64,000 bases of DNA, taken from assembly GCF_014805525.1 (NCBI RefSeq), contig NZ_JACFSZ010000001.1, positions 1 to 64,000 of the forward strand, written 5' to 3'. Source of the stretch: Rhabdothermincola sediminis (GTDB lineage: Bacteria; Actinomycetota; Acidimicrobiia; Acidimicrobiales; Acidimicrobilacustridaceae). The translations under genes and the position numbers were made by a program. The notes under the pieces are model-generated. The model did not search any database, was not told the origin of the DNA, and saw only the letters and a list, made by a program, of their open reading frames with translations. Shown in pieces: positions 1 to 64,000 of the stretch (within the stretch, counting starts at the first letter, position 1; each line of letters begins with the position of its first letter).

Positions 1-1
1 G

Positions 2-109
2 CGGGTGGAGTTGATTCATCCGATCGCGATGGAGGAGGGCTTGCGTTTCGCGATCCGTGAGGGTGGTCGCACGGTGGGCGCGGGTCGGGTCACGAAGATC
101 ATCAAGTAG
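2..109 (+). CDS. tuf: elongation factor Tu, C-terminal end (partial)
   Basis: The first 35 codons visible in the window end in [15 protein letters not shown], the near-invariant C-terminus of EF-Tu domain III; the rest of the gene lies upstream of the window. EF-Tu delivers aminoacyl-tRNA to the ribosome. The stop at 107-109 lies 28 nt before rpsJ, matching the common str-S10 junction tuf-rpsJ and suggesting co-transcription. Confidence 0.95.
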
Positions 110-137
110 CGAACACGGAAGCGAGCCGGTAGCCGCG

Positions 138-458
138 ATGGCCGACAAGCAGAAGATCCGAATCAGGCTGAAGGCCTACGACCACGAGATCATCGACCAG
201 TCGACGAAGAAGATCGTCGAGACGGTCGTGCGCACCAACGCGACCGTGCGGGGGCCGGTTCCGCTTCCCACCGAGAAGCACCGCTACACGGTGATCCGCA
301 GCCCGCACAAGGACAAGGACAGCCGCGAGCACTTCGAGATGCGGATCCACAAGCGCCTCCTCGACATCCTCGACCCCTCACCCAAGACGGTCGATTCGCT
401 CCAACGGCTCGACCTGCCGGCGGGCGTCGACATCGAGATCAAGATCCAGCAGGCCTAG
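138..458 (+). CDS. rpsJ: 30S ribosomal protein S10
   Basis: 106 residues starting [16 protein letters not shown], the typical S10 opening, with the conserved internal [14 protein letters not shown] stretch and a C-terminal VDIEIK. S10 sits in the 30S head and, as NusE, also joins transcription antitermination complexes. An in-frame upstream extension to 57 exists but reads out of the end of tuf, so the ATG at 138 is chosen. It is separated from rplC by an unusually long 254-nt gap instead of the tight spacing seen in the rest of the operon. Confidence 0.97.
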
Positions 459-505
459 GACTCGTCGGCCCGTTCTCCGATCCGGGCCTGCCCCCGCAGG
501 CCGGC

Positions 506-535
506 TTGGACCGGCCGAGCGGCCGGCGCTATCCT
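506..535 (+). promoter_or_regulatory. promoter for rplC and downstream genes
   Basis: TTGGAC (506-511), an 18-nt spacer and TATCCT (530-535). Transcription would start near 542 and give a leader of about 170 nt before rplC. The spacer contains a perfect CCGGCCG/CGGCCGG palindrome that could be an operator or just a hairpin. Confidence 0.5.
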
Positions 536-651
536 GGCAGCTCCGTGTGCCGGGCCCGTTCCCGTGCACGTTCCGGTCCGTCGTTCGAACTGACGTCTGT
601 GACGGCCCGTCCCGGCCCGGGGCGGGTACCCCACAGCACAACCGAACCAGG

Positions 652-681
652 CGCTCCGCCGGGGTCTCCCCGAGCGGAGCG
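652..681 (+). other. stem-loop upstream of rplC
   Basis: CGCTCCGC (652-659) pairs with GCGGAGCG (674-681) and the interior CGGGG (660-664) pairs with CCCCG (668-672), giving 13 bp with one bulged A (673) and a TCT loop. It ends 31 nt before the rplC ATG. Confidence 0.7.
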
Positions 682-712
682 TTCGCGTGAGCAGAGAAAG
701 ATCGTTGCCGCC

Positions 713-1366
713 ATGGCGAACAAGGCAGTTGTCGGCGAGAAGGTCGGCATGACACAGGTGTGGGACGACGACAACCGCGTCGTGCCCGTCACCGTGCTGC
801 GGGTCACGCCGCTGCGGGTGGTGCAGGTCAAGACTCCCGAGCGGGACGGGTACAGCGCGCTCCAGGTGACCTTCGGCGAGCGGGACCCGCGCAAGCTCAA
901 CCGGCCCGAGCGCGGTCACTTCGACAAGGCGGGGGTCAGCCCCGGCCGGGCACTCGTCGAGCTGCGGCTCGATGACGTGAGCGGCTACGAGGTCGGCCAG
1001 GAGATCGCCGTCGACGTCCTCGAGGCCGGCGAGCTGGTGGACGTCACCGCCGTGAGCAGGGGCAAGGGCTTCGCGGGGGTGATGAAGCGGCACGGCTTCG
1101 CCGGCCAGAAGGCCTCGCACGGTGCCCACCGGATCCATCGCGCCCCCGGCTCGATCGGGGCCTGTGCCACCCCGGCGCGCGTCTTCCGGGGGACCCGCAT
1201 GGCCGGTCGGATGGGTGGCCGCAAGACCACCACCTTGAACCTCCGGGTGGTCGAGGCCGATGCGGAGCGTGGGCTGCTGCTGGTTCGGGGGGCGGTGCCC
1301 GGGCCGAAGGGTGGGACGGTGATCGTGCGGGACGCCGTCAAGTCGACCGCGAAGGGCGGTGCGTGA
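713..1366 (+). CDS. rplC: 50S ribosomal protein L3
   Basis: 217 residues beginning [19 protein letters not shown], the standard L3 N-terminus; the conserved loop with [20 protein letters not shown], which reaches toward the peptidyl-transferase centre, is intact. The same frame stays open upstream to 506, but that part runs through the promoter/leader and has no L3 similarity, so the ATG at 713 is used. The Shine-Dalgarno sequence is weak (AGAGAAAG). The stop overlaps the rplD start by one base (TGATG). Confidence 0.97.
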
Positions 1367-1986
1367 TGCCCACGCTGAAGGTCAGGACACAGATCGGTGC
1401 CGAGGCCGGATCGGTCGAGCTGGCCGAGGAGGTGTTCGGCATCGAGCCCAACGTGCCGGTGATGCACCAGGTGGTCACGGCGCAGCTCGCCGCCCGTCGA
1501 GCCGGCACCCAGAGCACCAAGACCCGGGCCGAGGTCCGGGGTGGTGGAGCGAAGCCCTGGAAGCAGAAGGGCACCGGGCGGGCACGGCAGGGTTCGATCC
1601 GCGCTCCCCAGTGGAAGGGCGGCGGGGTGGCCCTCGGCCCGAAGCCCCGCACGTACGCACAGCGCACACCGAAGAAGATGATCCGCCTCGCGCTCCGCTC
1701 CGCCCTGTCCGATCGCGCCGCCGACGGCAAGGTGATCGTGGTCGACGAGTGGGCCTTCGAGGTGCCCCGCACCCGCGAGGCTGCCGATGCGCTGCGAGCC
1801 CTGGGCCTCGACGGCCGGGTGCTGGTCGTTCTCGGTGACACCGACCGCGACGTCCTGGCGGCGAAGAGCTTCCGGAACCTGCCCCACGTGCAGGTCATCG
1901 AGGCCCGTGAGCTGAACGCGTACGACGTGCTTGCGAACGACTACGTCGTGTTCACCCGTGCCACCCTCCCGGGAGGGGATGGATGA
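1366..1986 (+). CDS. rplD: 50S ribosomal protein L4
   Basis: 206 residues with the L4 signature [21 protein letters not shown] and the arginine-rich tentacle [13 protein letters not shown] that lines the exit tunnel. Starts at the ATG overlapping the rplC stop; a GTG three bases upstream would add one residue. In gammaproteobacteria L4 also represses its own operon; whether the 459-712 leader here serves that role is unknown. The stop overlaps the next small ORF by ATGA. Confidence 0.96.
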
Positions 1987-2297
1987 ACATGGCGACCGAC
2001 TTGCCGAGCCGCCCCACGCCTGATCCCGAGGACCGCTCGGAGCTGCTCGACCCGACGGAGCGGGTGAAGAGCGTGAGCGACAAGACCGATCCGCGCTTCA
2101 AGGCAGCGCTCGATCGAGCCGAGCGGGAGGAGCGGTTGCGGGCGAAGGCGGCCAGGACCGAGAGCGGCGCGGCCGGTGGGAGCGAACCGCAGGGTGCAGT
2201 CGGCGGGACATCGCCGGCTCCGGAGGAGTCCGGGATGCCAGGCAAGGGCACGTTCTCGTTCAACCAGACCGCGGGTGAGACGGAGGATCAGAAGTGA
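1983..2297 (+). CDS. small disordered protein of unknown function between L4 and L23
   Basis: 104 residues, not recognised. It starts by ATGA overlap with the rplD stop and ends by GTGA overlap with the rplW start, so it is embedded in the translational-coupling chain. The sequence is hydrophilic: Pro/Asp/Glu-rich N-terminus, a basic-acidic middle resembling a helix ([19 protein letters not shown], residues 39-57), then a Gly/Ser/Pro/Glu tail ending [16 protein letters not shown]. No signal peptide, membrane segment or cysteine is present. In the textbook S10 operon rplW directly follows rplD. The coupling on both sides favours a real gene. Confidence 0.65.
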
Positions 2298-2584
2298 AAG
2301 ACCCGCGCGACGTGATCATCGAGCCGATCGTCAGCGAGAAGTCCTACGCGCTGCTGGAGCGGAACGTCTACACGTTCCGGGTGCACCCGGAGGCGAGCAA
2401 GCCGGAGATCTCCGACGCCGTGGAGGCGATCTTCGATGTACGAGTGGTCAAGGTGAACACGCTGAACCGTCGTGGCAAGCGCAAGCGCAACCGGCGCAGC
2501 TGGACCTTCGGCAAGCGATCCGACACGAAGCGGGCTTTCGTCACTCTCGCCGAGGGTGACCGCATCGACCTGTTCGAGGGTTAG
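2294..2584 (+). CDS. rplW: 50S ribosomal protein L23
   Basis: 96 residues with the L23 pattern [17 protein letters not shown] and [15 protein letters not shown]23 lies at the tunnel exit and docks trigger factor and SRP. GTG start at 2294 overlaps the stop of the preceding small ORF (GTGA). The C-terminal [12 protein letters not shown] is the usual end of the family. Confidence 0.96.
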
Positions 2585-2589
2585 GGGAC

Positions 2590-3426
2590 ATGGCACTTCG
2601 CAAGCGCAAGCCGACCAGCCCGGGCCGCCGGTTCCAGACGGTCTCCGACTTCTCCGACATCACGAAGAAGAAGCCGGAGCGCACCTTGCTCGCGCCCAAG
2701 ACCAAGACTGGCGGGCGGAACAGCTACGGGCGCAAGACCGCCCGCCATCGCGGCGGCGGTCACAAGCAGCGGTACCGCATCGTCGACTTCCGGCGCACCA
2801 AGGACGGGGTGCCGGCGAAGGTGGCGGCGATCGAGTACGACCCCAACCGGAACTGCCGCATCCTGCTTCTCCACTACTACGACGGTGAGAAGGCCTACAT
2901 CCTCGCCCCGAAGGACGTGACCGTGGGCGACGTGCTCCAGAGCGGGCAGGGGTCGGAGATCCGTCCGGGCAATGCGCTGCCGTTGCGCTACATCCCGGTG
3001 GGTACCACCGTGCACAACGTCGAGCTCAAGCCCGGTGGTGGTGGGCGGATGGCCCGCAGCGCCGGCACCAGCGTGCAGCTCGTGGCCAAGGAGGGCGAGC
3101 ACGCCACCCTGCGCCTGCCGAGCACCGAGATGCGCCGCGTGCCGATCGATTGCCGGGCGACGGTCGGGGAGGTCGGCAATGCCGAGGCGGAGCTCGTCAA
3201 GGTGGGCAAGGCCGGCCGGAATCGGTGGAAGGGGGTCCGCCCCCAGACCCGAGGCGTAGCCATGAACCCGGTTGACCACCCGCACGGCGGTGGCGAGGGC
3301 AAGACCTCCGGCGGCCGGCACCCGGTCTCGCCATGGGGCAAGCCAGAGGGTCGCACCCGAAACAAGAACAAGCCGTCGCAGAAGCTCATCGTCCGTCGCC
3401 GCCGTACCCGCGGGTCGCGGCGGTAA
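2590..3426 (+). CDS. rplB: 50S ribosomal protein L2
   Basis: 278 residues, normal length. It contains the RNA-binding [12 protein letters not shown] segment and the C-terminal [16 protein letters not shown] loop, whose histidine near the peptidyl-transferase centre is conserved across bacteria. It follows rplW by 5 nt with a GAGGG Shine-Dalgarno inside the rplW end. Confidence 0.98.
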
Positions 3427-3438
3427 GGGGAGTCCGTC

Positions 3439-3717
3439 ATGCCTCGCAGCCTCAAGAAGGGCCCGTTCGTCGACGACCACCTGCTGAAGAAGGTCGATGA
3501 TCTCAACGAGAAGGGCGAGAAGCGCGTCATCAAGACGTGGTCGCGCCGCTCGACGATCATCCCCGAGATGGTGGGCCACACCATCGCGGTGCACGACGGG
3601 CGTAAGCACGTTCCCGTGTACATCACCGAGTCGATGGTCGGTCACAAGCTCGGCGAGTTCGCCCCGACCCGGACGTTCAAGTACCACGCCGGCCAAGAGA
3701 AGAAGGGGCGCCGCTGA
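3439..3717 (+). CDS. rpsS: 30S ribosomal protein S19
   Basis: 92 residues, [19 protein letters not shown] start and [19 protein letters not shown] core, both diagnostic of S19, a 30S head protein near the A-site finger. AGGGGAG Shine-Dalgarno upstream. The stop overlaps the rplV ATG by one base. Confidence 0.98.
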
Positions 3718-4385
3718 TGGCCTTCGGCGTCAAGACGAACGAACGACCGGGTGTGCGCGCCCAGGCTCGCTACATCCGGGTCTCGCCGTACAAGGCTCGC
3801 CAGGTGCTCGACCTCATCCGCGGCCAGCACGTCGGCCGGGCCCTCGAGATCCTCGAGTTCTCCGAGCGCGACGCGGCGAGGCTGATCCTCAAGACCCTGG
3901 AGTCGGCGATCGCCAACGCGGAGCACAACAATGGCATCCCGGCCGACGAGCTGTACGTGTCCGCGTGCTTCGCCGACGAGGGGCCGACCCTCAAGCGCTT
4001 CCGCCCCCGGGCCCGCGGACGGGCCGGTCGCATCCGCAAGCGCACATCCCACATCACGGTCATCGTGAGCCGCCTCTCCGCGGAGGAGCTCCAGGCGTTG
4101 CGCGAGCGCGAGGCGACGAGCGGGCGGGCGCGTGGCAACCGGGCTGCAGCCGAGGCGCGCCGCGAGCGGGTGGCGCGCAGCCGCCAGGCCAAGGCCGACA
4201 AGCGCGCCGCGGAGGAAGAGCACGACCATGATCACGACGAGCACGAGCACGCCCAGGAGGTCGCTCCGCCCCCCGAAGTGGAGGGGGCCGAGGTCGGCGC
4301 CGAGGTGACGGCCGCGCACGAGGCGGAGCCGACCGGCGAGGAGGCCGTTGAGGTAGCCGAGGGGAACGGGAAGGAAGAGGACTGA
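3717..4385 (+). CDS. rplV: 50S ribosomal protein L22 with long charged tail
   Basis: 222 residues against the usual 110-130. Residues 1 to about 120 are a complete L22 including the tunnel-wall beta hairpin ([18 protein letters not shown]). About 100 more residues follow: an Arg/Ala/Lys-rich helix-like stretch (121-165), a cluster of alternating histidine and acidic residues ([10 protein letters not shown], 169-178) and an acidic Glu/Ala/Val tail. The tail is encoded in frame and ends one base into the rpsC start, so it is not an assembly artefact of a missed stop. The His/Asp cluster could bind divalent metals; that is inference. Confidence 0.95.
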
Positions 4386-5302
4386 TGGGCCAGAAGGTCA
4401 ACCCATACGGGTTCCGCCTCGGCATCACCACCGACTGGAAGTCGCGCTGGTTCGCCGACCGCGGTGACTACGCGGGGTTCGTCATCGAGGACTGGAAGAT
4501 CCGCGACTACCTCATGACGCAGCTCCCGCACGCCGCGATCAGCCGCATCGAGGTGGAGCGCACCCGTGACCGGCTCCGGGTCGACGTCCACACTGCTCGA
4601 CCGGGCATCGTGATCGGGCGCCGTGGAGCGGAGGCCGATCGACTCCGGGCCGGTTTGGCGAAGATCACCGGCAACAACAAGATCCAGCTCAACATCCAGG
4701 AGATCAAGCAGCCCGAGCTCGACGCCGCGCTGATCGCCCAGGGTGTCGCCGATCAGCTGGCCGGGCGCGTCGCGTTCCGCCGGGCGATGAAGCGCGCGGT
4801 GCAGAACGCGCAGAAGGCCGGAGCGCTCGGCATCAGGGTCCAGTGCTCGGGACGGCTCGGCGGATCGGAGATGGCCCGCACGGAGTGGTACCGGGAGGGC
4901 CGTGTGCCGCTCCACACGCTGCGGGCCGACATCGACTACGGGTTCCGCGAGGCCAAGACCACCTACGGCCGCATCGGGGTCAAGGTCTGGATCTACAAGG
5001 GCGACATCCTCCCCTACCGCAGCGTCCTGGAGGACAAGATCACCCGCGAGGCGGCGATGGCCGTCGGCGAGACGTCCGGGCAGGCCCGCCCGCGCAAGGT
5101 CGTGTCCTCGTCGGCCGCCGCCCGGCGCAAGCCGGCCGGCGAGGCTCCCTTCCCGGAGGAGGTCGAGGCCGAGGAAGCTGCGCCGCTCATCAAGGAGGCC
5201 GACCCCGAGCTGGAGCGGCTCCTCGCCGAGGAGGAGGAGATCGAGCGCTCGGTGCGCGAGCACCACGAGACCCCACACTTCCGCCCCGGGGACGGTGATT
5301 GA
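4385..5302 (+). CDS. rpsC: 30S ribosomal protein S3 with extended C-terminus
   Basis: 305 residues (typically 210-275). It has the N-terminal [15 protein letters not shown], a type-II KH domain with [15 protein letters not shown], and the C-terminal domain with [20 protein letters not shown]. Residues from about 220 form an extra acidic tail ([18 protein letters not shown] and onward) likely to be disordered. S3 forms part of the mRNA entry channel and its helicase activity. Starts by TGATG overlap with rplV. Confidence 0.97.
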
Positions 5303-5304
5303 TC

Positions 5305-5721
5305 ATGTTGATGCCGAGGAAGGTCAAGCACCGCAAGCACCAGCGGGGCCGGCTCAAGGGCCAGGCCAAGGGTGGCACCACCATCACCTTCGGCGACTAC
5401 GGCATCCAGGCCCTGGAGCCGGGCTGGATCACCGCTCGCCAGATCGAGGCTGCTCGTATCGCGATGACGCGTCACGTCCGCCGAGGCGGCAAGGTCTGGA
5501 TCAACGTCTTCCCTGACAAGCCCATCACGCAGAAGCCTGCGGAGACCCGTATGGGGTCGGGCAAGGGGAACCCCGAGAAGTGGGTGGCTGTGGTCAAGCC
5601 CGGCCGGGTGCTCTTCGAGCTTTCCTACAGCGATCCGCAGATCGCCCGGGCCGCGATCGAACGGGCGATCCAGAAGCTGCCCATCAAGGCTCGATTCATC
5701 GCACGGGAGGAGGCGCTCTGA
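5305..5721 (+). CDS. rplP: 50S ribosomal protein L16
   Basis: 138 residues. The start is placed at ATG 5305 to give [15 protein letters not shown], the usual L16 N-terminus; an upstream TTG at 5299 would only overlap rpsC further. Conserved [18 protein letters not shown] and [18 protein letters not shown] segments contact 23S rRNA near the A site. The stop overlaps the rpmC ATG. Confidence 0.97.
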
Positions 5722-5957
5722 TGGCCGATGCCCGAGCCACTGCCCTACGGGACCTCAACGACGGCGAGCTGCTCGAACGCCTGGCCGAGACGAAGCAGGA
5801 GCTGTTCAACCTCCGCTTCCAGCACGTCACGGGCCAGCTCGAGAACCACGCCCGCCTGGGACAGGTGAAGAAGGACGTGGCCAGGATCATGACCGAACTG
5901 CGGGCACGGGAGATCGCCGCCGCAGAGGCGCTGGCGCGACACGAGGAGAAGGCCTGA
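5721..5957 (+). CDS. rpmC: 50S ribosomal protein L29
   Basis: 78 residues forming two helices with the family motif [21 protein letters not shown] longer in-frame extension upstream runs through rplP and is ignored. Overlaps both neighbours by one base (TGATG junctions), showing tight translational coupling. Confidence 0.96.
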
Positions 5958-6238
5958 TGGTCGACACCGGGACGCAATCGACGACGCGGCCCAATCCGCG
6001 CAAGGTCCGCGAGGGACTGGTCGTCTCGAACAAGATGGACAAGACGGTGGTCGTCGAGGTCGTCGATCGCAAGCGTCATCCCCGCTATCCCAAGACGGTG
6101 CAACGCACCTCCCGCCTGTACGTCCACGACGAGGCGAACGACCTCAACGTCGGCGACCGGGTCCGGGTGGCGGAGACCCGTCCGCTCTCCAAGCTCAAGC
6201 GCTGGCGCCTGGTCGAGGTACTGGAGCGGGCCCGATGA
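5957..6238 (+). CDS. rpsQ: 30S ribosomal protein S17
   Basis: 93 residues with an OB-fold core: [19 protein letters not shown] and [21 protein letters not shown] short N-terminal extension ([14 protein letters not shown]) precedes the core, as in many actinobacteria. The stop overlaps rplN by ATGA. Confidence 0.97.
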
Positions 6239-6603
6239 TCCAGCAGGAATCCCGACTGCGCGTCGCCGACAACAGCGGGGCCAAGGAAGTGCTCTGCATC
6301 AAGGTGCTCGGCGGCTCCAAGCGCCGCTACGCGTCCATCGGCGACGTCTTCGTGGCCACGGTCAAGGACGCCATCCCCGGCGCGGCGGTGAAGAAGGGCG
6401 ACGTCGTCAAGTGCGTCGTCGTCCGGGTCAAGAAGGAGAAGCGGCGCCCCGACGGCTCGTACATCCGCTTCGACGAGAACGCCGCCGTGCTCATCAACGA
6501 CCAGATGCAGCCTCGGGGCACCCGCATCTTCGGGCCGGTGGGTCGGGAGCTGCGGGACAAGAAGTTCATGCGCATCGTCTCGCTCGCGCCGGAGGTCCTG
6601 TGA
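6235..6603 (+). CDS. rplN: 50S ribosomal protein L14
   Basis: 122 residues, exact family length. [18 protein letters not shown] start and the highly conserved [15 protein letters not shown] and [20 protein letters not shown] segments identify L14, which forms an intersubunit bridge and the RsfS docking site. Confidence 0.98.
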
Positions 6604-6911
6604 TGAAGATCCGCAAGGGCGATCGGGTGGTCGTGCTGCAGGGCAAGGACCGCGGCAAGGAGGGCACGGTGACGTTCGCCTTCCCCGCCGAGGACCGGGT
6701 GATCGTCGACGGGGTCAACGTCGCGAAGAAGCACCAGAAGCCCACGCGTGCCATCCAGCAGGGCGGGATCATCGACAAGGAGATGCCCATTCACGTGTCG
6801 AGCGTGGCGATCCTCTGCGCGGCCTGTGGCAAGCCGACCCGCGTGGGCTACCGCTTCGAAGGCGACGGTACGAAGGTCCGGATCTGCCGCAAGTGCGGAG
6901 GTGATCTCTGA
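6603..6911 (+). CDS. rplX: 50S ribosomal protein L24, zinc-ribbon form
   Basis: 102 residues. KOW domain at the N-terminus ([20 protein letters not shown]). The C-terminus has two CxxC pairs, C72/C75 and C95/C98, a probable zinc ribbon absent from the shorter C-minus L24 proteins. L24 initiates 50S assembly. Starts at the ATG overlapping the rplN stop; the frame open upstream is not used. Confidence 0.96.
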
Positions 6912-7483
6912 TGAGCACGGTGGTCACGGAGATGCCGCGCTACAAGCGTCGTTACAACGAGGAGCTGCGGCCGAGACTCAAGGAGCAGCTCGGTCTCCGG
7001 AACATCATGGAGGTCCCGCGCCTCGAGAAGATCGTCCTCAACATGGGCGTCGGCAAGGCGTTGCAGCAACAGTCGCTTATCGAGGGCGCCGTACGCGACC
7101 TCGAGGTCATCACCGGTCAGAAGCCGGTGGTCACGAAGGCCAAGAAGTCGATCGCCGGCTTCAAGCTGCGTGAGGGCAATGCCATCGGGGTCAAGGTCAC
7201 CTTGCGCGGCGACCGGATGTGGGAGTTCTTCGACCGCCTGGTCAGCATCGCGGTGCCCCGCATCCGCGACTTCCGGGGCTTGCCGCGCACCTCCTTCGAC
7301 GGTCACGGCAACTACACCTTCGGCGTGACCGAGCAGTTGATCTTCCCCGAGATCGATTACGACACCGTCGATACGACCAGGGGCATGGACATCACGATCG
7401 TCACCACCGCCCGTACCGATGCCGAGGGTCGCGCTCTGCTCGAGGCGCTCGGCTTCCCGTTCAAGCGTGAAGGGCAGCAGTAA
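6911..7483 (+). CDS. rplE: 50S ribosomal protein L5
   Basis: 190 residues with the L5 signature [17 protein letters not shown] and [21 protein letters not shown]-type segment. L5 binds 5S rRNA in the central protuberance. The first 11 residues ([11 protein letters not shown]) are a short extension. Begins by one-base overlap with rplX. Confidence 0.97.
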
Positions 7484-7486
7484 GCC

Positions 7487-7672
7487 ATGGCGAAGAAGGC
7501 ACTGATCGAGAAGGCGAAGCGCACCCCCAAGTTCAAGGTGCGCGCCTACACACGTTGCCAGCGGTGCGGACGGCCGCATTCGGTGTACCGGAAGTTCAAG
7601 CTGTGTCGTGTGTGCCTTCGTGAGCTCGCCCACCAAGGCGAGATCCCGGGCCTCAAGAAGGCGAGCTGGTGA
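7487..7672 (+). CDS. rpsN: 30S ribosomal protein S14, type Z (zinc-binding)
   Basis: 61 residues, the short zinc form, with C24/C27 and C40/C43 (TRCQRCGRP and LCRVCLRE). The C-terminal [11 protein letters not shown] is the family end. Type Z next to rplE is normal for high-GC Gram-positives; a C-minus paralogue for zinc limitation, if present, is outside this window. Confidence 0.98.
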
Positions 7673-7688
7673 GGGGAGGTATGGCGCG

Positions 7689-8093
7689 ATGACGATGACC
7701 GACCCGATCGCCGACATGCTCACCCGCATCCGCAATGCGAACGTGGCGATGCACGACGAGGTTCGCATGCCGTCCTCGAAGCTGAAGGAGGCGCTGGCCG
7801 CGGTCCTCGAGAAGGAGGGCTACATCAGCGGCTACCGGATCGACAGCAACCCGGACCGGCCGGGCAGCACGCTGACGGTGTTCATGAAGTACTCACCCGA
7901 GCGCGAGCGGGTGATCTCCGGGGTGCGCCGGGTGTCCAAGCCGGGGCTGCGGGTCTACACCAAAGCCGACAAGATCCCCCGGGTGCTCGGGGGGCTCGGT
8001 GTGGCCGTCCTGTCCACGAGTCAGGGCCTGATGACCGACCGTGAGGCGCGCAAGCGCCGCATGGGCGGCGAGGTCCTCTGCTACGTCTGGTAG
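7689..8093 (+). CDS. rpsH: 30S ribosomal protein S8
   Basis: 134 residues starting [18 protein letters not shown], the actinobacterial S8 N-terminus; GAGGGGAGG at 7672-7680 is an excellent Shine-Dalgarno for this ATG. C-terminal [20 protein letters not shown] and GGEVLCYVW are diagnostic. S8 is a primary 16S rRNA binder and, in E. coli, the repressor of the spc operon. Confidence 0.97.
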
Positions 8094-8100
8094 GCGAGAG

Positions 8101-8640
8101 ATGTCACGAGTCGGACGTTCCCCCATCCCACTGCCGAACGGTGTCGATGTCGTCATCGAGGGTGGGCACATCACCGTGAAGGGGCCGAAGGGCACACTCG
8201 AGCGCGACCTGCCACCCACGATCACGGTTCGCCAGGACGACGGCCAGCTCATCGTGGAGCGGCCCGACGACGAGCGGCAGAACCGTGCGCTGCACGGTCT
8301 CACCCGTTCGCTGGTGAACAACATGGTCGTGGGCGTGACCGATGGGTTCCGCAAGGACCTCGACATCGTCGGGGTCGGCTACCGGGCCACGGCGAAGGGG
8401 CCGACGACGCTCGAGCTCGCGCTCGGCTTCAGTCATCCCGTCAGCGTCGAGGCCCCCGACGGAGTCACCTTCGAGGTGCCGACGCCGACCCATGTGGTGG
8501 TACACGGCATCGACAAGGAGACGGTCGGCCAGGTGGCTGCGAACATCCGCGCCATCCGCAAGCCCGAGCCCTACAAGGGCAAGGGCGTCAAGTACCGCGA
8601 CGAGCGCATCTTGCGCAAGGCCGGAAAGGCTGCGAAGTGA
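8101..8640 (+). CDS. rplF: 50S ribosomal protein L6
   Basis: 179 residues, [17 protein letters not shown] start and the C-terminal [17 protein letters not shown] signature of L6, a protein beneath the L7/L12 stalk. The reading frame stays open upstream, but the ATG at 8101, 7 nt after the rpsH stop, gives the conserved start. The stop overlaps rplR (TGATG). Confidence 0.97.
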
Positions 8641-9005
8641 TGAGCACGAGCGCCAAGCAGAAGCGCGAAGCGCGCATCCGTCGTCACCGCCGGGTGCGCA
8701 AGCAGGTGCGGGGAACCGCGGCCCGGCCGCGCCTCGCCGTGTTCCGCTCGAACCGCCACATCAGCGCCCAGGTGATCGACGATGTCGCCGGGCGCACGCT
8801 CGCGGCTGCGTCGACGCTCGAGCCCGAGCTGCGCGGCGCCGGCACCGGGAACAAGGTGGCTGCGGCGGCCGTCGGCCGGCTGGTGGCCGAGCGAGCCAAG
8901 GCCGCCGGGGTCGACAAGGTGGTCTTCGATCGAGGCGGGTTCCTCTACCACGGGCGCGTCGCCGCCGTCGCGGATGCCGCTCGAGAAGCCGGACTGGAGT
9001 TCTGA
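8640..9005 (+). CDS. rplR: 50S ribosomal protein L18
   Basis: 121 residues from ATG 8640 (a GTG at 8637 would add one residue). Arg/Lys-rich N-terminal tail, then [19 protein letters not shown] and [21 protein letters not shown], typical for this 5S rRNA-binding protein. The stop overlaps the rpsE ATG by one base. Confidence 0.97.
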
Positions 9006-9586
9006 TGGCCCTCAACACCCCCGCGTACAACGATGCCGAGGCGCCGCCGCTGCGCGAGTCCCGAGTCATCAACATCAACCGGGTCGCCAAGGTGGTCAAG
9101 GGCGGCCGCCGGTTCTCGTTCACCGCGCTGGTCGTGGTGGGCGACGGCGCCGGTCGCGTCGGCCTGGGTTACGGCAAGGCCAAGGAGGTGCCTCTGGCGA
9201 TCCAGAAGGGCACCGAGGAGGCCCGCAAGAACCTCTTCGCCGTCCCGCTGGCGGGCACGACGATCACCCATCCCGTGATCGGCGAGATGGGCGCCGGGCG
9301 GGTGCTCATCCAGCCGGCTGCTCCCGGTACCGGGGTGATCGCCGGTGGGGCCGCCCGCGCCATCCTGGAGGAAGCCGGCATCCACGACGTGCTCTGCAAG
9401 TCCCTCGGCTCGTCGAACCACATCAACGTGGCTCGGGCGACGATCGCCGGTCTCCGGGCACTCAAGCGCCCCGACGAGATCGCTCGCCTCCGGGGGCTGA
9501 GCCCCGAGGAGTTCGTCCCCGCGGGCCTGCTGAACGCGTACAAGGAGACCCAGCGGGGTCCCCACGTGCCTGACGAGGTGTCGTGA
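9005..9586 (+). CDS. rpsE: 30S ribosomal protein S5
   Basis: 193 residues. Double-stranded-RNA-binding-like N-domain with [19 protein letters not shown] and [19 protein letters not shown], then C-domain with [15 protein letters not shown] and [17 protein letters not shown]5 affects decoding fidelity and mRNA entry. One-base overlaps on both sides. Confidence 0.98.
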
Positions 9587-9786
9587 TGGCGCTCAAGGTC
9601 ACCCAGGTCAAGTCGTCGATCGGCACCAAGCCCAAGCACCGCGGCACCCTGCGCGCGCTGGGCCTCGGTCGCATCGGCAAGAGCCACGTCCTCCCGGACC
9701 GGCCCGAGATCCGGGGGATGATCGCCCGGGTCCCCCATCTGGTGCAGGTCGAGGAGGTCGCCGAGACCGCAGGAGATGCAACGTGA
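9586..9786 (+). CDS. rpmD: 50S ribosomal protein L30
   Basis: 66 residues with the L30 core [20 protein letters not shown] and [14 protein letters not shown]. Start at ATG 9586, overlapping the rpsE stop. The stop overlaps the rplO GTG start by GTGA. Confidence 0.96.
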
Positions 9787-10271
9787 AGATCCACGACCTC
9801 AAGCCCGCACCGGGCTCCAACCGGCGCCGCAAGCGGGTCGGCCGGGGCATCGCCGGCAAGGGCGGCAAGACCGCGGGCCGCGGGACGAAGGGCCAGGGGG
9901 CCCGCGACACGATCCCCGTCGGCTTCGAAGGCGGTCAGCTGCCGCTGCACATGCGGGTGCCCAAGCTGAAGGGCTTCAAGAACCCGTTCCGGGTCGAGTA
10001 CCAGGCCGTCAACCTCGACACCATCGAGGAGTCGGGCCTGGACCAGGTCGATCCTGACGTGCTGCACGAGCGGGGCCTGATCCACAAGGGCGCGCTGGTG
10101 AAGGTCCTCGGCCGGGGCCAGCTCAACCGGGCTGTCCAGGTGAAGGCGCACGCCTTCTCCAGATCGGCGGAAGCGGCCATCACCGGGGCAGGAGGTAGCG
10201 TTGAGCGCATCCCGCTGCCGTGGGGCGACCGCCGCCCGCCGGCGAAGGGCAACCACCTCACGAACCGCTAG
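9783..10271 (+). CDS. rplO: 50S ribosomal protein L15
   Basis: 162 residues, slightly longer than the family mean. [20 protein letters not shown] start, the glycine-rich [20 protein letters not shown]-binding segment and [22 protein letters not shown] start overlapping rpmD. secY follows after 36 nt, the usual order. Confidence 0.97.
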
Positions 10272-10307
10272 GGGCTGGCCGGTCGCCGGTTCCGGGAGAA
10301 CGACATC

Positions 10308-11630
10308 GTGCTCGCCAACCTGAAGAACCTGTTCAAGGTCGAGGATCTGCGCAACAAGATCCTCTTCACCTTGCTCATGATCCTCCTCTACCGCATCGGC
10401 GCCTACCTGCCGGTGCCGGGGATCGACGTCAGCGCCATGCGGACCTTGCGGCAGCAAGCCGAGGAGGGTGGCGTGCTGTCGTTCCTGCAGCTCTTCTCGG
10501 GCGGCGCGCTGACCCAGATGTCGCTGTTCGCGCTCGGCATCATGCCTTACATCACCGCCTCGATCATCATGCAGATCCTGGCGGTGGTGATCCCGAAGCT
10601 CGAGCAGTGGCAGAACCAGGGCGCGGTCGGGCAACGGAAGATCACGCAATGGACCCGCTACGTGACCATGGGCATCGCCGCCATGCAGGCCACCGGGTTC
10701 AGCTACCTTTTCCACAACGGCGGTGGGGGTTTCGGTCGGGTACAGAACACCACCGGTCTCGACCTCATCCCCGACTTCGGTCCGCCGCGGGTGATGCTCA
10801 TCGTGCTCACCCTGACCGCGGGCACTGCGCTGTTGATGTGGATGGGTGAGCTCATCACCCAGCGGGGGATCGGCAACGGCATGTCGTTGCTCATCTTCGC
10901 CTCGGTGGTCTCGACGCTGCCCTCCCAGGGTGGGCAGATCAAGGCCAACGGCGGCTGGGGTGCACTGGTGGTCACGATCGCCGCCTTCATGGTGCTCCTG
11001 GTAGCCATCGTGTTCGTCGAGCAGGGACAGCGCCGCATCCCGGTGCAGTTCGCCAAGCGGGTCGTCGGTCGCCGCATGTACGGCGGTCAGAGCACCTACA
11101 TCCCGCTGAAGGTCAACCAGTCAGGCGTCATCCCCATCATCTTCGCCAGCTCCGTGCTCTACCTCCCGCAGCTCATCGCGGGGCTGCTGCCCTCCGAACA
11201 GGGGAGCTGGGGTCAGACCGTGCAGCAGTTCATCAGCGACCACCTGGTGAAGCCCAACGCCCCGCTGCACGTGCTGATCTTCGGCCTGCTGATCATCGGC
11301 TTCGCGTACTTCTACACCGCCATCACCTTCGACCCTGTGAAGCAGGCCGACACGTTGCGCAAGCAGGGTGGGTTCATCCCCGGCATCCGGCCCGGCCCCC
11401 AGACCGAGCGGTACTTGGCCAAGATCCTGTCGCGCATCACCCTGCCGGGTGCCCTGTTCATCGCAGCGGTGGCGCTCGTGCCGTCGTTGCTGCTCACCTC
11501 CTTCCTGCCCGGCAGCACGGTGTCGTTCTCGGGCATCTCGATCCTCATAGCGGTGGGCGTGGCGCTGGAGACCATGAAGCAGATCGACAGCCAGCTCATG
11601 ATGCGCAACTACGAAGGCTTCCTGAAATAG
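10308..11630 (+). CDS. secY: preprotein translocase subunit SecY
   Basis: 440 residues, ten transmembrane segments expected and seen as alternating hydrophobic stretches; the channel of the Sec translocon in the cytoplasmic membrane. Conserved ITASIIMQIL and the cytosolic loop with FDPVKQADTLRKQGGFIPGIRPG are present. GTG start (MLANLKNLFKVEDLRNK). The stop TAG overlaps the adk GTG. Confidence 0.98.
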   Translation: MLANLKNLFKVEDLRNKILFTLLMILLYRIGAYLPVPGIDVSAMRTLRQQAEEGGVLSFLQLFSGGALTQMSLFALGIMPYITASIIMQILAVVIPKLEQWQNQGAVGQRKITQWTRYVTMGIAAMQATGFSYLFHNGGGGFGRVQNTTGLDLIPDFGPPRVMLIVLTLTAGTALLMWMGELITQRGIGNGMSLLIFASVVSTLPSQGGQIKANGGWGALVVTIAAFMVLLVAIVFVEQGQRRIPVQFAKRVVGRRMYGGQSTYIPLKVNQSGVIPIIFASSVLYLPQLIAGLLPSEQGSWGQTVQQFISDHLVKPNAPLHVLIFGLLIIGFAYFYTAITFDPVKQADTLRKQGGFIPGIRPGPQTERYLAKILSRITLPGALFIAAVALVPSLLLTSFLPGSTVSFSGISILIAVGVALETMKQIDSQLMMRNYEGFLK

Positions 11631-12280
11631 TGGTGCGCCTCGTCGTCTTCGGCCGACAGGGGGCCGGGAAGGGCACGCAGTCGGCTCGCCTCGCAGCGCA
11701 CTTCGACGCGCCGCACATCTCCACCGGTGACATGCTGCGCGAAGCCGCAGCCGCCGGCACGCCCATCGGGCTCGAGGCCAAGGGCTACATGGATGCCGGC
11801 CGGCTGCTCCCCGACGAGGTGATGCTCGGGGTGGTCGAGGAGCGCCTGGCGCAGCCGGACGTTCTCGAGCACGGCTTCCTCCTCGACGGCTTCCCCCGCA
11901 CGCTCGGCCAGGCCGAGGCGCTCCTCGGCATCACCGAGGTGGACGTGGCGGTCAACCTCGAGGTGCCGGAAGAGGTCGTGATCGAACGCATCTCGAGCCG
12001 CCGGGTGTGCAAGGGATGTGGCCGCATCTACTCCGTCGCCGAGCCGCCGTCGACGAACTGGACCTGCGACACCTGCGGTGGGGAGGTGGTGCAGCGACCC
12101 GATGACACCTCCGACGCGGTCGCCGCCCGGCTCGCCACCTATCAGGCGGAGACCATCCCGGCCGTGCACTGGTTCGACACCAAGGGGCTCCTGGTCACCG
12201 TCGACGGGGTCGGCACCCCTGATGAAGTGGCCGAGCGGCTGATCGCGGCGGTCGAGGCCCGGCTCGCCGAGCGCCGCTGA
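11630..12280 (+). CDS. adk: adenylate kinase, long zinc-lid form
   Basis: 216 residues. Catalyses ATP + AMP to 2 ADP. P-loop GRQGAGKGT (residues 8-16; the usual second-position proline is replaced), FLLDGFPRT for AMP binding, and an extended LID with C127/C130 and C146/C149 that should bind zinc. It sits between secY and map as in many Gram-positives. GTG start overlaps the secY stop; a second GTG follows immediately. Confidence 0.97.
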
Positions 12281-12295
12281 GCCGGAGCGGAAGGG

Positions 12296-13042
12296 GTGCG
12301 GCGCTCAGCGAGCGAGATCGCGATCATGCGCAAGGCGGGCCGGGTGGTGGCGGAGATGCATGCCTGCATCCGGGAGGCCATCAAGCCGGGGGTGACCACT
12401 CGCCGGCTCGACGAGATCGCCCGGGAGGTGATCGAGCGGCGTGGGGCCAGGTCGAACTTCCTCGGCTACGGATATCCCCCGTTCCCGGGGGTCATCTGCG
12501 CGTCGGTGAACGACACCGTGGTCCACGGCATCCCGGGCGACCAGCGGCTCCGGGAGGGCGACATCGTCTCGATCGACTGCGGGGCGGTCGTGCAGGGCTG
12601 GCACGGCGACGCGGCGTTCACCACCGGGGTGGGGGCGATCAGTCAGGAGGCCCAGCGACTGATCGACGTCACGGAGGAGTCGCTGCGCGCCGGCATCGAG
12701 CAGATGATGGACGGCAACCGTATCGGCGACATCGGCCACGCAGTGCAAACCGTGGTGGAGCGGGCCGGCTTCTCGGTGGTGCGCGACTACGTCGGCCATG
12801 CCATCGGCACGGCCATGCACGAAAAGCCCGAGGTGCCCAACTACGGCAGGAGGGGCACCGGGCCGAAGCTCCGGGTGGGCAACGTCTTCGCCGTGGAGCC
12901 CATGGTCACCGCCGGCAGGCCCGAGACGAAGCTGGCCCGGGACGGGTGGACGGTGACCACCGCCGACGGATCGCTCGCCGCCCACGCCGAGCACACCATC
13001 GCCATCACCGATCATGGCCCGGAGATCCTCACCCTGCCTTGA
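12296..13042 (+). CDS. map: methionine aminopeptidase, type I
   Basis: 248 residues; removes initiator methionine from nascent proteins. All five metal ligands are present: D94, D105, H168, E201, E232, in the contexts SIDCGA, HGDAAFT, GHAIG, VEPMV and AEHT. No N-terminal zinc-finger extension, so class Ia. GTG start preceded by GGAGCGGAAGGG, a reasonable Shine-Dalgarno. Confidence 0.98.
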
Positions 13043-13176
13043 AGGCTCCCGCGCCCGCGGCCGGGCCCACGGCGAGCGGAGTTGGAGGTGCTGGGGCCCT
13101 GACGCTAGGGTTTTCGTTCGGCTCTGAGGCGCCTTCGCGCGCTCCGACCATCCACCGCCCTGCAGGAGGACCCACA
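13043..13176 (+). promoter_or_regulatory. infA promoter and leader
   Basis: 134 nt between map and infA. TTGGAG (13082-13087), an 18-nt spacer and TAGGGT (13106-13111) form a good promoter. The expected leader is about 60 nt and ends in AGGAGGA (13164-13170), a near-perfect Shine-Dalgarno, 6 nt before the CTG taken as the infA start. Confidence 0.6.
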
Positions 13177-13401
13177 CTGGCCAAGCCCAAGGAAGACGCG
13201 ATCGTCCTCGAAGGGACGGTTGTCGAGCCGCTCCCCAACGCCATGTTCCGGGTGGAGCTCGACAATGGCCACACGGTGCTGGCCCACATCTCCGGGAAGA
13301 TGCGCATGCACTACATCCGGATCCTTCCCGGCGATCGCGTCCAGGTGGAGCTGACCCCCTACGACCTCACCCGCGGGCGCATCACCTACCGCTACAAGTG
13401 A
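13177..13401 (+). CDS. infA: translation initiation factor IF-1, apparent CTG start
   Basis: 74 residues of a complete IF-1 OB fold: (M)[20 protein letters not shown], then [20 protein letters not shown] and the C-terminal [14 protein letters not shown]-1 blocks the A site during initiation. The family N-terminus MAK aligns exactly on the CTG at 13177, which has AGGAGGA 6 nt upstream. No ATG, GTG or TTG occurs in frame near this point; the next in-frame start lies more than 200 nt upstream inside map and would add unrelated sequence. Confidence 0.93.
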
Positions 13402-13513
13402 CCGCCGACCCACCGACCAGCCGACAAGTGAGAGTCCGGACAGAGGCCCGGACCCGCCGGGGGATGTCCGACCCGGTGAACCTGAGCCACCGAAACGAGG
13501 AATCAGGCGAGAG

Positions 13514-13627
13514 ATGAAAGTGCGACCGAGCGTCAAGAAGATCTGCGAGAAGTGCAAGGTGATCCGCCGTCACGGGCGGGTGCAGGTCATCTGCGAGAAC
13601 CCGCGCCACAAGCAGCGGCAGGGCTGA
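13514..13627 (+). CDS. rpmJ: 50S ribosomal protein L36, zinc form
   Basis: 37 residues, [19 protein letters not shown] start; zinc ligands C11, C14, C27 and H32. Downstream of infA by 112 nt, the normal infA-rpmJ-rpsM order. The Shine-Dalgarno is AGGCGAGAG. Confidence 0.97.
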
Positions 13628-13630
13628 GCG

Positions 13631-14008
13631 ATGGCCCGGATCGCAGGCGTCGACATCCCCCGCGAAAAACGGCTCGAGGTCTCGCTGACCTACATCTACG
13701 GCATCGGCCGGCGTACCTCGCAGCAGATCTGCGAGGCCACTGGCATCAGCCCCGACACCCGGGTCCACAACCTCACCGACGAGGAGGTGGCCCGCATCCG
13801 TACCTTCATCGACCAGAACGTCAAGGTGGAGGGCGACCTGCGCCGCGAGGTCGATCAGGACATCAAGCGCAAGATGGAGATCGGCTGCTACCAGGGCCTC
13901 CGGCATCGCCGAGGCCTGCCGGTGCGAGGCCAGCGCACCCAGACCAACGCCCGTACTCGGAAGGGGCCGAAGAAGACCGTCGCCGGCAAGAAGAAGGCCA
14001 AGAAGTAG
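13631..14008 (+). CDS. rpsM: 30S ribosomal protein S13
   Basis: 125 residues, [19 protein letters not shown] start, [19 protein letters not shown] helix-two-turn-helix and the basic C-terminal tail [18 protein letters not shown] that reaches toward the P-site tRNA. Located 3 nt after rpmJ. Confidence 0.98.
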
Positions 14009-14022
14009 GCAGGGGAGGAACC

Positions 14023-14421
14023 ATGGCCAAGCCAAGCTCGGGCGGGCGCCGCCCCCGCCGCAAGGAACGCAAGAACGTCGCCTACGGGGTGGCGCACATC
14101 AAGAGCTCGTTCAACAACACGATCGTCAGCATCACCGATCAGGAAGGCAACGTCCTGGCGTGGGCCAGCGCTGGCAACGTGGGCTTCAAGGGCTCCCGCA
14201 AGAGCACCCCGTACGCCGCGCAGATGGCGGCCGAGGCCTGTGCCCGCCGGGCGATGGAGCACGGCGTGCGCAAGGTCGACGTGCTGGTGAAGGGTCCGGG
14301 GTCGGGCCGCGAAACCGCCATCCGGTCCATCCAGAACGCGGGCATCGAGGTCACCGGCATCAAGGATGTGACGCCGGTGCCGCACAACGGTTGCCGTCCC
14401 CCGAAGCGGCGGAGGGTCTGA
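14023..14421 (+). CDS. rpsK: 30S ribosomal protein S11
   Basis: 132 residues from ATG 14023, preceded by [24 protein letters not shown] and the C-terminal [18 protein letters not shown] are diagnostic. S11 lies on the 30S platform near the E site. The open frame upstream of 14023 overlaps rpsM and is ignored. Confidence 0.98.
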
Positions 14422-14422
14422 C

Positions 14423-15040
14423 GTGGCGCGCTACACCGGTCCGAAGGCACGGGTCTCCCGCCGCCTGGGCACCAACATCTGGGGCACCAAGGGTGAGACG
14501 GTCGCGCTCGAGAAGCGCCCGTACCCTCCGGGCGAGCACGGGAGGACCCGCCGCCGGGGCAACGTGTCGGAGTACCTCCTCCAGCTCCAGGAGAAGCAGA
14601 AGGCCCGCTTCACCTACGGCCTCTCGGAGAAGCAGTTCCGCAACCTCTACGAGGAAGCCAACCGCAAGGAAGGCGTCACCGGCGAGAACATGCTCCGCTT
14701 CCTCGAGCTGCGCCTCGACAACGTCGTCTACCGCGCCGGCTGGGCGGCGACCCGCCCCCAGGCCCGCCAGTTCGTCGGTCACGGGCACGTCTCGGTCAAC
14801 GGCAAGCGGGTGACGATCCCGAGCTACCGGGTCCGCAAGGGCGACCTCATCACGCTGCGCGACAAGGCCCGTCAGATGGTGGTCGTGCAGTGGAACCGCG
14901 ACGTGCTCGATCGCACCCCTCCGGCCTGGTTGGAGTCGAGCGACGACGGGTTCGCGGTCACGGTGCTCGACCTGCCCCGCCGGGAGCAGATCGACGTCCC
15001 GGTGCGCGAGCAGCTCATCGTCGAGCTCTATTCGAAGTAG
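14423..15040 (+). CDS. rpsD: 30S ribosomal protein S4
   Basis: 205 residues, GTG start (MARYTGPKARVSRRLG). The N-terminal domain lacks the zinc cysteines of some orthologues (C-minus form). The S4 RNA-binding domain has RLDNVVYRAGWAATRPQARQ and GHVSVNGKRVTIPSYRV. A primary 16S rRNA binder, and in E. coli the alpha-operon repressor. It sits directly before rpoA, as expected. Confidence 0.98.
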   Translation: MARYTGPKARVSRRLGTNIWGTKGETVALEKRPYPPGEHGRTRRRGNVSEYLLQLQEKQKARFTYGLSEKQFRNLYEEANRKEGVTGENMLRFLELRLDNVVYRAGWAATRPQARQFVGHGHVSVNGKRVTIPSYRVRKGDLITLRDKARQMVVVQWNRDVLDRTPPAWLESSDDGFAVTVLDLPRREQIDVPVREQLIVELYSK

Positions 15041-15088
15041 GCCCCGGCCGAGTCCACATCGCCACCACAGAGGTAGAGGTAGAAGCAC

Positions 15089-16027
15089 ATGCTGGTCATG
15101 CAGCGTCCCAAGGTCGAAGCGCTCGGTGAGCCGGAAGGCAACCGTCAGCTCTTCGCCATCGGCCCCCTCGAGCCGGGCTTCGGCCACACCATCGGCAACT
15201 CGCTCCGTCGTACGCTGCTGTCGTCGATCCCCGGCGCGGCGGTGACCCAGGTCCGCTTCGACGACGCGCTCCACGAGTTCGACACCATCAAGGGCGTCAC
15301 GGAAGATGTCACGGACATCATCCTCAACCTGAAGGACCTGGTCCTGCGGGTGTTCTCCGACGAACCGGTCACGCTGCGCCTCGACGTGCGCGGCCCGGCC
15401 GACGTCACCGCCGCGGACATCACGCCGAACGCAGACGTGGAGATCCTCAACCCCGAGCTGCCCATCGCCACGATCAACGAGAACGGGCGGCTGGCCATCG
15501 ACATCACCGTCGAGAAGGGCGTGGGGTACGTGTCGGCCGAGCGGAACAAGACCTCGAACACCATCGGTGTGATCCCGGTCGATTCCATCTTCTCGCCGGT
15601 GCGGCGGGTGACGTTCGCGGTCGAGCCCACCCGGGTGGAGCAATCCACCGAGTACGACCGGCTGGTGCTCGACATCGAGACTGACGGGTCCATCACTCCC
15701 CGCGACGCGCTGGCCTCTGCGGGTGCCACCCTGCAGTCCCTGGTCCAGCTCGTGGCGGAGATGAGCGAGGAGCCCCAAGGTCTCGAGCTCGGTGAGGTCG
15801 GCGTGACCGCCGCCGGTTCGCCCGACCTCGAGCTGCCCATCGAGGACCTCGACCTCTCCGAGCGGCCCCGCAACTGCCTCAAGCGAGCGCAGGTCAACAC
15901 CATCGGCGAGCTGCTGGAGAAGACCGAGGACGACCTGCTCGCCATCACGAACTTCGGCCAGAAGTCGCTCGACGAGGTGATCCAGAAGCTCGACGAGCGG
16001 GGCCTGTCGCTCAAGCACCGGGACTGA
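15089..16027 (+). CDS. rpoA: DNA-directed RNA polymerase subunit alpha
   Basis: 312 residues. The N-terminal dimerisation and assembly domain contains [20 protein letters not shown]; after an acidic linker the C-terminal domain has [18 protein letters not shown] and [14 protein letters not shown], the helices that contact UP elements and activators. Starts 48 nt after rpsD. Confidence 0.98.
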
Positions 16028-16043
16028 CGGGAACGGAACTGCG

Positions 16044-16397
16044 ATGCCAGCCACGCCACGCAAGTCACGCCGCTTCGGCGGTGACGCCGCGCACCAGAAG
16101 GCCATGATGGCCAACCTGGCCGCGTCGCTGTTCGCCGCGGAGGCGATCGTCACCACCGAGGCCAAGGCCAAGGCCCTCCGCCCGATCGCGGAGAAGCTCA
16201 TCACCAAGGCCAAGAAGGGTGGTCTGCACAATCACCGCCAGGTGGTGGCGTTCCTGCGCGACAAGGAGATGGCGTCGAAGCTGTTCGATGACATCGCCCC
16301 GCGCTACACGGAGCGCCCCGGCGGCTACACCCGGATCCTCAAGCTCGGTCCACGCCACGGTGACAACGCGCCGATGGCGCGCATCGAGCTGGTCTGA
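16044..16397 (+). CDS. rplQ: 50S ribosomal protein L17
   Basis: 117 residues, with [20 protein letters not shown] near the start (the common MRHRK form is replaced by [13 protein letters not shown]) and the C-terminal [19 protein letters not shown]. Closes the alpha operon; truA follows after 56 nt. Confidence 0.97.
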
Positions 16398-16453
16398 CGA
16401 CCCGGGGGCCATCCCTGCCTGCCGATCGGTCCTCGGGGCGGGAGCGGCAGGAC

Positions 16454-17293
16454 ATGACCCTCTTCGACGACGACCTCGGCACGGGGGTCGAGCACCAACC
16501 TGGCGATGACGACCCGGATCTGGTGCGCGTGCGGCTCGTCGTGGCCTACGACGGGTCGCCCTACCACGGGTTCGCCGCCAATCCCGGCGTAGCAACCGTG
16601 GCGGGCACCCTGCAACGCACCATCGAGCGGGTCCTGCGGCATCCGGTCGAACTGACGGGCGCGGGTCGCACGGATCGGGGCGTGCACGCCTGGGGGCAGG
16701 TCGTCTCCTTCGACGCTCCGGCCGCGGGTCTCGACCTGGGGGCCCTGCAACGGTCGATCAACAAGCTCTGCGGTGGCACCATCGTGGTTCGGGAGGCCGC
16801 GGTGGCGCCGCCCGACTTCGACGCCCGGTTCTCGGCTCGCTCGCGCACGTACCGCTACACGATCGTGAACCGTCCGGTGCCCGATCCCTTCCTCGCCGCC
16901 ACCTCCTGGTGGGTCGATCAGCCCCTCGATGTCGCCGCGATGCGGCTCGGTTGCGACCCGCTGATCGGCGAGCACGACTTCAGCTCGTTCTGCCGGCGGC
17001 CGAAGGACCGGATGATCGGCACCGAGGACGACGGCGATCCTGGCCCGTCGCTCGTCCGCCGGGTCATCGACGCGCGCTGGGACGACGAGGGCGACGGCGT
17101 CCTGCGGTTCACCATCGAGGCCACCGCGTTCTGTCACCAGATGGTGCGCAGCATCGTCGGCACCCTCGTCGACGTGGGGTTGGGTCGGAAGCGTGCCGGG
17201 GAGGTCGCAGGCATCCTCAGGGGGCGCGACCGTTCGCTCGCCGGCCCGGTCGCGCCGCCGCAGGGCCTGTGTCTCTGGAGGGTCACGTACTGA
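16454..17293 (+). CDS. truA: tRNA pseudouridine(38-40) synthase TruA
   Basis: 279 residues; isomerises uridines 38-40 of the tRNA anticodon arm. The catalytic aspartate is D74 in GAGRTDRGVHAWGQVV; the later RYTIVNRP and EATAFCHQMVRSIVGTLV segments match the family. A short acidic N-terminal extension (about 24 residues) precedes the fold. rplQ-truA linkage is typical for Gram-positives, where rplM usually follows; here two encapsulin genes intervene. Confidence 0.97.
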   Translation: MTLFDDDLGTGVEHQPGDDDPDLVRVRLVVAYDGSPYHGFAANPGVATVAGTLQRTIERVLRHPVELTGAGRTDRGVHAWGQVVSFDAPAAGLDLGALQRSINKLCGGTIVVREAAVAPPDFDARFSARSRTYRYTIVNRPVPDPFLAATSWWVDQPLDVAAMRLGCDPLIGEHDFSSFCRRPKDRMIGTEDDGDPGPSLVRRVIDARWDDEGDGVLRFTIEATAFCHQMVRSIVGTLVDVGLGRKRAGEVAGILRGRDRSLAGPVAPPQGLCLWRVTY

Positions 17294-17304
17294 CTCATCC
17301 TGGG

Positions 17305-17310
17305 TAGGCT
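17305..17310 (+). promoter_or_regulatory. -10 box for the encapsulin operon
   Basis: TAGGCT, 74 nt before the cargo ATG and just after the truA stop. No convincing -35 box is visible. Fits the TANNNT pattern seen throughout the window, so the operon may be transcribed independently of truA. Confidence 0.4.
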
Positions 17311-17384
17311 CGAGCGAGGTTGCTCGCTGGTCATCCCGGCCGAGCACCGTCCGTGCGATGGCGAGAGAGAGGCGAGCGAGCCAC

Positions 17385-17798
17385 ATGTCGAGCGAGGGAT
17401 ATCACGAGCCCGTCGAGCTGCTCGACGAGGACGTGCGCGATCGTCACCGGGCGATCGTGTCGATCATGGAGGAGCTCGAGGCGGTCGACTGGTACGACCA
17501 GCGGGTGCGGGCCACGAGCGACGAGTCGCTGGCGGCAGTGCTCGGGCACAACCGGGACGAGGAGAAGGAGCACGCGGCGATGACCCTCGAGTGGCTGCGC
17601 CGTCACGACCCGGTCCTCGACCGTCATCTCCGCACCTACCTGTTCACCGAAGGATCGATCACCGAGCGCGAGCAGCAGGCCGAGCACGGCCAGAGCGGCG
17701 AGCACGGCGAGAGCGGTGGGCAGGCCGCGAGCCCTGGGCCTGGCGGAGGACCGCCTCCTGACGGCAGCCTCGGCATCGGAAGCCTGAAAGGGGAGTGA
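17385..17798 (+). CDS. encapsulated ferritin-like protein (EncFtn cargo)
   Basis: 137 residues. Two helices with HRAIVSIMEELEAVDWYDQR (21-40) and NRDEEKEHAAMTLEWLRR (56-73), the encapsulated-ferritin signature. E30, E60 and H63, with W36, line up with the ferroxidase residues of the Rhodospirillum rubrum protein (E32, E62, H65, W38; recalled). The family oxidises Fe(II) as a ring of half-ferritin dimers and relies on an encapsulin shell for storage. A Gly/Pro/Glu-rich flexible linker (96-126) leads to DGSLGIGSLKGE at the C-terminus, a textbook encapsulin loading peptide. ATG 17385 is preferred; ATG 17358 would add MARERRASH. The shell gene follows by 7 nt. Confidence 0.95.
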   Translation: MSSEGYHEPVELLDEDVRDRHRAIVSIMEELEAVDWYDQRVRATSDESLAAVLGHNRDEEKEHAAMTLEWLRRHDPVLDRHLRTYLFTEGSITEREQQAEHGQSGEHGESGGQAASPGPGGGPPPDGSLGIGSLKGE

Positions 17799-17805
17799 GC
17801 GTTCG

Positions 17806-18615
17806 ATGAACCACCTGTTGCGTGAGGTCGCGCCGATCTCCGAGCGGGCGTGGGAGGAGATCGACCGGGAGGCGGCGACCACCCTCAAGCACTTCCTCGC
17901 CGGTCGACGGCTGCTCGATTTCGAGGGACCGAAGGGCTGGGACCACATAGGGGAACCGACCGGGCGGGTCGATGCCCTCGGCAGCCTCCAAGGCGGTGCG
18001 GTCAGCGCGGGCGCCCGGCGATCCCAGCCGATGCTGGAGCTGCGCACGACCTTCGAGGTTTCGCGTCGCGAGCTCGAAGCGATCGATCGGGGCTCGTGCG
18101 ACGCGGACCTCGATAGCGTGCGCGAGGCCGCGAAACGGGCCGCGCTCGCCGAGGACGAGCTGGTCTTCCACGGCTTCCCGGCAGGAGGTGTCCAGGGCCT
18201 GGTGGGGGCCACACCGCTGGAGCCGGTGCCGATCACCACCGATTACGAGCGGTATCCGCGCTACGTCGCCCAGGCCATGGCCCGACTGCAGGACGTGGGC
18301 GTCGATGGGCCGTTCGCCATTGCGCTTGGCCCCCGCTGCTACACGGGGGTCATCGAGGAGTCGGAGATGGGGGGCTACCCCGTCCTCGAGCACCTGCGCC
18401 TGATCCTGGGTGGGCCCGTGGTGCGTGCCCAGGCGGTCGACGGTGCTGTCGTGATGAGCATCCGCGGTGGGGACTTCAAGATCGTCACCGGTCAGGACTT
18501 CTCGATCGGCTACCTGTCCCACGACCGGGACACGGTGTCGCTCTACCTGGAGGAGACGATCACGGTGCAGATCTGTCTACCCGAGGCGGCGGTGCACCTC
18601 CGCTACCCGGACTGA
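17806..18615 (+). CDS. encapsulin nanocompartment shell protein
   Basis: 269 residues of the linocin-M18/encapsulin family (HK97-like fold). Recognised by MNHLLREVAPISERAWEEID (1-20), LAGRRLLDFEGPKGW, AAKRAALAEDELVFHG and the C-terminal part with GYLSHDRDTVSLYLEETITV. Proteins of this length generally form 60-subunit T=1 shells that enclose cargo carrying the GSL-type peptide. Immediately downstream of its EncFtn cargo; together they form an iron-sequestering compartment. GGGGAG overlapping the cargo stop is the Shine-Dalgarno. Confidence 0.96.
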   Translation: MNHLLREVAPISERAWEEIDREAATTLKHFLAGRRLLDFEGPKGWDHIGEPTGRVDALGSLQGGAVSAGARRSQPMLELRTTFEVSRRELEAIDRGSCDADLDSVREAAKRAALAEDELVFHGFPAGGVQGLVGATPLEPVPITTDYERYPRYVAQAMARLQDVGVDGPFAIALGPRCYTGVIEESEMGGYPVLEHLRLILGGPVVRAQAVDGAVVMSIRGGDFKIVTGQDFSIGYLSHDRDTVSLYLEETITVQICLPEAAVHLRYPD

Positions 18616-18640
18616 GGTCGCCGGGCCTCCGGCACCCGAG

Positions 18641-18669
18641 TTGCTCGGCGTCGGCCGCCCTCCTATCGT
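18641..18669 (+). promoter_or_regulatory. promoter of rplM-rpsI
   Basis: TTGCTC (18641-18646), a 17-nt spacer and TATCGT (18664-18669), just after the encapsulin stop. It gives a leader of roughly 83 nt before rplM, so ribosomal expression does not depend on read-through of the encapsulin genes. Confidence 0.5.
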
Positions 18670-18677
18670 TGTAGGTC

Positions 18678-18706
18678 GCCTCGGGAGCACCTGCGGTGCG
18701 CGAGGC
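18678..18706 (+). other. rplM leader hairpin
   Basis: GCCTCG (18678-18683) pairs with CGAGGC (18701-18706), enclosing GCACC (18687-18691) and GGTGC (18695-18699) around a TGC loop: 11 bp in two blocks. It lies at the start of the predicted rplM leader and could be an autoregulatory or attenuation element. Confidence 0.5.
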
Positions 18707-18758
18707 AGACGAGTCCGTCCCGACGATCCTGTCGTTCCAGACCAGAAGGTGCCGGCGC

Positions 18759-19205
18759 GTGCGCACGTACTCCCCGAAAGCCAGCGAGATCGAGCGGTCT
18801 TGGCACGTCATCGACGCGGAGGGCCTGGTCCTCGGACGGGTCGCCAGCGAGGTGGCACGGATCCTCCGGGGCAAGCACAAGCCCACCTTCGCCCCGCACC
18901 TCGACACCGGTGATCACGTAATCGTCGTGAACGCGGACAAGGTCGTGCTGACCTCCAACAAGGCCGACAAGGTGCTCGTCCACCGGCACTCGGGCTACCC
19001 GGGTGGGCTGCGGTCGCAGAGCTACGGCGAGCTGCTCGCCAAGCGCCCGGAGGAAGCGGTACGACGAGCGGTGCGCGGCATGCTCCCGAAGACTCGCCTC
19101 GGCCGCCAGATGCTTCGCAAGCTCAAGGTCTATGCCGGCCCCACCCATCCGCACGCCGCGCAGCAGCCCCGGCCTCTCGCTCTCGAGCACGCACGGGCTC
19201 GCTGA
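18759..19205 (+). CDS. rplM: 50S ribosomal protein L13
   Basis: 148 residues from GTG 18759 ([20 protein letters not shown]), the actinobacterial L13 start. [19 protein letters not shown] and the [20 protein letters not shown] segment are conserved. The open frame upstream to 18696 crosses the leader hairpin region and lacks similarity. Paired with rpsI 26 nt downstream. Confidence 0.97.
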
Positions 19206-19231
19206 ACCAGTTAGCAACGGAGTCGACGAGC

Positions 19232-19624
19232 ATGCCCAAACCACTCATCCAGTCGACCGGCCGGCGCAAGCGAGCGGTTGCCCGCGTGCGGGTGCGTACG
19301 GGGTCGGGGCAGATCACGGTCAACGACCGGCCGGTCACCGAGTTCTTCCCCTCGGAGACCCACCGGATGATCCTGTCCGAGCCGCTCCGGCTGACCAACA
19401 CCGCCGAGGTCTACGACGTCGACGCGACCATCACCGGCGGAGGAGTGTCGGGGCAGGCGGGCGCGCTGCGTCTCGGCATCGCTCGGGCGCTCGCCGGGCT
19501 CGATCCTGATCTGCGCACCGAGCTGAAGCGTGCCGGCTTCCTCACTCGCGATGCCCGCGAGAAGGAGAGCAAGAAGTACGGCCTCAAGAAGGCTCGCAAG
19601 GCACCGCAGTACTCCAAGCGCTGA
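19232..19624 (+). CDS. rpsI: 30S ribosomal protein S9
   Basis: 130 residues with [38 protein letters not shown] and the C-terminal [12 protein letters not shown] that touches the P-site tRNA. Follows rplM as usual and precedes glmM by 9 nt. Confidence 0.98.
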
Positions 19625-19633
19625 CCTGCGGGC

Positions 19634-20983
19634 ATGACCCTGCGCTTCGGGACCGATGGCGTTCGGGGCCATGCCGACGAGCTGAACGACGATCTCGTTC
19701 GGGCCCTCGGGCGTGCGGCCGGCCGGGTGCTGGCGGGCGAGCTTCGCGGTGCCACCGACCGTCGTTTCGTGATCGGGCGCGACCCGCGGATCTCCGGTTC
19801 GCGCATCGAGCAGGCGCTCGTGGAAGGGCTCGCCGCCGAGGCGGTCGGGGTGGAGCTGGTCGGCATCGCACCCACGCCTGCGGTGGCCTGGATCGCAGCC
19901 GCGCGCCTGGTACCCGCGGCGATGATCTCCGCCTCCCACAACCCGTACCACGACAACGGGGTCAAGTTCTTCGCTGCTGGCGGACTCAAGCTCAGTGACG
20001 CCGAGGAAGAGCTCCTCGAAGGAGAGCTCGACCGCATCCTCGCCAGCTCACCTGAGCCCGCCAGGGGACAGGCACCGCCGCTTCGCGAGGGTACGGAGGA
20101 TCTCGAGCGCTACGAGCTGACCCTTGTGAACGCGCTGGAAGGTCGGACCCTCGAGGGGCTGTCGGTGGTCCTCGACTGCGCGAACGGCGCCGCCTCCGGG
20201 CTCGCACCGCGGGTGTTCGAGCGGCTCGGCGCTTCGGTGACGGTGATCCACGCACGACCCGACGGGCGCAACATCAACGCGGGGTGTGGATCGACCCATC
20301 CGGAGGACCTCCGCAAGGCCGTGATCGCCGCCGGCGCCGACGCCGGGCTGGCCTTCGACGGCGATGCCGATCGGGTTCTGGCGGTCGATGAGCTGGGGGA
20401 GCTGGTCGACGGTGACCACCTCATCGCCCTGTGCGCCATCGACCTGCGTGAGCGGGGGCGGCTCCGCCACGACACGGTCGTGGTCACCGTGATGTCGAAC
20501 CTGGGCTTGCGCCTCGCCATGCGCGAGCACGGCATCGAGGTGGTCGAGACCCAGGTCGGTGACCGTTACGTGCTGGAGGCGCTCGAGGCCGGGGGCTTCG
20601 CGCTCGGCGGCGAGCAGTCGGGCCACGTCATCTTCCGCGATCTGGCCACCACCGGTGACGGGATCCTGACCGGTGTCCACCTGCTCGACGTGGTCGCGCG
20701 TGCCCGCCGGCCGCTCTCGAGCCTGGCGGCGGAGGTCATGACCACCCTGCCGCAGGTCCTGCGCAACGTGCGGGTGGCCCGGCGCGACCCGGCGATCATC
20801 GAGGCGGTCGCCGACGAGGTCGCCGCCGTCGAGGCGGCACTGGGTGAACGTGGGCGGGTGCTGGTCCGGCCGAGCGGTACCGAGCCGCTGGTACGGGTGA
20901 TGGTGGAGGCCGACGACCGAGGCGTGGCAGAGGAGGCCGCGCGGCGCCTCGTCGCCGCGGTCGAGCGGACGGCCCGGACGTAG
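19634..20983 (+). CDS. glmM: phosphoglucosamine mutase
   Basis: 449 residues. Converts glucosamine-6-phosphate to glucosamine-1-phosphate for UDP-GlcNAc and peptidoglycan. FGTDGVRG at the N-terminus, active phosphoserine S101 in ISASHNP, metal loop DGDADR (242-247), GEQSGH specificity loop and RPSGTEPLVRVM phosphate-binding motif near the end. rpsI-glmM-glmS linkage matches mycobacteria. Confidence 0.98.
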   Translation: MTLRFGTDGVRGHADELNDDLVRALGRAAGRVLAGELRGATDRRFVIGRDPRISGSRIEQALVEGLAAEAVGVELVGIAPTPAVAWIAAARLVPAAMISASHNPYHDNGVKFFAAGGLKLSDAEEELLEGELDRILASSPEPARGQAPPLREGTEDLERYELTLVNALEGRTLEGLSVVLDCANGAASGLAPRVFERLGASVTVIHARPDGRNINAGCGSTHPEDLRKAVIAAGADAGLAFDGDADRVLAVDELGELVDGDHLIALCAIDLRERGRLRHDTVVVTVMSNLGLRLAMREHGIEVVETQVGDRYVLEALEAGGFALGGEQSGHVIFRDLATTGDGILTGVHLLDVVARARRPLSSLAAEVMTTLPQVLRNVRVARRDPAIIEAVADEVAAVEAALGERGRVLVRPSGTEPLVRVMVEADDRGVAEEAARRLVAAVERTART

Positions 20984-20986
20984 ACT
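20981..20986 (+). promoter_or_regulatory. -10 box of glmS
   Basis: TAGACT overlapping the glmM stop, 9 nt before the glmS ATG; implies a leaderless or nearly leaderless transcript. Confidence 0.5.
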
Positions 20987-20995
20987 GGCGCCTCT

Positions 20996-23900
20996 ATGTG
21001 CGGGATCATCGCCGTCGTCCGCCGCGTCGGCGAGCGGACGCCCCCTTCCGCTGCCGAGCTGACCGAGCTGCTCGATCCGGTCCCCGCCATCCTCGACGAC
21101 GTCGTTCGGGGCGGGCCGGCGGGCTCGCTCGACGAGGCCGCCGAGCGGATGCAGGCGGCTGACCGCATGCTGCGGGGCGTGCCCGGCGTGATGGCGCTGA
21201 TCCGGGATCGGAACCTGCTCGGTCACCTCGACCTCATGATGTCGGGGGTCAGCGCCCAGATCGGCAGGATCGAAGCGGCGCTCGACGAGGGCCGGGCCGT
21301 AGGCCGCTCACCAGCGGAGGTCGACGCCGCGAGTGCGGCGCTGATTCGCCTGAAGGACGCGTGCTGGGCCGTGGAGCGGGATCGGCTCCGTACGGCGCGA
21401 GCCGTCGACGACCTTGCCGGCCCGGACGCGGGGCTGGCCGCGTTGGCGGTGTACACGTCGATCCAGCAGGCACTCTCCGCGCTGGATCGCCTCGAGGTCC
21501 GTGGTCGTGACTCGGCCGGGGTGCACGTGCTGGTCCGTGGTCATGGGCTCGACCTGTCGTCGCCCGCGGTACGGGCCGCCATCGAGCAGCGGGCTGCCGA
21601 CCCGCTGTTCGCCGCCGGTGCGGTCCGGGTCTCCGGCGAGCTTCTGGGCTTCGTCTACAAGGCCGCGGCCGAGATTGGCGAGCTCGGCGACAACACCCGT
21701 GCCCTGCGCCAGTCGCTACGGGCCGATGACCTGCTTCGCCGGGCCCTCGACTCGCCCACTGCCGAGGCGGTGGTGATGGGGCACACGCGGTGGGCGAGCG
21801 TCGGCATCATCTCCCAGCCCAACGCGCATCCCCTCAGCTCCGACGAGGTCGATGGCGAGAGCGGCCCGTACGTGACGGGTGTGCTGAACGGTGACGTCGA
21901 CAACTTCGCCGACCTCAAGGCGGCTGACGGGCTGCGTATCGCGCCGGAGATCACCACCGATGCGAAGGTGATCCCCACACTGGTCTCCCGCCAGCTGGCC
22001 CGCCAGGTCGACCTGGTGGAGGCGTTCCGCTCCACCGTCAACCGTCTCGAGGGATCGGTCGCCATCGCAGCCCAGGCAGCGATCGCTCCGCGCGATCTCC
22101 TGCTGGCGTTGCGGGGCAGCGGCCAGGCCCTCTACGTCGGGCTGGCCGAGGACGCCTTCATCGTGGCGAGCGAGCCGTACGGGGTGGTGGAAGAGACCGA
22201 CACGTACCTCCGGATGGACGGGGAGAGCCCGGCCGACCCCGGCAACCCGGCGTCGCGCGGACAGGTCATCCGGCTCCGGGGCGCGCTCGCGGGGGCACTG
22301 GAGGGCATCGAGCGCTGGTCCTACGACGGCACGCCTCTGCCGGTGGATCCCGCGGAGCTGTCGGTGGCCCAGATCACCACCCGGGACATCGACCGGGGTG
22401 CCTTCCCGCACTACCTGCTGAAGGAGATCTCCGAGTCCCCGTCGTCGTTCCGCAAGACCTTGCGAGGCAAGCTCGTCGAGACCCACCCGGACGGCGGCGA
22501 GCCCGGCCTCGGGGTGCGGCTGAGCGACGACGCGCTGCCCGCCGACATCCGCCGCAAGCTCCGTGACCGGGTGATCCGGCGGGTGCTGGTCGTCGGGCAG
22601 GGAACCGCCGCGGGTGCGGGCCACAGCCTCGCGGCTGCGCTCGCCGTCGTGGCTCCCGATGCACCGCTGCAGGTCGCGCCGCTGCTGGCCACCGAGCTGT
22701 CGGGCTTCGACCTGCGCAACGACATGTCCGACACGCTGGTCGTGGCCATCAGCCAGTCGGGCACCACCACGGACACGAACCGCACGGTCGACCTGGTGCG
22801 GGCTCGTGGCGCGTCGGTGATCGCCATCGTCAACCGGCGCAACAGCGACCTCACCGACAAGGCCGACGGGGTGCTCTACACCTCCGACGGTCGCGACGTC
22901 GAGATGAGCGTGGCGTCGACCAAGGCCTTCTACTCCCAGATCGCGGCCTGCTTCCTCCTGGCCGTCGCCATCGCCGACGAGCTCGGCCTTCCCCCGCAAC
23001 CCGACCGTCAGGAGCTGCTCCGGGCGCTGCGCGCCCTGCCCGAAGCCATGGAGCGCACGCTCGAGCTACGTCCGGCGATCGCTCTCGCCGCGCAGCAGCT
23101 CGCTCCCAGCCGGAGGTACTGGGCCATCGTCGGCAACGGCGTGAACCGCATCGCCGCGTACGAGGTGCGGATCAAGCTCTCCGAGCTCTGCTACAAGTCG
23201 ATCGCCTGTGACGCCACCGAGGACAAGAAGCACATCGACCTCTCCTCCGAGCCGCTGATCGTCGTGTGCGCCGCCGGCCTCAATGGCTCCACCGCGGATG
23301 ACGTGGCCAAGGAAGTCGCCATCTTCCGGGCCCACAAGGCGGCGCCGGTGGTGATCGCCAGCGAAGGCGACGAGCGCTTCGGTGCCGCGTTGCACGCGAT
23401 CCTCGTGCCGCAGACCCATCCCGGCCTGGCGTTCGTGCTATCGGCCATGGCCGGGCACCTGTTCGGCTACGAGGCCGCCCTGGCGATCGACGCGCAAGCG
23501 AGGCCGCTGCGGGAGGCCCGAGCCGTGATCGAGACGACCCTCTCCTCCGCGGGAACCGATCCGGCCAGCCTGCTCGAGTCCATCGCCCCCGCGCTCGAGC
23601 CGCTAGCCGGGCGTTTCTACGACGGGCTGCGGGCCGGGGACTACGACGGCCACCTCGAGGCCAGCACCGGGGTACGGCTCGCCTCGCTGCTGCGGTTCGC
23701 GCTCGGCACGGTCCCCCTGGAGGCCTACCAGGCCGAGTACGGGAAGGTGGGCACGCCGAGCGTGGTCATCGAGGACCTGCTCGCCGCGTTGACCCGGGCG
23801 ATCGACGAGCTCACCCGCCCGATCGATGCCATCAAGCATCAGGCGAAGACGGTGACCGTGGGCATCAGCCGATCCGATGAGACCCTGTTGCAGGTGCCGC

Positions 23901-24451
23901 TCGTGCGAAGCGTCCTGAACGCCGGTGCGCCACGCGACCGGCTCAGCTACAGCAACCTGCGCACGCTGGCGGCGCTGGAGCCGCTGGTCGACGAGGTGCT
24001 CGGCTACACCCGCTACTCGATCAGCGGTCGGGTCGACGACGGCGACGACGCGGCGACCATCGTGGTCGTCGATCGGGGCGGGCTCGGGCGCGAGCTGCGC
24101 AGCCGCACCGACGACAACCCCGCCCTGCGGGGCACCAAGCGCCGGGTGGCCACCGAGCGCATGGTGCTGCTGGCCCGCGGCCGTAGCGACGGCCGCACGG
24201 TCGTGATCGTGCCGGAGGTCAAGGACAACCAACCGACCGGCCTGACGCTCCTGCACGTCCGGCTGGTGGAGTCGCTCCCGTTGCCCACGCTCCGAGCCGT
24301 GCTGCAGGGCTACCGCGGTCGGTACCAGGCCCTGCGCGACGCCGTCACGGAGACGGAGCCGACCTTCCGTGACGACATGCTGACCGACATCCCGCTGGTC
24401 GAGCTCATGACCGACCCCGTGTACGACCTGGCCGAGCGCTGGCGGTCGTGA
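20996..24451 (+). CDS. glmS: oversized glutamine--fructose-6-phosphate aminotransferase (GlmS-like)
   Basis: 1151 residues where GlmS is about 610. The nucleophile C2 (MCGIIAVV) and GHTRWAS (262-268) define a class-II glutaminase, but some 190 residues, largely helical, separate the regions that are normally about 70 apart. Two SIS domains follow: ISQSGTTTDTN (585-595), SVASTKAF (638-645) and an EDKKHIDL segment in place of the usual GELKHGP. QAKTVTVG around K951 resembles the usual C-terminal AKSVTVE, whose lysine forms the Schiff base with fructose-6-P. About 195 further residues follow with no motif I recognise. Position after glmM supports the GlcN-6-P synthase role. A two-activity or regulated variant is possible. 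Confidence 0.85.
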   Translation: MCGIIAVVRRVGERTPPSAAELTELLDPVPAILDDVVRGGPAGSLDEAAERMQAADRMLRGVPGVMALIRDRNLLGHLDLMMSGVSAQIGRIEAALDEGRAVGRSPAEVDAASAALIRLKDACWAVERDRLRTARAVDDLAGPDAGLAALAVYTSIQQALSALDRLEVRGRDSAGVHVLVRGHGLDLSSPAVRAAIEQRAADPLFAAGAVRVSGELLGFVYKAAAEIGELGDNTRALRQSLRADDLLRRALDSPTAEAVVMGHTRWASVGIISQPNAHPLSSDEVDGESGPYVTGVLNGDVDNFADLKAADGLRIAPEITTDAKVIPTLVSRQLARQVDLVEAFRSTVNRLEGSVAIAAQAAIAPRDLLLALRGSGQALYVGLAEDAFIVASEPYGVVEETDTYLRMDGESPADPGNPASRGQVIRLRGALAGALEGIERWSYDGTPLPVDPAELSVAQITTRDIDRGAFPHYLLKEISESPSSFRKTLRGKLVETHPDGGEPGLGVRLSDDALPADIRRKLRDRVIRRVLVVGQGTAAGAGHSLAAALAVVAPDAPLQVAPLLATELSGFDLRNDMSDTLVVAISQSGTTTDTNRTVDLVRARGASVIAIVNRRNSDLTDKADGVLYTSDGRDVEMSVASTKAFYSQIAACFLLAVAIADELGLPPQPDRQELLRALRALPEAMERTLELRPAIALAAQQLAPSRRYWAIVGNGVNRIAAYEVRIKLSELCYKSIACDATEDKKHIDLSSEPLIVVCAAGLNGSTADDVAKEVAIFRAHKAAPVVIASEGDERFGAALHAILVPQTHPGLAFVLSAMAGHLFGYEAALAIDAQARPLREARAVIETTLSSAGTDPASLLESIAPALEPLAGRFYDGLRAGDYDGHLEASTGVRLASLLRFALGTVPLEAYQAEYGKVGTPSVVIEDLLAALTRAIDELTRPIDAIKHQAKTVTVGISRSDETLLQVPLVRSVLNAGAPRDRLSYSNLRTLAALEPLVDEVLGYTRYSISGRVDDGDDAATIVVVDRGGLGRELRSRTDDNPALRGTKRRVATERMVLLARGRSDGRTVVIVPEVKDNQPTGLTLLHVRLVESLPLPTLRAVLQGYRGRYQALRDAVTETEPTFRDDMLTDIPLVELMTDPVYDLAERWRS

Positions 24452-24470
24452 CCTCGCGGAGCAGGGCCAC

Positions 24471-24857
24471 GTGTCCGTGATCGGCATCGGCACTGACCTG
24501 GTCGAGCTCGATCGGTTCCGGGCGACGCTCGAACGCACGCCGTCGATCGTCGACCGGCTCTTCACCCCCGGCGAGCAGGCGTACGCGCTGCGCCGCGGCG
24601 ATCCGGTGGAGCGGTTCGCGGTGCGCTTCGCGGCCAAGGAGGCCGTGCTCAAGGCGATGGGTCTCGGCATCGGCGGGATGGCCTTCCGGGACATCGAGGT
24701 ACTGCGAGCCGAGTCGGGGAAACCCTCGTTGCTCCTGCACGGGCAGGCCGCCGAGCTGGCCGCGGGCCGGGGCGTGGAGCGCTGGCTGTTGACCCTCACC
24801 CACACCGACCACCTGGCCCAGGCCATCGTGATGGCGCTGGGGGAGGGATCGCCGTGA
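24471..24857 (+). CDS. acpS: holo-[acyl-carrier-protein] synthase
   Basis: 128 residues. Transfers 4'-phosphopantetheine from CoA to ACP. Magnesium/CoA-binding D9 in GIGTDLVELDRF and E57 in RFAAKEAVLKAMG are in place. GTG start 19 nt after glmS; its stop overlaps the nnr GTG by 4 nt (GTGA), so the two are coupled. Confidence 0.95.
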   Translation: MSVIGIGTDLVELDRFRATLERTPSIVDRLFTPGEQAYALRRGDPVERFAVRFAAKEAVLKAMGLGIGGMAFRDIEVLRAESGKPSLLLHGQAAELAAGRGVERWLLTLTHTDHLAQAIVMALGEGSP

Positions 24858-26203
24858 TCCCCGTCGTCACCCCCGAGGAGATGGCCGCCATCGACCGGGA
24901 GGCGCCCGAGCCGGTGGAGGTGCTCATCGGTCGGGCCGGCTGGGCGGTGGCCCGCGCCGCCCTCGAGCTGCTCGGCGGCACCTACGGCCGCCGGGTGGTG
25001 GTCCTGGCGGGCACGGGCAACAACGGCAACGACGGCCGGGAGGCCGCTCGCCTGCTCCGGGCCCGGGGGGTGCGGGTCTCGGTCCTCGACGCCCTCACGG
25101 CCCCGACGCACCTTCCCGCCTGTGACCTGGTGATCGACGCCGCGTTCGGCACCGGCTTCCGGGGCGCCTACCGGGCGCCTGCCGTGGTGCCCGGGCAGCA
25201 GGTGCTGGCGGTCGACATTCCCTCGGGGGTCTCCGGTCTGACCGGGGAAGCCTCCGAGCGGGTGTTGCGTGCCGATCGCACCGTTACCTTCGCGGCCCTC
25301 AAGCCCGGACTGGTGCTCGAGCCCGGGGCTTCCTACGCAGGAGCGGTCGAGCTGGCGGACATCGGGCTCGACACGTCCTCGGCGTCGGCGCAGCTGGTGG
25401 AATCAGCAGACCTCGCGTCGTGGGTGCCTCGGCGCGACCCGAGCACCCACAAGTGGCGATCGGCGGTGTGCGTGATCGGTGGGAGCCCGGGGATGGAAGG
25501 AGCCGCCGCCCTGGCCGCGAGCGCCGCGTTGCGAGCCGGTGCGGGCTACGTACGGTGGGCTTCCCCTGGTGGGGTCCCGGCGGCGAAGCCCCTCGAGGTC
25601 GTGGGCGCCGAGCTGCCCGCCCGAGGGTGGTCGTCGGTGGTGCTGGCCGATCACCGCCGGTTCCGGGCGCTGGTGCTCGGCAACGGGCTGGGGTTGGACG
25701 ACGGGCACCGTGACGACGTACGGGCCGTGGTGGCCCAGCGGGACGTACCCGTGGTCGTGGACGCCGACGCGATCACCCTGCTCGGCTCGTCGGCCGCCGA
25801 GGCGGCCGGCCCCTCGACGGTGTTCACCCCCCACGATGGTGAGTTCGCCCGCCTGGACGGCGCACCTCCTGGTCCCGACCGCATCGGCTCCGCCCGGGCA
25901 CTCGCGGCGCGCCTGGGCGCGGTGGTCCTGCTCAAGGGGCCGGCGACGATCGTGGCCGCGCCGGACGGTCGGGTGCTGCTCAGCGCCACCGGCGACGCCC
26001 GCCTCGCCACCCTCGGCACGGGCGACGTGCTCGCCGGGGTGATCGGCGCGCTGTGCGCCACGGGGCTCGATCCGTTCCGCGCCGCGGCCGCGGCCGCATT
26101 CATCCACGGTGAGGCCGGAGACCTAGGCTGGCGGCGAGGTCTCGTGGCCAGCGACCTCGTCGAGCACCTGCCGGAGGTGCTCGGGCGGTACGCCGCCGAC
26201 TGA
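24854..26203 (+). CDS. nnr: bifunctional NAD(P)H-hydrate epimerase / ADP-dependent dehydratase
   Basis: 449 residues repairing damaged NAD(P)HX. The N-terminal YjeF-type epimerase domain (about 1-200) has GTGNNGNDGREAARLL and VDIPSGVSG; the C-terminal ribokinase-like dehydratase (about 210-449) has FTPHDGEFARL, LKGPATIVAAPDG and GTGDVLAGVIGAL. Its place next to acpS and near alr is a known actinobacterial linkage. Confidence 0.96.
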   Translation: MIPVVTPEEMAAIDREAPEPVEVLIGRAGWAVARAALELLGGTYGRRVVVLAGTGNNGNDGREAARLLRARGVRVSVLDALTAPTHLPACDLVIDAAFGTGFRGAYRAPAVVPGQQVLAVDIPSGVSGLTGEASERVLRADRTVTFAALKPGLVLEPGASYAGAVELADIGLDTSSASAQLVESADLASWVPRRDPSTHKWRSAVCVIGGSPGMEGAAALAASAALRAGAGYVRWASPGGVPAAKPLEVVGAELPARGWSSVVLADHRRFRALVLGNGLGLDDGHRDDVRAVVAQRDVPVVVDADAITLLGSSAAEAAGPSTVFTPHDGEFARLDGAPPGPDRIGSARALAARLGAVVLLKGPATIVAAPDGRVLLSATGDARLATLGTGDVLAGVIGALCATGLDPFRAAAAAAFIHGEAGDLGWRRGLVASDLVEHLPEVLGRYAAD

Positions 26204-26231
26204 GCGATCCGATCGAGCCAGGAGGAGTCGC

Positions 26232-26723
26232 ATGCTGCGCGACATGCCCGTGCGCGAGGTGATGACCACCGACGTCGTCTCCTTCACCCCCGACGAGAAC
26301 GTGCAGGACGCGATGGGGCGGCTGGTCGGTCGTGGCGTGGATGCCGGCCCCGTGGTGGACGGTGTCGGGCATGTCGTGGGCATGCTGTCGACGGGTGATC
26401 TCATCGTGGAGGAGGCTCGACTCCACTTCCCCACGATCGTCAACTTCCTCGGCGTGAACGTCACCATGCCGTTCAGCGAGCGCAAGCTCGACGAGTCGAT
26501 CGAGAAGGCGCTCGGGGCGACGGTGGGTGAGGTGATGACCGCGAAGCCGATCACCTGCAAACCCGATGACACCATCGAGGATGCCGCGACCCTGATGCAC
26601 GACCACGACGTGTCCCGCTTGCCGGTGGTCGACGACGAAGGTGCGCTGGTCGGCATCATCGCCAGAGGTGACATCGTCCGGGCAGTCGTGGCCGGCATCG
26701 GCGATCGCGACCGCTCCTCCTGA
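26232..26723 (+). CDS. CBS-domain-pair protein
   Basis: 163 residues composed almost entirely of two CBS motifs (about 8-60 and 100-158), each with the VxEVMTxxxV-type start (VREVMTTDVVSF; VGEVMTAKPITC) and DDEGALVGIIARGDIVRAVV in the second. Such pairs sense adenosine nucleotides or other adenosyl ligands. No catalytic domain is attached, so the partner is unknown. AGGAGG Shine-Dalgarno. Ends 4 nt before the alr start, so the two are probably co-translated. Confidence 0.9.
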   Translation: MLRDMPVREVMTTDVVSFTPDENVQDAMGRLVGRGVDAGPVVDGVGHVVGMLSTGDLIVEEARLHFPTIVNFLGVNVTMPFSERKLDESIEKALGATVGEVMTAKPITCKPDDTIEDAATLMHDHDVSRLPVVDDEGALVGIIARGDIVRAVVAGIGDRDRSS

Positions 26724-26727
26724 CCCG

Positions 26728-27864
26728 ATGCGAGCCACCCGCGCCGAGATCGACCTAGGTGCGATCGCGCACAACGTCACCGTGCTCGCCGAGCTCGCCG
26801 CACCGGCGCAGCTCTGCGCGGTGGTGAAGGCCGACGGCTACGGGCACGGCGCGATCGCCGTCAGCGAGGCAGCACTCGGCGCCGGCGCCTCGTGGCTGGG
26901 GGTGGCGCTCGTGGAGGAGGGAGCGGTGCTGCGCAAAGCGGGGATCGACGTGCCGATCCTGCTCCTCTCACAGCCCCGCGCCGCCGATCTCGAAGCCGCG
27001 GTGCGGTACGAGCTGCGCACGACCGTGTACACCCGTGAGGGCATCGAAGGGTTGGCCTCGGCGGCGGAGCGGCTCGGGGTCCGGGCCGTGACCCATCTCA
27101 AGGTCGACACCGGCATGAACCGGGTGGGAGCGTCGCCGGCGGACGTGGTCGGGTTGGTCAAGGAGATCGCCCGTCACCCGATGCTCGAGCTGGAAGCGGT
27201 GTGGACCCACTGCGCCGTCGCCGACGAGCCCGGGCACCCTTTCACCGACGAACAACTCGACCGCTTCGAGGGGGTGGTCGCCGAGCTCGAGGCCTCGGGT
27301 CTGCGCCCGCGGATGCTGCACGCCGCGAACTCGGCGGCGACCATCGATCGCCCACGAGCCCGGTTCGACCTGGTTCGCACCGGCATCGCCGTCTACGGCA
27401 TCGCCCCGTCGGCTGCGTTGGCCGGGAAGCTTGATCTGCGCCCCGCGATGTCGTTGGTCTCCGAGGTGTCGATGGTGAAGCGGGTGCGGGCCGGTGAGGG
27501 CGTGTCCTACGGCCTCACCCATCGCTTCACCCGGGACACCAACGTCGCCACCGTGCCCATCGGCTACGCGGACGGTGTCCCCCGCCGCCTCGGGTCCGTC
27601 GGCGGATGGGTGCTGATCGGTGGTCGGCGCCGCCCGATCGTGGGGGTGGTGACGATGGACCAGCTCATGGTGGACTGCGGTGACGACCACGTGGTGGTCG
27701 GCGACGAGGTGGTGCTGATCGGTGAGCAGGGTGGCGAGCGCGTCACCGCCGAGGACTGGGCTGGGCCCCTCGACACGATCGCCTACGAGATCGTCTGCGG
27801 CATCGGCCCACGGGTCCAGCGGCACTACCGGGGGCTGGCGTGCCCGGCATCGGGCGGGCGTTGA
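26728..27864 (+). CDS. alr: alanine racemase
   Basis: 378 residues. PLP enzyme making D-alanine for peptidoglycan. Schiff-base lysine K34 in VVKADGYGHGA; catalytic Y261 in GVSYGLTHRF; substrate loop VTMDQLMVDCGD. ATG 26728 gives the conserved TRAEIDLGAIAHN start; the frame open upstream overlaps the CBS gene. The N-terminal barrel and C-terminal beta domain are complete. Confidence 0.97.
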   Translation: MRATRAEIDLGAIAHNVTVLAELAAPAQLCAVVKADGYGHGAIAVSEAALGAGASWLGVALVEEGAVLRKAGIDVPILLLSQPRAADLEAAVRYELRTTVYTREGIEGLASAAERLGVRAVTHLKVDTGMNRVGASPADVVGLVKEIARHPMLELEAVWTHCAVADEPGHPFTDEQLDRFEGVVAELEASGLRPRMLHAANSAATIDRPRARFDLVRTGIAVYGIAPSAALAGKLDLRPAMSLVSEVSMVKRVRAGEGVSYGLTHRFTRDTNVATVPIGYADGVPRRLGSVGGWVLIGGRRRPIVGVVTMDQLMVDCGDDHVVVGDEVVLIGEQGGERVTAEDWAGPLDTIAYEIVCGIGPRVQRHYRGLACPASGGR

Positions 27865-27886
27865 GCGGACCGCTCGGCGCGGCTCC

Positions 27887-27892
27887 TAGCGT
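27887..27892 (+). promoter_or_regulatory. -10 box of the S58 peptidase gene
   Basis: TAGCGT, 6 nt upstream of the GTG start: leaderless arrangement. Confidence 0.5.
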
Positions 27893-27898
27893 GGGGCC

Positions 27899-28747
27899 GT
27901 GATCACGGACGTGGAGGGCGTCGAGGTCGGGCACTGGACCGACCCGGTGGCCCGCACCGGCTGCACGGTCGTGCTCTTCCCGCCGGGTACCGTCGCGTCG
28001 GGTGAGGTGCGCGGCGGCGCTCCCGCCACCCGCGAGTTCGCCCTGCTGGAACCGGAGCGGCTGGTGGATCGGATCGACGCCGTGGTGCTGTCGGGCGGTT
28101 CGGCCTTCGGGCTGGCAGCCGCCGACGGCGTCATGCGCTGGCTGGAGGCCCGCGGTCGTGGCTTCCCCACCGGCGGGGGGCCGGTGCCGATCGTGGTCGG
28201 CCTGTCGCTGTTCGACCTGCTCGTCGGCGACCCTTCCGTGCGTCCCGGCCCGGAGGAGGGGTACGCGGCGTGCGAGCAGGCGAGGTCGGGGACGATCGAG
28301 GTGGGTGCGGTCGGCGCGGGCACCGGCGCGACGATGGGCACGTGGCGGGGGCGGGACCACGCAAGGCCCGGAGGACTGGTCACGGCCACGGTGCGAGAGG
28401 GTGAGGTCGTCGTCTCGGCCTTGATCGCGGTCAACGCGTTCGGCGAGGCCGACGACGGGATGCTGAGCACCCGACTCGACCACCGATTCGCCGACGTCGG
28501 CGAAGGCAGCTTCGGGAACACGGTGATCGGCGTCGTGGCCACCAACGCCGCCCTCGACAAGCACGCATGCTCCGTCGTCGCGGGCGGTGCTCAGGACGGG
28601 ATTGCCCGAGCCGTGTTCCCGCCCCACACCCTGGTCGACGGCGATGCCGTGGTCGTGGCCGCGACCGGGGCGGTCGCAGCTTCGACCGAGCTCATCCGCA
28701 CCCTGGCGGTCCTCGCGGTAGAGCGCGCCATCCGCACGCTGGCCTGA
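27899..28747 (+). CDS. P1 family (S58, DmpA-like) peptidase
   Basis: 282 residues of the Ntn-like DmpA/P1 family, whose precursors cleave themselves into two chains. Recognised by VEVGHWTD at the N-terminus, VLSGGSAFGLAAADGVMRWL, VGAGTGATMG, and FGNTVIGVVATNA near 205-217, where T208 should be the new N-terminal nucleophile after N207-T208 cleavage. Characterised members are aminopeptidases for D-amino-acid or beta-peptides; the substrate here is unknown. Placement after alr makes a D-alanine link conceivable but unproven. Confidence 0.9.
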   Translation: MITDVEGVEVGHWTDPVARTGCTVVLFPPGTVASGEVRGGAPATREFALLEPERLVDRIDAVVLSGGSAFGLAAADGVMRWLEARGRGFPTGGGPVPIVVGLSLFDLLVGDPSVRPGPEEGYAACEQARSGTIEVGAVGAGTGATMGTWRGRDHARPGGLVTATVREGEVVVSALIAVNAFGEADDGMLSTRLDHRFADVGEGSFGNTVIGVVATNAALDKHACSVVAGGAQDGIARAVFPPHTLVDGDAVVVAATGAVAASTELIRTLAVLAVERAIRTLA

Positions 28748-28769
28748 CTCGGGATCGCCGAAGCAGCAG

Positions 28770-28775
28770 TAGCCT
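28770..28775 (+). promoter_or_regulatory. -10 box of the UDG-tsaEB-rimI-tsaD operon
   Basis: TAGCCT, 8 nt before the GTG start of the uracil-DNA glycosylase. Confidence 0.5.
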
Positions 28776-28783
28776 GATCGGCC

Positions 28784-29362
28784 GTGCCCACCGCCTTCGA
28801 AACCCTCCGCTACGAGGCGCTGTCGTGCACGGCGTGCAAGCTGGCGGGGCTCGGGCGGACGCAGGTGGTCTTCGGGATGGGCGACCCCGAGGCGCCGTTG
28901 ATGTTCGTGGGCGAGGGGCCGGGCGCCGAGGAGGATCGGCAGGGGCTCCCGTTCGTCGGTCGGTCGGGGAAGCTGCTCGATCAGCTCCTGGAGGAGGAGC
29001 TCGGCGTCACCCGCGATCGGGTCTACATCGCGAACGTGGTGAAGTGCCGCCCACCCGGCAACCGCGACCCCCAACCGGACGAGATCGCCGCCTGCCGGCC
29101 GTACCTCGAGCGCCAGATCGACCTGATCCGGCCCCAGGTCGTCGTCACCCTGGGCAAGTTCGCCGCCCAGCTCCTGCTCGGCACCACCGAAGGGGTCACC
29201 AGGCTGCGGGGCCGCTCCTTCCCCTTCCGTGACGGTGTGCTGATCCCGACCTTGCATCCGGCCTACGCGCTACGGGGTGGGGGAGCCCCCCTCGCCCAGA
29301 TGCGTGCCGACCTGGTCCGGGCGAAGCAAGCGCTCGCCGAGCGCGGGACCGTGCTCTCGTGA
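28784..29362 (+). CDS. uracil-DNA glycosylase, 4Fe-4S family 4
   Basis: 192 residues. Removes uracil from DNA. Iron-sulfur ligands C15, C18, C88 and C104 have the spacing of family-4 UDGs; motif 1 is [20 protein letters not shown] and motif 2 [10 protein letters not shown]. The stop overlaps tsaE by GTGA, putting it in the same operon as the tRNA t6A genes. Confidence 0.95.
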
Positions 29363-29874
29363 TCGTCGCCGCCACCCACAGCCCCGAGGAGACCAAGGCG
29401 CTGGCGGCGTCTGTCGCCGAGCTGACCCGAGCCGGCGACCTCATCCTCCTCGCCGGTGACCTCGGAGCCGGCAAGACGGCGTTCGCACAGGGCTTCGGGC
29501 GGGCGCTCGGCGTGGAGGAGAGCATCACCAGCCCCACCTTCACCCTTCACCGCCGCTACCGGGGGCGCCTGCCGCTCGACCACCTCGACGTGTACCGGCT
29601 CGAGCAGCTCGCCGAGGTCCTCGACATCGGCCTGCCCGAGCTCCTCGACGAGGGGGGTGTGATCCTCGTGGAATGGGGCGACGCCATCATCCCGGCCTTG
29701 CCGGCGGACTACCTGCAGATCCGCATCCGCTTCGGCGAGGGTGATGACGACCGGGTCTTCGAGCTGACCCCGGTCGGGGCGCGGTGGTCGGGCCGCAGCC
29801 GCGCCCTCGCTGCCGCCGTGCGCCGGTGGGTGCTCGAGGGCGACTCGGGCGGCGAGGGGGCGGCGCCGTGCTGA
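29359..29874 (+). CDS. tsaE: tRNA t6A biosynthesis ATPase TsaE
   Basis: 171 residues. Walker A GDLGAGKT (33-40), [12 protein letters not shown] switch and LDHLDVYRL plus VEWGD motifs define TsaE, the ATPase partner of TsaB-TsaD in threonylcarbamoyladenosine-37 synthesis. GTG start overlapping the UDG gene, and its end overlaps tsaB by a few bases. Confidence 0.96.
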
Positions 29875-30563
29875 TCCTGGGCATCGACACCGCCACCCCG
29901 CAGGTGAGCGTGGCGGTCGGGGGACACGAGGGGGTGTTGGCGTCCACCCAGTCGGCGCGGGGCCGCCAGCACACCGAGATCCTCGCACCCTCGATCGAGT
30001 TCACCTGCCGGCAAGCGCGCATCGAGCTCGCCGAGGTGAGCGTGGTCGCCGTCGACCTGGGTCCCGGCCTGTTCACCGGCTTGCGGGTGGGCATCGCTGC
30101 GGCCAAGGCCATGGCTCATGCCCTGCGGGTGCCGATGATCGGGGTCACGAGCCTGGACCTGGTGGCCTTCCCCGTTCGGTTCACCCCCCGCCTCATCGTC
30201 GCCACGATCGATGCCCGGCGGGGTGAGCTGTTCCACGCGTTCTACCGGCAGGTCCCCGGCGGGATGCAGCGCCTCACCGACTACCAGGTCGGCACGGCCG
30301 ACGACCTTGCCTCGGAGATCATGGCCAGCGGTGAAGAGTGCCTGCTCGTGGGCGACGGGGCGTTGCGGTACCGCGAAGTGTTCGAGGGGATGGCCCGGGT
30401 CGAGCTGGTCGACGAGGGGCTGGCGTACCCGTCGGCGACGTCGCTGGTGCAACTCGCACACCCGAGGGCTCTGCGTGAGGACTTCGTGCAGCCCTGGGAA
30501 CTGGCGCCGCTGTACCTGCGCAAGCCCGATGCCGAGGCGAACTGGTCCACGAGGAACGGGTGA
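29868..30563 (+). CDS. tsaB: tRNA t6A biosynthesis protein TsaB
   Basis: 231 residues, inactive ASKHA-fold partner of Tsa[18 protein letters not shown] start, GPGLFTGLRVGIAAAKAMA and the later TIDARRGELFHAFY. GTG 29868 chosen because it yields the conserved start and overlaps tsaE by only 7 nt. Confidence 0.95.
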   Translation: MLILGIDTATPQVSVAVGGHEGVLASTQSARGRQHTEILAPSIEFTCRQARIELAEVSVVAVDLGPGLFTGLRVGIAAAKAMAHALRVPMIGVTSLDLVAFPVRFTPRLIVATIDARRGELFHAFYRQVPGGMQRLTDYQVGTADDLASEIMASGEECLLVGDGALRYREVFEGMARVELVDEGLAYPSATSLVQLAHPRALREDFVQPWELAPLYLRKPDAEANWSTRNG

Positions 30564-30567
30564 GCGG

Positions 30568-31134
30568 GTGAGCGTGCCGGAAGCGAACGGTGCTGATCCC
30601 GCGGCGCTCGAGGTGCGGATCATGCCCATGCGGCGCCGCCACCTGCGGTCGGTGTTGCGGATCGAGAACCAGGTGGCGCACCGAGGCTGGTCGCTCGGGT
30701 TGTTCATGAGTGAGCTGGCGGCCCGCGATTGTCGCATCTACCTGGTCGCCAAGGTCGGGCCGGAGGTGGTTGGCTACGCAGGCGCGCTGCTCGCCGGTGA
30801 CGATGCCCACGTGACCACGATCTCGGTGGATCCCCGTTGGCAGGGCCGCCGGATCGCCACCCGGATGCTGCTCGTGCTGGCCCGCAAGGCCATCGAGCGG
30901 GGCGCGCAGGCCCTGACGTTGGAGGTGCGGGCGTCGAACGAGCCGGCGATCCAGCTGTACCGGCGCTTCGGCTTCGTGCCCGCGGGAATCCGGGCCAACT
31001 ACTACAGCGACCTCGGGGAGGACGCGCTGGTCATGTGGGCGAGTGACGTGCGGTCTGCCGACTACGCGCAGCGGCTGGCGGCGATCGAGGCCGGCCTGCC
31101 CACCGGGACCGAGATCGAGGAGGTCGGATGGTGA
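30568..31134 (+). CDS. rimI: RimI-type N-acetyltransferase
   Basis: 188 residues, GNAT fold: acetyl-CoA loop around VDPRWQGRRIATRML, then LEVRASNEPAIQLYRRFGFV and ANYYSD. RimI acetylates ribosomal S18 in E. coli; the actinobacterial orthologue between tsaB and tsaD may have wider targets. GTG 30568 chosen, 4 nt after tsaB; overlaps tsaD by 7 nt. Confidence 0.93.
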   Translation: MSVPEANGADPAALEVRIMPMRRRHLRSVLRIENQVAHRGWSLGLFMSELAARDCRIYLVAKVGPEVVGYAGALLAGDDAHVTTISVDPRWQGRRIATRMLLVLARKAIERGAQALTLEVRASNEPAIQLYRRFGFVPAGIRANYYSDLGEDALVMWASDVRSADYAQRLAAIEAGLPTGTEIEEVGW

Positions 31135-32156
31135 GCGAGTATGCGGATCGCGAGGGCCTACGCATCCTCGGAATCGAGACCTCCTGTGACGACACCGCGG
31201 CAGCGGTCGTGGTCGACGCCCGAGAGGTCCTCTCGTCGGTGGTGTCGAGCCAGGTCGACCTGCACGCCCGTTTCGGAGGCGTGGTGCCCGAGATCGCCAG
31301 CCGGGCCCACGTGGAGCTGCTGGTCCCCGTCATCGCCGGCGCGCTGGTCGAGGCGGGCATCACCGATGACCACCTCGATGCGGTGGGAGCGACGGTAGGC
31401 CCGGGTCTCATCGGTTCGCTGCTGGTCGGGGTGAGCGCCGCCAAGGCCCTCGCGCTGGTGTGGGGCGTGCCGTTCGTGGCCGTGAACCATCTCGAGGCCC
31501 ACCTGTACGCCGCGCTGCTCGAGGAGCCGGAGCTCGAGCTGCCGGTGGTGGTCCTGCTGGTGTCGGGCGGGCACACGATGCTGGTGCTGATGGAGGATCA
31601 CGGCCGCTACCGGGTGCTCGGTTCCACCATCGACGATGCGGCCGGAGAGGCGTTCGACAAGGTCGCCCGGTTCCTGGGGTTGGGCTACCCCGGGGGCCCG
31701 GCGATCGATCACCTGGCCATGCAGGGCGCGCCCGATGCGATCGCCTTCCCCCGTGCGATGCGGGACGAGGGCTACGATTTCTCCTTCAGCGGGCTCAAGA
31801 CCGCGGTGGTCAACCACGTCCGCAAGCACCCCGAGGTGAGCACCGCGGACGTGGCCGCCTCCTTTCAGGAGGCGGTGGTCGACGTGCTGGTCGCCAAGGC
31901 TCGCCGAGCGGCCCGGGAGGTGGGGGCCAGAGGGCTGGCCCTGGCCGGCGGCGTGGCCGCGAACTCGCAGTTGCGCGAGCGTGTGCTCGACGCCTGCGAG
32001 GAGGAGGGGCTGCACGCGTTCCTGCCCAGCCACTCGATGTGCACCGACAACGCGGCGATGGTGGCGGCCGCCGCGTGGTGGCGGCTGCGTTCCGAAGGGC
32101 CGTCCCCGCTCGACGTCGGTGCCGACCCGAACCTGCGGCTCCCCGACGTCTCCTGA
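31128..32156 (+). CDS. tsaD: tRNA N6-adenosine threonylcarbamoyltransferase TsaD
   Basis: 342 residues, catalytic subunit that transfers the threonylcarbamoyl group to A37. ILGIETSCDDTAAAVV start, metal-binding H121 and H125 in NHLEAHLYA, ATVGPGLIGSLLVGVSAAKA and LAGGVAANSQLR nucleotide-binding motifs and MCTDNAAM near the end with the third metal ligand. Closes the UDG-tsaE-tsaB-rimI-tsaD operon; in mycobacteria groES follows directly, here an insert of about 6 kb intervenes. Confidence 0.97.
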   Translation: MVSEYADREGLRILGIETSCDDTAAAVVVDAREVLSSVVSSQVDLHARFGGVVPEIASRAHVELLVPVIAGALVEAGITDDHLDAVGATVGPGLIGSLLVGVSAAKALALVWGVPFVAVNHLEAHLYAALLEEPELELPVVVLLVSGGHTMLVLMEDHGRYRVLGSTIDDAAGEAFDKVARFLGLGYPGGPAIDHLAMQGAPDAIAFPRAMRDEGYDFSFSGLKTAVVNHVRKHPEVSTADVAASFQEAVVDVLVAKARRAAREVGARGLALAGGVAANSQLRERVLDACEEEGLHAFLPSHSMCTDNAAMVAAAAWWRLRSEGPSPLDVGADPNLRLPDVS

Positions 32157-32418
32157 ACGAGCTGGGGGCGAGGATCGTCTTCGATGGTCGCGGCGTGTTG
32201 GCGGCGGTGCCGACCTGAGCGGGGATGTGCTGGGTGGTGGTGCGGCGCGGGCGGAGGTTGCCTCTGGAGCCGACCGGTGCCACGACGCCGTTGTCGGCGA
32301 GGCGCTGGAAGTAGCGCACCGAGAAGTATCGGGCGGACTCAAAACACTTCGGGTGTCGCGATCGTTTGCGGTTGGTGCCTGGTGATCGTATGGCGCGCAG
32401 CGACAGGGAGGTCGGGTG
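32157..32418. other. gene-free gap at the left edge of the accessory block
   Basis: 262 nt without a convincing gene. On the minus strand 32255-32345 reads SARYFSVRYFQRLADNGVV and on to VGSRGNLRPRR, which looks like a short helix-turn-helix-type fragment and could be the remnant of a lost gene. A weak promoter candidate (TTGCGG at 32366, TATGGC at 32389, 17-nt spacer) precedes the metalloprotease. Confidence 0.35.
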
Positions 32419-34625
32419 ATGGTCAGGTTCGGGCGGATGGTGGTCCGGGTTGCTGTGGCGGTGCTGCTGCTCGGGCCGCCGGCGGTGTCGGCGGGTCAGA
32501 CGGTTGCCCCCCCGTAGGGGCTGAGCGCCTGCTGGTGGCGGTGGGCCCGGACAGCACCGGGGTGGCTCGCCGGGAGTGGGGTGAGCCGGTGGTGCGGGCG
32601 AGGCCGATCCGTGACACTGCCGTGGGGTTCCGCCGGTCCCTGCTGGGTGGCGACGCGGAGGTGCGGTCGGCGCTGGGGGCGGGTGTTCCCGGTGAGCGGG
32701 TGGCGGTGCGTGGGCGCGCCGTGTCGCTGGAGTTGTTCGACGGGCAGGTGGTGGATCTGGTGCCGGTGGAGGTGACGGTCGACATGCCGCACCCGGTCAC
32801 CGAGGCGTCGGTTCCGGGGGTCAGCTGGATCGGTCCGGGCGAGCTGGACGGCGCGGTCGTGACGGCCGGGTTCTATGCGAGCGATCGGGCGGTGTTCGGT
32901 GGGATCACCTGGGCCGGTCACCATCTCCAGGTGCGTCAGGCCGGCGATGGTGGGCACGTGCTGCTCGAGGTGCGCCAGGTCGATGACGTGCACGGACACG
33001 GGCCCGGCACCCATGACGAGGATCCGGTGGTGCCTGGCGAGGATCCGGGTGGGTTCGACGATGCGCCGCCCGCTGGCCTGGATGGGGTGGAGGCCGGCGG
33101 TGCGGTGCAGCGCGGTCGGGCCGGGACCGCGACCACCGCGTTGGCCGGGGGACGGCCGCCGATGGCGACGCTGGCGGGGCTCGACGGGGCCAGCGACCCG
33201 CCGGTGATCGACATCCTGGTGCTGTACGCCAACGGCTCACCATCGAACATCCTCGAGGTGATCGGCTACCAGGCGACCATGATGAACGCGGCGCTGGCGA
33301 ACAGCGGCATGGGCACCCGGGTCAACATCACCGCCCGCGAGTACATCAACTACAACCAGCTTGCGACCCTAGGCGGTGACCGAGACAAGCTGAAGCAGGG
33401 GTTGGGGGGTTCCGGTTCGCTGAAGTCTGCCAAGTCTCTCCGGGACTTCTTCCGAGCCGACGTCGTCAGCCTTGTCGTGCCTAACAATGATGCAAACGGC
33501 GCGTTGGGAATCGCATACGTTCCCCAACGAAAGCCCGCGCCGCTGGATCAGTGGGCGCTGAACGTCTGGACCGTGCAAGGCACGGTTCAGCACTACTCGT
33601 TGGCGCACGAGGTCGGTCACAACCTGGGGGCGGGTCACTCCCCGGACGACGGCAACTCCGAGGAGCATCTGGGTGCGTACTCGTACAGCCGGGGCCATCG
33701 GGTGGCCGGAGGGGGCAGCACGGTGATGGTGGCGACACCCGGGTACTGCGGCCTACCACCGAACGACTGCCCGCTGCAGCTCCAGTACTCGAACCCGGGC
33801 ATCGGGTTCCTCAACCGCCCGTGGGTTCCGTCGGGGAGCTCGTCGGCGAACAACGCCTTGACGATCGACCAGTTGAACCCCGTCAGCGCCAACTATCGGC
33901 GGGCGGGGCCGTACAACGGTCTGTGGTCGGTGAGCGACGACCTCGACAACCAGGTCGAGATCTCGCTCACCTGGGGCGGGGCGTCCTCGGACATCGGCAT
34001 CGTGGGCGACTGGAACGGCGATGGCATCGACACCCCGGCGGTGTTCCGCCAAGCGACCGGCCAGTGGTTCGTCTCCAACTACTGGAACGGCTACCAGGAC
34101 GTCGGCAACTTCACCTGGGGTGGTGGCCCGGGTGACATCCCGTTGGCGGGCGACTGGGACGGCGACGGTGTGGACACGATCGGCATCTACCGGCTGGTCG
34201 ACGGCCTGGGCCAGTGGCACCGCAACGACCACCTCGATGGCACGACCGAGGCCATCAGCTACTTCGGCGGGACCGGCGACCGCCCGTTCGTACACGACTA
34301 CGACGGCAACGGCACGGACCGCCCCGGGGTGTTCCGACCCTGGCTGACCCAGACCAACTGGCACCTGGCCAACACCTGGGGCAGCTCGGCGAACGTCTAC
34401 TGCAGCTTCGGTGGTGGCGTCACCGATCTGCCGGTCGTCGGCCGCTGGCCGGGAGCGTCAGCGGACCGGATCGGCATCTACCGGGAAGGCACCTGGCACC
34501 TGCGCAACGGATGCAGCACCGGCACCGTCACCTACGTGACCGGGTTCGGCACGGCACTCGACCGCAACCCGTTCGTGGGCCGATTCACCAGCGGTTCCAT
34601 TGACACCCCCGGGAGGTTCCTGTGA
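32419..34625 (+). CDS. secreted metzincin-type metalloprotease with C-terminal repeats, 5' frameshift
   Basis: ATG 32419 begins a clear signal peptide (RMVVRVAVAVLLLGPPAVSA) but this frame ends at TAG 32515-32517, straight after a C7 run (32507-32513). The body continues in another frame to 34625. One extra C would join them into about 735 residues. The zinc motif HEVGHNLGAGH (33606-33638) with a later methionine (STVMVATPGYC) fits metzincins of the reprolysin type. After it come five repeats of about 50 residues carrying GDWNGDGIDTPAVFR-like calcium-loop motifs, a surface or adhesion module. Its stop overlaps the next secreted gene. Translation of the body alone would lack export, so the gene is off, phase-variable or affected by a sequence error. 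Confidence 0.8.
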
Positions 34626-35368
34626 ACACGACCTTGCGAACGGTCACGGCCACCGCCGTACTGGTAGCGGCGATTGCGCTCGCCGGGGCCGCGCCGGCCC
34701 AGGCAGGTGGCACGATCTCGGATGTCACGTTGAGCACCCTGTCGGGCCCACCCGGCACCGCGATCATCATCGAGAGCACCTGCGTGTTCGAAGGACACCC
34801 GGTTCCCCAGGTGCGTGCGTTCCTTCAAGACGCCGGCGAAGGTGGGGCTGCAGAGGCACCCAGCGGGCCCTCGGGACTCTCCCGGTACCAGTTGGTGGTC
34901 CCAATCGACACGGCGCCTGGTGACAAGCTGCTGCGCGTCCACTGCGCTCAGACCGAGGAGTTCACGTTCACGGTCACCGATGAGCCGCCGGTGACCTCAC
35001 CTCCGCCGTTGCTGGCCTTCTCGATCGGCCCGACATCTGGTCCGCCGGACACCGAGGTGGTCGTGTCGATCGACTGTCGCGACGTGGACGGTGCGCCGGC
35101 GACCCGAGCGGAGGTCGAGTTCCGCACGTTCGAGGCCCCGCCGCTCGTCGTGGAGACGGCACTGGACGCCGCCGGTACGGCAAGGCCCGTCATCGTCGTC
35201 CCGGACGTACGACGGCCATTCAGTCATGAGATTGCCGTCAATTGCTACTCAGGGAATGTGGGTGTCGCGACGGGTTTCACGTCGTTCGAGGTGACCGAAC
35301 CGGCGCCGACCACGACCACCACATCGCAACCGCGGCCCGCTACCACCTCCCCGAGGTTCACCGGATAA
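34622..35368 (+). CDS. secreted protein with two Ig-like repeats
   Basis: 248 residues, not recognised as a named family. Signal peptide with hydrophobic core VLVAAIALAGAAPAQA (15-30). Two related segments start at about 33 and 133 (LSGPPGTAIIIESTCVF and TSGPPDTEVVVSIDCRD), suggesting duplicated Ig/TIG-like beta domains each with a cysteine pair. A Pro/Thr-rich low-complexity tail (PTTTTTSQPRPATTSP) ends the protein. GTG start overlaps the metalloprotease stop (GTGA), so the two exported products are probably made together. Confidence 0.8.
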   Translation: MNTTLRTVTATAVLVAAIALAGAAPAQAGGTISDVTLSTLSGPPGTAIIIESTCVFEGHPVPQVRAFLQDAGEGGAAEAPSGPSGLSRYQLVVPIDTAPGDKLLRVHCAQTEEFTFTVTDEPPVTSPPPLLAFSIGPTSGPPDTEVVVSIDCRDVDGAPATRAEVEFRTFEAPPLVVETALDAAGTARPVIVVPDVRRPFSHEIAVNCYSGNVGVATGFTSFEVTEPAPTTTTTSQPRPATTSPRFTG

Positions 35369-35586
35369 GCAGCGGCGCACGCGCAGTCGCGGGGCCATCC
35401 GCGCCGAACTGTTCGTCGAAACCACCGGAGAACGGCGGAATCGGTGAACGGTTCAGTGCGCGCCGGGCGGGTTCTCGGGCGGCACCGTGGCGACGGTGAC
35501 CGGCGGGCACAGCCAGCGACGGCCGCGGGTCCACCCCGCTGCCGGTCCTACCATGAGCCGGCGCACGACCGAGCGGAGGCAACGCG
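35369..35586 (+). promoter_or_regulatory. intergenic region with aldehyde dehydrogenase promoter
   Basis: 218 nt without a gene. TACCAT at 35549-35554 is a candidate -10 box, and GCGGAGGCAA just before 35587 serves as Shine-Dalgarno for the next gene. Nothing else is recognisable. Confidence 0.35.
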
Positions 35587-37188
35587 ATGACCGTCACGAC
35601 CCGACCGACGCCCCCACGCACCGGCCCCCTCGGCCTCCCTCCCGGCCTGACCCCGGGGCTCGTCGGCGAGCTCACCCGGCTCGTGCCAGCCTCCGGGGAC
35701 GCCCCGGGGGTGGTCACCCGTGCCCCCTTCGACGGCACGGTGCTCGCCGAGCTGCCCCAGTGCGGTCCCGACGACGTGCGCGCCGCCGCCGAGCGCGCCC
35801 GCCAGGCCCAGCGACGCTGGGCGGCCACGCCGGTGAGACAGCGGGCGGCGGTCGCCCTGCGCCTGCACGACCTGGTCCTGGCCGAGCAGCGCCGGATCAT
35901 GGACCTGATCCAGGCCGAGAACGGCAAGGCCCGCCGGGACGCCTACCTCGAGGTGGCCGACATCGCCGTCACCTGCCGCTACTACGCGCGCCGTGCCCCC
36001 GCCCTGTTGCGCCCCCGGCGCCGCCGCGGGCTCGTCCCCGGCCTCACCGTCGCCCACGAGCACCACCACCCCAAGGGCGTGGTGACCGTGATCTCGCCGT
36101 GGAACTACCCGTTCAGCCTCGGGGTGGGCGACACCGTGCCAGCCCTGCTGGCGGGCAACGCCGTGCTCCAGAAGGCCGACAACCAGACCGCGCTCACCGC
36201 CCTCTACGGCCTGCAACTGGCCCACGAGGCCGGCCTGCCCGAGGACCTGTGGCAGATCGTGCTCGGACGCGGTGGCGTGATCGGCGACGCCCTGCTCGAC
36301 GAGGCCGACTTCCTGATGTTCACCGGCTCGACCGAGAGCGGCCGCGTGGTCGCCGCCGCTGCGGGGCGGCGACTCATCGACTGCTCCCTGGAGCTCGGCG
36401 GCAAGAACGCCATGCTGGTGCTCGACGACGCCGACCTGGACCGGGCGGTGGAGGGCGGCGTGCGGGCCTGCTTCTCGTCGAGTGGGCAGCTGTGCATCTC
36501 CGCCGAGCGCCTCTACGTGGCCGACCGGATCTACGACCGCTTCGTACCCCGCTTCGTCGAGGCCGTGCGCTCCCTGCCGATGGGTGCGGCCTACGACTTC
36601 CGCTACCGGATGGGCTCGCTCACCAACGCCGAGCAGCTCGAGGCGACCCGGCGCCACGTGGACGACGCCGTGGCGGCCGGTGCCACCGTGCTCACCGGCG
36701 GTCGGCATCGTTCCGACCTCGGCCCGTACTTCTTCGAGCCCACGGTGCTCACCGACGTGACCCCGCCGATGGCCTGCTTCGCCGAGGAGACCTTCGGTCC
36801 GGTGGTGTCGATCTACCGGGTCGCCGACGACGACGAGGCCGTGGCCCGCGCCAACGACAGCCGCTACGGGCTCAACGCCAGCGTGTGGACCCGGTCCGCC
36901 CGGCGGGGCACGGCGGTGGCCACCCGCCTGCGCGCCGGCACCGTCAACGTCAACGAGGCATACGCCGCCGCCTGGGGCAGCGTCGACGCCCCGATGGGCG
37001 GGATGGGCGACTCCGGTCTCGGGCGGCGTCACGGCGCGCACGGCCTGCTCAAGTACACCGAGGCCCAGACCGTTGCCCGCCAGCGGCTCGCGAACCTGGC
37101 TCCGCCGGTGGCGGCCCTCGGCGACGAGGGCTACGCAGCGGTGCTCACCGCGTCGCTGCGGGCGCTCAAGCGGATCGGCTGGCGATAG
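35587..37188 (+). CDS. NAD(P)-dependent succinate-semialdehyde-type aldehyde dehydrogenase
   Basis: 533 residues of the aldehyde dehydrogenase superfamily. SPWNYPFSLGVGD cofactor-binding segment, FTGSTESGRVVA, general-base E269 in LELGGKN and nucleophile C303 in SSSGQLCISAERLYV. The pattern and the long N-terminus resemble mycobacterial GabD2 (succinate-semialdehyde dehydrogenase); the exact aldehyde is not determined. Stand-alone in the accessory block, with no transaminase beside it. Confidence 0.88.
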   Translation: MTVTTRPTPPRTGPLGLPPGLTPGLVGELTRLVPASGDAPGVVTRAPFDGTVLAELPQCGPDDVRAAAERARQAQRRWAATPVRQRAAVALRLHDLVLAEQRRIMDLIQAENGKARRDAYLEVADIAVTCRYYARRAPALLRPRRRRGLVPGLTVAHEHHHPKGVVTVISPWNYPFSLGVGDTVPALLAGNAVLQKADNQTALTALYGLQLAHEAGLPEDLWQIVLGRGGVIGDALLDEADFLMFTGSTESGRVVAAAAGRRLIDCSLELGGKNAMLVLDDADLDRAVEGGVRACFSSSGQLCISAERLYVADRIYDRFVPRFVEAVRSLPMGAAYDFRYRMGSLTNAEQLEATRRHVDDAVAAGATVLTGGRHRSDLGPYFFEPTVLTDVTPPMACFAEETFGPVVSIYRVADDDEAVARANDSRYGLNASVWTRSARRGTAVATRLRAGTVNVNEAYAAAWGSVDAPMGGMGDSGLGRRHGAHGLLKYTEAQTVARQRLANLAPPVAALGDEGYAAVLTASLRALKRIGWR

Positions 37189-37221
37189 GGGTGGCAGCCC
37201 TCCCGGCTGGTAGACAGGGGG

Positions 37222-37749
37222 ATGCGCGATGACGACGCACCAGTGACGGTCGACGACAAGCTGGTGACGTGCCTGTGGTTCGATCATGGGCAAGCGCGCC
37301 GAGCCGCGGAGTTCTACGCCTCGACGTTCCCGCACAGCCACGTCGACGGCATCCGGTCAGCCCCGACCGACTACCCCGGTGGCTCGGCGGGTGACGAGCT
37401 CCTCGTGGAGTTCACCGTGCTGGGCCGACGTTTCGTCGGTCTCAACGGCGGCCCACAGTTCCGACCGAACGAGGCGGTCAGCTTCATGGTCGTGACCGAG
37501 GATCAGGCCGAGACCGACCGCTACTGGGACGCCCTCGTCGCCGAAGGAGGTCGGGAGAGCGAGTGCGGGTGGTGTTCCGATCAGTGGGGGTTCGCCTGGC
37601 AGATCACCCCGAGGGCACTGCTCGACGGGCTTGCCGATCCGGACCCGCTCGTCGCCGAGCGGGTGATGCGGGCGATGATGACGATGAGCCGGATCGACGT
37701 CGCGACGATCGAGGAGGCGAGACGGGGAAGCCACGCCCCTGGCGGGTGA
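37222..37749 (+). CDS. VOC-superfamily (PhnB-like) protein
   Basis: 175 residues with [60 protein letters not shown] and a C-terminal [17 protein letters not shown], the pattern of the family often mislabelled 3-demethylubiquinone methyltransferase. Members are glyoxalase-fold proteins of unclear substrate. Located between the aldehyde dehydrogenase and the SDR remnant. ATG 37222 used; a GTG at 37243 is possible. Confidence 0.88.
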
Positions 37750-37754
37750 CGGGC

Positions 37755-38008
37755 GGTAGGCCCGCCGTCGACGGCGATGACGTGAGCAATCACGTAGGCG
37801 GTCTCCGAGCTCAGCAGCACCACCACCACCGCCTCGACTTCCTCGGCCGTGCCGACCCGCTCGAGCGGTACCCGGGAACCGACGGTCTCGGCGACGGTGG
37901 GTCGGTGAAGTGGGCACCGAGGCCCTCGCCGGCGGTCGCCCCCGGGCAGACGCAATTGACCCGGACACCCTCCGGGCCGTACTGCACGACTGTTAGCCGG
38001 TTCCGGGG
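37755..38008 (-). pseudogene. short-chain dehydrogenase C-terminal remnant, frameshifted
   Basis: Reading leftward, one frame gives YGPEGVRVNCVCPGATAGEG (about 37925-37990) and a second gives VGSRVPLERVGTAEEVEAVV then SSETAYVIAHVIAVDGGPTA (about 37755-37895), which together are the C-terminal third of an SDR enzyme. The join needs a frameshift near 37900. The Rossmann N-terminus and the catalytic YxxxK are missing; the right edge stops at the groES promoter. No start codon or Shine-Dalgarno is present. A decayed fragment. Confidence 0.8.
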
Positions 38009-38009
38009 G

Positions 38010-38039
38010 TTGTGCTCGCCGACCTCGGCTGCCTACGAT
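38010..38039 (+). promoter_or_regulatory. groESL promoter
   Basis: TTGTGC (38010-38015), an 18-nt spacer and TACGAT (38034-38039). The expected start point near 38046 falls inside the first CIRCE element, so a bound repressor would block initiation. Confidence 0.55.
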
Positions 38040-38065
38040 TAGCACTCGAACCCGTAGAGTGCTAA
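38039..38065 (+). promoter_or_regulatory. CIRCE operator 1 (perfect)
   Basis: TTAGCACTC (38039-38047), 9-nt spacer, GAGTGCTAA (38057-38065): an exact match to the HrcA-binding CIRCE consensus. Confidence 0.97.
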
Positions 38066-38089
38066 GCACTCCAGCGAAGAGAGTGCCAA
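38063..38089 (+). promoter_or_regulatory. CIRCE operator 2 (imperfect, overlapping)
   Basis: TAAGCACTC (38063-38071), 9-nt spacer, GAGTGCCAA (38081-38089): two changes from CIRCE consensus. It shares TAA at 38063-38065 with operator 1 and ends 27 nt before the groES ATG. Confidence 0.85.
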
Positions 38090-38116
38090 CCGGATTCGCC
38101 GAATGGAGGCGTGCAC

Positions 38117-38410
38117 ATGAACCTTCAGCCCCTCGAAGACCGCATCGTCGTGAAGCCGGGTGAGTCCGAGGAGACCACCGCCAGCGGCCTGGTCATCCCC
38201 GACACCGCCAAGGAGAAGCCCCAGCAGGGGGAGGTGCTGGCGGTGGGCCCCGGTCGCCGCTCGGAGCAGACCGGCGAGATCATCCCGCTCGACGTGAAGG
38301 TGGGCGACACGGTCGTCTACAGCAAGTACGGCGGTACCGAGATCACCCTCGACGGTGAGGACCTCCTGATCCTCAACGCCCGCGACGTGCTCGCCGTCGT
38401 CACCAAGTAG
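38117..38410 (+). CDS. groES: co-chaperonin GroES
   Basis: 97 residues, [20 protein letters not shown] start, mobile loop around [20 protein letters not shown] and the C-terminal [16 protein letters not shown]. Caps the GroEL ring. ATG 38117 with TGGAGG 7 nt upstream; a GTG at 38111 would add two residues. Heat-inducible control through HrcA/CIRCE is evident from the operators upstream. Confidence 0.98.
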
Positions 38411-38417
38411 GAGCTGA

Positions 38418-40058
<1,641 letters not shown>

Positions 40059-40082
40059 GGCGCTGAGCCCATTCCTGGTGCT

Positions 40083-40115
40083 CGACGTGGCCGGCCCAGC
40101 GGGCCGGCCACGTCG
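40083..40115. terminator. hairpin between convergent groEL and channel gene
   Basis: A perfect 15-bp stem (CGACGTGGCCGGCCC at 40083-40097 with its complement at 40101-40115) and AGC loop. No T-tract on either side, as is common in high-GC actinobacteria. It sits 24 nt after groEL and 42 nt after the end of the minus-strand gene, so may serve both. Confidence 0.75.
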
Positions 40116-40157
40116 CGTCCGGCGCGCCGGTGCGGGCCCGTGGGTGCTCCGGGCGGA

Positions 40158-40934
40158 TCAGTCCTCGGGGAGGCGCCTGCGTTCCTGGCCCAGGTTCGAC
40201 ACCACCCGGGCCACCATGGTCACCAGGAACACCTGGCCGGCGACGGCTTCGAAGATCACCGCGGCCCGCCCGAGGGCGGTCGCCGCCGTGAGATCACCGA
40301 AGCCGGTGGTGGTCAGGGTCACGAAGCTGAAGTACTGGAAGTTCCCGAGGTTCGGATCGCGGATCTGAGCGAAGAACGCGCCCGCTTCGACCGCGTCGAG
40401 GCAGCGGTAGAAGGCGCTGAAGAACAGCCCGATGATCAGGTAGGCGGACAGCGCGGCGGCCAGGGTGTTGAGGCTGACGGTGCGATGCTGCAACGCCCGA
40501 GCGAGGATGGCCGGGAGGGTGAGGATGAGCAGGAGCGCGAACGACAGCGACGAGATGACGACCAGGAGGGAGCGGTCGTCGTAGCTGCCGTGGTGCATGA
40601 TGCTGGCCACGATGGCGGCGACGGTGCCGACCACCGACAGGGTGAACACGACCCGTCGAGTGCGTCGGGAGGCGTTGCTCCGCCAGAACGACAGGAACAC
40701 GATGGCCAGCGTCATTGGGAGGGTGACGAAGCCGAAGAGCAAGGGACTCCACGCCCCGAGTGGGAACGACACCATGACCCCGAGCGCGAGCAGCAGGATC
40801 GGCAGGTAGCTGTCGGGGCTGCGCATATCGTGCTCGATGGTGTGGCGGAGGTGGTGAGGGTCGGGGGCCGCGGCGCCAGCGCGCTCGTCGGGTATCGCCC
40901 CGGTCGTGGTTCCCGGTACCACCTCGTCGGCCAC
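40158..40934 (-). CDS. two-pore-type potassium channel family protein
   Basis: 258 residues. Hydrophobic segments at about 43-85 (two helices), 95-112, 122-147, 157-177 and 221-247, with a pore helix and selectivity filter TLTTTGFGD (207-214). The filter GFG is a K+-channel variant of GYG; ion selectivity is inferred. No RCK/TrkA domain is attached. GTG start; TACGCT lies 7 nt upstream on the minus strand, so the transcript is probably leaderless and diverges from the small gene at 40970. Confidence 0.88.
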   Translation of the reverse strand: MADEVVPGTTTGAIPDERAGAAAPDPHHLRHTIEHDMRSPDSYLPILLLALGVMVSFPLGAWSPLLFGFVTLPMTLAIVFLSFWRSNASRRTRRVVFTLSVVGTVAAIVASIMHHGSYDDRSLLVVISSLSFALLLILTLPAILARALQHRTVSLNTLAAALSAYLIIGLFFSAFYRCLDAVEAGAFFAQIRDPNLGNFQYFSFVTLTTTGFGDLTAATALGRAAVIFEAVAGQVFLVTMVARVVSNLGQERRRLPED

Positions 40935-40941
40935 CTGCGGC

Positions 40942-40947
40942 AGCGTA
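40942..40947 (-). promoter_or_regulatory. -10 box of the channel gene
   Basis: TACGCT read on the minus strand, 7 nt before the GTG start at 40934. Confidence 0.5.
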
Positions 40948-40956
40948 GGGGCTCGG

Positions 40957-40962
40957 TACGAT
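40957..40962 (+). promoter_or_regulatory. -10 box of the small gene at 40970
   Basis: TACGAT, 7 nt before ATG 40970; the two divergent leaderless promoters fit in 35 bp. Confidence 0.45.
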
Positions 40963-40969
40963 GCCGGAC

Positions 40970-41128
40970 ATGGATGAGCGACCGCCTCCCGATCCCGAGA
41001 AGCTGCTGGCGTGGTGGATGGAATGGGAGCGAGGGGAGACGCCGCCTGGCCGGGTCATGGCCAACCTCAAGACCGGTGGGCTCCCGGACCTGCTGCGCCA
41101 GTTGGTGGACGCCACCCCCCCGTCGTGA
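40970..41128 (+). CDS. small conserved-looking protein
   Basis: 52 residues, family not recognised: MDERPPPDPEKLLAWWMEWE, then RGETPPGRVMANLKTGGL and PDLLRQLVDATPPS. The mix of Trp-rich helix and a second amphipathic helix looks like a folded small protein. Supported by a -10 box at the right distance and coupling to the NUDIX gene 16 nt downstream. An in-frame ATG at 40961 would start inside the -10 box. Confidence 0.65.
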   Translation: MDERPPPDPEKLLAWWMEWERGETPPGRVMANLKTGGLPDLLRQLVDATPPS

Positions 41129-41144
41129 CCCGCCACCGGGTTCG

Positions 41145-41822
41145 ATGAGCGATCGGGGCGGGGCACAGCTCATCCCCAGGCCGGCGTCGAGCCGCCTCGG
41201 CGGTCCCCCGCCGTGGCACGCCCTTCCGGTGGAGGCAAGGCACCTGACTCTCGAGGGGATCCGGGCCTCGCTGGCCGCGGGGGGTCCCCCTCGCCCGTCG
41301 CTACTGGAAGGCACCGGGGTGCGGGCCTCTGCGGTGCTCGCTCCCCTCTACGAGCTCGACGGCGAGGTGCACGTGGTGCTCACCCGGCGTGCCCAGCACC
41401 TCCGCTCGCACCGGGGCGAGGTCAGCTTCCCCGGTGGCGGGCAGGAGCCGGGTGAAGACCTGCTCGACACGGCGCTGCGGGAGGCGTGCGAGGAGACGGG
41501 GCTCGACCGTTCGGCGGTGGAGATCATCTGTGAGCTCGACCACCTCCAGACGGTCACCAGCCGCTCGTTCATCGTGCCCTTCGTCGGCGTGCTCCCCGGC
41601 AGGCCGACGCTGGAGCCGAACCCCGCCGAGGTGGAGCTGATCCTCCACGTGCCGCTCGACGAGCTGCTCCTCGACGGGGTGTACCGGGAGGAGCGCTGGG
41701 GTCTCCCGCCGCTCGACCGGCCCATCTACTTCTTCGAGATCGTGGGCGACACCATCTGGGGAGCCACCGCCCACATGCTGCGCAACCTGCTGGCGCTGGC
41801 CACGGGCACCCGCTGGCGTTGA
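41145..41822 (+). CDS. NUDIX hydrolase, CoA-diphosphatase type
   Basis: 225 residues. NUDIX box at 98-120 with G98, E104, R112-E113, E116-E117 and G119 in the required spacing; it is preceded by LTRRAQHLRSHRGEVSFPGG, the extra motif of CoA pyrophosphatases (NudL/PCD1 type). Probably cleaves CoA to phosphopantetheine and 3',5'-ADP. The same frame is open from 40140, but that part runs antisense over the channel gene and is spurious; ATG 41145 is the natural start. Confidence 0.9.
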   Translation: MSDRGGAQLIPRPASSRLGGPPPWHALPVEARHLTLEGIRASLAAGGPPRPSLLEGTGVRASAVLAPLYELDGEVHVVLTRRAQHLRSHRGEVSFPGGGQEPGEDLLDTALREACEETGLDRSAVEIICELDHLQTVTSRSFIVPFVGVLPGRPTLEPNPAEVELILHVPLDELLLDGVYREERWGLPPLDRPIYFFEIVGDTIWGATAHMLRNLLALATGTRWR

Positions 41823-41871
41823 TCGGACGCCAGCGCCTGCCCCCTCGAACCGGCTCACCTCACCCCCCCCG

Positions 41872-41919
41872 AACTGGCAGGTCGAACGCGTGCTCGAGCA
41901 TGCAGAGCCGCGGCCAGTT
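41872..41919. repeat. 48-nt palindromic repeat, copy A
   Basis: Begins AACTGGCAGGTCGAACGCGT and ends GGCCAGTT; the right arm has decayed apart from its end. Flanked by a C-rich run on the left (about 41835-41871) and G-rich sequence on the right (41920-41976). Lies between the NUDIX gene and the hydrolase. Confidence 0.75.
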
Positions 41920-41973
41920 GGGCGGGTGGGCGGCGGGAGAGGAAGGTGGGACGGCGGGCGGTGGGACGGCGGG

Positions 41974-42948
41974 GTGAGTACGGTGAGCGCGGTGCCGCTG
42001 AACACGCTTGCGCCGGGCGATCTGGACAACCGCCGGTTCCCCGTGCACACCTACACCGGTCGTGGGTTCCGGCAGGCGTACGTCCGGGAGGGCGAGGGCG
42101 GGGTGCCGCTGCTGCTCGTGCACGGCTGGCCCGAGACCAAGCGGATCTGGTGGCGGGTCGTCGGGCCGCTGGCTGCGGCTGGCTTCGAGGTCGTCGTCCC
42201 CGATCTGCGGGGCTTCGGCGACTCCGAGGATGGGCCGGATCGCTTCGGCGACGTCGCCGCCCACTCGAGGGATCTCCACGCTCTCCTGACCGACGGCCTG
42301 GGGCACGACCAGGTGGTGCTCGCGGGTGGCGACCTCGGCGGGGCCGTCATCCAGGACCTGGCGCTGCGCTGGCCCGAGCTCGCGGACCGGCTCGTGCTGT
42401 TCAACGCGCCCGTGCCCGGCATCGGCCGGCACGCTGGGCGACCGGTCGGTGGCAGCGCGCACGACTACTTCGTCCGCCAAGGCACCGACGCGGACGGGCT
42501 TGCGGCCGAGCTGGCCACACCCGACCAGCGGCGGCGCTACATCGCCACCTTCTACACCTCCCGCTTCTGGGCTCATGAGGGAGCTTTCGGACCGGACGCG
42601 GTCGACTTCCACACCGAGCCGTTCGCCGACGCGCGGGTGCTGCGGGCGAGCTTCCGGGCCTACGAGTCCTTCTTCGACCCGGCCGCGCGCAGTGAGGAGT
42701 CGGTACTCGCACCCAACCCCGACTTGCGGGCCCTCATCCTGTACGGCCCTTCCGATCACGTCATCCCGAACGGGTTCGATCTCGACGCCGCCGAGGCGTT
42801 CCCGGACCACGTCGGGCCGTTCCTCTTGCGCGAGTGCGGCCACTTCGTGCCCTGGGAGGCGCCGCACGCCTTCGCCAGCGCCGTCATCGCGTTCTGCGGG
42901 GACATCCTGGCCGGCTGGCCGGGACGCTCGAACCGGTCCAGCGACTAG
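41974..42948 (+). CDS. alpha/beta hydrolase, epoxide-hydrolase-like
   Basis: 324 residues from GTG 41974. HGWPETKRIWWRVVGPL oxyanion motif, PDLRGFGDSE, nucleophile D120 in AGGDLGGAVIQD and H290 in RECGHFVPWEAP indicate an aspartate-nucleophile hydrolase (epoxide hydrolase or haloalkane/fluoroacetate dehalogenase type). The open frame upstream to 41890 runs through the palindromic repeat and G-rich tract and is unlikely to be translated. Substrate unknown. Confidence 0.85.
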   Translation: MSTVSAVPLNTLAPGDLDNRRFPVHTYTGRGFRQAYVREGEGGVPLLLVHGWPETKRIWWRVVGPLAAAGFEVVVPDLRGFGDSEDGPDRFGDVAAHSRDLHALLTDGLGHDQVVLAGGDLGGAVIQDLALRWPELADRLVLFNAPVPGIGRHAGRPVGGSAHDYFVRQGTDADGLAAELATPDQRRRYIATFYTSRFWAHEGAFGPDAVDFHTEPFADARVLRASFRAYESFFDPAARSEESVLAPNPDLRALILYGPSDHVIPNGFDLDAAEAFPDHVGPFLLRECGHFVPWEAPHAFASAVIAFCGDILAGWPGRSNRSSD

Positions 42949-42951
42949 CGT
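42946..42951 (+). promoter_or_regulatory. -10 box of the gene at 42958
   Basis: TAGCGT overlapping the hydrolase stop, 6 nt before the ATG. Confidence 0.5.
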
Positions 42952-42957
42952 GCCGTC

Positions 42958-43353
42958 ATGCCGAAGCTGATCTTCGAGGCCGACACCCAGCAGGAGCTGG
43001 TCGCGCAGGTCAAGCGCTGGCTCGCCTCGCTCGAGGCCGGTGACGACGGCACGATCTCCGTCAGCCAGGCCATCACCCAGGGCGCCGAGCTGACCAAGGA
43101 CGCGCTGCGGATCATCGCCGCAGCCGCGCCGAAGCCGGTGGCCCAGAACGAGCTGGTGAAGTCGCTCACCGCGATGGGCTACAAGGCAACCGATGCGACC
43201 TCCCGGGCCCTCGTGGAGGGGCTGGACACGATGGAGGCGCTCAGCGGCGGCAGCGTGCTCCGCCAGGTCAGCGAGAAGGGTCGCAGCGCCGTGTACCAGA
43301 TGAACGTGGCGGTGGCGAAGCAGGTGCTCAAGACGCTCACCGGGGGTTCCTGA
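42958..43353 (+). CDS. conserved-looking protein with winged-helix-like C-terminal part
   Basis: 131 residues, not recognised. The N-terminal quarter (MPKLIFEADTQQELVAQVKR) looks like a small alpha/beta element. Residues 53-125 read as helix-turn-helix plus wing: ALRIIAAAAPKPVAQNELVK, SLTAMGYKATDATSRALVEG, then VSEKGRSAVYQMN. A nucleic-acid-binding role is inference. No membrane or export signal. Own leaderless promoter upstream; guaB3 is next. Confidence 0.7.
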   Translation: MPKLIFEADTQQELVAQVKRWLASLEAGDDGTISVSQAITQGAELTKDALRIIAAAAPKPVAQNELVKSLTAMGYKATDATSRALVEGLDTMEALSGGSVLRQVSEKGRSAVYQMNVAVAKQVLKTLTGGS

Positions 43354-43362
43354 GGCTCGGGG

Positions 43363-43440
43363 TAGACTGGTCGTTTCAGCGGGCTGGAGGCGCAGGGCCC
43401 GGGCATCGGAGCCCGGCGACGGAACTGAAGGGGCTGCCAA
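43363..43440 (+). promoter_or_regulatory. guaB3 promoter and leader
   Basis: TAGACT (43363-43368) gives a leader of about 65 nt, with a 6-bp CCGGGC/GCCCGG hairpin (43399-43416) and AAGGGG Shine-Dalgarno 7 nt before the GTG. One of the few promoters in this half of the window that clearly produces a 5' UTR. Confidence 0.5.
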
Positions 43441-44604
43441 GTGGCTGAGGTCGAGATCGGCATCGGCAAGTCAGGTCGGCGGGCGTACGGGTTCGACGAC
43501 ATCGCGATCGTGCCCAGCCGGCGAACCCGCGATCCCGAGGACGTCGACATCAGCTGGGAGATCGACGCGTTCACCTTCGACCTGCCGCTCATGGCCTCCG
43601 CCATGGATGGGGTGGTGAGCCCCGCCACGGCGATCGAGATCGGTCGGCTCGGAGGCGTGGGGGTGCTCAACCTCGAGGGCCTGTGGACCCGCTACGAGGA
43701 TCCCGAACCCTACTTGGAGGAGATCGCCTCGCTACCGGCCGAGAAGGCCACCCGGCGGATGCAGGAGATCTACGCCGCGCCGATCCGCCACGAGCTGATC
43801 GGTGAGCGCATCCGCCAGATCAAAGACGCCGGGGTGGTGTCGTGCGCGTCGGTCACTCCCCAGCGCACCGAGGCGTTCGCCAAGTACCTCATCGAGGCGG
43901 AGCTCGACCTGCTGGTCATCCAGGGCACGGTGGTCTCCGCCGAGCACGTCTCCAAGACCCAAGAGCCGCTCAACCTGAAGAAGTTCGTGCGCGAGCTCGA
44001 CATGCCGGTGATCGTCGGCGGCTGCGCCAGCTACCAGGCCGCGCTCCACCTGATGCGCACCGGCGCGGCGGGGATCCTGGTCGGTGTCGGTCCCGGCCAC
44101 GCGTGCACGACCCGCGGGGTGTTGGGCATCGGCGTCCCTCAGGCCACCGCCATCGCGGACGCCCGGGCGGCGAGGATGCGCCACCTCGACGAGACGGGCG
44201 TGTACGTGCACGTGATCGCCGACGGAGGCATGGCCACCGGTGGTGACATCGCCAAGGCCATCGTCTGCGGGGCCGACGCCGTGATGATCGGCTCGCCGCT
44301 CGCCGCTGCCGAGGAGGCACCAGGGCGGGGCTACCACTGGGGCATGGCCACCTTCCATCCCACCCTTCCTCGTGGTGCCCGGGTGAAGACCGAGATCAGA
44401 GGCACGCTGAAGGAGATCCTGGTCGGTCCCGCGCACGAGAACGACGGCCGGATGAACCTCTTCGGCGGGCTCCGTACCTCGATGGCCACCTGCGGGTACG
44501 AGTCGGTCAAGGAGTTCCAGAAGGCCGAGGTGATGGTGGCCCCGGCGCTGCAGACCGAGGGCAAGTCGCTGCAGCGAGCCCAGCACGTGGGCATGGGCCA
44601 CTGA
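43441..44604 (+). CDS. guaB3: GuaB3-family IMP dehydrogenase-related protein
   Basis: 387 residues. (beta/alpha)8 barrel of the IMPDH/GMP reductase family without the CBS insert: [40 protein letters not shown] and the catalytic-loop cysteine C222 in [16 protein letters not shown]. The family (mycobacterial GuaB3) long lacked an assigned activity; a cyanobacterial member has recently been reported as an IMP dehydrogenase (recalled). guaA follows after 10 nt, supporting a purine role. No GuaB2 copy lies in the window. Confidence 0.95.
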
Positions 44605-44614
44605 TGGACACCAG

Positions 44615-46156
44615 GTGAGCGAGCAGCACTTCGACACCGTCCTCGTCGTCGACTTCGGCGCCCAGTACGCACAGCTCATCGCCCGCCGGGTGCGCGAAGC
44701 GCACGTCTACAGCGAGATCGTCCCCCACACCATCTCGGCGCAGGAGCTCGCTGCCCGCCAGCCCGCAGGCGTGATCTTCAGCGGCGGGCCGAAGTCGGTC
44801 CACGTCGAGGGTGCCCCGCGGATCGACCCGGCGGTCTACGACCTCGGCGTGCCGATCCTCGGCATCTGCTATGGCGCTCAGCTCATCGCGCTGCAGCTCG
44901 GCGGCGAGGTGGCCGACACCGGTCGGGGGGAATACGGCAAGACCGACCTCGAGGTGCTCAACGAGGGCGTGCTGTTCGGCGGCCAGCCGGCGCGCCAGCA
45001 GGTCTGGATGAGCCACTTCGACTCGATCACCCAGGCGCCGCCCGGCTTCGAGACCACGGCCATGACCGCCGCGGTGCCTGCCGCAGCGTTCGAGGACGCC
45101 GACCGCGGGGTCTATGGCGTGCAGTTCCACCCGGAGGTGGTCCACACCCCGCACGGGCAGGACATCCTCAAGCATTTCCTCTACGACGCCTGCGACGCCC
45201 TGCCCACGTGGACCATGTCCTCGATCATCGAGACCTCCGTGGAGGCGATCCGCGAGCAGGTCGGCTCGGGGCGGGCCATCTGCGGGCTGTCGGGAGGGGT
45301 GGACTCGGCCGTGGCGGCCGCGCTGGTCCACAAGGCCATCGGGCATCAGCTCACCTGCGTGTTCGTCGACACCGGGCTGATGCGCCAAGGCGAGGGCGAC
45401 CAGGTCGTGGAGACCTTCCAGCGCCACCAGGGCATGGAGCTGATCCACGTGCGGGCTGCCGACCGCTTCTTCGAGCGGCTGGCCGGGGTGACCGACCCGG
45501 AGGAGAAGCGCAAGGCCATCGGCGAGTTGTTCATCCGGGTGTTCGAGGACGCGTCGGGGGGCATCGAGGACGCCCGCTTCCTGGTACAGGGCACGCTGTA
45601 CCCGGACGTCATCGAGTCCGGTACCAGCGAGGCCGCCCGGATCAAGAGCCACCACAACGTCGGTGGCCTCCCCGAGGACATGGAGTTCGAGCTGGTCGAG
45701 CCGCTGCGCAACCTGTTCAAGGACGAGGTTCGCCGGGTCGGCGAGGAGCTGGGCTTGCCGGAGGAGATCGTCTGGCGCCAGCCATTCCCCGGTCCCGGGC
45801 TGGGGGTGCGCATCATCGGTGAGGTCACTCCGGAGAAGGTCGCCATCCTCCAGCAGGCCGACGCGATCGTCCGGGAGGAGATCCGCAAGGCCGACCTCGA
45901 ACGGGACATCTGGCAGGCCTTCGCGGTGCTGCCCGACATCCGCAGTGTCGGCGTGATGGGCGATGAGCGCACCTACGCCCACCCGATCATCATCCGGGCC
46001 GTCACCAGCGAGGATGCCATGACCGCCGACTGGGCCCGGCTCCCCTACGACCTGCTCGAGCGGCTCTCCAGCCGGATCATCAACGAGGTGCCCGGCGTGA
46101 ACCGGGTGGCCTACGACATCACGTCGAAGCCACCGGGCACCATCGAGTGGGAGTGA
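44615..46156 (+). CDS. guaA: GMP synthase (glutamine-hydrolysing)
   Basis: 513 residues. Class-I glutaminase with nucleophile C85 in [15 protein letters not shown] and the FHPEV histidine/glutamate; ATP pyrophosphatase P-loop [15 protein letters not shown]-terminal dimerisation domain ending [18 protein letters not shown]. Converts XMP to GMP. GTG start; the first residues are short relative to some orthologues. Confidence 0.98.
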
Positions 46157-46197
46157 GTCCGACGCTGCCGTTCGGCGCGCCGCCCGGATCACCTCGC

Positions 46198-46203
46198 TAG
46201 CGT
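46198..46203 (+). promoter_or_regulatory. -10 box of the dienelactone hydrolase gene
   Basis: TAGCGT, 6 nt before ATG 46210. Confidence 0.5.
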
Positions 46204-46209
46204 GCGGCG

Positions 46210-47004
46210 ATGCCCGATCCCCTGCAGGACTTCACGCGAACGACGTTCTCCCACGCCGGCAAGACCCGATACGTGTACCGCCAGGGGGAGGGGCCGGCGG
46301 TCATCGTGATGGCCGAGATGCCGGGCATCACCCCGAAGGTCGCCGCCTTCGCCCGCCGGGTGGCGGCGATCGGCTGCACGGTGATGATGCCGCAGCTCTT
46401 CGGCGTCCCGGGGGCCGATCCGAGCCCGGCCACCTACGCGCGGGCCATCGTGCCGGGGTGCATCTCCCGGGAGTTCCGGGCCTTCGCCACCCGGGCCCGT
46501 ACACCCGTGAGCGACTGGTTGCGAGCTCTCGCTCACCACGCGTACGCCGAGTGCGGCGGCCCCGGGGTGGGTGCGGTGGGCATGTGCTTCACCGGGGGGT
46601 TCGCGCTGGGGATGATGGCCGGTGCGGAGGTGATCGCCCCGGTGCTGAGCCAGCCGTCCCTGCCGATCGCGTTCACCAGGAAGGGACGAGCGGCCCTCGG
46701 CGTGTCGGACGGGGAGCTGGAGGCGGTGAAGGCGCGGGTCGCGGCGGGCACCCCGGTGCTGGGTCTGCGGTTCTCGTGCGACAAGCTCGCGCCGCGGGAG
46801 CGTTTCGAGACGCTCCGGCGGGAGCTGGGCGACGGCTTCGTGGGGGTCGAGATCGACTCCTCCCCCGGCAACCCCTGGGGCATCCCGAAGCATGCGCACT
46901 CGGTGCTCACGGAGCACCTGGTCGACGAGCCCGGCCATCCCACCCGCGACGCCCTCGAACAGGTGCTGGACCTGTTCCGGCGCCAGCTCCTCGGCCACGG
47001 CTGA
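46210..47004 (+). CDS. dienelactone hydrolase family protein
   Basis: 264 residues. VIVMAEMPGITPKVAAFARR near the N-terminus and the cysteine nucleophile C126 in GAVGMCFTGGFALGM fit the DLH family (Cys-Asp-His triad). The closing histidine is likely in GIPKHAHSVLTEHL. Substrate unknown; no aromatic-degradation genes are nearby. Confidence 0.88.
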   Translation: MPDPLQDFTRTTFSHAGKTRYVYRQGEGPAVIVMAEMPGITPKVAAFARRVAAIGCTVMMPQLFGVPGADPSPATYARAIVPGCISREFRAFATRARTPVSDWLRALAHHAYAECGGPGVGAVGMCFTGGFALGMMAGAEVIAPVLSQPSLPIAFTRKGRAALGVSDGELEAVKARVAAGTPVLGLRFSCDKLAPRERFETLRRELGDGFVGVEIDSSPGNPWGIPKHAHSVLTEHLVDEPGHPTRDALEQVLDLFRRQLLGHG

Positions 47005-47068
47005 GGTGCGTCGGCGAGTGGCGACCCACAAGGCCGCGAGCGCCCCCGACCCTGTCAGCAGGCGCCGG

Positions 47069-47074
47069 TAGGGT
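47069..47074 (+). promoter_or_regulatory. -10 box of pcrA
   Basis: TAGGGT, 9 nt before the pcrA ATG. Confidence 0.45.
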
Positions 47075-47083
47075 GGTCGGGGC

Positions 47084-49378
47084 ATGGCCGACATCGTCCC
47101 CGCCGACACCACCCCTGCCGAAGACGAGCCCCGTGGTCCGAGCCGCCCCGATCTGCTGGAGGGGCTCAACCCGGTGCAGCGCGAGGCGGTCACGCACGGC
47201 GACGGGCCGCTGCTGGTCATCGCCGGGGCGGGGTCGGGCAAGACCCGGGTGCTCACCCACCGCATCGCGCACCTGATCCGCGACCGGGGGGTCTCCCCGT
47301 TCGAGATCCTGGCCATCACCTTCACCAACAAGGCCGCTGACGAGATGCGCCAGCGGGTCGGCAGCCTCGTCGGCCCCGTGGCGGAGAAGATGTGGGTGTC
47401 GACCTTCCACTCCGCCTGTGTGCGGATCCTGCGCCGCGAAGCCGGCCTCATCGGGTTCCCGTCGTCGTTCACCATCTACGACCAGGCGGACTCGGTGCGC
47501 CTGGTGGGCTACGTGATCCGTGACCTGGGGCTCGACACGAAGCGGTTCCCGCCCCGGTCGGTCCAGGCGACGATCAGTGCGGCCAAGAACGACGGCATCG
47601 ACGTCGACGAGTACGCGGAGCAGGCCCGGGTGATCTTCGAACGCAAGATCGCCGACATCTACCGCGAGTACCAGAGCCGGCTGCAGCGGGCCGGGGCCAT
47701 GGATTTCGACGACCTGCTCGGTGCCACGGCTCGGCTGTTCCGGGAGCACCCGGACGTGCTCGATCACTACCGTCGCCGGTTCTCCCACGTGCTCGTCGAC
47801 GAGTACCAGGACACCAACCGGGTGCAGAACGAGCTGGTACTGCAGCTCGCGGCCGAACACCGCAATGTCTTCGTGGTCGGCGACTCGGATCAGTCCATCT
47901 ACCGGTGGCGAGGAGCCGACATCCGCAACATCCTGGCGTTCGAGGACGCCTTCCCGGATGCCACGGTGATCGTGCTCGAGCAGAACTACCGCTCGACCCA
48001 GACCATCCTCGACGCGGCGAACGCGATCATCGCCAACAACTTCGGGCGCAAACCGAAGGAGCTGTGGACCGAAGCCGGCTCCGGGGAGCCCATCGTGCGC
48101 TACCACGCCGATGACGAGACCGATGAGGCGCAGTGGATCGCCCACCAGATGGCCCATCTCCACGACGGTGGCCAGTACCGCTGGGGTGACCTAGCGGTCT
48201 TCTACCGCACGAACGCGCAGAGCCGGGTCGTCGAGGAGCACCTCATGCGGGTCGGCATCCCCTACAAGGTGGTGGGCGGCACGCGGTTCTACGATCGCAG
48301 GGAGGTCAAGGACGCGCTGGCGTACCTGCGGGCGGCGGTGAACCCACTCGACGAGGTCAGCATCAAGCGGGTGCTGAACACCCCGAAGCGAGGGGTGGGC
48401 GAGAGCACGGTGGCCCGCCTCGACGTGTGGGCGAACGCCCGGGGGTTGCCGTTCATCGACGCGCTCCGCCGGGCCGCCGATGCCGGGGTCAGCGGACGAG
48501 CGGGCAGGGGCATCGAGGCCTTCCTGGCGCTCGTCGACGACCTCGCCGAGATGGTCCCCCAGGGTCCCGGGCCACTCCTGGAGGCGGCGGTCACCCGTTC
48601 CGGTTACGTCGCGGAGCTGGAGGCCGAGCATTCCATCGAGGCCGAGGGCCGGTTGGAGAACCTGGCTGAGCTGGTGGGCGCGGCACGGGAGTTCGAGTCG
48701 GTCGACGAGTTCCTCGAGCAGATCAGCCTGGTGGCCGACACCGACGAGCTCGACGACGACGACTCGTCGGTGGTGCTCATGACCCTGCACTCGGCCAAGG
48801 GGCTCGAGTACCCGGTCGTGTTCCTCATCGGGCTGGAAGACGGCGTGTTCCCGCATCTGCGCTCGATCGGTGAGCCCGACCAGCTCGAGGAGGAGCGCCG
48901 GCTCTGCTACGTGGGCATCACCCGGGCGATGGAGCGCCTCTACCTCACCCACGCCTGGAGCCGCACGCTCTACGGGGGCACCCAGTACAACCCACCGAGC
49001 CGGTTCCTCGACGAGATCCCGGAGGCACTCGTCCAGCAGGTGCAGGGGCGTCGGCGGCCGTCGCGGCGCTACGCAGGCGACTCGTACGGTGCGCCCGGCG
49101 GTGCCTGGCGCGGGGCGGGTGGCGCGGGCGGGGCACGGTCGTGGGGCGAGCACCGGGAGCGGGTGGTCGACGCCGCCCTGGCTCCGAGGGGTCCCCAGCC
49201 GAGCGGCGCCGACGCTCTCGGGCTGCGGGTGGGGGACGATGTTCGGCACGCCAAGTTCGGCGAGGGGGTGATCATCGGGCTCGAGGGCAGCGGCGACAAG
49301 GCCGAGGCCGTCGTGCACTTCCGGGAGGCGGGGGAGCGGCGCCTGCTGCTCGCCTGGGCACCGCTCGAGAAGCTCTGA
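47084..49378 (+). CDS. pcrA: ATP-dependent DNA helicase PcrA/UvrD
   Basis: 764 residues, superfamily 1 3'-5' helicase for repair and rolling-circle replication. Q-motif LNPVQREAV, Walker A AGAGSGKT (47-54), DEYQDTNRVQ, GDSDQSIYRWRGA, QNYRST and VVLMTLHSAKGLEYPVVFL. The C-terminal 40 residues (DVRHAKFGEGVIIGLEGSG and onward) form the Tudor-like RNAP-interaction domain of PcrA. Confidence 0.97.
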   Translation: MADIVPADTTPAEDEPRGPSRPDLLEGLNPVQREAVTHGDGPLLVIAGAGSGKTRVLTHRIAHLIRDRGVSPFEILAITFTNKAADEMRQRVGSLVGPVAEKMWVSTFHSACVRILRREAGLIGFPSSFTIYDQADSVRLVGYVIRDLGLDTKRFPPRSVQATISAAKNDGIDVDEYAEQARVIFERKIADIYREYQSRLQRAGAMDFDDLLGATARLFREHPDVLDHYRRRFSHVLVDEYQDTNRVQNELVLQLAAEHRNVFVVGDSDQSIYRWRGADIRNILAFEDAFPDATVIVLEQNYRSTQTILDAANAIIANNFGRKPKELWTEAGSGEPIVRYHADDETDEAQWIAHQMAHLHDGGQYRWGDLAVFYRTNAQSRVVEEHLMRVGIPYKVVGGTRFYDRREVKDALAYLRAAVNPLDEVSIKRVLNTPKRGVGESTVARLDVWANARGLPFIDALRRAADAGVSGRAGRGIEAFLALVDDLAEMVPQGPGPLLEAAVTRSGYVAELEAEHSIEAEGRLENLAELVGAAREFESVDEFLEQISLVADTDELDDDDSSVVLMTLHSAKGLEYPVVFLIGLEDGVFPHLRSIGEPDQLEEERRLCYVGITRAMERLYLTHAWSRTLYGGTQYNPPSRFLDEIPEALVQQVQGRRRPSRRYAGDSYGAPGGAWRGAGGAGGARSWGEHRERVVDAALAPRGPQPSGADALGLRVGDDVRHAKFGEGVIIGLEGSGDKAEAVVHFREAGERRLLLAWAPLEKL

Positions 49379-49432
49379 GGTGGAGCCGGGCGATCCGGTC
49401 GTCGCCCCGACTGGCGCCGCGAGGGCCCGTCG

Positions 49433-50965
49433 GTGATCATGCCCGAAGGGCTGGGGCCGGAGGTCGGCATGAAGATGTTCAAACGGGCACGGCTCGTGAT
49501 CCGGCGTGACGAGACGCTCGGCACGATCATGAGCTCGTTGGCCGAGCTGCACGGCGACCGCCGCCTGGTGGAGGAGGCCGACGGCGGCCTCCGGGTCACC
49601 TACCGGCAGGCGGCCAAGCGTGTGGACCGGTGGGCAGGCGGGGTGGCGGGGCGCATCGACGTCGGGGACCGGGTGGTGCTGGCCACCTCCAACAGCTACG
49701 AGACGTTCCTGCTCTGTCTGGCCGTGGCCCGGGCAGGAGGCATCCCGGTCCCGGTCAACCACAAGATGCGCCCCGAGGAGGTCGCCCACGTCGTACGGGA
49801 CTCGGGCGCGTCGCTGATCCTGCACGGTGCCGGTGAGGTCGACGGTGCCGCCCCGCTGGGGGATGCGGTGCCCGTCGATCCCGGCGAGGTGGCGGCGCTC
49901 TTCTACACCTCGGGAACCACCGGTACCCCCAAGGGGGCGGAGATCACCCACCGGGCGCTCATCGGCACGGTGGTGGCGGCGGCCGCCTGGCCGGCATGGC
50001 TCCGCCGGGACGAGGCGGTCTTCAGCCTGCCGATCGCCCACATCATGGGCTTCATCGTGCTCCTGGCCTACGCCTGCGCGGGCATCCCCACGTACAGCAT
50101 CCCCCACTTCCGTCCCGACGAGGTCCTCGACGCCATCGAGACCCGGCGGGCGACGTTGTTCATCGGCGTGCCGGCGATGTACCGGATGATGCTCGAAGCA
50201 GGTGCCGAGGAGCGCGATCTCAGCTCGGTGCGACTGTGGGGCTCGGGCGCCGACGTGATGCCATCCGATCTGGCCCGCACGTTCAAGCGGCTGGGAGCGA
50301 GCGCGACCATCCCGTTCGTCGGTCCGGTCGGTGAGGCGATCTTCGCTGAGGGCTACGGCATGGTGGAGACCGCGGGGGGCGTGGCGGCCAAGGTGTCGCC
50401 TCCGCTGCTCGACGTCGGCCTCGGCGAGTCCGTGGGGTTCGCCCTGCCCGGCTACCAGATGCGAGTGGTGGACGACGACGGACACGACGTGGGACCGGGC
50501 GGGGTGGGCGAGCTGTGGGTGCGGGGCCCGGGGGTCATCCGTGGGTACTGGAGCGCGCCGGAGGCCAGCGCAGCGGTCGTCACCGACGATGGCTGGCTGC
50601 GAACCGGTGACCTGGCCCGCAGAGGCCCGTTCGGCACCGTGCTGTTCGTCGGCCGCAAGAAGGACGTGATCAAACACGGCGGCTTCTCGGTGTACGCGCT
50701 GGAGGTGCAGAAGGCCCTCGAGGCGCACCCGTCCGTCCTGGAGGCGGCGGTGATGGGGTTGCCCGACGAGAAGCTCGGGGAGATCCCGGTCGCCGCGGTG
50801 CGACTCGAGCCCGGTGTCACCCTGGACTCGCTCGACCTCGGCGCGTGGCTCGGGGAGCGGTTGGCCGACTACAAGGTGCCGAAGCGTTTCGTCGCAGTGG
50901 AGCAGCTGCCTCGCACCGGTACGAACAAGGTGCACAAGCGCGAGCTGCTGGAGCTGTTCGCCTGA
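49433..50965 (+). CDS. AMP-dependent acyl-CoA synthetase
   Basis: 510 residues, ANL superfamily. P-loop YTSGTTGTPKGAEITHRA from residue 158, EGYGMVETAGG, GWLRTGDLARRG and the C-terminal lysine in PRTGTNKVHKRELLE. Activates a carboxylic acid as acyl-AMP and then acyl-CoA; chain length cannot be read. GTG 49433 has GAGGG 7 nt upstream; ATG 49439 is the alternative. Confidence 0.92.
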   Translation: MIMPEGLGPEVGMKMFKRARLVIRRDETLGTIMSSLAELHGDRRLVEEADGGLRVTYRQAAKRVDRWAGGVAGRIDVGDRVVLATSNSYETFLLCLAVARAGGIPVPVNHKMRPEEVAHVVRDSGASLILHGAGEVDGAAPLGDAVPVDPGEVAALFYTSGTTGTPKGAEITHRALIGTVVAAAAWPAWLRRDEAVFSLPIAHIMGFIVLLAYACAGIPTYSIPHFRPDEVLDAIETRRATLFIGVPAMYRMMLEAGAEERDLSSVRLWGSGADVMPSDLARTFKRLGASATIPFVGPVGEAIFAEGYGMVETAGGVAAKVSPPLLDVGLGESVGFALPGYQMRVVDDDGHDVGPGGVGELWVRGPGVIRGYWSAPEASAAVVTDDGWLRTGDLARRGPFGTVLFVGRKKDVIKHGGFSVYALEVQKALEAHPSVLEAAVMGLPDEKLGEIPVAAVRLEPGVTLDSLDLGAWLGERLADYKVPKRFVAVEQLPRTGTNKVHKRELLELFA

Positions 50966-50977
50966 CGGTGTGCCCGC

Positions 50978-51472
50978 CTACGGCGCGGTGTCATCTCCCG
51001 TCTCCGGGGCGCGGTTGAGGTCGATGACCAGCTTGCCGGCGTCGTCGACGACCACCGGGTAATGACGCAGGCCCTCACCGTCCGCAGGCACCGTCGACCC
51101 GTCACAGGGGTCCTCGAAGAGCCCTCGCGCCGCGTCCCAGCGCAGCGTGCACTCGCGGGTGGCGTCGATCTCGCGGGCGTCGAAGGCCAGCCACCCGTCC
51201 TGGGCGTCGTCGCCGAGGTGCTGCAGGTAGATGTCGCGCTGGCCACTCGCCGGGTCGGGCAGCAGGATCGGACCTTCTCGGGCGATCGAGGCGGCACGTT
51301 GCTCGGCTGATCCGGCGTCGAAGGTCCGCGATCCGAGCTGGACCTCCACCTTGCCGGACTCGGTTCCCCGCTGGAGCGCGAAGACGAACGCGAGGAGCAG
51401 GCCCAAGCCCACGAGGGCGATCAACACGCCGCCCACGGCCATGGCCACGCTCCGCCCATCCGACTGCTTCAC
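50978..51472 (-). CDS. membrane-anchored Rieske-like domain protein lacking cluster histidines
   Basis: 164 residues. One N-terminal transmembrane helix (about 11-33) then an extracytoplasmic domain. Residues 105-152 have the layout of a Rieske domain (C-T-x, then G-x-F-x-x-P-C-x-G-S, G, P, G-K-L-V-I-D) but the histidines of CTH and PCHGS are replaced (C108-T-L; C123-D-G-S), so a 2Fe-2S cluster is unlikely and the two cysteines may form a disulfide. GTG 51472 is chosen because AGGAGG lies 9 nt upstream; GTG 51481 abuts the Shine-Dalgarno. Convergent with the synthetase gene, 12 nt apart. Confidence 0.7.
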
Positions 51473-51486
51473 CGGGCTCACCCTCC

Positions 51487-51492
51487 TAGTAT
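51487..51492 (+). promoter_or_regulatory. -10 box of the B12-binding protein gene
   Basis: TAGTAT, 7 nt before the GTG start; it overlaps the Shine-Dalgarno of the divergent gene. Confidence 0.55.
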
Positions 51493-51499
51493 CCCGTGC

Positions 51500-51907
51500 G
51501 TGAAGCGCCGGTTCCGAGTCGTCGTGGCCAAGCCCGGCCTCGACGGGCACGACCGGGGGATCAAGGTCATCGCCCGCGCGCTCCGTGACGCGGGATTCGA
51601 GGTGATCTACACGGGCCTGTTCCAGACCCCGGAGCAGATCGCCGAGGCCGTTCGTCAGGAGGATGCCGACGCAGTCGGGTTGTCGGTGCTCTCGGGTGCG
51701 CACATGACGTTGTTCCCTCGGGTGCTCGAGGAGCTCGCCGCCCGCGGGCTCGACGACGTTTTGGTGTTCGGCGGCGGCATCGTGCCCCCCGACGACGTCG
51801 CCGCGCTCAAGGCGCAGGGCGTGGCGGAGGTCTTCACTCCTGGTGCCCCGCTGGACCGGATCACCACCTGGCTGGAGGCCGCCCTCGACGAGCGCGAGCG
51901 CGGCTGA
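51500..51907 (+). CDS. stand-alone cobalamin-binding domain protein (methylmalonyl-CoA mutase C-terminal type)
   Basis: 135 residues, only a B12-binding Rossmann-like domain: [20 protein letters not shown] with D15-x-H17-x-x-G20 (base-off/His-on motif), [18 protein letters not shown] and [12 protein letters not shown]. It matches the small subunit of split methylmalonyl/isobutyryl-CoA mutases. The catalytic large subunit is not in this window. Followed by sucCD, which handle succinyl-CoA, the product of methylmalonyl-CoA mutase; that functional link is suggestive only. Confidence 0.92.
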
Positions 51908-51920
51908 CCAGCTCCTCGCG

Positions 51921-51968
51921 TTCTGGCCGGTCGAACGCGTGCTCTGGTGTGCAATTCCGCTGCCGGTT
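51921..51968. repeat. 48-nt palindromic repeat, copy B
   Basis: Same length and core as copies A, C and D (GGTCGAACGCGTGCTCTGG) with end CCGGTT; the right arm is diverged. Lies between the B12-binding gene and sucC, followed by a G-rich run. Confidence 0.7.
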
Positions 51969-52041
51969 CGGGGGCGGGCGCGCCTTGCGCTGGTGCTGAT
52001 GCGGCGTCAGAGCCGGTTGGGCCGCTTGTCTGCAACCTGAC

Positions 52042-52047
52042 TAGGTT
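52042..52047 (+). promoter_or_regulatory. -10 box of sucCD
   Basis: TAGGTT, 8 nt before the sucC GTG; a possible -35 TTGGGC at 52017 leaves a 19-nt spacer. Confidence 0.5.
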
Positions 52048-52055
52048 GTCGGGCC

Positions 52056-53204
52056 GTGGACCTTCTCGAATTCCAGGGCAAGCAGTTCTTCGCCGGCTTC
52101 GGCATCCCGGTGTCCGAGGGGCGTGCGGTCGATTCCGTCGAGGGTGCGGTGGCCGCTGCCGAAGCCGTGGGCTACCCGGTGGTCGTCAAGGCCCAGGTGC
52201 ACGTCGGGGGTCGGGGCAAGGCGGGTGGGGTGAAGCTCGCCAGCAGCGAGGACGAGGTGCGCACGCACGCGCAGAACATCCTCGGCATGGACATCAAGGG
52301 GCACATCGTCCGGATCCTGTGGATCGAGCACGCGTCCGACATCGCCGAGGAGTACTACGCCAGCTTCACCCTCGACCGCTCGGCCAAGAAGCACCTGGGC
52401 ATGCTCTCCGCCCAAGGCGGCGTCGAGATCGAGGCTGTGGCGGCGAAGGACCCCGACGCCATCGCCAAGGTGTGGATCGACCCCGTGGAGGGCCTGGACG
52501 AGCCCACCTGCCGGGCCTGGGTCAAACAGGCACGGTTGAACCCCGCGGCCGAGGACGGCGCCGTCGACATCCTCCTCAAGCTCTACCGGGCCTACACCGA
52601 GGGTGACGCGGACCTGGTCGAGATCAACCCGCTCATCCTGAAGCCCGACGGTTCGGTCCACGCCCTGGACGCCAAGGTGACGCTCGACAACAACGCCGCG
52701 TTCCGCCACCAGTGGGGGGACTACGAGCTGACCCAGGTCCGCGACGAGCGGGAGCAGGCCGCTCACGACAAGGGGCTGCAGTACGTCGGCCTCGACGGCT
52801 ACGTCGGCATCATCGCCAACGGCGCCGGCCTGGCCATGAGCACGCTCGACGTGGTGAACCAGGTGGGTGGCGAGCCGGCGAACTTCCTCGACATCGGCGG
52901 GGGTGCCAACGCCGACGTGATGGCCGGAGCGCTCGAGATCATCAACAACGATCCACGCGTCAAGTCCATCTTCATCAACATCTTCGGTGGGATCACCCGG
53001 GGCGAGGAGGTGGCCAACGGCATCGTGGAGGCCCTGTCGCGGGTCGACATCACCGCGCCGATCGTGATCCGCCTCGACGGCACCAACGCCGACCAGGGTC
53101 GCCAGATCCTCGAACCGCACCTGTCCGACAAGCTGCAGATGCAGCCCACGATGCTGGAGGCGGCGCGCACCGCCGTCGCGCTGGCCGGAGGTACACCCTC
53201 GTGA
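52056..53204 (+). CDS. sucC: succinyl-CoA synthetase beta subunit
   Basis: 382 residues. ATP-grasp domain starting MDLLEFQGKQFFAGFGIPV, PVVVKAQVHVGGRGKAGGV nucleotide-binding segment and the C-terminal CoA-ligase-like domain with NIFGGITRGEEVANGI. TCA-cycle enzyme coupling succinyl-CoA to NTP. GTG start; the stop overlaps sucD by GTGA. Confidence 0.97.
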   Translation: MDLLEFQGKQFFAGFGIPVSEGRAVDSVEGAVAAAEAVGYPVVVKAQVHVGGRGKAGGVKLASSEDEVRTHAQNILGMDIKGHIVRILWIEHASDIAEEYYASFTLDRSAKKHLGMLSAQGGVEIEAVAAKDPDAIAKVWIDPVEGLDEPTCRAWVKQARLNPAAEDGAVDILLKLYRAYTEGDADLVEINPLILKPDGSVHALDAKVTLDNNAAFRHQWGDYELTQVRDEREQAAHDKGLQYVGLDGYVGIIANGAGLAMSTLDVVNQVGGEPANFLDIGGGANADVMAGALEIINNDPRVKSIFINIFGGITRGEEVANGIVEALSRVDITAPIVIRLDGTNADQGRQILEPHLSDKLQMQPTMLEAARTAVALAGGTPS

Positions 53205-54094
53205 GCATCTTCGTCGACGAGAACACCAAGGTCGTCTACCAAGGCCTCACCGGTAGCCAGGGTCGCTACTACGGCCTGCTCAATCGCGACTACGGCACGC
53301 AGGTGGTCGCGGGGACGAACCCGAAGAAGGCCGGCACCGATGTCGAAGGCATCCCCATCTTCGCCTCGGTGGCGGATGCGGTAGCCGAGACGGGAGCCAA
53401 CGCGTCGTGCATCTTCATCCCCGCGCCAGGGGTCCGCGATGCGGTGATCGAAGCCGCCGAGGGCGGAGTGGAGTTCATCGTCTGCATCACCGAGGGCGTG
53501 CCCGCGCACGACGAAGCGTGGTTCTACAACAAGCTCAAGCGCGACTTCCCGAACGTCGCCCTGCTCGGTCCCAACTGCCCAGGCATCATCAGCCCGGGGA
53601 AGTGCAACATCGGCATCACCGCAGGGCACATCGCCAAGCCGGGCGGGCCGGTGGGCATCGTCAGCCGGTCGGGCACGCTCACCTACCAGGCCCTCTACGA
53701 GCTGAAGCTGCAGGACATCGGGGTCACGACCTGTGTGGGCATCGGTGGTGACCCCGTACCCGGCACCAGCTTCATCGACTGTCTCGAGCGCTTCGAGGCC
53801 GACCCCGACACCAAAGCGGTGATGATGATCGGCGAGATCGGCGGGTCGGCCGAGGAGGAAGCCGCCGAGTTCATCCGGGCCAAGATGACCAAGCCGGTCG
53901 TGTCCTACATCGCGGGCGTCACCGCGCCACCCGGGAAGAAGATGGGCCACGCCGGGGCCATCGTGTCGGGTGGCAAGGGCACCGCTCAGGCGAAGATCGA
54001 GGCGCTGGAGGCCGCTGGCGCCAAGGTCGGTCGGAACCCGACCGAGGCGGGTGAGCTCATGGTCGGGATCGTGCGGGAGCACGGCTGGGCCTGA
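53201..54094 (+). CDS. sucD: succinyl-CoA synthetase alpha subunit
   Basis: 297 residues. CoA-binding Rossmann domain ([20 protein letters not shown]) and the phosphohistidine loop with H250 in [28 protein letters not shown] and [10 protein letters not shown] are conserved. Translationally coupled to sucC. The long open frame upstream of 53201 is antiphase to sucC and ignored. Confidence 0.97.
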
Positions 54095-54192
54095 CCATTG
54101 GCTCGGCGGCGCTCGGCGCAGGCATCGGCGGGATCGGGACCGTGGTGCATGAGCGGCGGCGCCGATCAGGATGGCTGCTCGCGTCGCGCTGG

Positions 54193-54198
54193 TAGCGT
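54193..54198 (+). promoter_or_regulatory. -10 box of purNH
   Basis: TAGCGT, 8 nt before the chosen purN ATG. Confidence 0.5.
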
Positions 54199-54206
54199 GC
54201 ATCTCG

Positions 54207-54770
54207 ATGCGGGTCGCGGTGCTGGCCTCGGGAAGCGGGACGATCCTCGACGCCATGCTCGACGCCGGGATCCCGGTGGAGGTGGTGGTGGTCGACCGGC
54301 CGTGCGGGGCCACCGAGGTGGCCGAGCGCCACAGTGTGCCGTGGGAGTTCGTCGAGCGGTCGAGCTACGGCGCGGACTTCGACCGCGACGCCTACACCCG
54401 CCAAATCCTCGACGTGCTCGACAAGTACGACACGGACCTGGTCGTCATGGCCGGGTTCGGCACCATCCTCGCGCCGGCGATGTTCGAGGTCTTCGACGGG
54501 CGCATCCTGAACACCCACCCCGCGTTGCTGCCGGCTTTCAAGGGTTGGCATGCGGTACGCGACGCACTCGAGGCCGGGGTGAAGGTGACCGGCTGCACGG
54601 TGCACGTGGCCACTGCGGAAGTCGACGCCGGCCCCATCCTGGCCCAGGAAGCGGTGCCGGTGGAGCCTGGCGACACGGAGGCCACGTTGCACGAGCGCAT
54701 CAAGGCCGTCGAGCGGCGGCTCTACGTCCAGACCGTCAAGGAGATCCTCGAGAGGGGTTCGGTGCAGTGA
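54207..54770 (+). CDS. purN: phosphoribosylglycinamide formyltransferase
   Basis: 187 residues from ATG 54207 (MRVAVLASGSGTILDAMLDA). Transfers formyl from 10-formyl-THF to GAR. Active-site histidine in NTHPALLPAFKGWHAV and the aspartate in VDAGPILAQEAV are present. GSGTI replaces the usual GSGTN in the phosphate loop. The upstream ATG 54171 lies before the -10 box, so is rejected. Overlaps purH by 4 nt. Confidence 0.95.
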   Translation: MRVAVLASGSGTILDAMLDAGIPVEVVVVDRPCGATEVAERHSVPWEFVERSSYGADFDRDAYTRQILDVLDKYDTDLVVMAGFGTILAPAMFEVFDGRILNTHPALLPAFKGWHAVRDALEAGVKVTGCTVHVATAEVDAGPILAQEAVPVEPGDTEATLHERIKAVERRLYVQTVKEILERGSVQ

Positions 54771-56287
54771 GGGCTCTGCTGTCCGTCTACGACAAGACCG
54801 GTATCGTTGATGTCGCCCGTGCCTTGCACGACGCGGGCTGCGAGCTGATCTCGAGCGGGGGAACGGCGAGGGCGATCGCCGAGGCCGGTCTGCCGGTCAC
54901 CGATGTCGCGGATCTCACGGGGGTGCCCGCCATCCTCGGTCACCGGGTCGTGACCCTGCACCCGAAGGTCCACGGCGGCATCCTCGCCGATCGCAGCAAC
55001 CCTGAGCACCGCGCCGACCTGGAGCGCTACGGCATCGAGCCCATCGACCTGGTCGTGGTGAACCTCTATCCGTTCTCGTCGGACCCGTCCATCGAGCTGA
55101 TCGACATCGGAGGGCCGGCGATGGTCCGGGCGGCGGCGAAGAACCACGCTCACGTCGGGGTCGTCACCGACCCCTCGCAGTACGAGCTGGTACTCGCTGA
55201 CCTGCGCAGCACCGGTTCCCTGTCCGAGGCGACCCGCCGCCGGTTGGCGCTCGACGCCTTCCGGGTGACCGCGGCGTATGACGCGCAGATCGTGCGATGG
55301 CTGGAAGAGCAGGTCGAAGGGGCAGGGCCATCGACTGCGCCGGACGAGCTGCCCGAGCGGATCGAGCTGACCATCGAGCGGCGGGCGGTGCTGCGCTACG
55401 GGGAGAACCCCCACCAGATCGGTGCTCGCTACACGACGCGAGGAGCGTCGGGGTGGTGGGACACGGCGGTACAGCACGGCGGCAAGGAGATGTCGTACCT
55501 CAACGTGTTCGACGCGGATGCTGCATGGCGGCTGGTGTACTCGCTCGGGGATCGTCCGGCGGCGGTGGTGATCAAGCACGCCAACCCGTGCGGGGTCGCG
55601 GTCGCCGACGACATCACGACGGCCTACCGGCGTGCGCACGAGTGCGATCCGGTGTCGGCGTTCGGGGGCATCGTGGCGGTGAACCGCCCGGTCACCGCCG
55701 GGATGGCCGAGGCGTTGGCGCCGGTGTTCACCGAGGTGCTCATCGCTCCGGGGTTCGAGGGGAACGCGTTGGTGCGCCTGCTCGAGAAGCGCAACCTTCG
55801 GGTCCTCGAGGCCGCCCCGCCGTCGCCGCTCACGACGGGGTTGCGGCAGATCGACGGCGGTTTCCTCGTGCAGACCCCCGATCGGGTCACCATCGACCGC
55901 TCCGCGTGGCAGGTGGTCACCAAGGCGGTGCCCACCGCGGAGCAGTGGGCGGATCTCGAGCTGGCCTGGCAGGTGGTGGCGAAGGTGACCTCCAACGCCA
56001 TCGTGCTGGTGAAGGACGGCCAGGCAGTGGGCATCGGTTGCGGCCAGCAGAACCGGCGGGACGCGGGCCGCCTGGCGTGCGAGAAGGCCGCGGGTCGCGC
56101 TGCCGGTGGCGTCTACGCCAGCGACGCCTTCTTCCCGTTCCCCGACGGGCTCGACGGCGCCGTTGAGGCGGGCGCGGCCTGCGTGGTCCAGCCGGGTGGG
56201 TCGATCCGCGACGAGGAGGTCATCGCCGCCGCCGACGAGCACGGTCTGGCGATGGTGTTCACCGGCGAGCGCCACTTCCGCCACTGA
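54767..56287 (+). CDS. purH: bifunctional AICAR formyltransferase / IMP cyclohydrolase
   Basis: 506 residues catalysing the last two steps to IMP. The N-terminal MGS-like cyclohydrolase domain begins [20 protein letters not shown]; the transformylase has K270-H271 in [26 protein letters not shown] and [16 protein letters not shown] start overlapping purN (GTGA). With purN and folD downstream it forms a one-carbon/purine cluster. Confidence 0.97.
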
Positions 56288-56401
56288 GCGGGCCAGAAGC
56301 AGGCGCTGACATCCCACCGAGATCTCCCGCCCCTCTCCGCCCACGCCCTCACCCCTGCCATCGCGTCCGCTCTCACCCTCACCCATGCCCTCGCCCTCGC
56401 G

Positions 56402-56449
56402 AACTGGCATGTCAAACGCGTGCTCTGGCACGCGTTTGACATGCCGGTT
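56402..56449. repeat. 48-nt palindromic repeat, copy C (near-perfect)
   Basis: 21-nt arms (56402-56422 and 56429-56449) pair with a single mismatch around a CTCTGG loop. Best preserved copy of the family; no T-tract follows. Confidence 0.9.
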
Positions 56450-56476
56450 GGATGGGGAGGCTGGCGGTGGTGGGTG

Positions 56477-56524
56477 TACTGGCAGGTGGATCGCGTTCTC
56501 TGGCACGCGTTTGACATGCCAGTT
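56477..56524. repeat. 48-nt palindromic repeat, copy D
   Basis: Right half identical to the consensus (CACGCGTTTGACATGCCAGT, then T); left arm diverged. 27 nt after copy C. Confidence 0.85.
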
Positions 56525-56586
56525 GGGGAGGGGGCTGGTTGGGGAGGGGGCTGGTTGGGGAGGGGGCTGGTTGGGGAGGGGGCCGG
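56523..56586 (+). repeat. G-rich 16-nt tandem repeat, four copies
   Basis: Unit TTGGGGAGGGGGCTGG repeated four times (the last with CCGG), followed by TTGGGGGG. Every unit has G4 and G5 runs, enough for G-quadruplexes on the coding strand just upstream of folD. Confidence 0.9.
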
Positions 56587-56616
56587 TTGGGGGGACGAAG
56601 GGACAAACGCTAGGTT
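56587..56616 (+). promoter_or_regulatory. folD promoter
   Basis: TTGGGG (56587-56592, the edge of the G-rich array), 18-nt spacer, TAGGTT (56611-56616), ATG 9 nt further. Confidence 0.5.
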
Positions 56617-56625
56617 CGCCATCGC

Positions 56626-57486
56626 ATGACGGCACGGACGCTCGACGGGGAGCTGGTCGCCTCCCTCATCAAGGAACAGCTCGCGGCGCGGATCGCGGTG
56701 CTCGCCGAGCGAGGCATCCGGCCCGGGCTGGGCACCATCCTCGTGGGTGACGATCCACCCTCGGCCAACTACGTGGCCATGAAGCACCGCGACTCCCAAG
56801 CGCTCGGCATGGCCTCCTTCGAGGTGCATCTCGGTGCCGGCGCCACCCACGACGAAGTACTCACGGCGGTGCGCCAGTTCAACGCCAATCCCGAGGTCGA
56901 CGCCTTCATCGTCCAGTACCCGTTCCCGCCTCACCTCGACTACGAGGCCATCCTGCTGGAGGTTGACCCCGCCAAGGACGCTGACGGCCTGCACCCGGTC
57001 AACCTCGGCAAGCTGGTGCAGGGCATCGACGCCCCGCTTGCGTGCACCCCGGCGGGCATCCAGCGGCTGCTCGAGCACTACGAGATCCCGATCGCCGGGC
57101 GCCACGTGGTGATCGTGGGCCGGGGGCTCACGATCGGCCGGCCGCTCGCCAACCTGCTCTCCCTGAAGCGACCCAACGCCAACGCGGCGGTGACCGTGGT
57201 CCACACCGGCATCGCCGACGTCGCCGCGTACACCCGCCAGGCCGACATCCTCGTCGCCGCCGCCGGCTCGCCGGGGCTGATCACCGCGGAGATGGTCAAG
57301 CCCGGGGCGGTCGTCGTCGCCGCCGGAGTGAGCTTCGAGGGGCGCAAGCTGCTCTCCGACGTCGCCGACGAGGTGGCCGAGGTCGCCGGGTGGTTGTCGC
57401 CCCGCATCGGTGGGGTCGGTCCCATGACCCGGGCCATGCTCATGTCGAACACCGTGGATGCCGCCGAGCGGCGGGCCGGTCGGTAG
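56626..57486 (+). CDS. folD: bifunctional methylene-THF dehydrogenase / methenyl-THF cyclohydrolase
   Basis: 286 residues. Catalytic Y49 and K53 in [23 protein letters not shown] and PCTPAG-equivalent [17 protein letters not shown]-binding [17 protein letters not shown], and [11 protein letters not shown] at the end. Interconverts one-carbon THF forms, supplying the 10-formyl-THF used by purN and purH next door. Confidence 0.96.
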
Positions 57487-57489
57487 CGT
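57484..57489 (+). promoter_or_regulatory. -10 box of the thioesterase-like gene
   Basis: TAGCGT overlapping the folD stop, 7 nt before ATG 57497. Confidence 0.5.
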
Positions 57490-57496
57490 CCCGCCG

Positions 57497-58351
57497 ATGC
57501 CCGAGTCCTTCGCCGCTGCCACCGCGGTCACCCCATCGCCGGGCTTCCCGGGCCGGTTCGACGCCCACATCCCTCCCACCTGGTCGACACCGGGCGGGGT
57601 GCACGGCGGCATGCTGGTGGCCGCCGGTCTCCGCGCCGCTCGGGAGGCCACCGACCGGCCGGAGCTGGCGATGCGCCTGGCGCACGCGGTGTTCCTCGCC
57701 CCGCCGAGCAACGACCTGCTCTTCGACGTGGTCTCGCTGCGGCAGGGCAAGCGCAGCGCGCACGTGCGTGTCACCGGCACCTGCGTGCAGCAGGACCACG
57801 CCGCCATCGACCTGACCGTGGTGTTCACCGCGGACGGGAAGTCCCCGGCCTGGCTGGACGCCCGGCACCCCGACGTGCCGCCGCCCGAGCAGCTCTCGAG
57901 CGAGAGCGGCTTCGGCGTGCCCGCTCACGGCGGCCCGATCCCCCCGCCGCCGCTGTTCGACCACCTCGACGTCCGCTCGGTGATCGGCATGGTGCCGTGG
58001 GTCGAGGGCTGGACGCCCGACCAGCCGGCGCGCCACGTCCGCTGGAACCGCTACCTCGAGACTCCTCGGTGCCCGGACGGTTCCATCGACCCCTTGGGGC
58101 TGCTGCCCTTCGCGGACCTGCCGGGTCCGGCGGTGTGGGTGAAGGGCCGCCCCGGGGAGATGCCGATGTTCTTCCTCTCCCTCGACCTGTCGATCAGCTT
58201 CCTCGAGCCGGTTCCTGCGGAATGGGTGCTCACCGACATCCGGGCCAGGTGGGTGGGATCGGGTCACGTCTACGCGGAGACCGACCTGTGGTCGGGTGGC
58301 CGGCTGGTCGCCACCTCGACCCAGACGATGCTTCGTCGCATCGTCCCCTGA
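57497..58351 (+). CDS. thioesterase-like (double hotdog) protein
   Basis: 284 residues from ATG 57497. [20 protein letters not shown], a first hotdog helix with the GGVHGG turn, then [20 protein letters not shown] and a second half ending [18 protein letters not shown], matching TesB-like acyl-CoA thioesterases of actinobacteria. Substrate unknown. The earlier in-frame start at 57458 lies inside folD before the -10 box. Confidence 0.8.
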
Positions 58352-58356
58352 CCACC

Positions 58357-58362
58357 TAGCCT
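58357..58362 (+). promoter_or_regulatory. -10 box of metF
   Basis: TAGCCT, 7 nt before the GTG start. Confidence 0.5.
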
Positions 58363-58369
58363 CTCGTTC

Positions 58370-59245
58370 GTGACGTACATCCGGGACCTGCTGGCGGCCG
58401 GCCGCACCTTCTCGTTCGAGTTCTTCCCCCCGAAGACCGACGAAGCCGCCCGCGAGCTGGAGAAGACGCTCCGCGAGCTCGAGCCCCTGCATCCGTCCTT
58501 CGTCTCGGTCACCTACGGCGCGGGTGGATCGACCCGCGATCGCACCCGCGACATCGTCGTGCACATCGAACGGGAGACGACGATGACCGCGATGGCGCAT
58601 CTCACGTGCATCGCGCACACCCGCGAGCAGCTCTCGCAGATCATCTCGGAGTACCACCAGGCCGGGATCCGGAACCTGCTGGCGCTGGCCGGCGACCCAC
58701 CGGCGGGCGTGGACGATTACCCCCATGACCTGCGCTACGCCTATGAGCTCGTCGAGCTGATCAGGGAGCACGACGACTTCTCCATCGGGGTCGCCGCACA
58801 CCCCGAGCTGCATCCCCGCTCGCCGGACCGGGAGAGCGACCGTCGGCACCTGGCCGAGAAGCTGGCCCTGGCCGACTTCGCCATCACCCAGTTCTTCTTC
58901 GAGCCCGACCCGTACCTGCGCATGATCGACGAGCTCGACGCCCTGGGATGCTCGAAGCCGGTGATCCCCGGGGTGATCCCGGTGACGAACGCGAAGCAGG
59001 TGGAGCGCTTCGCCCAGCTCGCCGGGGCCGAGTTCCCCCGGCATCTCGCGGCCCGCTTCGAGGCCGTCGCCGACGATCCGGCCGCGGTGCGTGCCATCGG
59101 GGTGGAGATCGCCACCGACCTGTGCCAGCGGCTGCTGGAGGAGGGCGTGCCGGGCGTGCACTTCTACACACTGAACCGCTCCCGCGCCACCCGCGAGATC
59201 TACGCCAACCTGGGCCTCGTCGCGGGGAGCGCCGAGCAGCCCTGA
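58370..59245 (+). CDS. metF: methylenetetrahydrofolate reductase
   Basis: 291 residues, FAD-dependent TIM barrel making 5-methyl-THF for methionine synthesis. FSFEFFPPKTDEAARELEKT, SVTYGAGGSTRDRT, AHLTCIAHTREQL, LALAGDPPAG and FFFEPDPYLRMIDEL are the conserved blocks; HFYTLNRSRATREIY closes it. GTG start. Complements folD in the one-carbon cluster. Confidence 0.95.
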   Translation: MTYIRDLLAAGRTFSFEFFPPKTDEAARELEKTLRELEPLHPSFVSVTYGAGGSTRDRTRDIVVHIERETTMTAMAHLTCIAHTREQLSQIISEYHQAGIRNLLALAGDPPAGVDDYPHDLRYAYELVELIREHDDFSIGVAAHPELHPRSPDRESDRRHLAEKLALADFAITQFFFEPDPYLRMIDELDALGCSKPVIPGVIPVTNAKQVERFAQLAGAEFPRHLAARFEAVADDPAAVRAIGVEIATDLCQRLLEEGVPGVHFYTLNRSRATREIYANLGLVAGSAEQP

Positions 59246-59301
59246 CCCGCCCCGGTTCACGAGGGGTCGGTCGACGGGCCGCACCGGGCCTGGGCGCCGA
59301 C

Positions 59302-59322
59302 ACTTGTCTTGAACTTGTCTTG
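59302..59322 (+). promoter_or_regulatory. tandem 10-bp direct repeat upstream of icd
   Basis: ACTTGTCTTG at 59302-59311 and again at 59313-59322, 11 nt apart (one helical turn), overlapping the -35 region (TTGCCC at 59320). Possible regulator site. Confidence 0.5.
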
Positions 59323-59343
59323 CCCCGTCGGCGCTGCCGCCGG

Positions 59344-59349
59344 TAGCCT
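59344..59349 (+). promoter_or_regulatory. -10 box of icd
   Basis: TAGCCT, 6 nt before the ATG; TTGCCC at 59320-59325 with an 18-nt spacer. Confidence 0.55.
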
Positions 59350-59355
59350 CGGCCC

Positions 59356-60552
<1,197 letters not shown>

Positions 60553-60610
60553 GCGGCGATGAGCCGCGGGCGTGGCCGTCGCGGGAGGGGCCGGTCAGGC
60601 GGTCAACCGG

Positions 60611-62293
60611 TCAGCCGGTCAGCCAGGTCTGGGTCAGGCGGGTGACCATCGAGAAGCTTCCCGGGCCGCCCATAGGCCAGGAGGGCTGCCCGTCGGGGAG
60701 CGGGCCGTTGGTGATCCCCCGCACGCTGGTCGACGCCCCGACCACGGGTTGCGAGTAGTCGAGCCAGACGTAGGGGATGTCCTCGGCGAAGCGGCGCTGC
60801 ACCTCCTCGTACGCTGCCTTCCGCTCGTCGACGTCCTGGGTCGAGCGAGCCCGGGCCAGCGCGGCGTCGGTGGCCGGGTCCTCGTGGCGGGGGAAGTTCA
60901 GGCTGATCGAGCCCACCGGCGCGGAGGTCTCCGAGAGCCACCAGACCTGCTCGTAGTCCGGGTCGGGGGAGCCGAACTGGGCCCACAGGATGGCCTGGTA
61001 GTTCCCGAGCACGCCGTCGAGGATGTAGGTGGAGGCCTCCACCTGCTTGATGTCGACCCGCATGCCCACCTGCTCCCAAGCGGCCTTGAGGAACTCGCCC
61101 TGTTGCCTGGCGGTCGAGGTCGCCCCGACCGAGAGCGTGAACGAGAGCGGTTGGCCGGTGGCTTCCTGGTAGGCGGCGACCTCGGCCCGTGCGCTCTCGA
61201 GGTCGAAGGCTGGGAGCCGGATGTCGCTGTACCACCTCGAGCCAGGCCGGAACAGCGTGTAGGCGGGCTGGGTCACCCCCTCGGCGATCACGTCGACCCA
61301 GGATCGGGCGTCGGTGGCGGTGGCGACGGCCCGGCGGGCGTGGATGTCGTCGAACGGCGGCGCGGCGAGGTTCAACATCACGAAGCTCACCTCGGTCTGG
61401 CCGTGCTGCTCGACGAGCTGGATCCGCCCCTGGCTGGCCAGGTCCCGGAGCCGCTTGACCGAGGTGGCGGCGCTGGTCCAGATCATGTCGACATCGCCGG
61501 TCTCCAAGGCGTTGACTCGCTGCGAGTCGTCGGTGATGGGCCGGAAGACGATCCGGTCCAGGTAGGGGAGCGGCTGGCCGGCCTCGTCGCGGCGCCAGTA
61601 GTCCGGGTTGCGCTCCACCACCAGCTCTTTGTCCGGGGTCCACGACACGAACCGGAACGGGCCGGTGCCGACCGGGTGGCGGCTCGAGTCGGGGTCGTCG
61701 AGCTGGGTGGGGGCGGGCACCGCGCCGGCTTGCCCGGTGAGCACCACCGGGAACGACGACCACGGCTCGCGCATGGTGACCACGACGGTCAGTGGGTCGG
61801 GGGCGGACACCCCGCTCACGGGCGCGATGGCGTTGCGCGTCAACGGTGACTGCTGGTGCCCTTCGATAGCCCGGATCACGGCACCGGCGTCGAGGGGTTG
61901 GCCGTTGTGGAACCGCACGCCGGGACGCAACCGGATCGTCCACTCGGTGAAGTCCGCGTTGGGGACGAAGGCCTCGGCGAGGTAGGGCACGGCCATGCCC
62001 TCCGCGTCGTAGGCGGCCAGGGGATCGAAGATCGTGAGACCCACCTCGGTGCCGTCCCCGGCCCAGCGGTTGACGGTGGGGTTCCAGCCGTCCGACTCGC
62101 TGGCCAGCGCGAAGCGCAAGTTCCCCCCCGAGCGCGGTGGCCCCTCGCTGGGCAGCGTGACGTCGGCTCCCGGCCCGGCGGTGGCGGTGGTGGTGCCGTC
62201 CGTCGAGCCGCCGCCACAGGCCGCGACGCCCAGCAGCAGTGCCAGCACGAGCGCGGCCGGTACCGCGCGGCGGGCCCTCCGATCCGTCCCCAT
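60611..62293 (-). CDS. ABC transporter substrate-binding lipoprotein (peptide/nickel type)
   Basis: 560 residues, solute-binding family 5. Signal with lipobox LLGVAAC (C26) followed by a Gly/Ser/Thr linker; the domain has LTIFDPLAAYDAEGMAVPYL, FTEWTIRLRPGVRFHNGQPL, GTGPFRFVSW and VERNPDYWRRDE. Delivers oligopeptide-like ligands to a permease not found here, so an orphan binder. ATG at 62293 with GAGGGGGGAAC upstream. Convergent with icd (58 nt apart). Confidence 0.92.
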   Translation of the reverse strand: MGTDRRARRAVPAALVLALLLGVAACGGGSTDGTTTATAGPGADVTLPSEGPPRSGGNLRFALASESDGWNPTVNRWAGDGTEVGLTIFDPLAAYDAEGMAVPYLAEAFVPNADFTEWTIRLRPGVRFHNGQPLDAGAVIRAIEGHQQSPLTRNAIAPVSGVSAPDPLTVVVTMREPWSSFPVVLTGQAGAVPAPTQLDDPDSSRHPVGTGPFRFVSWTPDKELVVERNPDYWRRDEAGQPLPYLDRIVFRPITDDSQRVNALETGDVDMIWTSAATSVKRLRDLASQGRIQLVEQHGQTEVSFVMLNLAAPPFDDIHARRAVATATDARSWVDVIAEGVTQPAYTLFRPGSRWYSDIRLPAFDLESARAEVAAYQEATGQPLSFTLSVGATSTARQQGEFLKAAWEQVGMRVDIKQVEASTYILDGVLGNYQAILWAQFGSPDPDYEQVWWLSETSAPVGSISLNFPRHEDPATDAALARARSTQDVDERKAAYEEVQRRFAEDIPYVWLDYSQPVVGASTSVRGITNGPLPDGQPSWPMGGPGSFSMVTRLTQTWLTG

Positions 62294-62433
62294 AGTTCCC
62301 CCCTCGGTTCCGGTGAGCGGGAGCATCATCGCACCTGCCGGGGCCCTCCGTCGGTAGCGACGCGGGAGCGGAGCGCGGATCGGGTCGAGATGCCAGACTG
62401 CGGACGCTGCCGGACGAGGGGGTTGGCGAGGGC

Positions 62434-63531
62434 ATGGTGATGGGGAATCGCCCCGAGGTGCGCACCGCTCCCGCCCCCATCGCGCTGGTGGACGTGGTGG
62501 GCCTGGCGCAACAGTCGATCAACGCCCTGGCCCGGGTGCCCTTCCGTCGCCCCTGGCAGGGTGCGGGCACCCTCATGGGCAATCTCGGAGCCTCGGTCAC
62601 CCGGGAGGTGGTCCGGACCTTCATGGGCTACTCGTCGTCGTTGCCCATCGAGGAGTTCCGCTCGATCGAGCTGCTGCTCGATTCGTTGTGCGGGCTGGTC
62701 ATGCCCCCGGTGGTCAGCGCCCTGGACGTCGACACCGAGGAGGCGAGCGTCGGTGGCGTACCCGGGATCTGGTACCGGCCCCGCGCCGGGCGGCCACCCG
62801 CCACCATCCTCTATCTCCACGGCGGCGGCTACATCGGCACGTCGCCTCGGATGTACGCGTACTTCACCGCCACCTTGGCCCGGGAGACGGGATGTGAGGT
62901 CTTCGTGGCCGACTATCGGCTGGCACCCGAGTTCCCGTTCCCGACAGACGTGGAGGACGCGCTTCGCGTGCTCGAGGCGTTGGTCGCGGACGGCATCGAA
63001 CCGGATCGCATCTTCCTCGCCGGTGATTCGGGCGGCGGAGGCGTGGCCAGCACGGCCATGCTCACACTGGTGCGGTCGGCGATCGGGCAGGTTCCCGGCG
63101 GGATGATCCTGTTCTCGCCGGAGGTGGACCTGAAGCTCGACGAGCCCTCGGTCACGGAGAACGCGTCGTTCGACGTCCTGCCGTGGAACATCCCGACCTC
63201 GGCCTACCTGCACGGCTTCGATGCCAGCAGCGAGTTCGTCTCACCGGTCAACGCGAACCTGCGCGGCTACCCGCCCACCTTCGTCGCCTGGGGCGACGAG
63301 GAGATGTTTCGGGACCCGATCCGCCGGTTCGTCGAACGCCTGGCGGAGGCCGGAGTCGATCACGTGGCGATGGAGGAACAGGGGATGTTCCACGTGTTCC
63401 CGATCCTCATGCCCTGGGCGGACCAGAGCCGACGGGTCTACCGGGCGGTTCGGGACTTCGTGCACCATCGCCTGCCAGGCGTGGTGTCGACGACCCCGCT
63501 GGTGGGGCCACTGCGGTCTCCCGCACGCTGA
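62434..63531 (+). CDS. alpha/beta hydrolase, hormone-sensitive-lipase family esterase
   Basis: 365 residues. HSL-type oxyanion HGGGY (H129 onward), nucleophile S199 in AGDSGGGGVAST, FVADYRLAPEFPFPTDVEDA, acid in VAWGDEEMFRD and histidine in EQGMFHVFPIL. About 100 N-terminal residues precede the fold. Divergent from the binding lipoprotein across 140 nt. ATG 62434 used; ATG 62440 has a slightly better spaced GAGGG. Confidence 0.9.
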   Translation: MVMGNRPEVRTAPAPIALVDVVGLAQQSINALARVPFRRPWQGAGTLMGNLGASVTREVVRTFMGYSSSLPIEEFRSIELLLDSLCGLVMPPVVSALDVDTEEASVGGVPGIWYRPRAGRPPATILYLHGGGYIGTSPRMYAYFTATLARETGCEVFVADYRLAPEFPFPTDVEDALRVLEALVADGIEPDRIFLAGDSGGGGVASTAMLTLVRSAIGQVPGGMILFSPEVDLKLDEPSVTENASFDVLPWNIPTSAYLHGFDASSEFVSPVNANLRGYPPTFVAWGDEEMFRDPIRRFVERLAEAGVDHVAMEEQGMFHVFPILMPWADQSRRVYRAVRDFVHHRLPGVVSTTPLVGPLRSPAR

Positions 63532-63599
63532 ACGCCGACGCCGGGCGTTCCCTCGACTCCCGGGGATCCCGCAGGGCCCGCCGCCATTTGCCCATCTTC

Positions 63600-63629
63600 T
63601 TGACCAAGATAGTGGGAAATACCTAAGCT
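63600..63629 (+). promoter_or_regulatory. promoter of the TauE/SafE gene
   Basis: TTGACC (63600-63605), an 18-nt spacer, TAAGCT (63624-63629); the ATG follows after 8 nt. Best -35 match in the window, in a locally AT-richer stretch. Confidence 0.65.
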
Positions 63630-63637
63630 GCGAGACC

Positions 63638-64000
63638 ATGCACGAGCTGGTGTTCGTCGCCCTGGCAGGATTCGCAGCGTCGTTCGTGGACGGCGCCCTC
63701 GGCATGGGCTTCGGCCCGACGTCGTCGACCATCCTGCTCGGTGCGGGGTTGAGCCCCGCCACCACCTCGACCACGGTGAACCTGGCCAAGGTGGCGACGG
63801 GGCTCGCCGCCGCGGTCTCCCACTGGCGCTTCCGTAACATCGACCACCGCCTGGTGATCCGGCTGGCGGTCGCCGGATCGCTGGGCGCGGTGATCGGGGT
63901 GACGGTGCTCGCCAACATCGACGGCAAGACCCTCCGGCCGATCCTGTCCTCGATGCTGGTGGTGGTGGGGCTGCGGATCCTGTTGCGCTTCAGCCGCCCG
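63638..64000 (+). CDS. TauE/SafE family permease, N-terminal part (runs off the window)
   Basis: 121 codons open to the window edge. Several hydrophobic helices; LAGFAASFVDGALGMGFGPT (8-27) is the first conserved repeat of the sulfite exporter TauE/SafE family. A probable organosulfur or sulfite exporter, though the family also transports other anions. Confidence 0.88.
   Translation, partial: MHELVFVALAGFAASFVDGALGMGFGPTSSTILLGAGLSPATTSTTVNLAKVATGLAAAVSHWRFRNIDHRLVIRLAVAGSLGAVIGVTVLANIDGKTLRPILSSMLVVVGLRILLRFSRP

Follow-up and report, generated by a model that had tools for sequence, protein, structure and literature searches.

The analysed DNA, here called the window, is a 64,000-nt stretch at the start of contig 1 of the Rhabdothermincola sediminis genome (3.29 Mb over 49 contigs; listed completeness 100%, contamination 0.43%). 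The plus strand carries, in this order, rpoA, rplQ, truA, the gene of an encapsulated ferritin (EncFtn), the gene of an encapsulin shell, rplM (GTG at 18759), rpsI and glmM. The housekeeping neighbours, including truA, are named from their sequences and the gene order. Orthologues of truA with 60–70% identity were found in 19 of the 20 related genomes searched. The cargo and shell genes are both intact open reading frames. The features of the locus are the following:

16454..17293, + strand: truA (tRNA pseudouridine synthase), an open reading frame with its stop codon at 17291-17293; the upstream neighbour, outside the compartment
17294..17384, + strand: 91 nt separating truA from the cargo gene, without a TTGnnn-N16..19-TAnnnT match
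17385..17798, + strand: EncFtn cargo gene, 137 aa, assigned by PF22277, TIGR04535, PDB matches and metal residues
17766..17789, + strand: loading peptide SLGIGSLK at the cargo C-terminus, read from the translation; its DNA pattern is unique in the genome
17806..18615, + strand: family 1 encapsulin shell gene, 269 aa, assigned by PF04454, NF041155, PDB matches and AlphaFold2/Foldseek
18616..18758, + strand: 143-nt gap before rplM, with the promoter-like site TTGCTC-N17-TATCGT

The initial annotation had placed the start of the operon at 17305. This is 80 nt too early: the position lies in non-coding DNA past the truA stop codon, and the actual coding sequence runs from 17385. The codon aligned with 17385 is ATG, GTG or TTG in nine of ten relatives from the window's order, and a second in-frame cargo ATG is found at 17358. 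The cargo gene ends in TGA, and the open reading frames bear out the annotated 269-residue shell 7 nt further on. The locus is clearly an ordinary EncFtn encapsulin of a known kind, and the results support placing the gene pair in the encapsulin iron-store type that is characterised best. With it, a poorly cultured actinobacterial lineage gains a well-supported EncFtn encapsulin, and our literature search returned no paper combining encapsulin with Acidimicrobi-. What makes the locus interesting is where it lies and what the order-wide tests show, rather than the pair as such.

The cargo is an encapsulated ferritin with intact metal sites

The cargo had been described as ferritin-like, with the helix signature of EncFtn. 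Curated family models agree with this: residues 6-89 match PF22277, the two-helix EncFtn domain (6.2e-40), and TIGR04535 is matched with 148.9 bits at a cut-off of 125 (5e-44). The protein scores too low for the EncB family model NF058679 (85.3, cut-off 90), and PF00210, the ferritin/bacterioferritin/Dps cage family, gives no match in it at E up to 1. Among solved structures, the cargo matches 33bf_A (1.8e-45) and 5da5_A (6e-39).

Residues 2-96 of the cargo align with the EncFtn of Rhodospirillum rubrum without gaps and with an offset of 2, so E30, E60, H63 and Y37 can be placed on Glu32, Glu62, His65 and Tyr39 of that protein. According to the available part of PMC5012862, these four residues form its inter-subunit di-iron centre. 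The same source names the residues of the entry site and of the outer iron site; E29/E32 of the window fall on the entry-site pair Glu31/Glu34, and H55, E59 and E62 fall on the outer site. E30, W36, E60 and H63 all stand where the initial annotation had put them as conserved metal residues, and E29, E32, Y37, H55, E59 and E62 are present as well. W36 aligns with position 38 of the R. rubrum protein, and the available text of PMC5012862 contains no mention of Trp38. The ferroxidase and entry-site residues of the cargo are intact. By analogy with its homologues, the protein would form a decamer and oxidise Fe(II).

The shell model has the HK97 fold of family 1 encapsulins

The shell scores 285.6 bits (3.2e-85) against NF041155, the curated family 1 model with a cut-off of 100, and it is the sole PF04454 match in the genome (1e-80). 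Given the bit scores of TIGR04535 for the cargo and NF041155 for the shell relative to their cut-offs, chance matches are excluded for both. The AlphaFold2 model of the shell, built on an alignment of 41 shells, has a mean pLDDT of 93.1 and a pTM of 0.89; its weakest ten-residue block is 181-190, with a mean pLDDT of 65. A predicted shell without the HK97 fold had been named as grounds for rejecting the annotation. It turned out that the shell model has the fold, with a TM score of 0.95 against solved encapsulins. The Foldseek search with the model returned 9e5e_A (TM 0.95), 7phm_0 (0.94) and 7oe2_A (0.93, 41% identity), and family 1-type shells fill the top 27 rows, at TM scores of 0.80-0.95. 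The listed shells with T=3 or T=4 (e.g. 7s2t, 6nj8) rank lower, at about 0.74-0.81. Since the family 1 shells outscore these types, the closest solved relatives of the model favour a T=1, 60-mer form. Like its homologues, the shell would be expected to assemble by itself into an icosahedral particle.

Encapsulins and HK97-type capsids share a common ancestry, as stated in the available part of PMC8346489, and the shell could in principle be the remnant of a phage capsid with a ferritin-like gene beside it by coincidence. The family and neighbourhood results refute this, and we assign it practically no probability. The best matches are an encapsulin equivalog (NF041155) and solved encapsulins, and the neighbours are housekeeping genes. 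In addition, the pair recurs. An alignment-based scan of named genomes gave 207 confirmed relatives (a single-sequence search of the same kind of genomes confirmed none), and the best 80 of the 207 were kept. They span Actinomycetota, Pseudomonadota and Myxococcota. In 78 of these 80, EncFtn lies beside the shell gene on the same strand, and a loading motif is present in 77 of the 78; the remaining gene is a fusion.

Comparison with known systems

A closest known system is the EncFtn/encapsulin pair of R. rubrum (Rru_A0973; 5da5, 9ry4, 33bf, 9rzu, 9s05, 9sqr). The cargo aligns over its full length with 33bf_A, including the SLGIGSLKGE tail, the best PDB sequence relative of the shell is 9ry4 (2.6e-73), and the ferroxidase and entry-site residues are the same. 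PDB entries 9rzu, 9s05 and 9sqr are matched by both the cargo and the shell sequences. Judging by identity in the aligned part, 33bf and 9ry4 probably come from R. rubrum too. The systems differ in the linker before the peptide and in the host, which is alphaproteobacterial there but actinobacterial here, in or near Acidimicrobiia judging by the named relatives. The pair of Haliangium ochraceum (7oe2, 7oeu, 5n5f) has the same cargo type, the same SLGIGSLK peptide and the same shell fold, but is more distant from the window's pair than that of R. rubrum (cargo 5.3e-38, shell 1.1e-63).

Other systems share parts of this arrangement. The archaeal Flp-fusion encapsulins (Pyrococcus furiosus, 2e0z, 5n5e) have a ferritin-like domain of the same type and an HK97-type shell. 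According to section 7 of PMC8346489, they carry the cargo as a fusion with the shell and form T=3 particles, whereas the cargo and shell of the window are in separate frames and the cargo has a loading peptide. Short ferritin-like proteins (s-FLP, 3k6c) have the same EncFtn core (4.2e-33) but lack the tail and peptide of the window's cargo. The family 1 encapsulins of Mycobacterium tuberculosis and E. coli (9bkx, 9e5e) have the same shell fold (TM 0.95) but are loaded with a DyP peroxidase instead of EncFtn.

The loading peptide goes with an adjacent shell gene

The cargo tail ends in DGSLGIGSLKGE. The annotated C-terminal GSLGIGSLKG peptide is indeed there: SLGIGSLK is read in the cargo translation from codons 17766-17789. 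Thus, the shell, the cargo and the targeting peptide reported at the locus were each found. The available portion of PMC11202242 gives SLGIGSLK for both R. rubrum and H. ochraceum. A degenerate DNA pattern for GSLGIGSLK matches once in the 3.29-Mb genome, and the reversed control pattern does not match. A looser pattern gives two further genome sites; neither lies at a plausible protein C-terminus, and a second cargo in the genome was rejected.

We compared EncFtn genes in the window's order and nearby genomes, using one fixed motif pattern. The motif is present in 39 of the 44 EncFtn that adjoin a shell gene (one of the 39, L036, is a frame-broken gene). The five others include three close variants recognised by eye (L121, L122, L124), a degenerate tail (L120) and a cargo-shell fusion (L099). 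Eighteen loci have no adjacent shell; L222 is broken and was left out. In the remaining 17 (L023, L027, L032, L034, L035, L215-L221 and L223-L227; L032 lies at a contig end) the motif was never found, and all 17 genes stop soon after the core. Given this difference (39/44 vs 0/17), the EncFtn tail goes with the shell across the order, as expected of a loading signal. The loading-peptide rule is thereby put to a natural test, in which the peptide occurs with an adjacent shell and is missing without one. If the genome set of the shell scan, which lists matches only, is taken to be that of the EncFtn scan, 16 of the 17 short EncFtn come from genomes without a shell match. L227 is a second EncFtn copy, and the shell of its genome lies elsewhere. 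These shell-less genes argue that an s-FLP can function in the absence of a shell. The 16 short EncFtn from shell-less genomes bear on a question that the 2024 review PMC11202242, in its available part, leaves open, namely whether encapsulation also applies to short EncFtn-like proteins that lack a peptide.

The shell-less genes could also be read as a precedent for the window, with EncFtn acting as a free, unencapsulated ring, as short FLPs would, and the shell holding another cargo. Two shells of the order (L116 in G104, L119 in G377) do have a peroxidase gene just upstream in place of EncFtn; from its sequence we take it to be DyP-like. However, the cargo of the window carries the loading peptide and its gene lies 7 nt before the single shell gene in the genome, and the looser motif points to no other cargo there. 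We therefore regard the free ring as very improbable.

The peroxidase of these two loci ends in SLRIGGLKGARS or SLSIGSLKGA, a cargo swap within the order. Since both shells have the peroxidase and no EncFtn, iron storage does not follow from the presence of a shell by itself.

Proposed function and the iron setting of the genome

We propose, with a probability of about 95%, that the gene pair encodes an encapsulin iron store that assembles by itself. In the mechanism suggested by the homologues, the 269-aa shell protein would form a closed HK97-type particle, most likely with T=1, 60 subunits and a diameter of about 24 nm. EncFtn subunits would pair, and E30, E60, H63 and Y37 of two chains would make up the di-iron ferroxidase centre; five such dimers would close into a ring of ten subunits. 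During assembly, the flexible C-terminal tail, ending in SLGIGSLK(GE), would dock on the inside of the shell and so bring in the cargo. Fe(II) would then enter through the shell pores, be oxidised by EncFtn and be deposited as a mineral in the lumen. By the same analogy, the working iron compartment expected in the initial annotation is a likely product of the locus.

In a PF00210 search of the genome, no ferritin, bacterioferritin or Dps was detected, and the same search gave matches in all 14 control genomes. The single genome match (E 9.5e-6) is a rubrerythrin (PF02915 4e-31; PF00210 4.7e-07). Its gene (L042, contig 7 of the window's genome G000, 1489-2419) lies beside a putative regulator gene, of Fur/PerR type judging by its sequence. 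Within the reach of PF00210, EncFtn is the only candidate iron-storing protein that we found here. EncFtn does not replace ferritins as a general rule: PF00210 is matched in 27 of 38 genomes, and the three genomes that share the window's gene order (G003, G004, G013) have strong matches (E 1e-33 or better).

The compartment may also serve mainly for redox control or iron detoxification, loaded with EncFtn but with the mineral incidental and no long-term store. The rubrerythrin beside a Fur/PerR-like gene in the same genome is in line with this. Nevertheless, PF00210 finds no other ferritin-type cage in the genome, so some storage role is likely, and the residues for iron entry and oxidation are intact. 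We consider a mainly detoxifying compartment rather unlikely, and prefer the iron store.

Position between truA and rplM

Of the 49 shell loci compared (the window and 48 others), 4 have the pair between truA and rplM; contig ends truncate some loci, which makes this number a lower bound. The four loci (the window, G003, G004 and G013) all belong to one family. Two named loci with the same gene order (L134, L136) are the same loci as those of G003 and G004 and do not count as independent. Among genomes that lack the pair here, rplM follows truA directly in 16 of 19 truA loci, so the gene pair looks inserted. On the shell tree, the four truA-rplM shells are close but do not form one supported clade, with two changes vs 4.0 in shuffles. 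This was a quick tree of 113 rows, from which 12 duplicate named loci and partial matches of fewer than 200 columns were left out, and it speaks neither for nor against a single insertion.

A TTG-N16..19-TAnnnT site precedes rplM in all 20 loci compared, 4 with the pair and 16 without it; about 2% of shuffled (mononucleotide) regions match. The pattern was chosen after viewing the four loci, and the 16 pairless loci (16/16) are the fairer test. Upstream of EncFtn the same pattern occurs in none of the four loci. Since the site is kept with and without the pair, TTGCTC-N17-TATCGT is best assigned, on sequence grounds, to rplM and not to the encapsulin pair, which thus lies ahead of the rplM promoter. 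A scan of 16000-19300 for sigma-70-type promoters and terminators gave none of either, but is uninformative at this G+C content.

Because the gap ahead of the cargo has no promoter match, the cargo and shell genes may be read through from rpoA-rplQ-truA. Read-through from truA would fit the position of the pair, and a promoter of unrecognised type in the 91-nt gap is possible. We tentatively suggest a wider reading, which as a whole is doubtful: the pair was inserted into a run of ribosome and RNA-polymerase genes and is transcribed from it, and iron storage, with this compartment as the main store of the organism, is coupled to growth. If so, the capacity for iron storage would scale with ribosome synthesis and growth rate, not with the iron level. 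The position thus offers a simple, testable idea of growth-coupled iron storage.

Distribution, constraint and broken or fused loci

In the window's order, a shell match was found in 47 of 397 genomes and an EncFtn match in 61 of 397; the shell is not universal there. NG86 rates (dN/dS) against two family members were 0.19/0.56 and 0.25/0.76 for the cargo and 0.33/0.67 and 0.31/0.81 for the shell. The resulting ratios of 0.33-0.49 point to purifying selection on both genes; they come from a simple method and from divergent pairs, for which the usual caution applies.

In G013 (L024, shell 5647-6448) the cargo gene is intact, but the reading frame of the shell breaks near codon 41-43; this is possibly an assembly error in a genome of about 440 contigs. 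In G012 (L036), of the window's family, EncFtn and the shell lie elsewhere, both frame-broken, and truA-rplM is without the pair.

In an Aquihabitans MAG (G192, JANXNS010000083.1, 1729-2853; locus L145, the same as L099), the EncFtn core and the shell are in one frame. Flp fusions are reported only in Archaea in section 7 of PMC8346489, and our literature search found no paper combining encapsulin with Aquihabitans. Four of 12 Aquihabitans genomes have a match and only this one is fused, possibly through an assembly error in one MAG. The fusion carries no loading peptide, and AGGAG and ATG still precede its shell part.
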